Assembly: GCA_029932855.1 (NCBI GenBank)
Contig: JAOZPG010000026.1
Location: 1-34,003 of the forward strand
DNA from: Bacteroidales bacterium
GTDB lineage: Bacteria > Bacteroidota > Bacteroidia > Bacteroidales > VadinHA17
DNA length: 34,003 nt
Direction of reading: 5' to 3'
In this document: positions 1 to 34,003 of the stretch, one piece after another
Layout: every line of letters begins with the position of its first letter
How positions within the stretch are numbered: position 1 is the stretch's first letter
Program-made: the position numbers and the translations under genes
The notes under the pieces: generated by a model
What the model was told of the DNA's origin: nothing
Seen by the model: only the letters and a program-made list of their open reading frames with translations
Database searches by the model: none

Positions 1-124
1 AAGCCGGAGTTACATACTGACCATACTTCTCACAACCACACTCAATTCCCGGTCGTTGTGCAAAAAGTGTAATAGTATTGAGGATAAATAAAAATATGGA
101 TATGAAAACTACTTCTACAGACAT
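1..124 (-). CDS. 5' end of a secreted protein, cut by the window edge
   Basis: An open minus-strand frame starts at an ATG at 124 and runs off the left edge, giving 41 residues. The protein begins MSVEVVFISIFLFILN and continues to LFAQRPGIECGCEKYGQ. That is a hydrophobic signal peptide with a likely cleavage after the Ala-Gln pair, then a cysteine-containing mature start. It lies 84 nt downstream of the T9SS-sorted protein and in the same orientation, so co-transcription is possible. Signal peptides ending in AQ are typical of exported Bacteroidota proteins. The family cannot be named from this stub. Confidence 0.6.
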   Translation of the reverse strand, partial: MSVEVVFISIFLFILNTITLFAQRPGIECGCEKYGQYVTPA

Positions 125-208
125 AAATGTTTTTTCTCTCATTATTTATATTTTAATAAATGATACACTATTAATACCTAATTCCCTGGAAAAGTGGAAA
201 TAAAAAGC

Positions 209-3200
209 TTATTCCAGCTTTATAAATCTTGCCTTATAGATAGTTTTGTTTCCCGACAATGAAATTATATATATGCCACCCGGCAGATCATCTATTCCGA
301 TACTAAATTCCTGGCAGGAATCATACACATGCATTTTTTTGTTACGCAGTGTTTCTCCGGTTATTGAATTTATTTTTAGGATATATTCATCAGCCGGCAT
401 ATTGTTATTAAATTGTAGCATGATATGCTTGGTTGCAGGGTTAGGATAAACATAGATAAGGCTGTTTTCAGTTAAGGAAGTTAAACCTGTAACATTTTCA
501 ATTTCAATTGTGATTATTTTGTTTTGAGCAACTGCTGAAATAGTGTATTCCTGGTTTTCCTTATCAATAATCAGGCTATCGTTTGCTTCATCCATTGTAA
601 ATCCCACATAATCAGCCACAAAACAATAGCTACCAATTGGTAAATTCTCAAAATAAAATTCACCGCTTGAGCTTGTAAGGTCGAAGTCGAAGATATTACC
701 ACTTTGATCAATGAGGTAAACACTTGTTTCCCCAACTGGTGTTCCTTTACCATTGTATTCACCATAGGTCAGGGTACTACCTGATTTGCTTCCATCCTCT
801 TCCATAAAAGTTCCTGAAATATCGCTATTTCCATTTGGAGGAGGAGGAGCCTGAATCAAAGTGATTTCAAGTCCGGATGTGTCTTTATCCAGGTTGAAAA
901 AGTCGGCTTCCGAATACAGCGGTTTATTCCCCAGATAAGTCATTAAATATCCTGGATATTGAGAAGTGTCAGGGTTGAACCTCAGGGTTACAGTACCCTG
1001 TGGTATATCAATAAAGATGAAAGAGTTTGAACTCTCCAGTGGTTTCCACCACATAGAGATATTGCCATTATTCTGGTCAGGCTCATAAACAAAGATAGTT
1101 CCTGCATTTACCGGTGCATTATTATCAGTCACTACCTCGCCTTCAATTGTATAGGAAGAAGCGATTCCTGTTCCGGTTAATGTTCTCGTCAGGTCAAGAT
1201 CGTTTGTAAATATTCTGAGTGTCGAGGTTTTATCTCCTACAGAGCCTGGTTTAAAGACGAAGTTGAACTGTACAGAATCATTTTTTCCAATAATAAAAGG
1301 TGTAGCAGGAAGGTTTGAATAATAAAAATCAGTAGCATCATCCCCCTGAATGACAACCGATTGTATAACCAAGTTTGTATTTCCTATGTTCTTTAAAGTA
1401 TAAACACTTATAGCGGAGTCCCCTACTGAAACATTTCCAAATGTAAGTGAACCGTAATCCCATATCATTGATGCCAATCCCTCTCCTTCCAGTATTACAG
1501 CTTCAGTTGGATTGAATGGATCATTTGATTCAATCCATAGCAAGGCTTCTTTTTCACCAAGGGACTGAGGGTTAAAAACTACATTCACGGAACAAGTGTC
1601 GTCCGGGTTCAGATCACTGCAGGTGTTGTTTGTTATTGTAAAATGTATCGAATCCCTCCAGACCACTGAAATGTCATTGATATGCAGAATTGTATCACCC
1701 CGATTTTTAATAATCACTTGCCTGGCTTCTGTGGTATCATCCACTGCCCGTATAAGAAAATCAAGGGTGTGCGGAGTAACATGAATTTCAGGTTTCAAAA
1801 CGGGCAGGGCTGCAGGACCGCCAGGCTCAATAACAGAGCCATTCATTGTTATGTCTTCGTCCCCTCTTAAACCATCAACAAAATGCAAAGTAATTATATT
1901 CTGGTTTATTTCCGCCCCGGTTTGGCCATCATACATGAATTTATACCAATGAGGGATCAGGCTATCCGGTGTAAGACCATATTTATAATAACCGTCAACA
2001 GATACTCCATTATGTAAGATAAGTGATACTGTAACTGAATCACCCGGACCAAGACCATCAATTGAGAATTCAAAAAATCCAAAGGGAAAATCAGTGCTGT
2101 CCGGGGCATCTGTTGGTGAAGGATTTTCCACCACATTAATTGATGAAAACTCTGTGCTACCTGGAATAACCAGGGAAACATAAGCCTTTCCATCAAAAGA
2201 ATGCATAGAAACAACGGTATCTTGCTGATAGTCGGGTATGCCGTCCGAATTTCCATCAAAACTGCTATTATTACCATCGGGTCCTTTTTCCTGGGTATCG
2301 GTAATCCCATCGCCATCTGTATCTAAATTTGGGCCGTCAGGCGTTAATGGTTCAAGTATAGCACCCGTTGTAAGGCTTATTAAATCGTATGACAGGTGAT
2401 TGCCGTGATTTATTAGCAGGTTTCTCACGGAATCGTTTCTAACATAGTTTATGTTACTAAACAAATTCGATGGCTTTTCTCCATTCCATCCTTCTGCTTC
2501 ATCTACTCCCATGGGATTGTCAAGTCCTATTTCATTGTTATAAGCTATCTCCACTATAATTGTATCGCCTATGGCAACAGTCGCCGAGGTATCACTGGTT
2601 TGGTTTAAGCTAATAATAAGATTTCCCAGCATATTGCTTACAAATTGAGACGTTCCCATAATATCCTCAACATCCCCCCAGCGAAGGTATTCCCTACCCA
2701 TACTCCATTGATGCCAGGGGGTTTCGGAAAACTTGTTTAACATAAGTACGCCCATTCCTGAACCAGTACCATCTCCCTGGATGACTCCATGGGAAGTAAG
2801 ACTCGCTTTGATATCTACAGGGTCTCCTTTCTGCAACAAACCGGTTGATGCAACCACAACCACTTTCCTTAAATAGCCATATGAAGATCCAAATCCCCAG
2901 CTTGAAGGCAGATTATAACATATTTGACTTCCCATAAAATCCACACAATACTGGGATGTTGGACCATTCTCATGTTTAGTCCCGATAAGGGACCATATTT
3001 CCTGTTCATCAGGTTCTGCAATTACCCCTCCCCATGAAGCCATGTAGCCAATAGGAGGATTCCCACAAGTCAAATTTGACATATCCCAGATGCCATGAAA
3101 TCCGGGAAAATTAAACTTCGGGATGTATTCGGGATTACATATTAGCAGCAAATTTCCAGGATAGCCCCACCACCTGTAACCATGTGCTAAAAAAACGCCG

Positions 3201-3406
3201 GAGGATCTCTCCTTACTCCCTGTGGAATAGCCGCCGTAGGGGCCGGGATTTGCAACTCCCTGAGATGTAACTGTACCGTATTGACTAAAAACTTCCCCAT
3301 AGGAATAGTCGGGAACAGTCAGCTCCTGGGCAGAAAGTACGGTTGTTTTCAATGTCATCCACAAAAACGAACCGATTAGCATTAGAATTAAAAGTAACTT
3401 TTTCAT
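209..3406 (-). CDS. T9SS-sorted multidomain cell-surface protein
   Basis: This is a large secreted protein of about 1065 residues. It opens with a signal peptide (MKKLLLILMLIGSFLWM, cleaved near SAQE). The first ~350 residues match nothing I recognise. An Asp/Gly/Asn-rich calcium-binding-like stretch follows near residue 365-400, then a choice-of-anchor-U-like module at about 400-540. Two ASH/choice-of-anchor-D-like beta-sandwich domains (about 545-755) each carry the xxIxNxGDTxLxI pattern. Next come two carboxypeptidase-regulatory-like Ig domains and a type A T9SS sorting domain in the last ~80 residues (YVYPNPATKHIMLQF, then GGIYIISL, ending KARFIKLE). Export is expected through the Sec and type IX systems, with surface attachment or release. 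An earlier in-frame ATG at 3421 exists, but the one at 3406 has a strong Shine-Dalgarno 4 nt upstream and gives the better signal peptide. It lies 26 nt after the DUF4412-like gene. The ligand or role is unknown. Confidence 0.85.
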   Translation of the reverse strand: MKKLLLILMLIGSFLWMTLKTTVLSAQELTVPDYSYGEVFSQYGTVTSQGVANPGPYGGYSTGSKERSSGVFLAHGYRWWGYPGNLLLICNPEYIPKFNFPGFHGIWDMSNLTCGNPPIGYMASWGGVIAEPDEQEIWSLIGTKHENGPTSQYCVDFMGSQICYNLPSSWGFGSSYGYLRKVVVVASTGLLQKGDPVDIKASLTSHGVIQGDGTGSGMGVLMLNKFSETPWHQWSMGREYLRWGDVEDIMGTSQFVSNMLGNLIISLNQTSDTSATVAIGDTIIVEIAYNNEIGLDNPMGVDEAEGWNGEKPSNLFSNINYVRNDSVRNLLINHGNHLSYDLISLTTGAILEPLTPDGPNLDTDGDGITDTQEKGPDGNNSSFDGNSDGIPDYQQDTVVSMHSFDGKAYVSLVIPGSTEFSSINVVENPSPTDAPDSTDFPFGFFEFSIDGLGPGDSVTVSLILHNGVSVDGYYKYGLTPDSLIPHWYKFMYDGQTGAEINQNIITLHFVDGLRGDEDITMNGSVIEPGGPAALPVLKPEIHVTPHTLDFLIRAVDDTTEARQVIIKNRGDTILHINDISVVWRDSIHFTITNNTCSDLNPDDTCSVNVVFNPQSLGEKEALLWIESNDPFNPTEAVILEGEGLASMIWDYGSLTFGNVSVGDSAISVYTLKNIGNTNLVIQSVVIQGDDATDFYYSNLPATPFIIGKNDSVQFNFVFKPGSVGDKTSTLRIFTNDLDLTRTLTGTGIASSYTIEGEVVTDNNAPVNAGTIFVYEPDQNNGNISMWWKPLESSNSFIFIDIPQGTVTLRFNPDTSQYPGYLMTYLGNKPLYSEADFFNLDKDTSGLEITLIQAPPPPNGNSDISGTFMEEDGSKSGSTLTYGEYNGKGTPVGETSVYLIDQSGNIFDFDLTSSSGEFYFENLPIGSYCFVADYVGFTMDEANDSLIIDKENQEYTISAVAQNKIITIEIENVTGLTSLTENSLIYVYPNPATKHIMLQFNNNMPADEYILKINSITGETLRNKKMHVYDSCQEFSIGIDDLPGGIYIISLSGNKTIYKARFIKLE

Positions 3407-3410
3407 GACA

Positions 3411-3418
3411 ACCTCCTT
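3411..3418 (-). promoter_or_regulatory. Strong Shine-Dalgarno deciding the start of the T9SS protein
   Basis: The minus strand reads AAGGAGGT followed by TGTC and ATG at 3406. This is a full anti-16S match, unusual in Bacteroidota, where most genes lack one, including most in this window. It selects the internal ATG at 3406 over the one at 3421. Confidence 0.7.
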
Positions 3419-3432
3419 CATTTAATCAAATA

Positions 3433-4350
3433 TTATTCTTCGTGAATATCCAAGTCCATGGTCCCTTCATAAACTTTAATAAGTATTTCATTTCCTTCTT
3501 TCCAGATAAAGGTATTTGGTCTTTTTTCTCCGGGGTACAGCCTGGAAGTCCGGTATTTTTCCGGACCCTGGATATTTTCGGGTAACTCTTTTCCTTCCCT
3601 GAGAGAATATCGGATAATCTTGGCAGGTTTTTCCGTTTTATTCTCTAAAATCATCTTGTAATGGGCTTCTTTATCTATTGTAAATTTCAGAAGGGTCCCC
3701 CGGCTTAGCTCGCCCTGAAAAGGCAGTTTCACCGTTTTGGTGGTCCATTGTTTGGGAGCCGGCGGTTCGGGGATCACCGGCCGCATACGTCCATCTACCT
3801 CGGTATAACTTTCAGGAATGGTAAAAATCGCTGCTTGTGGTTTCCAGCTTTTTATGTCATACAATTCCATATATACATTTTTCCGTGGATGATTTTCAAT
3901 CTTAACCGGGAAATTCAGAGCTTTTGAAAACCAAATAGTATAGACGAGCACATCCTCATCCGGGTCAGGATAATCCATGTAAAAATCTTTCTTCGCGCAG
4001 TTATATCCATACATCTGTTCATTTCCAACTAATTTTTCCTTATGAGATTCTTTAAAATGCAGGCTGGCCTGAACCGGATCATTCATCAAACTGTTGAAAT
4101 CGTCACAGGCTGTTTTCATGTAAAATTTCCTGGCAGGCATCAGGATATAAGTCTGGTTGGCTTCCGGTTTAACGATAACGATTCCTTTTTCTCCATTCTC
4201 CAGAAACTCATACCGGTATTGATGAAGGTCGGAATAAACCGTATAGATACGTGCTTCATTACCAGGAGTGTAGGACATTTTTGCCTGGAACTGACCGGAA
4301 ACGAGGGAGGAAAAAAAAGAAATTGAAAAAGCGAGTAGTAATTGTCTCAT
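3433..4350 (-). CDS. Secreted DUF4412-like protein
   Basis: The gene encodes a 305-residue exported protein when started at the ATG at 4350 (MRQLLLAFSISFFSSLVSG, a normal signal peptide). The frame extends another 16 codons upstream, but that extension is charged and would mask the signal. The mature part has patterns I associate with DUF4412/LolA-like folds in Bacteroidota: an early KMSYTPGNEARIYTVYSD strand, a TYILMPARKFYM segment, an IWFSKALNFPVKI segment and a FTIPESYTEVD ending. The remaining ~90 residues are an extra beta-rich domain. It is the first gene of a probable two-gene unit with the T9SS protein. The function is unknown; a periplasmic or surface binding role is only a guess from the fold family. 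Confidence 0.65.
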   Translation of the reverse strand: MRQLLLAFSISFFSSLVSGQFQAKMSYTPGNEARIYTVYSDLHQYRYEFLENGEKGIVIVKPEANQTYILMPARKFYMKTACDDFNSLMNDPVQASLHFKESHKEKLVGNEQMYGYNCAKKDFYMDYPDPDEDVLVYTIWFSKALNFPVKIENHPRKNVYMELYDIKSWKPQAAIFTIPESYTEVDGRMRPVIPEPPAPKQWTTKTVKLPFQGELSRGTLLKFTIDKEAHYKMILENKTEKPAKIIRYSLREGKELPENIQGPEKYRTSRLYPGEKRPNTFIWKEGNEILIKVYEGTMDLDIHEE

Positions 4351-4704
4351 GATGTATGGTTTCGGTTTACTTAATAAGTTAAGCCGCCTTTTGTACATAT
4401 TGAATATTCAACTCATTGAAAGATATGCTATTTGTAAAAAACAGAAAATCCCATATTCATGGGATATTGATGCCGGGGATACGGAAAATATTGTACCCAT
4501 ACTACTATGGTAAAAACGGACCTGAAAAAACTGGTTGATCTATTGAAAACTGATACTAAGATAGAGGTAGGTATCAGGAAGATGCAGTGAACAAATTATT
4601 ATGATCTGGCAAAAATTTAACAATTTGTTGTTTACTCACTCAGGTTTTACATTTCATATCTCATATCTTCTTCTCCTTTTCCGTACACCGAACTTTTGGT
4701 TTAT
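4351..4704. other. Non-coding gap with two dyad symmetries
   Basis: This 354-nt gap lies between the DUF4412-like gene start and the response regulator stop, so it should hold the promoter of the former and the terminator of the latter. I see no TAnnTTTG match in the correct orientation. It contains a 7-bp perfect inverted repeat at 4448-4465 and a weaker one at 4497-4510. A 27-codon ORF on the + strand at 4507 has no visible support. Confidence 0.5.
4448..4465. promoter_or_regulatory. Palindrome ATCCCAT-N4-ATGGGAT, possible operator
   Basis: Two perfect 7-bp arms flank the 4-nt spacer ATTC. The core CCAT-N4-ATGG recurs at 5372-5383 between the kinase and regulator genes, and with N6 at 4497-4510. 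A LuxR-type regulator binds dyads of this size, so these could be its sites, but the arms are short and chance remains possible. Confidence 0.3.
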
Positions 4705-5334
4705 TTATATTTCTCCGTGTAAAGATTTCTTAATTACTTCTGCTTTACTGTGTACCTGTAGTTTTTTATAGATATTTTTAATATGGGAGCGGACGGTTTC
4801 AATGGTAATAGAGCTTTGATCCGCTATCATCTTATAACTCAATCCATCTACCAGGCCCAGGACAATTTCTTTTTCCTTTTGTGTGAGGGGGGAACTTCTC
4901 TTTTTCTTTTTATCCTCCTGGAAAAAATTCACCACTTTCCTTGCTATTTGTGGAGACATAAAGGACCCCCCTTCATAGACGATTTCAATGGCAGTTTTAA
5001 TTTCGGCAAAAGCTGTATTCTTCAACAGATAGCCGGAAGCACCAGCACAAAGTGACTGAAAAATTCTGTTGGAATCATGATAAACCGTAAGCATTAATAT
5101 GTTGATCTCCGGGAACCGATCCTTAACCAGTTTGATACCACTTATACCTGACATACCGGGTAGTCCGATATCCATTAAAATAACATCCGGAAGATTCTCA
5201 GAAGAAAGAACAGTCAGGAAAGATTCCACAGATCCTTTAGCGGTAAAACATATCATATCCTGATCGGAATCGACAAATTCACGAAGACTTTCACGAATAA
5301 AGGAGTCATCTTCAACTATTGCTACTAATATCAT
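4705..5334 (-). CDS. NarL/LuxR-family response regulator
   Basis: This 209-residue protein has a receiver domain at about 1-120 and a LuxR-type helix-turn-helix at about 145-205. Receiver landmarks are visible: acidic pocket E8/D9/D10, phospho-acceptor D55 in VILMDIGLPGM, the conserved Thr in MLTVYHD and Lys in GYLLKN. The output domain shows the LTQKEKEIVLGLVDGLSYKMIA and IETVRSHIKNIYKKLQV signature. It lies 56 nt downstream of the propeller sensor kinase, whose HisKA_3-type dimerisation domain normally pairs with exactly this regulator class. Its targets are unknown; the adjacent DUF4412/T9SS genes and its own operon are the obvious candidates. Confidence 0.92.
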   Translation of the reverse strand: MILVAIVEDDSFIRESLREFVDSDQDMICFTAKGSVESFLTVLSSENLPDVILMDIGLPGMSGISGIKLVKDRFPEINILMLTVYHDSNRIFQSLCAGASGYLLKNTAFAEIKTAIEIVYEGGSFMSPQIARKVVNFFQEDKKKKRSSPLTQKEKEIVLGLVDGLSYKMIADQSSITIETVRSHIKNIYKKLQVHSKAEVIKKSLHGEI

Positions 5335-5371
5335 ATGGCTATATTAAATACTATGTCAACACAACACAATA

Positions 5372-5383
5372 CCATAAACATGG
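5372..5383. promoter_or_regulatory. CCAT-N4-ATGG dyad between kinase and regulator
   Basis: CCAT AAAC ATGG lies in the 56-nt gap between the sensor kinase stop and the regulator start. It shares half-sites with the palindrome at 4448-4465. The half-sites are only 4 bp, so the evidence is weak. Confidence 0.2.
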
Positions 5384-5390
5384 GATTTTG

Positions 5391-8300
5391 TTAGAGTTTC
5401 TTCATTTTTAGAGTCACTGTAACACCGTCTATTGCCTCAATATCCAGCTCTGCCTTCAGTCTTTTGGCGCGCATCCTGATGTTTCTTAAACCATTCCCTG
5501 TTGGAACCTTTTCCAGATCAAATCCTCTTCCATTATCTGTGATTTCCATCTTGAAATAATCATGCTGATTCAGTAAATTGATTATTATTTCAGTTGCTCC
5601 GGAATGCTTGACTGAATTGTTTATCACTTCTTTAAAAATATAAAATATATTTTGCCGGTAATCGACCGGTATTTTTTTATTCTTCTCCAGGCCTGTCTGA
5701 TGAAATTCGACTTTCATTTCATTTACTATCAAATCACTATGTGTAAACTCATGCATGCGATCAATCAATTCCTGAAGACTGTCATTACGCGCATCAATAG
5801 ACCATACAATATCGCTCATGGTGGAGATAACTTCACGGCTTACGGTTCCTATTCTTTTAGACAAGGATCGCATTTTAGTTTGATCGTCGGTATTTTGGAT
5901 TTGCTCCGAGCTTATTGATATCCTCGTAAGTGAAGACCCTATATCATCGTGTAGGTCACTTGCAATACGAATTCTCAGATGCTCAATGGCAAGCAATTTT
6001 TGCACGCTTATCCGGTGCAGCATATATAAAGTTAAAACAAACAGAATAATACCCAGCATTTTAAACCACCAGCTTTGCCAATAGGGAGGCTTAATCTGAA
6101 TTTCAATAGTTTTAATAATATTACTCCAAATACCATCGCTGTTGGTACCCATAACCTGAAAGACGTATTCTCCCGGACCGATATTTGTGTAACTTGCGTA
6201 CCTTCTTTTTCCGGCTTGTACCCAGTCCTTATCAACTCCTGTCATTTGGTAAGCATACTCAAGCTTAGCCGGTTGCCTGAAGTCAAGAGCAGAAAACTTA
6301 AAGGCAAAGAAATTTTGTTTATAGGAAAGTTCTATAGATTTTAATGCATTCAGATCTTTATCAAAATTCATTTTTTCATTATAAACCCTGAAATCGGTTA
6401 AAACCACCGGAGATTGGTAATCGCTATCCTTAATTTTAACAGGATCAAATACATTCATCCCATTTATTCCTCCAAAAACAAGGCTGCCATCTTTCAGTTT
6501 CAGGCAGGCTCCTCCCGTAAATTCATTGCTTTGCAGTCCGTCGTGCAGGTCAAAATTCTTAATCTTTCCATTAATTATATTAAACCTGCTCAAGCCCATA
6601 TTCGTACTCATCCATATATTATGCTCATCATCCTCCAGAATACCGTAAATCACACTACTCGGCAAACCATCTTTTACGGAGATATGACTGAAGTGACCTG
6701 ACAATGTGTCCTTGAGTTGTATGTATGAAAGTCCCTTACTGGTTCCAATCCAAAGCGTCTTTCCTCCTGTATCAGCTGTCTCATAAATGGAATGAATGAT
6801 ATTTCCGGAAATAGAAGTACTGTCATTTTTATCCTTCAGATAAGTTTTAAAATTTCCGGTTTTCGTATTGAGATAACATAGTCCTGCTCCCCAGGTACCA
6901 ATCCATAGATTCCCGTTTGAATCTGTAAAGAGCCTCAGCAGGTAATTACCACTCAATCTTGCAGCACCACGGCCACTGCTAGTGAAATGCTCAGACGATC
7001 CGTCATTAATATTATAGCATATCAAACCTTGATTATAGGTAGCTATCCAAAGCTTTCCCCCGGGTGTAAAACTTAAAGCATTGATATAATTCAGTCCTGT
7101 TATATCGGACAATCCGGTTATTTTGGAAATATCGATAAATTCACTTGTACCCGGATTAAAAACATTGAGACCTCCTCCTCTGGTCCCGATCCAAATATTC
7201 CCTTCCAGATCACCACTTAGTGCACTTACCGTATTATGAGTTAAACTGTTTGTTATATCAGGATTATGCATGTAAGACTCAAAAGAATTTGTTTCCCTGT
7301 TGAAGCTGTTTAATCCCATTCCTTCGGTACCAATCCAAATTAAACCGTTAATATCTTCATAAAATGAGGTAACTTTATTATCGCTCAGACTATTACTTGT
7401 TTTAGCATTGTGCCTGAATGTCTGAAAATTATGTAAATCCGGATCATAAATATTGAGGCCGCCGGCTCCCACCCATAGTAATCCCGACCGGTCCTGAAAA
7501 ATGCTATAAACATTATCAGCCCTCAGGCTGCCAGGCTCATCAGGATTTGAAAGAATTCTGATAATATCTTGTTTCCGGGTGTCAATTATATTCAATCCAC
7601 TTGTTGGTGTACCCACCCATAATTGGTTTGATTCATCAACAAACAAGGCACTGATATCGTTACTGCTTAATGTTGAGGGATCATCTTTTTTACAGAAATA
7701 GTGAACAAAACTACTGTCGGTTTCCTGAAAATAATTCAATCCTCCCCCCAGAGTACCAATCCAAACACCTCCTGAGAGGTCTTCAGTGATCGTAGTGACC
7801 TGGTCGTTACCAATAGATGATATATTATCAGATTTATGTTTGAAATTTGTAATTTCAGGTATTTCCGGATTATTTATTTCGAGACAGGACAAACCTGTCC
7901 ATGTACCAACCCAAAGCCTTCCTCTAAAATCGAAATGAAGTGCCCTGATAAAATTTCCGGATATGCTATTTGGGTTATTTGGATCATTTTGAAAATGAAT
8001 AAACCGGTTTGTTGCAGGATCATAACGATTTAATCCGCCTCCCCAGGTGCCAATCCAGATAAAACCATCCGAGTCTTCGCATACCGAAGTGGGACGCTCT
8101 CCTGATATACTGTATGGATTTGTTGAATCAGGCAAAAACTGAGTAAAAACATCATTAATCAAATCATATTTTGTGAGCCCGTACCAGGTAGCAATCCATA
8201 TATTTTGATGCCGGTCTTCATATAGATCCCATATCCAATCATGAGAAAGTGTGTTTGATTTTCCTTGTTCCGAACGGTAAATCACAAAATCATATCCATC

Positions 8301-8504
8301 ATACTTATTCAGCCCATCCTGTGTTCCAAGCCATAGAAAACCACGGCTATCCTGAAGGATACAGTTAATAGTACTCTGTGACAGTCCCTTTTCCAATCCC
8401 AAATGCTTAAACTGCAATGTTTGCGCTGTTATTGGAAATACTGAAAACAATGATACTACAAACAGGTAAATACCAATTCTGATTATATATATTATTATTT
8501 TCAT
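5391..8504 (-). CDS. Beta-propeller periplasmic sensor histidine kinase (Reg_prop/Y_Y_Y/HisKA_3)
   Basis: This is a 1037-residue membrane sensor kinase. A signal peptide (ending PITAQ) is followed by about 14 two-component-regulator propeller repeats (LWLGT/IWIGT...GGLNRYDP pattern) filling roughly residues 30-700, which should fold as two seven-bladed propellers in the periplasm. A Y_Y_Y domain follows (about 715-780, with YAYQMTGVDKDWVQ and PGEYVFQVMG), then one TM helix near 792-812. The cytoplasmic part has a HisKA_3 box with phospho-acceptor H852 in SDLHDDIGSSL and a HATPase domain with the N box at about 962 (EVINNSVKHSG), then DNGRGFD and GNGLRNI. It lacks the AraC-type output of the hybrid HTCS proteins used for glycans. 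It pairs instead with the separate LuxR-type regulator downstream. The ligand is unknown. Confidence 0.92.
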   Translation of the reverse strand: MKIIIYIIRIGIYLFVVSLFSVFPITAQTLQFKHLGLEKGLSQSTINCILQDSRGFLWLGTQDGLNKYDGYDFVIYRSEQGKSNTLSHDWIWDLYEDRHQNIWIATWYGLTKYDLINDVFTQFLPDSTNPYSISGERPTSVCEDSDGFIWIGTWGGGLNRYDPATNRFIHFQNDPNNPNSISGNFIRALHFDFRGRLWVGTWTGLSCLEINNPEIPEITNFKHKSDNISSIGNDQVTTITEDLSGGVWIGTLGGGLNYFQETDSSFVHYFCKKDDPSTLSSNDISALFVDESNQLWVGTPTSGLNIIDTRKQDIIRILSNPDEPGSLRADNVYSIFQDRSGLLWVGAGGLNIYDPDLHNFQTFRHNAKTSNSLSDNKVTSFYEDINGLIWIGTEGMGLNSFNRETNSFESYMHNPDITNSLTHNTVSALSGDLEGNIWIGTRGGGLNVFNPGTSEFIDISKITGLSDITGLNYINALSFTPGGKLWIATYNQGLICYNINDGSSEHFTSSGRGAARLSGNYLLRLFTDSNGNLWIGTWGAGLCYLNTKTGNFKTYLKDKNDSTSISGNIIHSIYETADTGGKTLWIGTSKGLSYIQLKDTLSGHFSHISVKDGLPSSVIYGILEDDEHNIWMSTNMGLSRFNIINGKIKNFDLHDGLQSNEFTGGACLKLKDGSLVFGGINGMNVFDPVKIKDSDYQSPVVLTDFRVYNEKMNFDKDLNALKSIELSYKQNFFAFKFSALDFRQPAKLEYAYQMTGVDKDWVQAGKRRYASYTNIGPGEYVFQVMGTNSDGIWSNIIKTIEIQIKPPYWQSWWFKMLGIILFVLTLYMLHRISVQKLLAIEHLRIRIASDLHDDIGSSLTRISISSEQIQNTDDQTKMRSLSKRIGTVSREVISTMSDIVWSIDARNDSLQELIDRMHEFTHSDLIVNEMKVEFHQTGLEKNKKIPVDYRQNIFYIFKEVINNSVKHSGATEIIINLLNQHDYFKMEITDNGRGFDLEKVPTGNGLRNIRMRAKRLKAELDIEAIDGVTVTLKMKKL

Positions 8505-8689
8505 GCCGGGGGACTATACACAGACATACTAAAATACAGAATATTCAAGGGTTTTACAACAAAGTTCTTTTAATCTTCATTCCTATGAAGCCATCAGAAA
8601 AAAGGAAATTGTTTTTTATAATCAGAAGTCTGGATTGAATAACCCGGATATATTATCCTTCAGGTTATGTAATCTCTCGTTCAATAGTA

Positions 8690-10114
8690 TCAGCTTCCCG
8701 GGATTGTTTCATCATCACGTTTTCTGGGAGCAATTGCAAAGCCTGTAAATCCATACAATAAAGCGAATAAGAATCCTGTATAACACATTATAGCCCAGGG
8801 AATGTAAGAAAGGGTATCAACACCCAGGGTTCCGGCAATAAAAACTCCGGCAATACTCCATGGAATTAAGGGGACTATCACTGTACCGCTATCTTCAGTT
8901 GTCCGGGATAAGTTCTTTGCTGCCATATTGAATTTCTTATATGCCGGGGCAAATAACTCACCCGGAATTAATATGGACAAGAATGAACTTCCTGTCATGA
9001 TTGCAGTGGCAATGGAAGCAAATACTGATGAAGCGACTATCTTACCTGCTGTATTGGCAACCCGTAACAATCGTTCAAGAATCACATCCAACATTCCTGT
9101 GCTCTGAATTATTCCGCCAAAAGCGAATGCACAAAAGGCTATCAGGGTAACATGCATCATATCAACCATCCCTCCCCTTGTAAACAAGGTATCTACCAAT
9201 GGCTCACCGCTATCAAACACATAACCGTTTACCATGGAAGCCACAGAAGTTTTCAGGTCAAGCCCCTGCACCATTATGGCCAGGACAACTGCAAAAACTG
9301 ATGACAGAAGCATATTGGGAATAACCGGCTTTTTCAGTATTGCAGATCCAAGTGTAACAACAGGAGGAATAATCAAGACCCAGTGAAAAGTGAAATTATC
9401 ACGAATAGTCTGCATGATAATATCAGTTTTTTCAAGAGAGACACTCCCGGCGCTATGCGATGACAATCCAAGTATCAGATATACTGTCATTCCTATCAGC
9501 CAGGCAGGTGTAGTAGTCCAAAGCATATGTTTTATATGGTCAAACAAGTTACTGCGGGTTGCAATAGGTGCCAGGTTTGTAGTATCGGAAAAAGGAGATA
9601 ACTTATCACCAAAATATGCTCCGGCAACAATTGCTCCGGCTGCCTGGCCCAGTGGGATATTCAATCCATGTGCAATTCCAATAAAAGCCACTCCCACCGT
9701 ACCAATGGTTCCATAAGATGTGCCGGTAAACAATGAAATAAGGGAGCATACAAGTGAAGCTGTAACAAGAAAATACTGTGGGGAAATAATCTTTAAACCA
9801 TAATAAACCAGCATTGGAATTGTTCCGGCAGCGATCCATGATCCTATCAGGGCACCAACAACTATAACAATTAGCATTGCAGGCATGCCTTTCATCATGC
9901 TCTTGATTATGCCGTTCTCGATCTCCTTGTAAGAATATCCAAGGTAAAGTGCAATAAAGCCGGCAACAGTGGCGGCAGCAATAAGCAGTATTTCTGCATT
10001 CAGATGCAGCAAACCATATCCGAATCCCAGAAAAACAGCAATAGAAATAAGCGGGATCAATGACTGTAAGAAGGTGGGAGTCTTTTTTACTGAGGTCTTA
10101 ATTGTTTCTGTCAT
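8690..10114 (-). CDS. nhaC: NhaC-family Na+/H+ antiporter
   Basis: This 474-residue polytopic membrane protein has about 11-12 hydrophobic segments. Family landmarks include GTSYGTIGTVGVAFIGIA, the GAYFGDKLSPFSDTTNLAP motif of the NhaC ion pathway, and TEDSGTVIVPLIPW near the C-terminus. Members exchange sodium for protons, and some relatives exchange organic or amino acids. The upstream in-frame start at 10132 is a TTG that would overlap the previous gene. The ATG at 10114 begins 1 nt after the carboxypeptidase stop and is preferred. This near-zero spacing implies translational coupling with the M14 peptidase gene, so a link to uptake or pH homeostasis during peptide use is plausible. Confidence 0.88.
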   Translation of the reverse strand: MTETIKTSVKKTPTFLQSLIPLISIAVFLGFGYGLLHLNAEILLIAAATVAGFIALYLGYSYKEIENGIIKSMMKGMPAMLIVIVVGALIGSWIAAGTIPMLVYYGLKIISPQYFLVTASLVCSLISLFTGTSYGTIGTVGVAFIGIAHGLNIPLGQAAGAIVAGAYFGDKLSPFSDTTNLAPIATRSNLFDHIKHMLWTTTPAWLIGMTVYLILGLSSHSAGSVSLEKTDIIMQTIRDNFTFHWVLIIPPVVTLGSAILKKPVIPNMLLSSVFAVVLAIMVQGLDLKTSVASMVNGYVFDSGEPLVDTLFTRGGMVDMMHVTLIAFCAFAFGGIIQSTGMLDVILERLLRVANTAGKIVASSVFASIATAIMTGSSFLSILIPGELFAPAYKKFNMAAKNLSRTTEDSGTVIVPLIPWSIAGVFIAGTLGVDTLSYIPWAIMCYTGFLFALLYGFTGFAIAPRKRDDETIPGS

Positions 10115-10115
10115 C

Positions 10116-11693
10116 TTACAGCTTCTTTTCAATCATATCTCCGGGTATGGCCTCTACTATCCGAACTACCGGAAATTCAGTTCCTTCCTCCAAATAATTA
10201 TCAAAACAATATTGAAGCATACTTCGCTCCGATACCACTCCCCAGCTTGATTGTGGTTCAAGCAACAGAGGAATAAGGTTTGAAGCAGGCTGGTTGAGAA
10301 ACACTAATACGCTTCCTTTCAAAAATCGTCTTTCTTCTGACAACTTATTCATGTCAATATTCTTTGCCGGCTTATCCTCATCAATTGCATCGGTAACATG
10401 CTTTATCCTGTATATCTCAGCATCCAGGTTGATATCTTCTTTCAAATAGCTCAGTTTAATATCATGACGTTTTAGAAGATCAATAAGATCAGTCTCCCCC
10501 CCGGAAGGTATTAAATATGCCACAGGCTTGAAAACACTAATTTTTACTTTTACAAGCGGCTGAAAGTTGTTAAGTTCTTTAACAATGGGCTTCCATTTAT
10601 AAAGGTCAAATACCGGAAATTTTATTACAGGATTATTTGTATCGGCAAAATAATCCATCTGCAGATAACTGGGATTATTGTGTGCATAATTCATATCCAG
10701 TAATTCAGCCTGTGCCCTGGCAACAAGCTCAATTATCCTGCTGTGATTATCACTTACCGTTTCAAGGAAAGCATTAAGAGCAGCCACCTGACCCATGGTT
10801 CTTCTCTTTATGTCCTGAGTGGGATCATCAAAGCGTTTACCCTCAAAAATAAATGATAGATTATTATAAATGGCCATACTCTGCCTGCCATCATTTATAT
10901 TCGTTGTACTATACCTTATCCTTGAACTGGCAGGAGGCCCACCCACTATATACCTGCTGAATGTGAATCCTTTGTCTTCAATCATTGCTCCTATGCGGGC
11001 TATCATTACATCTCTGGAAAAAGAGATCAGTTCCTTATTAACATTCAGGTTGGTGGCTCCCCCAAGCATTTCGTCTGCATTCTTGATATATCCCTCCTCT
11101 ATAAATGATTTCCTTATTGAATTATACTCATGTATATCAAGAGTCACCTGGGGATTCCACTTTTTATATAGTCTATGCAGGGCCAACACCTCTGGCTCGC
11201 TTAAAACAACATGATTCCTGTTCAGGTCCATATCCCTGGCATTCCTTCGCTTCAACAATTCTGCTCCATCGGGATTTACAACAGGAATAAGCAGCAAGTC
11301 AATATTATCAAGTATCGCCGAACTGTTCTGAGTCAGTTCACGCGCTACTATAAGAGCAGCTTCTTTACCTGATGGCTCATTCCCATGTTGCTGACAAAAC
11401 ACCATCACAACAGGCTTTTCACTCCTCATGCTCCCGAATTTCTTATCCCTGGTAAAATAAAGAACAGGAATGTTCCTGCCTTCAAGTGACTGGCCAATTA
11501 TTTCAAGTGAGACATGTTTGTTTGCAGCACAGAGCTTTTCGAGATAATCCATTGTCTCCTGATGCTTACTAAGCTCATTAAACCCCGATTGTTCCAGAGG
11601 TGTTTTGATCTGACTAAATCCGTTTGTTGCCACCAGTAGCATAACTACTGTCAATAAGGACTTAAACCATAAAAATGTTTTACTTGTTTTCAT
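10116..11693 (-). CDS. Secreted M14-family zinc carboxypeptidase
   Basis: This 525-residue protein has a signal peptide (LLTVVMLLVATNGFSQ). The M14 zinc site is complete: H103 and E106 in QQHGNEPSGKEAA and H188 in LDIHEY. Substrate-binding residues appear as NPDG at 140-143 and LNRN at 157-160, and the general base is probably E284 in FIFEGKRF. The ~190-residue C-terminal part (from about 330) is an extra domain seen in Bacteroidota M14 proteins, and I cannot assign it. The enzyme should trim C-terminal residues from peptides in the periplasm or outside. It sits directly before nhaC and after the IadA-like gene, with three tandem repeats in its leader. Confidence 0.87.
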   Translation of the reverse strand: MKTSKTFLWFKSLLTVVMLLVATNGFSQIKTPLEQSGFNELSKHQETMDYLEKLCAANKHVSLEIIGQSLEGRNIPVLYFTRDKKFGSMRSEKPVVMVFCQQHGNEPSGKEAALIVARELTQNSSAILDNIDLLLIPVVNPDGAELLKRRNARDMDLNRNHVVLSEPEVLALHRLYKKWNPQVTLDIHEYNSIRKSFIEEGYIKNADEMLGGATNLNVNKELISFSRDVMIARIGAMIEDKGFTFSRYIVGGPPASSRIRYSTTNINDGRQSMAIYNNLSFIFEGKRFDDPTQDIKRRTMGQVAALNAFLETVSDNHSRIIELVARAQAELLDMNYAHNNPSYLQMDYFADTNNPVIKFPVFDLYKWKPIVKELNNFQPLVKVKISVFKPVAYLIPSGGETDLIDLLKRHDIKLSYLKEDINLDAEIYRIKHVTDAIDEDKPAKNIDMNKLSEERRFLKGSVLVFLNQPASNLIPLLLEPQSSWGVVSERSMLQYCFDNYLEEGTEFPVVRIVEAIPGDMIEKKL

Positions 11694-11704
11694 ATATTGT
11701 AGTG

Positions 11705-11809
11705 TTAGTCTCAGGGTAAATCTTTTTGTATATAATCTGTTGGTCCCAGGATAAATATTATTGTTTATGATTTGTTGGTTCCATGGTAAATATTATTAGT
11801 TATGGTTTA
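11705..11809. repeat. Three tandem degenerate 35-bp repeats
   Basis: Units lie at 11705-11739, 11740-11774 and 11775-11809 with no gap. Units 1 and 2 match at 27 of 35 positions, and units 2 and 3 at 28 of 35, by direct comparison. Shared cores are GGTAAAT/GATAAAT preceded by CCAGG- or CCATGG-like bases, then an AT-rich tail. They fill nearly the whole 122-nt gap between the IadA-like stop and the M14 carboxypeptidase start, so they lie in the leader or promoter of the M14-nhaC unit. The function is unknown; repeated regulator sites are one possibility. Confidence 0.7.
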
Positions 11810-11815
11810 TTGCTT

Positions 11816-12976
11816 TTAGTCTTCAAATGTGCCTTTCTTAATTATCAGCCCCTTTTCTATCATCATTTTCCCATTGGCAAAAAGATATTCGATCTCGTTT
11901 TTTTCATTAAGCAATAGCAGGTCGGCATCCTTTCCTTCCTCTATCCTGCCTTTTTTTTGTAAGTTCAGTATCCTGGCAGGATTTGTACTTACAGGCTTTA
12001 TCGCATCCTCCCAATCAAAACCCTCATTCCGTACCAGTTCCAGCAAAGTATTAAATATGGCTTTTGAACTTCCCATCCCCAGTCTGACCAGTTTACCATC
12101 CTCGAAGAAGGGTAATGATCCATTACCGTCAGATGTAACTGTAATATGTTCAAGCGGAACTCCACCGGCTATTAAGTATGCTATGGCAGCTGAGGCATTT
12201 TTGGCTTCATGCTTAAACTCTTCAGGGTAGGCAGTTACATCAATATTTCCTTTTTTTCCATATTCCTTTGCCTGCTCAAGAATATGATCATTCCTGTTGC
12301 AATGAGTAGGCAGAAACTGAGTCAGCTCCAGGTCACTTTGTTCCACTGCCCTGTAGATAGGATTAAAAGGATTTTTCCTGTCTCCCATGTGAAGATTAAC
12401 GATTCCCGCCTTAGCTGAAAACATGCCTCCAAGTCTTGCATGAACTGCCAAACGGATAAGCTCATTATCAGTCGGCTCAGAGGACCTGTGGTCGGAAACA
12501 GCCACTTCTCCCACTCCTATCACTTCATCTATAAGTGAAATATCCCTACCTACATCACCAAGAATAGTTGGCGTAGGAACCTGGTATGCCCCTGTATACA
12601 TCCATGCAGACACACCCTCTGCCCTTAATGATTTCACCTTCATAAGAACACTCTCGGGATTTCTTGTCATACCATCAGTCCCCAGCAGTCCCACCACCGT
12701 TGTTACACCTGCTTCAAGCATCTGACTAAGCTTTAATTCAGGCGTCCGGGTTGAAGGTCCGCCTTCCCCGCCGGATCCTGCAATATGCACATGCCCGTCA
12801 ATAAGTCCCGGAATACAAATAAGTCCCGAAGCATCAATCAGTTGCAAAGGGAACTTCACACTATTCTCGTCAAGAAGGTTTTTTCCGACAGCAATAACTC
12901 TTCTTCCGGCTATCAGGATATCTGTCATTCCCATTGACTCAGGTGCATATAAAGTTGAATTTTTTATAAGTATCAT
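11816..12976 (-). CDS. iadA: Isoaspartyl dipeptidase-like amidohydrolase
   Basis: This 386-residue amidohydrolase-superfamily protein resembles E. coli IadA along its full length. Visible metal ligands are H62 and H64 (IDGHVHIAG), H196 (NLHMGD), H225 (PTHCNRN) and D283 (TSDGNGS). Substrate-site counterparts E71, Y131 and R228 are present. In E. coli IadA the two zincs are bridged by carboxylated Lys162 (GVKCAISDHRS). Here the aligned residue is E157 (GVGEVAVSDHRS), so the bridge would be a glutamate. IadA hydrolyses beta-aspartyl dipeptides formed by protein damage. The substitution may keep activity, since other amidohydrolases use Glu here, or mark a related specificity. The gene lies 12 nt after cysQ and is probably co-transcribed. 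Confidence 0.85.
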   Translation of the reverse strand: MILIKNSTLYAPESMGMTDILIAGRRVIAVGKNLLDENSVKFPLQLIDASGLICIPGLIDGHVHIAGSGGEGGPSTRTPELKLSQMLEAGVTTVVGLLGTDGMTRNPESVLMKVKSLRAEGVSAWMYTGAYQVPTPTILGDVGRDISLIDEVIGVGEVAVSDHRSSEPTDNELIRLAVHARLGGMFSAKAGIVNLHMGDRKNPFNPIYRAVEQSDLELTQFLPTHCNRNDHILEQAKEYGKKGNIDVTAYPEEFKHEAKNASAAIAYLIAGGVPLEHITVTSDGNGSLPFFEDGKLVRLGMGSSKAIFNTLLELVRNEGFDWEDAIKPVSTNPARILNLQKKGRIEEGKDADLLLLNEKNEIEYLFANGKMMIEKGLIIKKGTFED

Positions 12977-12988
12977 ATAATCAGTGAT

Positions 12989-13828
12989 TCAATTGCGTGA
13001 TTTGAAATATTTAGATCTTGCTATAAACATGGGGTTCAGTAGCCCGGGTTTATTATATAAAAAAGGAGAATTATCGGGTTGAAAGATATCCCCTCCCGAC
13101 TCTGTGATAATAATGTCACCGGCACCAATATCCCATTCCATGGTAGGTCCCATGCGGGGATAAACATCTGCTTTTCCCTCTGCTATCAGGCATAGTTTCA
13201 GTGAACTTCCGGCAGATATAAACTCCAGCTCTTCAAATCTCTCTTTTAATTTATCAACATATTTTATTGTGTCGGCAGACAGGTGGGAACGGCTGGCAAC
13301 AACATTTACTTTAGCATCCTTTCTCTCAACAGGCAATTTAATTGCTTTTGCTATTATATCTTTGTATTTCCTACTGAAGATGCCGGGATCAGCAAGATCT
13401 ATAAGAAAAGAGCCCTCATCCTTAATTGCGAAATACATCTTCTTAAACACGGGTAAATAAATAATTCCCATTATGGGCCTGTTCAGTTCCATAAGTGCAA
13501 TATTCACAGTGAACTCATCATTTCTTTTAATAAACTCCCTGGTTCCGTCCAGCGGATCGATAAGCCAGTATGACCGCCACCCTTTCCTGGTCTCAAATTT
13601 TATATCCCTGCCCTCTTCGCTCAATACAGGAATGCCCGTAGCTTCAACTCCTTCAGATAAAATAATGTGAGATCTCCTGTCGGCAAGAGTTAAAGGAGAA
13701 TCATCATCTTTCAGCTCAATACTAAAATCCTTTTTACCATATACTTCCATTATGGCATCCCCGGCTTTCAGTACCAGTACCGCCACATTCATAAAATAAT
13801 CTCTTAGTCGGGAGTTTTGAATGTTCAT
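12989..13828 (-). CDS. cysQ: 3'(2'),5'-bisphosphate nucleotidase CysQ
   Basis: This inositol-monophosphatase-superfamily enzyme has about 279 residues from the ATG at 13828. The metal-binding set is complete: LSEEG, the WLIDPLDGTREFIK core and MEWDIGAGDIII near the C-terminus. CysQ removes the 3'-phosphate of PAP, a product of sulfate assimilation, and can also act on PAPS. The frame stays open to 13870, but that start would overlap the transporter gene by 38 nt. The chosen ATG lies 4 nt after the transporter stop. Coupling to an SLC13 carrier recalls bacterial sulfate transport/assimilation gene pairs. An M27 start is also possible and would match the usual CysQ N-terminus. Confidence 0.88.
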   Translation of the reverse strand: MNIQNSRLRDYFMNVAVLVLKAGDAIMEVYGKKDFSIELKDDDSPLTLADRRSHIILSEGVEATGIPVLSEEGRDIKFETRKGWRSYWLIDPLDGTREFIKRNDEFTVNIALMELNRPIMGIIYLPVFKKMYFAIKDEGSFLIDLADPGIFSRKYKDIIAKAIKLPVERKDAKVNVVASRSHLSADTIKYVDKLKERFEELEFISAGSSLKLCLIAEGKADVYPRMGPTMEWDIGAGDIIITESGGDIFQPDNSPFLYNKPGLLNPMFIARSKYFKSRN

Positions 13829-13832
13829 ATGA

Positions 13833-15611
13833 TCAGAAATAAATAAATCCCAGGATAAATACTGTAACAAACATATATATTATGGTCAGGGGCAATCCAA
13901 GCTTGAAAAAATCATTAAAGGAATATTTCCCGGGACCAAAGACCATAAGATTAGTCTGGTAACCTATTGGAGTAATAAAATTTGCAGCTGCAGCATAGGC
14001 TACAGTAAGAATAAAAGGCTGTGGATCCAGTCCCAGCTTTACTGACATACTCAGTGCTATGGGAAAAATCAAAGCCACTGCTGCCTTTCCTGTAATATAG
14101 GCTCCCAGTATGGATGTAAGGATAAAAATACCTATAAGTATCCCATATTTACCCATGGGTGTGAATATGGAAATAAAGAAGTTTGCAAACATGGGCGCTG
14201 CACCCGATTTCATCATTGCCACGCCCAGTGCCAGTGCCATAACAATTATCAGTCCCAGGTTATAATCTATGCTTCCTGACAGGTCTTTGGGATTAGTAAG
14301 CTTAAGAAGAAATAAGACCAGCAAGAGTATTATAAGTCCCATAAACAATGAAATAATCTCAAATGCTGAAAGGAAAATCGCCAGGAGCAGTCCCCCTATT
14401 AATATTACAAGCTTATAAGTCTCAACCTTTTCAAATCCCTTGATCTTTGAAATAAGGTAAAAGTCGTTTGTATGACGTATTCTTTCCCTGAACTGGTCAC
14501 CTGCATAAAGTAGTAATACATCACCTGCTTTAATCTCCACGCCATGCATCTCTCCCGATATCCTTTCCTGGTTCCTGTGAATACTGATCACTGCAGCATC
14601 GTATCTTGACCGGAAATTGATATGTTTAAGTATCTTGCCTATGAAGGATGAGTTATGAGAAACAACTACTTCCACCACTTCTGTACTCTTCTTCCTGTGC
14701 AACATCCCAATTTCAGGAATACTTAGTCCGGAATTAGCATCCATAAGGTCGGCAATAGGTTCTCTGTTGCCGGCAAACACCAGCAGGTCTCCCGCTTCAA
14801 TAGAGAGGTTGTTGGATACCACGAAAAATACACGGGTTTGTCTTCTTATCTCAACAAGGTACAAGCCGTTAAGATTCCTTAAACCCGATTCCCCAATAGT
14901 CTTGCCCACAAGGTTTGAGTTCTTTTTTACCTGCGTCTCTATAAGGTAATTCCTATGAATATCATCAACATCATTATCATCAGCTTTATTATCGGGCAGC
15001 ATCCTGTGGCCGAAAAAATAGAGATAAGCAATACCAATAACTATCATTGGCACTCCAACATAAACAAAATCAAAAATATTAAGTGAGGGAAGACCGGGAA
15101 TTATGTCCTGATCAACTACCAGTCCGTTTACAATAAGGTTTGTTGATGTACCTATCAATGTTGCACATCCTCCAAGAATAGCAGCATATGAAAGAGGCAT
15201 TAATAATTTTGAAGCAGATATCTTATGCTTTTCAGACCATTGTTTTACATAAGGCATCATAACAGCAACCAGTGGAGTGTTATTCAGGAATGCAGACATC
15301 CCTGCCACCCATATCATCATTCTGATCAGGAAACCCTTATAACTCTTTGACTTTGCAAATATCCTTCCAAATAAAGCTTCAGCAATATGAGTTCGTCTTA
15401 TTGTATCCCCTATAAGCAGCAACATTATTATTACCAGTACCTGCTCATTGGCAAAACCACCAAGTATCTCCTTGGGGGTCAATACCCTGGAAACACCAAG
15501 CACAGCAATACCTATCACGAAGGTAAGGCCGGGACCAAATAGTTCAAGATACAATGAAGTGATAATAAATATCACAACAAGTATCACAATAATAAGATCA
15601 AATGTCAGCAT
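13833..15611 (-). CDS. SLC13-family anion permease with two RCK_C (TrkA-C) domains
   Basis: The 592-residue protein has an N-terminal membrane half (about 1-200), a soluble insert and a C-terminal membrane half (about 400-592). The insert at about 215-390 contains two TrkA-C/RCK_C-like units (each with GKTI or GKIL near the start and AGDLLVFAG or AGDVLLLYAG near the end). The membrane halves carry the paired family motifs, AFLNNTPLVAVMMP plus GTSTNLIVNG in the first and the TGKAAVAL and TPIGYQTNLMV regions in the second. This SLC13-RCK architecture is common in bacteria and algae, where several members import sulfate. CysQ, immediately downstream, supports sulfate. The nearby citrate lyase genes make a di- or tricarboxylate an alternative. 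Substrate not resolved. Confidence 0.88.
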   Translation of the reverse strand: MLTFDLIIVILVVIFIITSLYLELFGPGLTFVIGIAVLGVSRVLTPKEILGGFANEQVLVIIMLLLIGDTIRRTHIAEALFGRIFAKSKSYKGFLIRMMIWVAGMSAFLNNTPLVAVMMPYVKQWSEKHKISASKLLMPLSYAAILGGCATLIGTSTNLIVNGLVVDQDIIPGLPSLNIFDFVYVGVPMIVIGIAYLYFFGHRMLPDNKADDNDVDDIHRNYLIETQVKKNSNLVGKTIGESGLRNLNGLYLVEIRRQTRVFFVVSNNLSIEAGDLLVFAGNREPIADLMDANSGLSIPEIGMLHRKKSTEVVEVVVSHNSSFIGKILKHINFRSRYDAAVISIHRNQERISGEMHGVEIKAGDVLLLYAGDQFRERIRHTNDFYLISKIKGFEKVETYKLVILIGGLLLAIFLSAFEIISLFMGLIILLLVLFLLKLTNPKDLSGSIDYNLGLIIVMALALGVAMMKSGAAPMFANFFISIFTPMGKYGILIGIFILTSILGAYITGKAAVALIFPIALSMSVKLGLDPQPFILTVAYAAAANFITPIGYQTNLMVFGPGKYSFNDFFKLGLPLTIIYMFVTVFILGFIYF

Positions 15612-15630
15612 AAAACCCCATCATATATAT

Positions 15631-15655
15631 CTTCCTGTCCAATCGGGACGGGAAG
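15631..15655 (-). promoter_or_regulatory. 10-bp hairpin in the leader of the SLC13 gene
   Basis: Arms 15631-15640 and 15646-15655 pair over 10 positions with one G-T wobble around a 5-nt loop. The hairpin ends 19 nt before the transporter ATG, in the 58-nt gap after the HD gene. It is not followed by a T run, so it is not a standard intrinsic terminator. An RNA processing, stability or translation-control role is possible. Confidence 0.45.
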
Positions 15656-15669
15656 TTACTAAAGGCCTT

Positions 15670-16215
15670 TTAAAATCTATTCTTAAAAGGTAAAAAAGTC
15701 ATAAAATCGGCATGGTGCACAACATATGCTTCGGTAGATCTTTTAACCAGGTCTCCTTCTGCAGCATGTGCTGCTATGATATGACACACTTCAGCCGGAA
15801 CACCGCATTGTTCAGCCAGGGAAACGCCTGAGAATGGATGTCTCAGGTATTTTCCATAGAGCCCCTGTACCGATTCACCCTTATCATTCTTCTCATATTC
15901 CAGAAGCTTGCCAACATCGGCCAGTATAGCCCCGGCAATAAGAACATCCATATCCACGGGAAGCTCATCACCAAAAAATTCATTCATTTTTAATCCGCTC
16001 TCCCTTGCAATATGCACCACTGCCCTTTTATGTGCCATAAAGCTCACCTTCATTTCAGGACCCGCAAGAAGCGTAAAAGGGATAATATTTAGATCTTCAG
16101 CTGTCATCACACTTCTTTCAAGAGCAAGCTCCCATGTTTTTGCAGTTTTCTCCCTGAGATCCTTATCTGCAATCCATTCCAGTTCAGGCCATAGCCTTAA
16201 TAGTTCATCAGTCAT
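15670..16215 (-). CDS. Small HD-domain protein with Ala in place of the HD histidine
   Basis: This 181-residue soluble protein has the helical pattern of HD phosphohydrolases: candidate first histidines H62/H68 (MAHKRAVVHIA), the central dyad region ILADVGKLLEYE, further histidines H126, H145 and H150 (LRHPFSG...HIIAAHAAEG) and a terminal metal-ligand candidate D170 (VVHHADFMTF). The dyad reads A99-D100 instead of His-Asp; the codon is GCC, confirmed on the strand. With one metal ligand missing, catalysis may be lost, or H126/H145/H150 may compensate. It lies 19 nt after the dehydrogenase gene and 58 nt before the transporter gene, so it is part of that operon. Substrate unknown. Confidence 0.7.
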   Translation of the reverse strand: MTDELLRLWPELEWIADKDLREKTAKTWELALERSVMTAEDLNIIPFTLLAGPEMKVSFMAHKRAVVHIARESGLKMNEFFGDELPVDMDVLIAGAILADVGKLLEYEKNDKGESVQGLYGKYLRHPFSGVSLAEQCGVPAEVCHIIAAHAAEGDLVKRSTEAYVVHHADFMTFLPFKNRF

Positions 16216-16234
16216 AAAAGCTTATTTTACAATA

Positions 16235-17428
16235 TTAAAAATTATTTATTATGGCATCCGCCATCTGCCCGGTGGAAGCTGCTCCCTTTGTAAGAACATC
16301 TTCAGAACCCTTCAACTTTTTCATATCATATGTTTGCACCTCTCCCCTGCTTATCGTTTTTGCCACTGCATTCCTGATCCTGGCAGACATCTTATCCTCT
16401 CCAATAAAGTCGAGCATCATGCAGGCAGACTCTATCATAGCCACCGGGTTAACGATAGACTCGGCATAACCGGCATACTTTGGTGCAGAACCATGCGTGG
16501 GCTCAAACACAGCAACACCTTCATCGTTGAATTGGGCACTGCATGCAAACCCCAATCCACCTATGAGTCCCGCAAAACCATCTGACACTATATCCCCGAA
16601 CATATTTCCTGCTACAATAACACCATAATTTTCAGGATTCTTCGTCAGCCACATCATCTGTGCATCAATATTTGTATTCCATAGTTGTATCTCCGGGTAA
16701 TCTTTCTGCTGTATCTCTTTGGCAAGCCTGTACATCATACCTGATGTTTCACGTATCACATTTGGCTTTTCGCACAGAGTGACCGATTTATATCCATATT
16801 TCCTGGCATAGTCAAAAGATGCAATAAGTATCCTTTCTGTAGCCTTCCTGCTGAATATTCTTGTTGAAATACTTATCTCCTCTTTGGGTACATCACCAAA
16901 GTTCTTTTTAAATTTAGAATGTGTCAAAAAGGCATCATATACCTTGCCGGGAGGATCCGACCATTCAACACCTCCATAAAGTCCTTCGGTATTCTGCCTG
17001 AAAATTACCACATCGACCTCTGGCTCCTCAATTTCTCCTCCTGCACCTCTCCTGATAAAATTAAGGGGGTTGCCAGGATAGGTCCTGCAGGGCCGTATGC
17101 AAATATCCAGCTTAAAATGCTGTCTTAGACCTACAATGGGACTTGAATATACCAGGCTATTATCTTTTAATGAGGGATCCAGCTCCTGTGATGCTTCCTC
17201 TTTTGGTTTTGAAGTAATTGCCCCGAACAGGGCCACTTTATGTTTCTCAATAAGATCTATAGTCCTCTGTGGCAAAGGATTCCCCTCCGTTCGCCAGAAT
17301 TCCCATCCTATATCCCCTTCAACATAATTTGCATCAAAGCCTGCTGCTTCAAGTACCCTTAATGTTTCCTCAAGTACTACCCGGCCTATGCCGTCGCCGG
17401 GTAATGTTACTATCGTCCTTTTTGCCAT
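16235..17428 (-). CDS. Isocitrate/isopropylmalate-family dehydrogenase, likely NADP-dependent
   Basis: The 397-residue beta-decarboxylating dehydrogenase starts TLPGDGIGRVVLEETLRVL. It has the substrate arginine region (VGLRQHF, ICIRPCR, FRQNTEGLYGG), the catalytic Tyr/Lys region and the Mg2+ region GNMFGDIVSDGFAGLIGGLG. The cofactor loop reads THGSAPKYAG, with K317 and Y318 at the positions of E. coli Icd K344/Y345 that grip the 2'-phosphate of NADP. NAD-dependent relatives carry Asp-Ile there. The substrate-side segment NSLVYSSPIVGLRQ matches neither classic Icd nor LeuB exactly. Isocitrate is favoured because citrate lyase genes are nearby and no leuCD is visible. Homoisocitrate- or tartrate-type activity cannot be excluded. 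It is the first gene of a minus-strand operon divergent from pepD. Confidence 0.8.
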   Translation of the reverse strand: MAKRTIVTLPGDGIGRVVLEETLRVLEAAGFDANYVEGDIGWEFWRTEGNPLPQRTIDLIEKHKVALFGAITSKPKEEASQELDPSLKDNSLVYSSPIVGLRQHFKLDICIRPCRTYPGNPLNFIRRGAGGEIEEPEVDVVIFRQNTEGLYGGVEWSDPPGKVYDAFLTHSKFKKNFGDVPKEEISISTRIFSRKATERILIASFDYARKYGYKSVTLCEKPNVIRETSGMMYRLAKEIQQKDYPEIQLWNTNIDAQMMWLTKNPENYGVIVAGNMFGDIVSDGFAGLIGGLGFACSAQFNDEGVAVFEPTHGSAPKYAGYAESIVNPVAMIESACMMLDFIGEDKMSARIRNAVAKTISRGEVQTYDMKKLKGSEDVLTKGAASTGQMADAIINNF

Positions 17429-17559
17429 AATAAACTATATTTTAAACAGGTTTAACAATAGGGTAAAATTAGCATAATTTATTACTTGAAAAAGATCTTA
17501 TAGATTAGTTTTTTTATATAAATATATATCCTGTTTTTTACTATTTTTACGGACCAAAT

Positions 17560-17567
17560 TATCTTTG
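17560..17567 (+). promoter_or_regulatory. Candidate Bacteroidota -7 box (TATCTTTG) for pepD
   Basis: TATCTTTG fits the TAnnTTTG consensus and ends 6 nt before the pepD ATG at 17574. No clear -33 TTTG is seen. If used, transcription would begin at or next to the start codon. Confidence 0.4.
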
Positions 17568-17573
17568 TTTATT

Positions 17574-19037
17574 ATGCTTAAAATTCCAAACAAACCCGAT
17601 CTTCCTATATGGTCATACTTTAGTGATATATTAACAATACCCCGCCCCTCTGGAAAAGAAGAAAAAATACTGGAATACCTGAAAAAATTTGCCGCAAAGC
17701 ACAATCTCGACTGTACACAGGATAAGCCCGGTAACCTTCTTATAAAGAAAAATGCAACAAAGGGAAAAGAAGGGCTGAAAACAATAATATTACAGGCTCA
17801 TGTGGATATGGTCTGTGAGAAAAATGCAGACACGGTTCATGATTTTGATAAAGACCCCATTATAACCCTTATAGAAGAAGGATGGATCAAGACAAGCGGC
17901 ACAACCCTGGGAGCTGATGATGGTATTGGAGTTGCCGCCATGCTGGCAGTACTGTCAGCCACAGACATCGAACATGGTCCACTGGAATGCCTCTTTACTG
18001 TTAACGAGGAAACAGGAATGACAGGTGCCCTGGGCCTGGATAAAAATCTTCTTAATGGAAAGATTCTGCTGAATCTCGACTCTGAAGACGAGGGAGAACT
18101 TTTTATAGGATGTGCCGGAGGAATAGACACCACCGTCAGGTATAAGATAAACTACATTAAAACACCTGCTTCTCATAAAGCCTATACACTTTTTGTGAAC
18201 GGACTTAAGGGAGGCCATTCAGGCGATGAGATACATAAGGGCCTGGGAAATTCCATAAAAATACTTAACAGGATATTATGGAAAGCCAACTACGATTTTG
18301 ATCTGAAGCTATCTAAGATTGAAGGAGGCAACCTTCGTAATGCAATAGCAAGAGAAGCCTTTGCTGAATTTATTATTCCCGAAGATAAGATCTTTGCTTT
18401 CAATGAATTCTTAAATACAGAAATAAGCATTCTTAAGAAAGAGTATTCACAGCGTGATCCGGGACTGAAAATAATACTTAAAGAGCTGGCTGCTCCCACA
18501 CAGGTCTTTGACAAATCATTCCAGGAAGGACTTCTCTCATCATTATATGCATGTCCCCACGGGGCATTGAGTATGAGTCACAATATCCCCGGTCTTGTTG
18601 AAACATCCACCAATCTGGCTTCAATAAAGCATATTGACAACAACAACATACTTATTACGACAAGCCAAAGGAGTTCCCTGGAAAGTGCAAAGAAAGATGT
18701 GTCTCAAATGGTAGAAAGCGTATTTCTTTTATCAGGTGCCGATGTCAGCCATTCGGGATCATACCCGGGATGGTCACCCAATACTGATTCAGAGATACTG
18801 GGAATAACTGCCGGGGCCTATAATAAGCTTTTTGGATCCAGACCAAAGGTTAAGGCAATACATGCCGGACTTGAATGCGGACTCTTTCTTGAGAAATATC
18901 CTGACCTGGATATGATCTCTTTCGGTCCCACGATTAAGGGAGCACATTCACCTGGTGAGAAACTGCATATTGAAAGCAGCTTTAAGTTCTGGGATCTTCT
19001 GCTGGAAGTATTAAAGAATATTCCGGAAGAGAACTAG
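17574..19037 (+). CDS. pepD: Aminoacyl-histidine dipeptidase / cytosol nonspecific dipeptidase (M20C)
   Basis: This 487-residue cytosolic dipeptidase has the full M20 metal site: H76 and D78 in [10 protein letters not shown], the bridging Asp in [11 protein letters not shown] (115-116), catalytic E145/E146 in [10 protein letters not shown], the Asp in LNLDSEDEG, and the terminal His in [13 protein letters not shown]. The central [11 protein letters not shown] segment is typical of PepD. It splits a broad range of dipeptides, including Xaa-His, using zinc. An upstream TTG at 17565 is in frame, but the ATG at 17574 fits the family N-terminus. It is the only + strand gene in the left two thirds of the window. 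It faces the rubredoxin gene, with which it shares a CTAG stop palindrome. It adds to the peptide-use genes around it. Confidence 0.93.
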
Positions 19038-19192
19038 TCCATAGCTTCAAAATCGTCCTTACTGACTCCACAAACCGGACACGACCAGTCGTCAGGAATA
19101 TCTTCAAAAGCTGTTCCGGGAGCTATGCCTCCATCAGGATCTCCGGCCTCAGGGTCATAAATATAACCACATACATTGCATTGATACTTCAT
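19034..19192 (-). CDS. Rubredoxin (52 residues)
   Basis: The translation begins [19 protein letters not shown], continues [25 protein letters not shown] and ends DDFEAMD. The two CxxC knuckles (C5-x2-C8 and C38-x2-C41), YIYDPE and DWxCPxCG are diagnostic for rubredoxin, a one-iron electron carrier typical of anaerobes. The length is standard. It lies 42 nt downstream of citF in the same direction and is probably its co-transcribed last gene. Its stop overlaps the convergent pepD stop by 4 bp (CTAG at 19034-19037). Partners could be an oxygen- or peroxide-reducing enzyme encoded elsewhere. Confidence 0.95.
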
Positions 19193-19234
19193 TTTTATTA
19201 ATGTTTATCAGTTAATAAAACTAAAAGATTAATA

Positions 19235-20800
19235 CTAATATCTCACTTTTCTTACCGAGTCAAGCAGTGTGCCATCCACCCACTTAATAACAGCAATAAT
19301 CTCTTTATCCAGTTCTGCCTTTTGTGGCCTGCCACAAATTTTCTCGGCCTCCTTCTTAAGTTCATTTATCGTCATAACCGGCAAGCCTGAACCTTTAACT
19401 GCTTCCAGCAGGTCTTTACGCAAGGGATTGATGGCTATCCCCCTTTCGGTTACAACAACATCTATCAGCTCTCCCGGTCCGCAAAGAGTTGTTACCTCAT
19501 CAACTATCACAGGTATGCGATCGCGAAACAGGGGAACAGGCAGGATCACCGTCTTTGAGAAAAGACAATTCTGCCAGCCACCTATGCCATGTAAGAGATA
19601 TCCGTCTGAATGCGTTACGACATTGGCATTGAAATTTATATCTATCTCTGTTGCACCGAGTATCACCACATCCACCATACCTGCAAAATTACCCTTTGCA
19701 TGATAGTTATATGAGGTAAAGGGACTCGTATCAATATGATGTGAATTTCCGGCCATAGACTTTACTCCTTCAAGGTCGAATGTCTGACCGTCAAGTATGT
19801 AGTCAACCAGCCCTTCTTCGAGCATTGACACCAGGTACTTATTGCTCCCCCCCCTTGCAAAGCGGGCCTTAATACCTTTTTCCCTCATTATCTTCCTGAA
19901 AAACTCGCCAACTGCCAGGGACGTTCCTCCTGCCCCCGACTGGAAGGAAAATCCATCTTTAATAATACCGGCACTCTCACAGAAGCGAGCAGTAAGCTCC
20001 GCAAGAAACAGCCTGTCGGGACTCTTGGTTATCTGGGTGGTTCCCGAAATGATCTTCTCAGGATCGCCAAGCTTATCAAGCTTAACTGTATAATCAACAT
20101 AATTACCCTGTATCTGCCAGGGATGACAGGGAAACTCAACCATATTATCAGTCACAACAATTACTTTTTCAGCATATTGTGAATCTGCCAGGGCAAATCC
20201 CAGAAGTCCCGTTGCAGAAGGGCCCGACAGTCCATTGGCATTGCCAAAGCTATCTGCACATCCCGCACCTATAACAGCTATATCTATCCTGATCTCACCA
20301 TCCTGTATAGCCTGGTACCTTCCTCCATGCGACCTGAGCACTCCAAGGCCTTTCATCTTTCCCTGGGAAGTGAATCTTCCAAGGGGTCCGTTCATACTAC
20401 CTTCAATATGATGTATAGTCCCATCCTCAAGGTACTTGATCAGGTGCTGATGGCAGGGGAAAGAAGCAGAAGGGAACCAGATTAGGTCCCTGACACCCAT
20501 TTCATGCGCAATATCAAATATCTGATTGGCCAGGTAATCACCATTTCGAAAATGATGATGTGTTGATATTACCATTCCGTTTTTAAGTCCTGACTTTACC
20601 AGGGCGTCTTTCAGATCAGATGTAAGCTTATTACCATCAAGGGGATAGTTTGCAGATGATGCTACCGAGGGAGCATGTCTTTTTGAAGTACTGATATATT
20701 TGTTCACACCCTTGTAAGCTATCTGGGCATTACCATTTACCTCGGGAGGAACCATCCTGCCGGCAGCATTCTTAATCATTCCGGGATCATCAATTCTCAT
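19235..20800 (-). CDS. citF: Citrate lyase alpha subunit (citrate:acetyl-ACP transferase)
   Basis: The 521-residue protein follows CitF throughout: THHHFRNGDYLANQIF near residue 80, GSMNGPLGRF, AVIGAGCADSFGNANG, the GISGTTQITKSPDRL-like stretch, FSFQSGAGGTSLAVG, the QTFDLEGVKSMAGN segment and TERGIAINPLRKDL at the C-terminus. CitF swaps the acetyl group on the CitD carrier for citrate, giving citryl-ACP, which CitE cleaves to oxaloacetate and acetyl-ACP. It is 27 nt downstream of the CitD-CitE fusion gene. No citC ligase or citX/citG prosthetic-group genes are in the window, so activation must rely on genes elsewhere. Confidence 0.93.
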   Translation of the reverse strand: MRIDDPGMIKNAAGRMVPPEVNGNAQIAYKGVNKYISTSKRHAPSVASSANYPLDGNKLTSDLKDALVKSGLKNGMVISTHHHFRNGDYLANQIFDIAHEMGVRDLIWFPSASFPCHQHLIKYLEDGTIHHIEGSMNGPLGRFTSQGKMKGLGVLRSHGGRYQAIQDGEIRIDIAVIGAGCADSFGNANGLSGPSATGLLGFALADSQYAEKVIVVTDNMVEFPCHPWQIQGNYVDYTVKLDKLGDPEKIISGTTQITKSPDRLFLAELTARFCESAGIIKDGFSFQSGAGGTSLAVGEFFRKIMREKGIKARFARGGSNKYLVSMLEEGLVDYILDGQTFDLEGVKSMAGNSHHIDTSPFTSYNYHAKGNFAGMVDVVILGATEIDINFNANVVTHSDGYLLHGIGGWQNCLFSKTVILPVPLFRDRIPVIVDEVTTLCGPGELIDVVVTERGIAINPLRKDLLEAVKGSGLPVMTINELKKEAEKICGRPQKAELDKEIIAVIKWVDGTLLDSVRKVRY

Positions 20801-20827
20801 ATGCCTTATATTATATATTTTTTTCGA

Positions 20828-22060
20828 TTACAATTTTTCCTGCTGCAGCCAGTTTTCATTCAGCAAACCCATCTTTATAGCCAGATCAATAGTTTTCCTG
20901 GCCCTCTTAACCACAGGCGCATCTATCATTTTCGTTCCAAGAGAAACCACTCCCCTGCCCTCTCCGGCTGCTTTATGAAATGCCCTGGCTATATTTTCGG
21001 CTTTTCTTATTTCAGAGGCAGAAGGTATAAATCCTTGTTGTATCACTCTTATCTGCCTGGGATGAATACAGCCCATCCCCTCAAAACCCAGTGACCTTGA
21101 CTTTTTCACAGCCTCAGCCAGACCCTCCATATCCCCAACATCGGAAAACACCGAGTCTATGGCCTGTATGCCGGCAGCCTTACATGCATTTACCAGTCTC
21201 GTCCTTGCATATAAAGACTCATTTCCCTCTTTCGTGCGACTAACACCAATATCAGCCGTATAATCTTCAAGTCCGATTGCCATAGCCACAATATTCTCTG
21301 ATGCACAGGCTATCTCGTATGCTTTCTCAATCCCAAGTGCACTTTCAATAATAGGCATCAGGAAGATAGTTAATTCTGTTCCGGATTTTTTTTTCAATGT
21401 GGATATTTCTTCCTCCAGGCCAGTAATCTCCCCGGCACCCTCACACTTTGGAACCAGTATCAGCTGAACATTATGTTTTACTATAAAAGGAAGATCTTTA
21501 TATCCTTCAGGCAACTGGTTAATCCTTACCATTTTTTCAGCACCCATGAAATCCAGGCTCCTCAGGGCATTACGCACCAGGTATCTTGCTTCTTGCTTCT
21601 TTTCCGGAGCTACCGAATCCTCCAGGTCAAGTATCATCCCTTCAGGCTTGTGAATACCCGCATTTAGCATTAAGCTTGGCGAGTTCCCCGGCAGGTAGAG
21701 CCTGCTAAAGCGAAAACTTTCTTTATGAGATACGCTGGCAGTTTCATCATACAATTCGGGTAAAAATTCTTTATCGGAGGAGATAAATGATTTTATCAAA
21801 AACTCTAGCCTGGCAAGCAATACAAAAGGAAGAGCGCCTGAATCCTCAATGCTTATCCAGGCATTCTTAATTCCATAAAATTTCATAACTTCCATTACGA
21901 GTTCCCTGATTGATCTGCCATACATCGACTCAACTCTCGATTTCAGGTCAATATTAATTCCTGATGAATCAGTAAGCTCCATGCTTATAAGGCAATCAGA
22001 TCTGACACCGGGACCGGCATTGCCAACCTGCACCATACTCTTGCTTGTTTTATTTGACAT
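20828..22060 (-). CDS. citE: Fused citrate lyase gamma (acyl carrier) and beta subunits, CitD-CitE
   Basis: This 410-residue protein is longer than a normal CitE (~290-300). Residues about 10-95 match the CitD acyl carrier: AGPGVRSDCLISMEL aligns with the E. coli CitD segment AGTLESGDVMIRI, placing the prosthetic-group serine at S21. The match continues with the VESMYGRSIRELVMEV and IEDSGALPFVLLARLE regions. From about residue 115 the CitE aldolase begins (FSRLYLPGNSPSLMLNA), with the Mg2+ motif ILDLEDSVAPEKK, VRIN, LVPKCEGA, LMPIIESALGI, AIGLEDYTADIG and GCIHPRQI. CitD is separate in well-known systems (E. coli, Klebsiella). The fusion would tether the citryl-carrier to the lyase active site. 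It lies between the epimerase gene (52 nt) and citF (27 nt). Confidence 0.88.
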   Translation of the reverse strand: MSNKTSKSMVQVGNAGPGVRSDCLISMELTDSSGINIDLKSRVESMYGRSIRELVMEVMKFYGIKNAWISIEDSGALPFVLLARLEFLIKSFISSDKEFLPELYDETASVSHKESFRFSRLYLPGNSPSLMLNAGIHKPEGMILDLEDSVAPEKKQEARYLVRNALRSLDFMGAEKMVRINQLPEGYKDLPFIVKHNVQLILVPKCEGAGEITGLEEEISTLKKKSGTELTIFLMPIIESALGIEKAYEIACASENIVAMAIGLEDYTADIGVSRTKEGNESLYARTRLVNACKAAGIQAIDSVFSDVGDMEGLAEAVKKSRSLGFEGMGCIHPRQIRVIQQGFIPSASEIRKAENIARAFHKAAGEGRGVVSLGTKMIDAPVVKRARKTIDLAIKMGLLNENWLQQEKL

Positions 22061-22112
22061 TATTCAACTATATTAATTCTATGCAAAATATATTTTTAAA
22101 TATAAATATAAG

Positions 22113-22526
22113 CTAATCAGTAAGCTTGTCTTCACATAACTCAACAAGGGCTCCGGGTGTTGATGCCGGATGCAGAAAAGCAATATCAAGCCCGTCTGCC
22201 CCTTTTCTCGACTTCTTATCTATTAAACTAACACCCCTGTCCTCCAGATCCTTAAGCCTGTCATCAATAGATTCCACTGCAAAGGCAATATGATGGAGCC
22301 CTTCACCTTTCTTGTTTATAAACCTGGCCACAGGACTTGCCGGGTCTGTTGCCTCAAGAAGTTCTATCTTACTGTCCCCAATCTTAAAGAATGCAGTCCT
22401 CACCATCTGATCCTTTACTTCTTCTATCTTATAGCATTTATATCCAAGTATTTCTTCATACTTCTTAACAGAACTGTTAAGATCTTTAACAGCTATTCCT
22501 ATATGTTCTATTTTCGATGGCTTCAT
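22113..22526 (-). CDS. mce: Methylmalonyl-CoA epimerase (VOC family)
   Basis: This 137-residue enzyme has two beta-alpha-beta-beta-beta units. Metal and active-site landmarks are the first-strand His (KIEHIGIAVKDL), LHHIAFAV and ALVELCE near the C-terminus. FLHPASTPGALVEL is the usual epimerase ending. It interconverts (R)- and (S)-methylmalonyl-CoA in the succinate-propionate route, widely used by Bacteroidota for propionate formation. It leads the citDE-citF-rubredoxin group. Other VOC lyases are less likely because of the length and end motif. Confidence 0.9.
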   Translation of the reverse strand: MKPSKIEHIGIAVKDLNSSVKKYEEILGYKCYKIEEVKDQMVRTAFFKIGDSKIELLEATDPASPVARFINKKGEGLHHIAFAVESIDDRLKDLEDRGVSLIDKKSRKGADGLDIAFLHPASTPGALVELCEDKLTD

Positions 22527-22616
22527 AGGCTTTGGTAAATCCCTGCCGGCATAAAGCAGGAGTTGATTAATAAATTAATGTTCGTCTCATCATATCTGTT
22601 TACATCTGTTAAATAA

Positions 22617-22624
22617 CAAAGATA
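22617..22624 (-). promoter_or_regulatory. Candidate -7 box (TATCTTTG) for the mce-citDE-citF unit
   Basis: The minus strand reads TATCTTTG, fitting TAnnTTTG and identical to the box before pepD. It would give a leader of about 85 nt before mce. No clear -33 TTTG is seen. Such octamers also occur by chance in AT-rich DNA. Confidence 0.35.
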
Positions 22625-22680
22625 TTCAATCCGGTCTTGTTTAAAGAATTATTATTCTCAAAAAATCAAGTTTTTAAAAA

Positions 22681-22709
22681 TATGGACAAATAGCATATCA
22701 TAGTCCATA
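22681..22709. promoter_or_regulatory. Inverted repeat TATGGAC-N15-GTCCATA
   Basis: Perfect 7-bp arms at 22681-22687 and 22703-22709 flank a 15-nt spacer. The site lies about 57 bp upstream (minus strand) of the candidate mce -7 box, a typical activator distance. No regulator is encoded beside it. Confidence 0.35.
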
Positions 22710-22744
22710 AGCTCAGCGGGCTTACAACTTTCATATTTCAGAAA

Positions 22745-22784
22745 AAGATGATCTATCTCATCTTACTGAAGTAAGCTATCTCAT
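22745..22784. promoter_or_regulatory. Overlapping dyads and a 9-bp direct repeat
   Basis: AAGATGA (22745-22751) pairs with TCATCTT (22758-22764) across 6 nt. CTTACT (22762-22767) pairs with AGTAAG (22770-22775) across 2 nt. The two hairpins share three bases and are mutually exclusive at the joint. The 9-mer CTATCTCAT occurs at 22753 and again at 22776, 23 bp apart, about two DNA helical turns, which would suit paired protein binding. Confidence 0.35.
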
Positions 22785-22837
22785 TAATAACTACTAACTA
22801 TTTATATTAAAAATACAATACTTTTATTTTTAGGTTT

Positions 22838-22866
22838 GCCAGGGTCAATTTATAATTGCCCCCGGC
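22838..22866 (+). promoter_or_regulatory. Long imperfect hairpin
   Basis: GCC-GGG-CAATT pairs with AATTG-CCC-GGC around a TAT loop, with a bulged T and a small internal loop, giving 11 base pairs. It is not followed by a T run, so it is probably not a terminator. It stands just 5' of the possible three-way junction. Confidence 0.35.
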
Positions 22867-22934
22867 AGGCGCTTGAACATATTAGCCTGGTGACCGGCAG
22901 GGAAATTTATATTCTGTACCAGGAACCATGCTGA

Positions 22935-23025
22935 GGTAAGATTCTTTTGTTCCGGCAATATTGCCTGCTCTAAAAAAGCAATCATATTACCGGACCTGGG
23001 GCCGAAACAGGCTGCAGATCTTACC
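22935..23025 (+). other. Candidate structured RNA with a three-way junction
   Basis: An 8-bp outer stem joins GGTAAGAT (22935-22942) to ATCTTACC (23018-23025). Inside it, a hairpin at 22951-22994 pairs TCCGG-C-AATA with TATT-A-CCGGA (one A-C mismatch) and continues with TTGC/GCAA. A short stem CCTG/CAGG (22995-22998 with 23008-23011) abuts it directly. The whole resembles a small riboswitch-like or ncRNA fold. It lies about 210 nt upstream of the methyltransferase start. It matches no riboswitch consensus I know (TPP, cobalamin, SAM and c-di-GMP were considered). No conservation evidence is available. Confidence 0.35.
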
Positions 23026-23035
23026 AGGGAAAGTG

Positions 23036-23056
23036 CACACCTTAAATTCAGGTGTG
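23036..23056 (+). promoter_or_regulatory. Perfect 7-bp hairpin CACACCT-N7-AGGTGTG
   Basis: The arms are perfect and the loop is TAAATTC. It follows the possible three-way junction by 10 nt. No T run follows, although AAGGGAAAATATG comes next. Confidence 0.4.
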
Positions 23057-23078
23057 AAGGGAAAATATGAAATATAGC

Positions 23079-23094
23079 GGTGATTTATATCACC
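23079..23094. promoter_or_regulatory. 16-bp palindrome GGTGAT-TTAT-ATCACC, CRP/FNR-like operator
   Basis: The perfect dyad has the GTGAT-N4-ATCAC geometry of CRP/FNR-family sites (FNR binds TTGAT-N4-ATCAA). A weaker GTCAC-N5-GTGAT element follows at about 23112-23125. The palindrome is ~140 bp upstream of the methyltransferase ATG. No CRP/FNR gene is in the window, so the link is inference. Confidence 0.4.
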
Positions 23095-23232
23095 TATTAC
23101 AGATAATTGATGTCACTGAATGTGATGAAACATTAGTATAATTAATATATAGTTTTAAGTTGGGCAATTTATATGCCTGAAAAAATAAGTAATTTATTAA
23201 ATAAATAACATAAAACCTTAATCTACTCAACT

Positions 23233-24249
23233 ATGGAAACAACACATGCAGACGTACAAGACGTACAAGAAGTACAAGAAGTAATTGCAGCAAAAGTAGC
23301 TGTAAAGGTCCCCGGAACTCTTACTGAGAGACAAATCAATTTTTTATATAACATGCTCGACCAGGGAGGTCCTGACGAAAAAGATTACAAGAGGTTTAGC
23401 CTGCTGGTTGACAGCCTGGACGAAGAAGGTATTGAAGAAATGAGAGAAGTCCTTTCACCCCTGCTTGGTAACACCGAAACGATACAGGGTTATGCTTACT
23501 CAAAACCATACGGTTATGCTGGTGACTTCAGGATGATAGACCTGATATACCAGAATTATGCCAGCCAGGATCCAAAATTTCGTAAGTGGGATCTGTGGTG
23601 GCAAAAATCTCATGCCAGCCAGGCAGTGAGAAACCGCAAGGATTTCTTTAAGAATCTTATGTCAGAGATTGATAAAAAGTCGGGTGAAGCAAAAAAAATA
23701 CTGATTCTTGGCTCCGGACCGGCAACAGATGTTTATGAATATCTTAAGCAAAATCCTGATTCAAAACTAAGTTTTGACCTTGTTGACCTTGATGAAAACG
23801 CAATAGCATATGCGAAAAACAAGAACAAGGAATTCAGTGACAGGCTTAACTTCTTCAAGATAAACGTATTAAGGTTCAAAACGCATCATCACTACGACCT
23901 TATCTGGAGTGCAGGATTATTTGATTATTTCAAAGAAAAACACTTTATTTACTTATTGAAAAAGTACATGCTTTACTTAAAAGAAGACGGGGAAATAGTT
24001 ATAGGCAACTTTTCGGGATATAATCCTACCAGGATGCTTATGGAAGCTTTCTCCGATTGGTATCTGAACTACAGGTCGGAAGCCGAGTTATATAATATAG
24101 CTCATGAGGCAGGCCTCGGTGCAGATCAGGTTTTTGTGGACAAAGAATCTTTAGGTGTAAACCTGTTCATGAGAATTAAACTGGATAAGAAAGAGTTTAT
24201 AGAATACAAAGAACCAATATCAAAAGTTTCGGAGTATTCCATAAACTAG
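23233..24249 (+). CDS. PhcB-like class I SAM-dependent methyltransferase
   Basis: The 338-residue soluble protein has an N-terminal helical region (about 28-140) containing the signature AYSKPYGYAGDFRMIDLIYQ (88-107). I associate this with the group annotated as 3-hydroxypalmitic acid methyl ester biosynthesis proteins. The Rossmann methyltransferase follows: motif I ILILGSGPATDV (157-168), the acidic loop FDLVDLDENAIAYA (D186) and the motif IV/post region DLIWSAGLFDYF (222-233). In Ralstonia, PhcB methylates a 3-hydroxy fatty acid to make a diffusible signal sensed by PhcS/PhcR. Here the next gene, 25 nt downstream, is a membrane hybrid kinase, then a receiver protein, so a signal-synthesis role is attractive. 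The actual substrate is unproven. Residues 9-20 come from a 9-nt tandem repeat. Confidence 0.7.
   Translation: METTHADVQDVQEVQEVIAAKVAVKVPGTLTERQINFLYNMLDQGGPDEKDYKRFSLLVDSLDEEGIEEMREVLSPLLGNTETIQGYAYSKPYGYAGDFRMIDLIYQNYASQDPKFRKWDLWWQKSHASQAVRNRKDFFKNLMSEIDKKSGEAKKILILGSGPATDVYEYLKQNPDSKLSFDLVDLDENAIAYAKNKNKEFSDRLNFFKINVLRFKTHHHYDLIWSAGLFDYFKEKHFIYLLKKYMLYLKEDGEIVIGNFSGYNPTRMLMEAFSDWYLNYRSEAELYNIAHEAGLGADQVFVDKESLGVNLFMRIKLDKKEFIEYKEPISKVSEYSIN
23251..23286 (+). repeat. 9-nt tandem repeat in the methyltransferase 5' end
   Basis: Units GACGTACAA, GACGTACAA and GAAGTACAA plus a partial fourth (GAAGTA) encode the run DVQDVQEVQEV. The unit is in frame, so copy-number change would alter length, not phase. 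Confidence 0.8.
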
Positions 24250-24274
24250 ACATATCCACTGCTAACGTGGGTTT

Positions 24275-26239
24275 ATGGAAAGAAAAAAACTGAGTTTTAA
24301 TAATCTTTTTTCAAAGGGTTTAACTTCACACGAAGGGATGAAGTTAAACCCTTTCACTCTTTCTTTTACCGGAGAGCAGAAGATATACGAGCATCAATTC
24401 CTAAATGATTATCACAAAAAATCTCTTGTTCAGTTCAGGTTCTCAATGATACTGGCACTGCTCCTCTACGATGTATTTGCACTTCTTGATGCCACTATTG
24501 CACCTGATCTTTATAAAGTTTTATGGATTATCAGGTTTGCTTTGGCCACACCTGCACTTATAATTGCCTACTTACTTTCATATACTAAAGCATTTGTTAA
24601 GTATATGCAATTGTATGTTGCCATTACCTGGCTAATAACCGGTGTGGGCATTATTATTATGAATCATCTTATTACAGCCCAGGGGATATACTCTTATTAT
24701 GCAGGACTTATACTCATATTTATTTTTGGATATACTTTTATTAGGGCAAGATTTATTTATACCATAGTAGTAGGATGGCTGCTGGTAATACTATATATGA
24801 TCTCAGCGATATGGATGTCAGAGATACCGATAAGCTACCTGTACAGCAATAATTTCTTTCTTATAGCAACCAGCCTGATTGGCTTATTCATAAATTACAC
24901 ACTTGAGACAAACCACAGGAGGGATTTCTTCTTCAGGAGATTGCTTATTGAAGAACAGGAAAAAGTAAAAGCAGCCAATCATGCCCTGGAAAAGCGCGTA
25001 AGGGAAAGAACTGCCCAGCTTACAAATGCAAATATTGAGCTGAACAAGGAAATTGAACAAAGGAAACAATACGAGGAAGAAAGGAATAAAATAGAGATGC
25101 AGCTATTGCAGTTGCAAAAAATGGAAACAATAGGCACACTTGCCGGGGGTATTGCTCACGACTTCAACAATATTCTTACGCCCATACTGGGTTATACAGA
25201 GATGGCAATGGAAGAACTTGAGGAAGAAAGCAACCTCATGTATGATATTGAGCAGATATACAATGCGGCAATGAGGGCAAAAGATCTTGTTCAGCAGATA
25301 CTTACTTTTAGCCGCCAGATGGAGGTTGATAAAAGGCCTTTACCCATGGACCAGCTGATTAACGAGGTGATGAACCTGGTTAAGGCATCTTTCCCTTCCA
25401 ACATTCAGATAATTAAAAACCTTAGCCCGGATTGCGGAACCATAATGGCAGATTCAACGCAGATACACCAGGTGATCATGAATTTGTCTACAAATGCATA
25501 TCATGCAATGAAGGAAAAGGGCGGCACTCTTAAAATAAGCCTTAAGACGGTTCGTGCAAACAAGGCAATGCAAAGAAAAATTCCCAAACTGGAATTAAAA
25601 ACATACCTGTGCACAACCGTAAGTGATACAGGACATGGAATGGATAAAGTGACATTGAGCAGGATATTTGAACCTTTCTTCACAAAAAAGGAAGTGGGTG
25701 TAGGTTCGGGACTGGGACTATCTGTGGTTCACGGTATAGTAAGCTCTTATGATGGAGCCATAACTGTTGAAAGCGAACCCGGAAAAGGAACTGTTTTTAA
25801 TATCTACCTTCCCCAGTACAGTGCAGCTGATAATATTAAGCTCAATAAAGACAGGATAGTCCAGAAAGGTAAAGAACATATTCTCTTTGTTGATGATGAA
25901 GAAGAGATAACATTTATGGGTAAGAGAATGCTGGAGAGTCTTGGTTATACGGTAAATGTTCATACCAACAGCCTTGCAGCCCTTGATGACTTCACATCCG
26001 ACCCAACACTTTACGACCTGCTTGTAACCGATCAGACTATGCCCTATATGCTTGGCACCGAATTGATCAGGAAAGCCAGGGAATTGAAACCGGCCATCAA
26101 AGCCATAATAATTACAGGTTTCGGCGATTCGATAACTGAGGAAGAAAAAATAAAGAAAGGCATTGATGCGATAGTAGTTAAACCATTAATACTTAGTAGC
26201 TTCAGCAACTTAATAAGAAAAGTACTTGACAATAATTAA
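24275..26239 (+). CDS. Six-TM hybrid sensor histidine kinase with C-terminal receiver
   Basis: This 654-residue protein (from the first ATG) has six predicted TM helices between about 52 and 210, with short loops and no large periplasmic domain, implying sensing of a membrane-soluble or intramembrane cue. A coiled coil (225-282) leads to HisKA with H295 (GGIAHDFNNILTP). HATPase boxes are N407 (MNLSTNAYHAM), D451 (DTGHGM) and GSGLGLSVVHG. A receiver follows from about 535, with D540/D541, phospho-acceptor D586 (LLVTDQTMP) and K636. The second ATG (24338) would drop 21 low-complexity residues and place the 16-bp inverted repeat in the leader. It sits 25 nt after the PhcB-like gene and 23 nt before a lone receiver gene. 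The six-TM-kinase layout is like Ralstonia PhcS, the sensor for the PhcB product. Confidence 0.9.
   Translation: MERKKLSFNNLFSKGLTSHEGMKLNPFTLSFTGEQKIYEHQFLNDYHKKSLVQFRFSMILALLLYDVFALLDATIAPDLYKVLWIIRFALATPALIIAYLLSYTKAFVKYMQLYVAITWLITGVGIIIMNHLITAQGIYSYYAGLILIFIFGYTFIRARFIYTIVVGWLLVILYMISAIWMSEIPISYLYSNNFFLIATSLIGLFINYTLETNHRRDFFFRRLLIEEQEKVKAANHALEKRVRERTAQLTNANIELNKEIEQRKQYEEERNKIEMQLLQLQKMETIGTLAGGIAHDFNNILTPILGYTEMAMEELEEESNLMYDIEQIYNAAMRAKDLVQQILTFSRQMEVDKRPLPMDQLINEVMNLVKASFPSNIQIIKNLSPDCGTIMADSTQIHQVIMNLSTNAYHAMKEKGGTLKISLKTVRANKAMQRKIPKLELKTYLCTTVSDTGHGMDKVTLSRIFEPFFTKKEVGVGSGLGLSVVHGIVSSYDGAITVESEPGKGTVFNIYLPQYSAADNIKLNKDRIVQKGKEHILFVDDEEEITFMGKRMLESLGYTVNVHTNSLAALDDFTSDPTLYDLLVTDQTMPYMLGTELIRKARELKPAIKAIIITGFGDSITEEEKIKKGIDAIVVKPLILSSFSNLIRKVLDNN
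24313..24354 (+). repeat. Perfect 16-bp inverted repeat at the start of the hybrid kinase gene
   Basis: Arms AAAGGGTTTAACTTCA (24313-24328) and TGAAGTTAAACCCTTT (24339-24354) flank a 10-nt loop. The RNA hairpin would be very stable and is followed by a pyrimidine-rich CACTCTTTCTTTT, resembling an attenuator or weak terminator on the + strand. The alternative start codon at 24338 lies at the loop/3'-arm junction, with GAAGGG just before it in the loop. Kinase expression could therefore be set apart from that of the methyltransferase. Confidence 0.75.
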
Positions 26240-26262
26240 ATAAATATAACATAAAGAATAAA

Positions 26263-26631
26263 ATGGCAAGAATACTTATTATTGATGATGAGCCTAACAT
26301 TTTATTAATGTTAAAAAAAATGCTGGAAAGATCCGGTTATACGGTAGATATGGCAATTAATGGAATGGAGGGTCTTGAGCTTTTCAGAAAATTCCCTGCC
26401 GATCTGATAATTACTGATATTGTAATGCCCGAAAAAGAAGGTCTTGAAACTATAAGAGAGATCAGGAATGAATATCCCGATGTAAAAATAATTGCCATAT
26501 CAGGCGGAGGACGTATTGATTCAACTGAATACCTTGCTTCAGCACGACTGTTTGGAGCCTCCAGGATCTTCCAGAAGCCCTTCAAACAAAAAGAAATACT
26601 TAGTGCTGTAAAAGAATTGCTGGAAACCTGA
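26263..26631 (+). CDS. Stand-alone CheY-like receiver protein
   Basis: The 122-residue protein is a single receiver domain: acidic pair D8/D9 (ILIIDDEP), phospho-acceptor D52 (LIITDIVMPE), the switch residue in IIAISGGG (S80) and K105 (IFQKPF). No output domain is attached. It starts 23 nt after the hybrid kinase stop, so it is likely the phosphotransfer partner or a phosphate sink in the same pathway. The final effector must be another protein. PhcQ/PhcR in Ralstonia also carry N-terminal receivers, a loose parallel. Confidence 0.92.
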   Translation: MARILIIDDEPNILLMLKKMLERSGYTVDMAINGMEGLELFRKFPADLIITDIVMPEKEGLETIREIRNEYPDVKIIAISGGGRIDSTEYLASARLFGASRIFQKPFKQKEILSAVKELLET

Positions 26632-26696
26632 GTATGTTATGCGGCATTTATGAATATTTTCTAAAAGAAAAACCGAAAGGATATTCTGCTTTTTAC

Positions 26697-26704
26697 TAAA
26701 TTTG
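26697..26704 (+). promoter_or_regulatory. Candidate -7 box (TAAATTTG) for the tricorn gene
   Basis: The site fits TAnnTTTG and would give a leader of about 88 nt. No -33 element is evident, so support is weak. Confidence 0.3.
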
Positions 26705-26799
26705 AAGTTCCTGCCCCTGGTTCATAGCTTTCAGGATAATACAGATGATCCAATAATCTGTTTAATGATAACTATTTATAACTAATAATTAATAAACTC

Positions 26800-29700
26800 A
26801 TGAAGAAAAGTATCTGTTTGTTTTTGTTCATTGTCATCTTATTGTCCGGTTCCGGAATTAAGGCACAAGAGGCCCGCTTATTAAGATTTCCAAGCATACA
26901 TGAGAACCAACTGGTATTCAGCTATGCAGGCGACCTCTATTCTGTAAGTGACAATGGTGGAATGGCCCGCAAACTTACCTCTCACAATGGATATGAAGTA
27001 TTTCCAAAATTCTCACCCAATGGAAAGACCATTGCTTTTACAGGACAATATGATGGAAATACAGAAGTATTTACAATACCGGCAGAGGGTGGTGAGCCCG
27101 TAAGGATCACTTATACTGCAACCCTGGGAAGAGATGATATAGGTGACAGGATGGGTCCGAATAACATTGTTATGACATGGACTCCCGACAGTAAATACAT
27201 AGTCTACAGGTCACGTAAGCAAAGCTTCAATTCTTTTACCGGCCAGCTCTTTAAAGTTCCGGTTGATGGAGGTATGTCTGAGGAGATTCCTCTTTCTAAA
27301 AGTGGTTTTTGCTCATACTCTTCCGACGGCAACCAACTGGCTTTCAACTGGGTCTTCAGGGAGTTTCGTACATGGAAATACTATAAAGGCGGAATGGCTG
27401 ATGACCTTAGGATATATGACTTCAATACTAAAGAAGTAAAGCAAATAACTGATAATCCCAGTCAGGATATAGAACCTATGTGGATTGGAGATGAAATTTA
27501 TTTTCTTTCTGACCGCGACAGGATAATGAACATGTTTGTTTATAATACTGTCTCAGGGGAAACAAAAAAAGTAACGGATTTTACAGATTATGATATTAAA
27601 TTCCCCTCATTCGACAAAAAGAATATTGTTTTTGAAAAAGGAGGATACATATATAAATATACTATTGCCGATAAAAAGCTTTCAAAGATAGACATTCAAA
27701 TAGCCAATGATAATCCCTATTCACGATCAGAGACTAAGGATGCCAGCAAAAAAATTACAGGGGCTGAGTTATCCCCTAACGGGGAAAGGGTGCTTTTCAG
27801 TGCCAGGGGAGACATTTTTTCCGTACCTGCCAAATCAGGGATTACAACAAATTACACATCCAGTTCGGGTGTTCACGAAAGAAATGCTTCATGGTCGCCC
27901 AACGGAAAGTATATTGCATATATCTCAGACAGATCCGGCGAATTTGAAATATGGATAGAAGACCAGGCAGGTAATGGCAAAGCAAAACAAATCACCAAAG
28001 ATTCAGACACATATATATTTGGTTTTGAGTGGTCACCCGACAGTAAGAAAATACTATATAACACAAAAAAGCAGGAGCTAATCTATATTGATATTGAAAG
28101 TAGTGAAATGCAAGAGGTGGACAAGACAACAGAAGGGCCCTGGTTTGCATATAACTGGTCTCCCGAAAGCAAATGGATTACTTACACAAAGGCAGAAAAA
28201 GGAATGACCAGGATAAGGCTTTATAGTCTTGCCGATAAAAAGTCATATGAAATTACTGAAGGCTGGTATGACTCAAACAATCCTTCATTCAGCAGTGATG
28301 GCAAGTACCTGGTATTTACATCAGCACGTGATTTTAATCCCATCTACAGCTACACAGAATGGAACCATGCCTACCAGGATATGAGCCGTATCTACCTTGT
28401 TACCCTGGCAAAAAGCACAGCATCTCCTTTTGCTCCTGAAAATGATGTGGTGAAAATTGAGGCAAAAGAAAAACCGGAAGCCGAAAAAGCCAAGAAAACC
28501 AAATCAAAAAACAAAAAGGAAACGAAAGATGAAGATGCTTCCGCTGCAATGAAAGTTGATATTGCCGGAATAAGCAAGCGGATAATCTCTCTCCCGGTAA
28601 AAGCAGGAAATTATTATAATGTTCGTGCTATCGATGATAAGATCTACTATATAACAATGTCATCAGGTGATCATGGTACAAGTACGAAAATGTATGACCT
28701 TAAAGAAAAGAAAGAAACAGAACTGGGAAGCAACCTTAATTTTACTATCTCTCCCAATAATAAAAAGATGCTTGTTGCACAGGGCGGGAAATATGCAGTC
28801 ATAAACCTTCCACAATCAAAAGTAAGCCTTAAGAAAACAGTTGATCTTTCAAATATGAAAGTTAAGATCAATCTTAAAAAAGAATGGCAGCAGATATTTG
28901 ATGAGAGCTGGAGACAGATGCGTGATTTCTTCTATGCACCAAACATGCACGGACTTGACTGGAAAGCAATTTACGACAAATACAATGTTCTTATACCCTA
29001 TGTTAACCACAGATCAGACCTCACCTATATTATAGGTGAAATGATAGCCGAGCTGAATATAGGCCATGCTTATGCAATCAATGGCGAAAGACCTATGCCT
29101 GAAAGAATCAATATAGGCTTACTGGGGGCAAGGCTTAGCAAGGATAACAGCGGCTACTTTAAGATTGATGATATTTTAGACGGAGCTAACTGGAGTAAAA
29201 CACTTCGTTCTCCTCTTAATGAAATTGGAGTAAACATTAATGAAGGTGATTATATACTGGCTGTAAACGGTAAAAGCACAAAGGAGATGAAAGATATTTA
29301 CCGGGCTTTTGTTGGTATGGCCGGTAAGCAGGTAGAACTTACGGTTAATGACAGTCCTTCCCTTACAGCTGCCAGGAAAAGCATTGTTAAACCGGTTGGA
29401 GATGAATCAGCCCTTTATTACTACAACTGGGTTCAGGGAAACATAAAGAAAGTATCAGATGCAACAAAGGGAGAAGTTGGTTACCTGCATGTACCTGATA
29501 TGGGTGTTGCGGGACTCAATGAATTTGTTAAATACTACTATCCCCAGCTTCAAAAGAAAGCACTGATCATTGATGTCAGGGGTAATGGCGGAGGAAATGT
29601 ATCCCCCATGCTTATTGAAAGATTGCTTAGATCAGTTACCTATGTAACAATGCACACAGGAATGAAAAACGGAGATATTAACCCGGGGGGGCAACTGGAC

Positions 29701-30111
29701 GGTCCCAAAGTAACACTACTGGATAAGTATTCCGCCTCCGACGGAGACCTTTTTCCTTATCGCTTCCAGTATAATAAGATAGGAAAACTTATAGGCACCC
29801 GTTCATGGGGAGGTGTTGTCGGATACAGTGGAGCAATTCCATGTATAGACGGAGGACATATAATAACTCCCTCTTATGCTCCTTTTGCGGCCGACGGCAG
29901 CGGTTTTATTATTGAAGGCCATGGTGTGGATCCCGACATAGAACTTGAAAATGACCCCTCAAGAGAGTATCTTGGAGTGGATGATCAGTTAAACAAAGCT
30001 ATTGAGGTGATACTTGAAGAAATGAAAACTTATAAATACAGCCCTACCGAAGTACCTGAGTTCCCTGATAAAAGCCATAACTACAACCAGACAGACGGAA
30101 ATATGAAATAA
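26800..30111 (+). CDS. Tricorn-type serine protease, exported
   Basis: The 1103-residue protein starts with a signal peptide (LFIVILLSGSGIKAQ), so unlike archaeal tricorn it is expected in the periplasm. Two WD40/PD40-like propellers fill about residues 25-550 (repeated FSPNGKTIAFTG, WTPDSKYIVY, WSPNGKYIAYIS motifs). A Lys/Glu-rich linker lies at about 552-582. The core domain carries the likely catalytic His H756 in ELNIGHAYA. A PDZ domain sits at about 775-870 (GVNINEGDYILAVNG), and the C-terminal domain has the nucleophile S980 followed by D981 (SASDGD), then SWGGVVGYSG. Tricorn cuts oligopeptides into di- to tetrapeptides, a good feed for the downstream Dcp and the cytosolic PepD. A terminator directly follows the gene. 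Confidence 0.93.
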   Translation: MKKSICLFLFIVILLSGSGIKAQEARLLRFPSIHENQLVFSYAGDLYSVSDNGGMARKLTSHNGYEVFPKFSPNGKTIAFTGQYDGNTEVFTIPAEGGEPVRITYTATLGRDDIGDRMGPNNIVMTWTPDSKYIVYRSRKQSFNSFTGQLFKVPVDGGMSEEIPLSKSGFCSYSSDGNQLAFNWVFREFRTWKYYKGGMADDLRIYDFNTKEVKQITDNPSQDIEPMWIGDEIYFLSDRDRIMNMFVYNTVSGETKKVTDFTDYDIKFPSFDKKNIVFEKGGYIYKYTIADKKLSKIDIQIANDNPYSRSETKDASKKITGAELSPNGERVLFSARGDIFSVPAKSGITTNYTSSSGVHERNASWSPNGKYIAYISDRSGEFEIWIEDQAGNGKAKQITKDSDTYIFGFEWSPDSKKILYNTKKQELIYIDIESSEMQEVDKTTEGPWFAYNWSPESKWITYTKAEKGMTRIRLYSLADKKSYEITEGWYDSNNPSFSSDGKYLVFTSARDFNPIYSYTEWNHAYQDMSRIYLVTLAKSTASPFAPENDVVKIEAKEKPEAEKAKKTKSKNKKETKDEDASAAMKVDIAGISKRIISLPVKAGNYYNVRAIDDKIYYITMSSGDHGTSTKMYDLKEKKETELGSNLNFTISPNNKKMLVAQGGKYAVINLPQSKVSLKKTVDLSNMKVKINLKKEWQQIFDESWRQMRDFFYAPNMHGLDWKAIYDKYNVLIPYVNHRSDLTYIIGEMIAELNIGHAYAINGERPMPERINIGLLGARLSKDNSGYFKIDDILDGANWSKTLRSPLNEIGVNINEGDYILAVNGKSTKEMKDIYRAFVGMAGKQVELTVNDSPSLTAARKSIVKPVGDESALYYYNWVQGNIKKVSDATKGEVGYLHVPDMGVAGLNEFVKYYYPQLQKKALIIDVRGNGGGNVSPMLIERLLRSVTYVTMHTGMKNGDINPGGQLDGPKVTLLDKYSASDGDLFPYRFQYNKIGKLIGTRSWGGVVGYSGAIPCIDGGHIITPSYAPFAADGSGFIIEGHGVDPDIELENDPSREYLGVDDQLNKAIEVILEEMKTYKYSPTEVPEFPDKSHNYNQTDGNMK

Positions 30112-30128
30112 ATAATTCCAGGAATACT

Positions 30129-30159
30129 AAGACAGCTGCTTGCCGCAGTTGTCTTTTTT
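30129..30159 (+). terminator. Intrinsic terminator after the tricorn gene
   Basis: An 11-bp stem (AAGACAGCTGC with GCAGTTGTCTT, one G-T wobble) with loop TTGCC ends in a T run to 30159. It implies that dcp, 21 nt further on, relies on readthrough or its own start site. Confidence 0.85.
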
Positions 30160-30180
30160 AAATAAAACAAACAATATATT

Positions 30181-32283
30181 ATGAAAAAATCAATTTATCT
30201 ATTACTAATTATTCCATTACTAATGTCCTGCAACAATAACCTAAAGGAAGAATCGGATGCCGGCAATCCCTTCTTCACAAAGTATGATACTCCCTTCGGA
30301 GTACCGCCATTCGATAAAATTAAGAATGAGCATTACATTCCTGCTTTTGAGAAGGGAATGGAGATTCACAAACAGGAAGTTGAAGCCATACTCAGCAATA
30401 CTGAAGAACCTACTTTCAAAAACACCATTGTTGCCCTTGATGAGTCGGGAGAGATACTAAACAAAGTGGCAATGTGCTTTTTCGGACAATCCAGTGCCAA
30501 CACCAACGAGGAGATGCAAAAGATACAGATGGAGATATCTCCCAGGCTCTCTGCCCATACTGATGAGATAGAACTGGATCCCAGGTATTTCGAAAAGGTT
30601 AAAGCTGTTTACGACAGAAAAGAAGAATTCGGTCTAAGTGACGAAGAAAGTTTTATACTTGAGAATATTTACAAAGGACTGCTCAGGAACGGTGCAGAAT
30701 TATCACCTGAAAATAAGGAAAAACTCAAAGGACTCAATAAAGAGATCTCAGTATTAAGGGTTAAATACGGTCAGAATGTACTAGCAGAAACAAATGATTT
30801 CAAGCTTATTATAGATAATAAAGAAGATCTTGCCGGACTGCCTGAATCGGTGATACAGGCAGCTGCAACTACTGCAACAGCAAATGATATGGAAGGGAAA
30901 TGGGTATTTACAACCCAAAAGCCAAGCATGATACCCTTCCTGCAATATTCAGAGAAAAGAGAATTAAGGAAAGAACTCTACCATGCATACACAAACAGGG
31001 CAAATAACAACAATGAATATGATAATAAAGATGTACTTGCCAGGCTGGTTGAGCTCAGGGCTGAAAGGGCAAATCTTCTGGGTTATAAAACTTTCTCACA
31101 TTTAACCCTGGAACCAAGAATGGCAGGGGTTCCTGAAAATGTATATGACCTTATCCAGACTGTATGGGATGCAGCCCTGCCTACCGCAAAAAAAGAGCTT
31201 GCCGAAATGCAAAAGATAGCAGATAGTGAAGGAGCTGATTTTAAGCTTATTGCAAGCGACTGGTGGTATTATGCCGAGAAGATGAGAATGGAGAAATACA
31301 ATCTCGATGACAGTGAGCTAAGGCCATACTTTAAGCTTGACAATGTAAGGGAAGGAGCCTTTATGCTTGCAAACAAACTCTATGGCATTACATTTACCGA
31401 GATCAGTGAAATACCAAAGCCCCATCCTGAAGCAGTTGCCTTCGAAGTAAAAGAAGAAAACGGCGACCATCTTGGAGTACTGTATCTCGATTTCCACCCC
31501 AGGGACAGCAAACGGCAGGGAGCATGGTGCGGATCATACCGCGATCATAAGATCTCTGACGGAAAAGTAATAACACCGGTTGTTACCATGGTAATGAACT
31601 TTACAAGGCCAAATGGAGACCAGCCGGCCCTGCTGTCACTCGAAGAAGTAAGCACCCTCTTTCACGAGTTTGGTCATGCACTCGACGGACTCTTCTCAAA
31701 AACCTCTTATGGCTATTCATTTATTGCATGGGATTTTGTTGAGCTTCCAAGCCAGATAATGGAACACTGGGTAAGCGAACCTGAAATGCTTAAAATATAT
31801 GCTACACACTATGAAACAGGCGAGCCAATGCCTGATGAGCTTATTGAGAAAATAAAAAACAGCAGCCTCTTTAATAATGGTTTTGCCAAGGTTGAATATA
31901 CCGCAGCATGCTTCCTTGATATGGCCTATCACACCATTGAGGCAGGTGAAAAAATCGATGTTGCGAAATTTGAGAAGGAAACGCTTGACAAAATAGGCCT
32001 TATTCCTGAAATTGAACCAAGGTACAGAAGTACTTATTTTACCCATATTTCAGGTGGCTATGCCTCGGGTTATTATTCTTACGACTGGGCAGCTGTGCTT
32101 GACAATGATGCTTTTGATGCATATAAGGAAAATGGCATCTTCGACCGGGAGACAGCACAATCCTTCAGGGAGAACATTCTTGAACAGAACGGTATTAAGA
32201 ATGCCATGGAGATGTATGTAGGTTTCCGTGGCCGCGAACCTGAAAGAACAGCCATGCTGAGAAACCTGGGTTTCCTGAATTAA
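30181..32283 (+). CDS. dcp: Peptidyl-dipeptidase Dcp (M3), lipoprotein
   Basis: The 700-residue zinc peptidase has a lipoprotein signal (LLIIPLLMSC, lipid anchor at C17), so it is anchored in a periplasm-facing membrane. The M3 site is HEFGHALDG with H495, E496 and H499, and the third ligand is E521 in AWDFVELPSQIMEHW. FDKIKNEHYIPAFEKGM near the N-terminus and SGGYASGYYSYDWA near the C-terminus are typical of the Dcp subgroup. Dcp removes dipeptides from the C-terminus of peptides. It lies downstream of the tricorn protease, whose short products are suitable substrates, and ends before a strong terminator. Confidence 0.94.
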   Translation: MKKSIYLLLIIPLLMSCNNNLKEESDAGNPFFTKYDTPFGVPPFDKIKNEHYIPAFEKGMEIHKQEVEAILSNTEEPTFKNTIVALDESGEILNKVAMCFFGQSSANTNEEMQKIQMEISPRLSAHTDEIELDPRYFEKVKAVYDRKEEFGLSDEESFILENIYKGLLRNGAELSPENKEKLKGLNKEISVLRVKYGQNVLAETNDFKLIIDNKEDLAGLPESVIQAAATTATANDMEGKWVFTTQKPSMIPFLQYSEKRELRKELYHAYTNRANNNNEYDNKDVLARLVELRAERANLLGYKTFSHLTLEPRMAGVPENVYDLIQTVWDAALPTAKKELAEMQKIADSEGADFKLIASDWWYYAEKMRMEKYNLDDSELRPYFKLDNVREGAFMLANKLYGITFTEISEIPKPHPEAVAFEVKEENGDHLGVLYLDFHPRDSKRQGAWCGSYRDHKISDGKVITPVVTMVMNFTRPNGDQPALLSLEEVSTLFHEFGHALDGLFSKTSYGYSFIAWDFVELPSQIMEHWVSEPEMLKIYATHYETGEPMPDELIEKIKNSSLFNNGFAKVEYTAACFLDMAYHTIEAGEKIDVAKFEKETLDKIGLIPEIEPRYRSTYFTHISGGYASGYYSYDWAAVLDNDAFDAYKENGIFDRETAQSFRENILEQNGIKNAMEMYVGFRGREPERTAMLRNLGFLN

Positions 32284-32302
32284 TAAACTGTTTTAAGCCT
32301 GT

Positions 32303-32341
32303 AAAGATCCTGCACTTTAAAGCTGCAGGATCTTTTTTTTT
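32303..32341 (+). terminator. Strong intrinsic terminator after dcp
   Basis: A perfect 12-bp stem (AAAGATCCTGCA with TGCAGGATCTTT) with a 9-nt loop ends in nine consecutive T. It sits between the convergent dcp and hydrolase genes, 20 nt before the hydrolase stop. Confidence 0.92.
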
Positions 32342-32361
32342 ACAACAGTTTTTCTTTCCGT

Positions 32362-33567
32362 TTAGTTATTATAAGTAGCAAACTCGGTAAAGGCAAGCAA
32401 TAATCCGGGAAAACCGGCCGATCCGTGAGCACTTCCACCTGCAGGTACCATCCCGGCAGGAATTTCAACATATCTGACATCACTGGCTCCATTGGCTTGC
32501 ATAAGAGACAATGTTGACTGAGTGCTTTCAAGAGGAATGATCTCATCGGGCGGGTAATGATACAGTCTCAATGGTTTTTGGGGAGCCCAGTCGTGTACAC
32601 TGTTCTCTGTTATCGCCTGGTTAAAGAATGTTGTCTCAGCATTTTTAAAATCATCCAGCAATGAAGAATTGAATAATTCTGCCAAAACCTGGGGATAAGA
32701 GTCTGCACTATCTGCCCACTCGGTTTCTCCATCAATAACATCCTGTATCATGACATCATAGGGTGAATTAAAAATATCAGTAAGAGGTCTGTTTACATAC
32801 AGCTTATTATAAGTAACAAAAGGCATGACTAAAAGTAAAGTCTCAGGATAGCTGTCTCCCTTTACAACATTATCAATAACAGACATAATATCATATCCGC
32901 CTGCACAGGCACCCACTGCAGTAATATCTATTTCATTACAGTTTTCCTCAATATACTTAAATGTTGCCATGGCAGAATAACCTCCCTGGGAGTAGCCTGT
33001 AATAAAGAAATCACCATTTAAAGAAGACTTTATATTCTTTGCACTCTCAAAATACTCGTTTACTGCGTAATACATATCCACACTGGCCGATGCTGTATAA
33101 TTATAATCAAAGTAAGGATGTAATATATCCTTTGAAGAACCATATCCAATAAGGTCAGGAACAAAAACTACATATCCCAAAGCAGCAAAAAATTCATATG
33201 AAGGCATGTAACTTTCAGACGGGGCATCGGCATTCTTCAGTATTGTTCCCCTTTCAATCAGTACCAGCGGATAGTCCCCACCGGAATCGGGAATAGTTAA
33301 TGTTCCTGATGCAATTATTTCTTCACCTTCATACTCTGTCTTGTATTCAAGTTTATAAGTAACTATACCGCTTTTTATCAGCTTATCGCTTTCAGGAAAG
33401 CTTATAGCTGTTTCCAGCATAGCTTCGGTATACATAAACTTGTAAGTCGAAGAGACCAGATAAGCATCTTTGTTATTTTCAGGTTCAGTTTCTTTCGAAC
33501 ATGAAAGCAAGAATGTAAAACTCACCAGGAATATAATTATTGAAGATAAAAATATATGTTTTTTCAT
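32362..33567 (-). CDS. Alpha/beta-hydrolase (secretory-lipase-like) lipoprotein
   Basis: The 401-residue protein has a lipoprotein signal with lipobox FLLSC (C23). The alpha/beta-hydrolase fold is shown by the nucleophile elbow GYSQGG (S193), an oxyanion-side LVLIERGT strand and the late acid and histidine candidates in YPPDEIIP and GSAHGSAGFP. The pattern GYVVFVPDLIGYGSS before the elbow fits the secretory lipase/LIP group, which acts on lipid or other esters. The natural substrate is unknown. It is convergent with dcp and has no close downstream partner. Confidence 0.82.
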   Translation of the reverse strand: MKKHIFLSSIIIFLVSFTFLLSCSKETEPENNKDAYLVSSTYKFMYTEAMLETAISFPESDKLIKSGIVTYKLEYKTEYEGEEIIASGTLTIPDSGGDYPLVLIERGTILKNADAPSESYMPSYEFFAALGYVVFVPDLIGYGSSKDILHPYFDYNYTASASVDMYYAVNEYFESAKNIKSSLNGDFFITGYSQGGYSAMATFKYIEENCNEIDITAVGACAGGYDIMSVIDNVVKGDSYPETLLLVMPFVTYNKLYVNRPLTDIFNSPYDVMIQDVIDGETEWADSADSYPQVLAELFNSSLLDDFKNAETTFFNQAITENSVHDWAPQKPLRLYHYPPDEIIPLESTQSTLSLMQANGASDVRYVEIPAGMVPAGGSAHGSAGFPGLLLAFTEFATYNN

Positions 33568-33685
33568 TTATTGAGATAGTTTTATTATCAGGGACTTATA
33601 GAAAGATAAATTAATAAAATAAAGAATCTGAGAGATTGTTTACAAAAGGATATAAAATAATTCCCAATTCAAAATTATTAAGCCA

Positions 33686-33916
33686 TTAATCCAGAAAGCC
33701 AAGCATCCAGAGCGGGATATGGTTTCCACTCCGTCTTTCAATGTCATGCACAATCAGGTAATTTTTTGAATCTTTTTGTAAAGATGCTTTAGTTGTATGC
33801 CACCCGCATTCAAACACATACTCCTTGTCTATCAGGAATTTTCCCGGACTTGCCAGGCTTATGCTATAAGGTACATCATGAATAATTTTGGAAGCTATCC
33901 TACTATAAGCATGGTC
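33686..33916 (-). pseudogene. Decayed C-terminal fragment of an AAA-type ATPase gene
   Basis: The minus strand encodes a C-terminal tail without a start: FLIDKEYVFECG, then NYLIVHDIERRSGN and NHIPLWMLGFLD before TAA at 33686. This matches the ending I know from Bacteroidota ATP-binding proteins of the DUF4143-like AAA group (FEVGGK...DxIExGxxNxIPLWxFGxL). The frame is closed upstream by TGA near 33920, and a neighbouring frame carries FIAEFPVAPRFFVVDSEE and stops at TAG near 33900, so at least one frameshift is visible. The rest lies beyond the window edge. A short living gene is unlikely. Confidence 0.5.
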
Positions 33917-34003
33917 TCCTCACTGTCCACAACAAAAAACCTGGGTGCAACAGGGAATTCCGCTATGAATCGAATAAAAGGCTAAATATAGCCATGAAAG
34001 AAG

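Follow-up and report, generated by a model that had tools for sequence, protein, structure and literature searches.

A covarying hairpin within the start of a sensor kinase gene in uncultured Bacteroidales is very probably a conserved cis-acting RNA element

A perfect inverted repeat lies just inside the coding sequence of a hybrid histidine kinase gene in a stretch of DNA of 34,003 nucleotides (the window) from a Bacteroidales bacterium (GenBank assembly GCA_029932855.1, contig JAOZPG010000026.1), and raises the question of whether it is a coincidence, a feature of the DNA or an RNA structure that controls the gene. The kinase gene (24275-26239, on the + strand, as are all of the features described below) was identified as an open reading frame (ORF) in which Pfam and an AlphaFold model of residues 1-262 indicated a membrane sensor, HisKA, HATPase_c and receiver domains. 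Its ATG at 24275 was 25 nt past the stop of the ORF of a class I SAM-dependent methyltransferase (23233-24249), which matched Pfam Methyltransf_31, Methyltransf_25 and Methyltransf_12 at or above the cut-off. The next ORF in the cluster (26263-26631) encodes a single-domain response regulator, as judged by Pfam. The methyltransferase also gave a weak match to NCBIfam FlxJ (23.3 bits vs a cut-off of 560) and, when compared with plasmids by tblastn, had an identity below 30% in the 12 listed of 57 records. Pfam named no sensor domain in the membrane sensor region of the kinase (24275-25060), and the modelled bundle formed by this region resembled the structure of Pseudomonas ImcA (8wcn; Foldseek E 4.6e-4, TMq 0.65) and bore a weak likeness to the membrane portion of mammalian adenylyl cyclases in the structure comparison.

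The two arms of the repeat, AAAGGGTTTAACTTCA (24313-24328) and TGAAGTTAAACCCTTT (24339-24354), were complementary at 16 of 16 positions and were separated by a loop of 10 nt (24329-24338). The 3' arm lies over the kinase codons M-K-L-N-P-F, and the second in-frame ATG of the gene was confirmed to be located at the border of the loop and the 3' arm (24338-24340). The original prediction that a dyad of this size within a coding sequence is beyond chance was borne out by several calculations. The predicted RNA fold of 24250-24400 had an energy of -43.7 kcal/mol (z -4.7), a stability that was equaled by none of 200 shuffles, and none of 300 resamplings of the codons of a 57-nt segment around the site, with the protein held fixed, was as stable as the natural sequence. 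A search for perfect arms of at least 14 nt with loops of 3-15 nt in the window and 20 stretches of 20 kb (434,003 bases, of which 369,555 were in ORFs of at least 150 amino acids, from an assembly of 2,618,192 bases) found five perfect dyads at any position, and the kinase dyad was the only one inside an ORF of at least 150 amino acids. Within the assembly, the arm occurred without mismatch only at the two positions of the hairpin, so that the dyad is present as a single copy and a dispersed, REP-like repeat was rejected. The exact dyad pattern had no match in viral contigs, and the covariance models of Rfam 15 gave no match up to E = 1 on either strand of 23000-25500.

Sequences homologous to the kinase N-terminus came from the genomes of 147 relatives, 117 members of the family and 393 members of the order (overlapping sets in which 38, 37 and 48, respectively, had matches), from a named genome collection (80 of 187 loci kept) and from 20 further stretches. 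The 186 loci, all of which had a match, gave 123 distinct rows after copies were removed. The named relatives were metagenome-assembled Bacteroidales and Bacteroidota and, more distantly, Desulfobacterota-type bacteria, a distribution that makes an uncultured bacterium of the Bacteroidota the most likely source of the window. A fixed 57-nt segment spanning the codon that corresponds to the second ATG in the alignment was compared in each row with 300 codon resamplings that encode the same protein. A z of -2.8 or lower was found in 16 of the 123 rows. Fourteen of these, each from a different genome (L009, which is this locus, L010, L011, L012, L013, L018, L032-L038 and L176) and referred to here as the hairpin rows, had z values of -2.8 to -6.3, with 0-1 of 300 resamplings equally stable. 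The other two were L179, which is discussed below, and L187, which had a weak stem in a different register.

The stem also recurred at the same codons. With positions counted from the internal ATG, a helix score of 22 in the register i+j=-9 was reached by 14 of the 123 rows, 13 of the hairpin rows and L179, while in any of 45 other registers this score was reached by at most one row, in a test that ignores folding energy. The remaining hairpin row, L033, had this stem too, but its loop was longer by one codon, which gives a register of -12. In the 13 genes of equal register, the median helix score was 34.5 at -9 and 12.0 at the next best of 320 registers.

An alignment of the stem core in these 13 rows, 12 pairs in length, showed that 96.8% of the cells were paired and that 6 of the 12 pairs, amounting to 25 cells, had undergone two-sided changes, although the rows are related and the events are therefore not independent. 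None of 500 shuffles reached the observed number of paired cells, the number of two-sided cells or the covariation score, whereas two other measures, how many pairs had changed on both sides and how many further types of pair occurred, were not exceptional (reached by 72 and 81 of the 500 shuffles, respectively). When the 3' arm was slid by 1-3 columns the pairing fell to 29-58%, and a control register that was off by three columns had 42.9% of its cells paired and no two-sided changes. Ten pairs were formed in all 13 rows, namely those between 24318-24327 and 24340-24349, which run from (-11,2) to (-20,11) and constitute the upper stem adjoining the internal ATG. Only the stem was kept; the loop, which varied in sequence and length among species, and the base of the stem were not conserved. 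The stability of the hairpin ranged from -14.8 to -28.4 kcal/mol across the 14 rows.

The pattern of imperfect pairs distinguished between the strands. Under a strand-neutral score that treats both kinds of mismatch alike, the non-Watson-Crick pairs of the stem comprised 10 G-U and one A-C in 15 rows including L179 (9 vs 1 without it), and the sense fold was more stable than the antisense fold in 13 of the 14 hairpin rows. Because the mismatches were G-U rather than A-C and the sense strand folds more stably, the element acts as sense-strand mRNA. Comparison of the rows showed that the hairpin has been retained, with compensatory changes, throughout one branch of the methyltransferase-kinase gene pair. 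As judged from these sequence comparisons, it is very probably a conserved, cis-acting, sense-strand RNA element at the start of the kinase gene.

These observations bear directly on two explanations that invoke no RNA structure. The possibility that the hairpin is a chance occurrence, or a dispersed repeat that happened to land at the kinase start, was refuted by the register test and the covariation; the sequence is single copy, another 13 genomes had a stem over the corresponding codons, with an unchanged register in 12, and the probability left to this explanation is negligible. A feature of the DNA itself, either a palindrome that binds a protein or an inverted repeat kept perfect by template-switch mutation, would be in accord with the perfect or near-perfect arms of several rows. 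However, the sequences of the arms vary among species while the pairing is kept, which a protein that reads the sequence would not allow, and the 10 to 1 preponderance of G-U over A-C is at odds with a cause at the DNA level, which would be strand-neutral. An origin of this kind is accordingly regarded as very improbable.

The distribution of the element was determined from a tree of 107 of the 123 rows (those with an HMM score of at least 195 plus the hairpin rows), constructed by a quick method from the columns past the site only. The 14 hairpin rows formed one branch with modest support (SH-aLRT 85), and no row in the neighbouring branches had the stem by either the fold or the register test. 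The other 93 rows of the tree included a single one with a similar stem, L179 (G291:C143:186200-189000), a remote, long-branch kinase homolog with an 11-bp stem in the identical register (z -3.0). No other match above 38% identity was found in 61 genomes around L179, and its stem was not counted as conserved because there was no close relative among them. A methyltransferase homolog was present upstream of the kinase in 12 of the 14 hairpin rows, a count in which the contig of L013 begins just before the kinase and L176 was left out of the search. In L014, L015, L016 and L021 (three g10 genomes and the like), the methyltransferase match ended approximately 85-340 nt before the kinase start, a junction unlike the tight one of the hairpin rows, and merely weak, short stems were present at the site.

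A covariance model built from the alignment matched only the kinase site at E <= 0.05, in 13 of the 117 family genomes under stricter many-genome filters, and 7 of the 13 also had a weaker match on the reverse strand there; the model missed G006, the row with the extra loop codon. Among the 393 order genomes, it gave just two weak further matches (G180 and G297), which were rejected as instances of the same element since they are intergenic, T-tailed stems between converging genes. The one in G180 (L255, G180:C3:144829-144883) is a stem-loop followed by a run of T, has arms similar in sequence to those of the kinase hairpin and is probably a terminator. A literature search, which covered listings and the openings of abstracts and is thus no proof of absence from print, returned nothing recognised as this element. 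The small RNA family inside the coding sequence is new; its general kind is known already.

The hairpin is preceded by a start codon and a short N-terminal tail, which in this genome comprises 21 codons (24275-24337). All 14 hairpin rows had a start codon (12 ATG, 2 TTG) that preceded the site by 19-23 codons in an open frame, and in every one the stem began at +36 to +44 relative to this start. In L013 and L018 (genus g11), which had no upstream in-frame ATG, the kinase seems to begin at a TTG, and the site, 19 codons further on, is a GTG. The distance from the methyltransferase stop to the kinase start was 5 nt in seven g13/g5 rows, 25, 21, 21 and 23 nt in four g1/g3 rows and 48 nt in L018; the stop was not visible in L013 and L176. 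Measured from the same stop to the site, the distance was 65, 68 or 74 nt in the seven g13/g5 rows, differences that are multiples of 3, and 88, 84, 84 and 86 nt in the g1/g3 rows, where the length changed before the start codon and not after it. Since the g13/g5 lengths preserve the frame and the g1/g3 differences precede the start codon, the kinase tail is most likely translated.

With the upstream start present in an open frame in 14 of 14 rows, one of the alternatives offered originally, that the 21 N-terminal residues are untranslated, is not supported. Other parts of the original interpretation, a structure beyond chance with the appearance of a control element, were sustained. It had also been proposed that the idea would fall if relatives conserved the 21 residues without the dyad and transcript levels did not change across the site; half of what was seen agrees with this, in that homologs outside the hairpin clade have a tail and no dyad, whereas within the clade the dyad was kept and the tail sequence was not. 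In the 36 rows of the wider clade that lack the hairpin, an upstream in-frame start codon was present in all 36, and ATG, GTG and TTG were all absent from the second site in 23. The substitutions in the tail were distributed over the three codon positions as 43/41/49 in 12 pairs of hairpin rows, as opposed to 129/63/254 in the body that follows, when aligned as protein; in 12 pairs of rows without the hairpin the tail had 30/16/53, and in these counts pairs share rows. The tail sequence thus appears to be hardly constrained in the hairpin clade although its frame is kept. The AlphaFold pLDDT was 46 for residues 1-10, 50 for residues 11-20 and 83 for residues 21-30, so that, in the model, the confidently folded part of the kinase begins at the second Met.

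The sequence past the stem was also unusual. In the 14 hairpin rows, there were 95 T residues at +18 to +30 past the internal ATG, compared with 70.0 expected by codon resampling (z 7.2), and 194 compared with 172.6 expected (z 3.8) in the 36 hairpin-less rows, z-scores that ignore the relatedness of the rows. The excess of T is thus one at synonymous sites. The T-rich stretch past the last G-C pair (24352-24371 in this genome) was scored as a terminator tail against random coding 15-mers, the 95th percentile of which was 3.43. The score was 3.56-4.59 in 9 of the 14 rows and 2.45-2.52 in L010, L011, L013 and L018, which still keep the stem, and L033 had no valid score. For comparison, 34 hairpins past the ends of ORFs in this genome had a median tail score of 3.1 and a 75th percentile of 5.0. 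When the tail was scored past the whole stem, 3.43 was exceeded in just two of the 14 rows (L012, 4.52; L037, 3.61), and the value at this locus was 2.01.

The mechanism tentatively chosen is a ribosome-gated attenuator. As transcription proceeds beyond the methyltransferase gene and reaches the kinase start, the stem would form behind the polymerase if no ribosome were present at the first kinase start codon, and together with the U-rich stretch it would halt or release the polymerase, leaving a message for the methyltransferase only. A ribosome loaded at the first kinase start, often one that had just finished the methyltransferase a few nucleotides upstream, would cover the 36-44 nt to the stem and hold it open so that the kinase could be transcribed and made. 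The translation of the tail would matter but the tail peptide itself would not, and the same stem would bury the internal ATG and make an independent start there difficult. In this way the hairpin may set the output of the kinase relative to that of the methyltransferase from the same message, presumably with the outcome that more methyltransferase than kinase is made. An excerpt of a study of reporter constructs (PMC5021804) indicates that ribosomes can open a terminator hairpin within a reading frame.

The attenuator was preferred because it accounts for three features: a stem at a constant distance from the start codon, a tail that is translated yet free to vary, and the surplus of T. The T-rich tail, which is often weak, is suggestive evidence for it. 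The retention of the upper stem counts against it, as a terminator depends on the base of the stem. A simple terminator scan of the + strand from 22500 to 27000 found no site, with a loop limit of 8 that excludes this hairpin and its 10-nt loop. A competing partner for the arms that recurs through the clade was not found; in L032, L033, L034, L038 and L176 (g13/g5) the best other partner of the 5' arm was a T-rich stretch near +69 to +79, with 8-11 pairs including G-U.

The same data can be read in two other ways. The stem may be a translational mask, burying the internal ATG or GTG. Initiation of the kinase would then be confined to the upstream codon and coupled to the methyltransferase, or a shorter kinase, beginning with the folded domain, would be produced only on melting of the stem. 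The site was a start codon in 14 of 14 hairpin rows (12 ATG, 2 GTG) as compared with 13 of the 36 wider-clade rows that lack the hairpin, in which TGG was the most common codon (TGG 15, ATG 9, TTG 4, TTT 4, CTG 3, TAC 1), the core pairs lie directly beside the internal start codon in all rows, and the modelled fold begins there, at residue 21. Moreover, 7 of the 73 remaining rows lacked an upstream start in an open frame and in six of these (L136, L153, L158, L169, L173 and L183) the site was ATG, while the uneven T tail and the fact that the upper part of the stem is invariant, and not the lower, favour masking over attenuation. Yet an ATG occupied the site in 53 of those 73 rows, with a stem in L179 only, nine rows of the wider clade keep the ATG without a hairpin, and the presence of the start codon amounts to a single contrast on the tree. 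Masking is considered only slightly less likely than attenuation.

The other reading is that the stem affects the stability or processing of the message, by blocking 3'-5' decay or by being cut, so that the methyltransferase part outlives the kinase part. A stem that is conserved while its loop and base are not is what would be expected of a generic barrier, and such a role fits all 14 rows, including those without a T-rich tail. On the other hand, translation probably runs through the stem, so that passing ribosomes would open it again and again, and a barrier to an exonuclease needs no fixed distance from the start codon, yet the distance was 36-44 nt throughout; the T excess past the stem would also be left unexplained. 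This role is rated as somewhat less likely than the other two.

Returning to ribosome-gated attenuation, a more specific proposal, at best tentative, is that the control element lies entirely within translated sequence and that the almost unconstrained tail of the sensor kinase exists to carry the gated hairpin. In an operon of uncultured Bacteroidales that resembles those for quorum sensing, the hairpin would fix how much of the signal-making enzyme is present relative to the signal sensor.

Structured RNAs are usually sought in intergenic sequence. The kinase hairpin sits in a reading frame and is visible only through covariation under a fixed protein, and it offers a clean, testable case in which an RNA structure and a protein coding sequence share the same bases. 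It also gives a concrete handle on how the methyltransferase-kinase pair may reach unequal levels from one message.

In Ralstonia, the quorum-sensing genes of PhcB, PhcS and PhcR, a methyltransferase, a histidine kinase and a response regulator, are side by side, and the locus described here shares this gene order, a likeness in arrangement. The hairpin itself resembles attenuators inside a short reading frame such as the pyrBI leader (pyrL) of Escherichia coli, where, according to the excerpt on pyrL reporters (PMC5021804), a stem-loop past a start codon can be kept open by a close ribosome, as is proposed here. In contrast to pyrL, the frame is that of the kinase gene itself, the U tail is less pronounced and is lacking in at least 4 of the 14 rows, and no run of codons that might sense a metabolite was noticed. 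Hairpins that mask start codons and translational coupling between the genes of operons are familiar, and the kinase element has in common with them a stem over a start codon and an upstream stop 5-48 nt before another start. It differs in that the second in-frame start is covered while the first lies outside the stem. Intercistronic stems stabilise parts of the messages of operons such as puf and malEF, and there too neighbouring genes could be expressed unequally owing to a strong stem close to their junction, but the kinase stem is part of the coding sequence of the downstream gene and shows its covariation within it.
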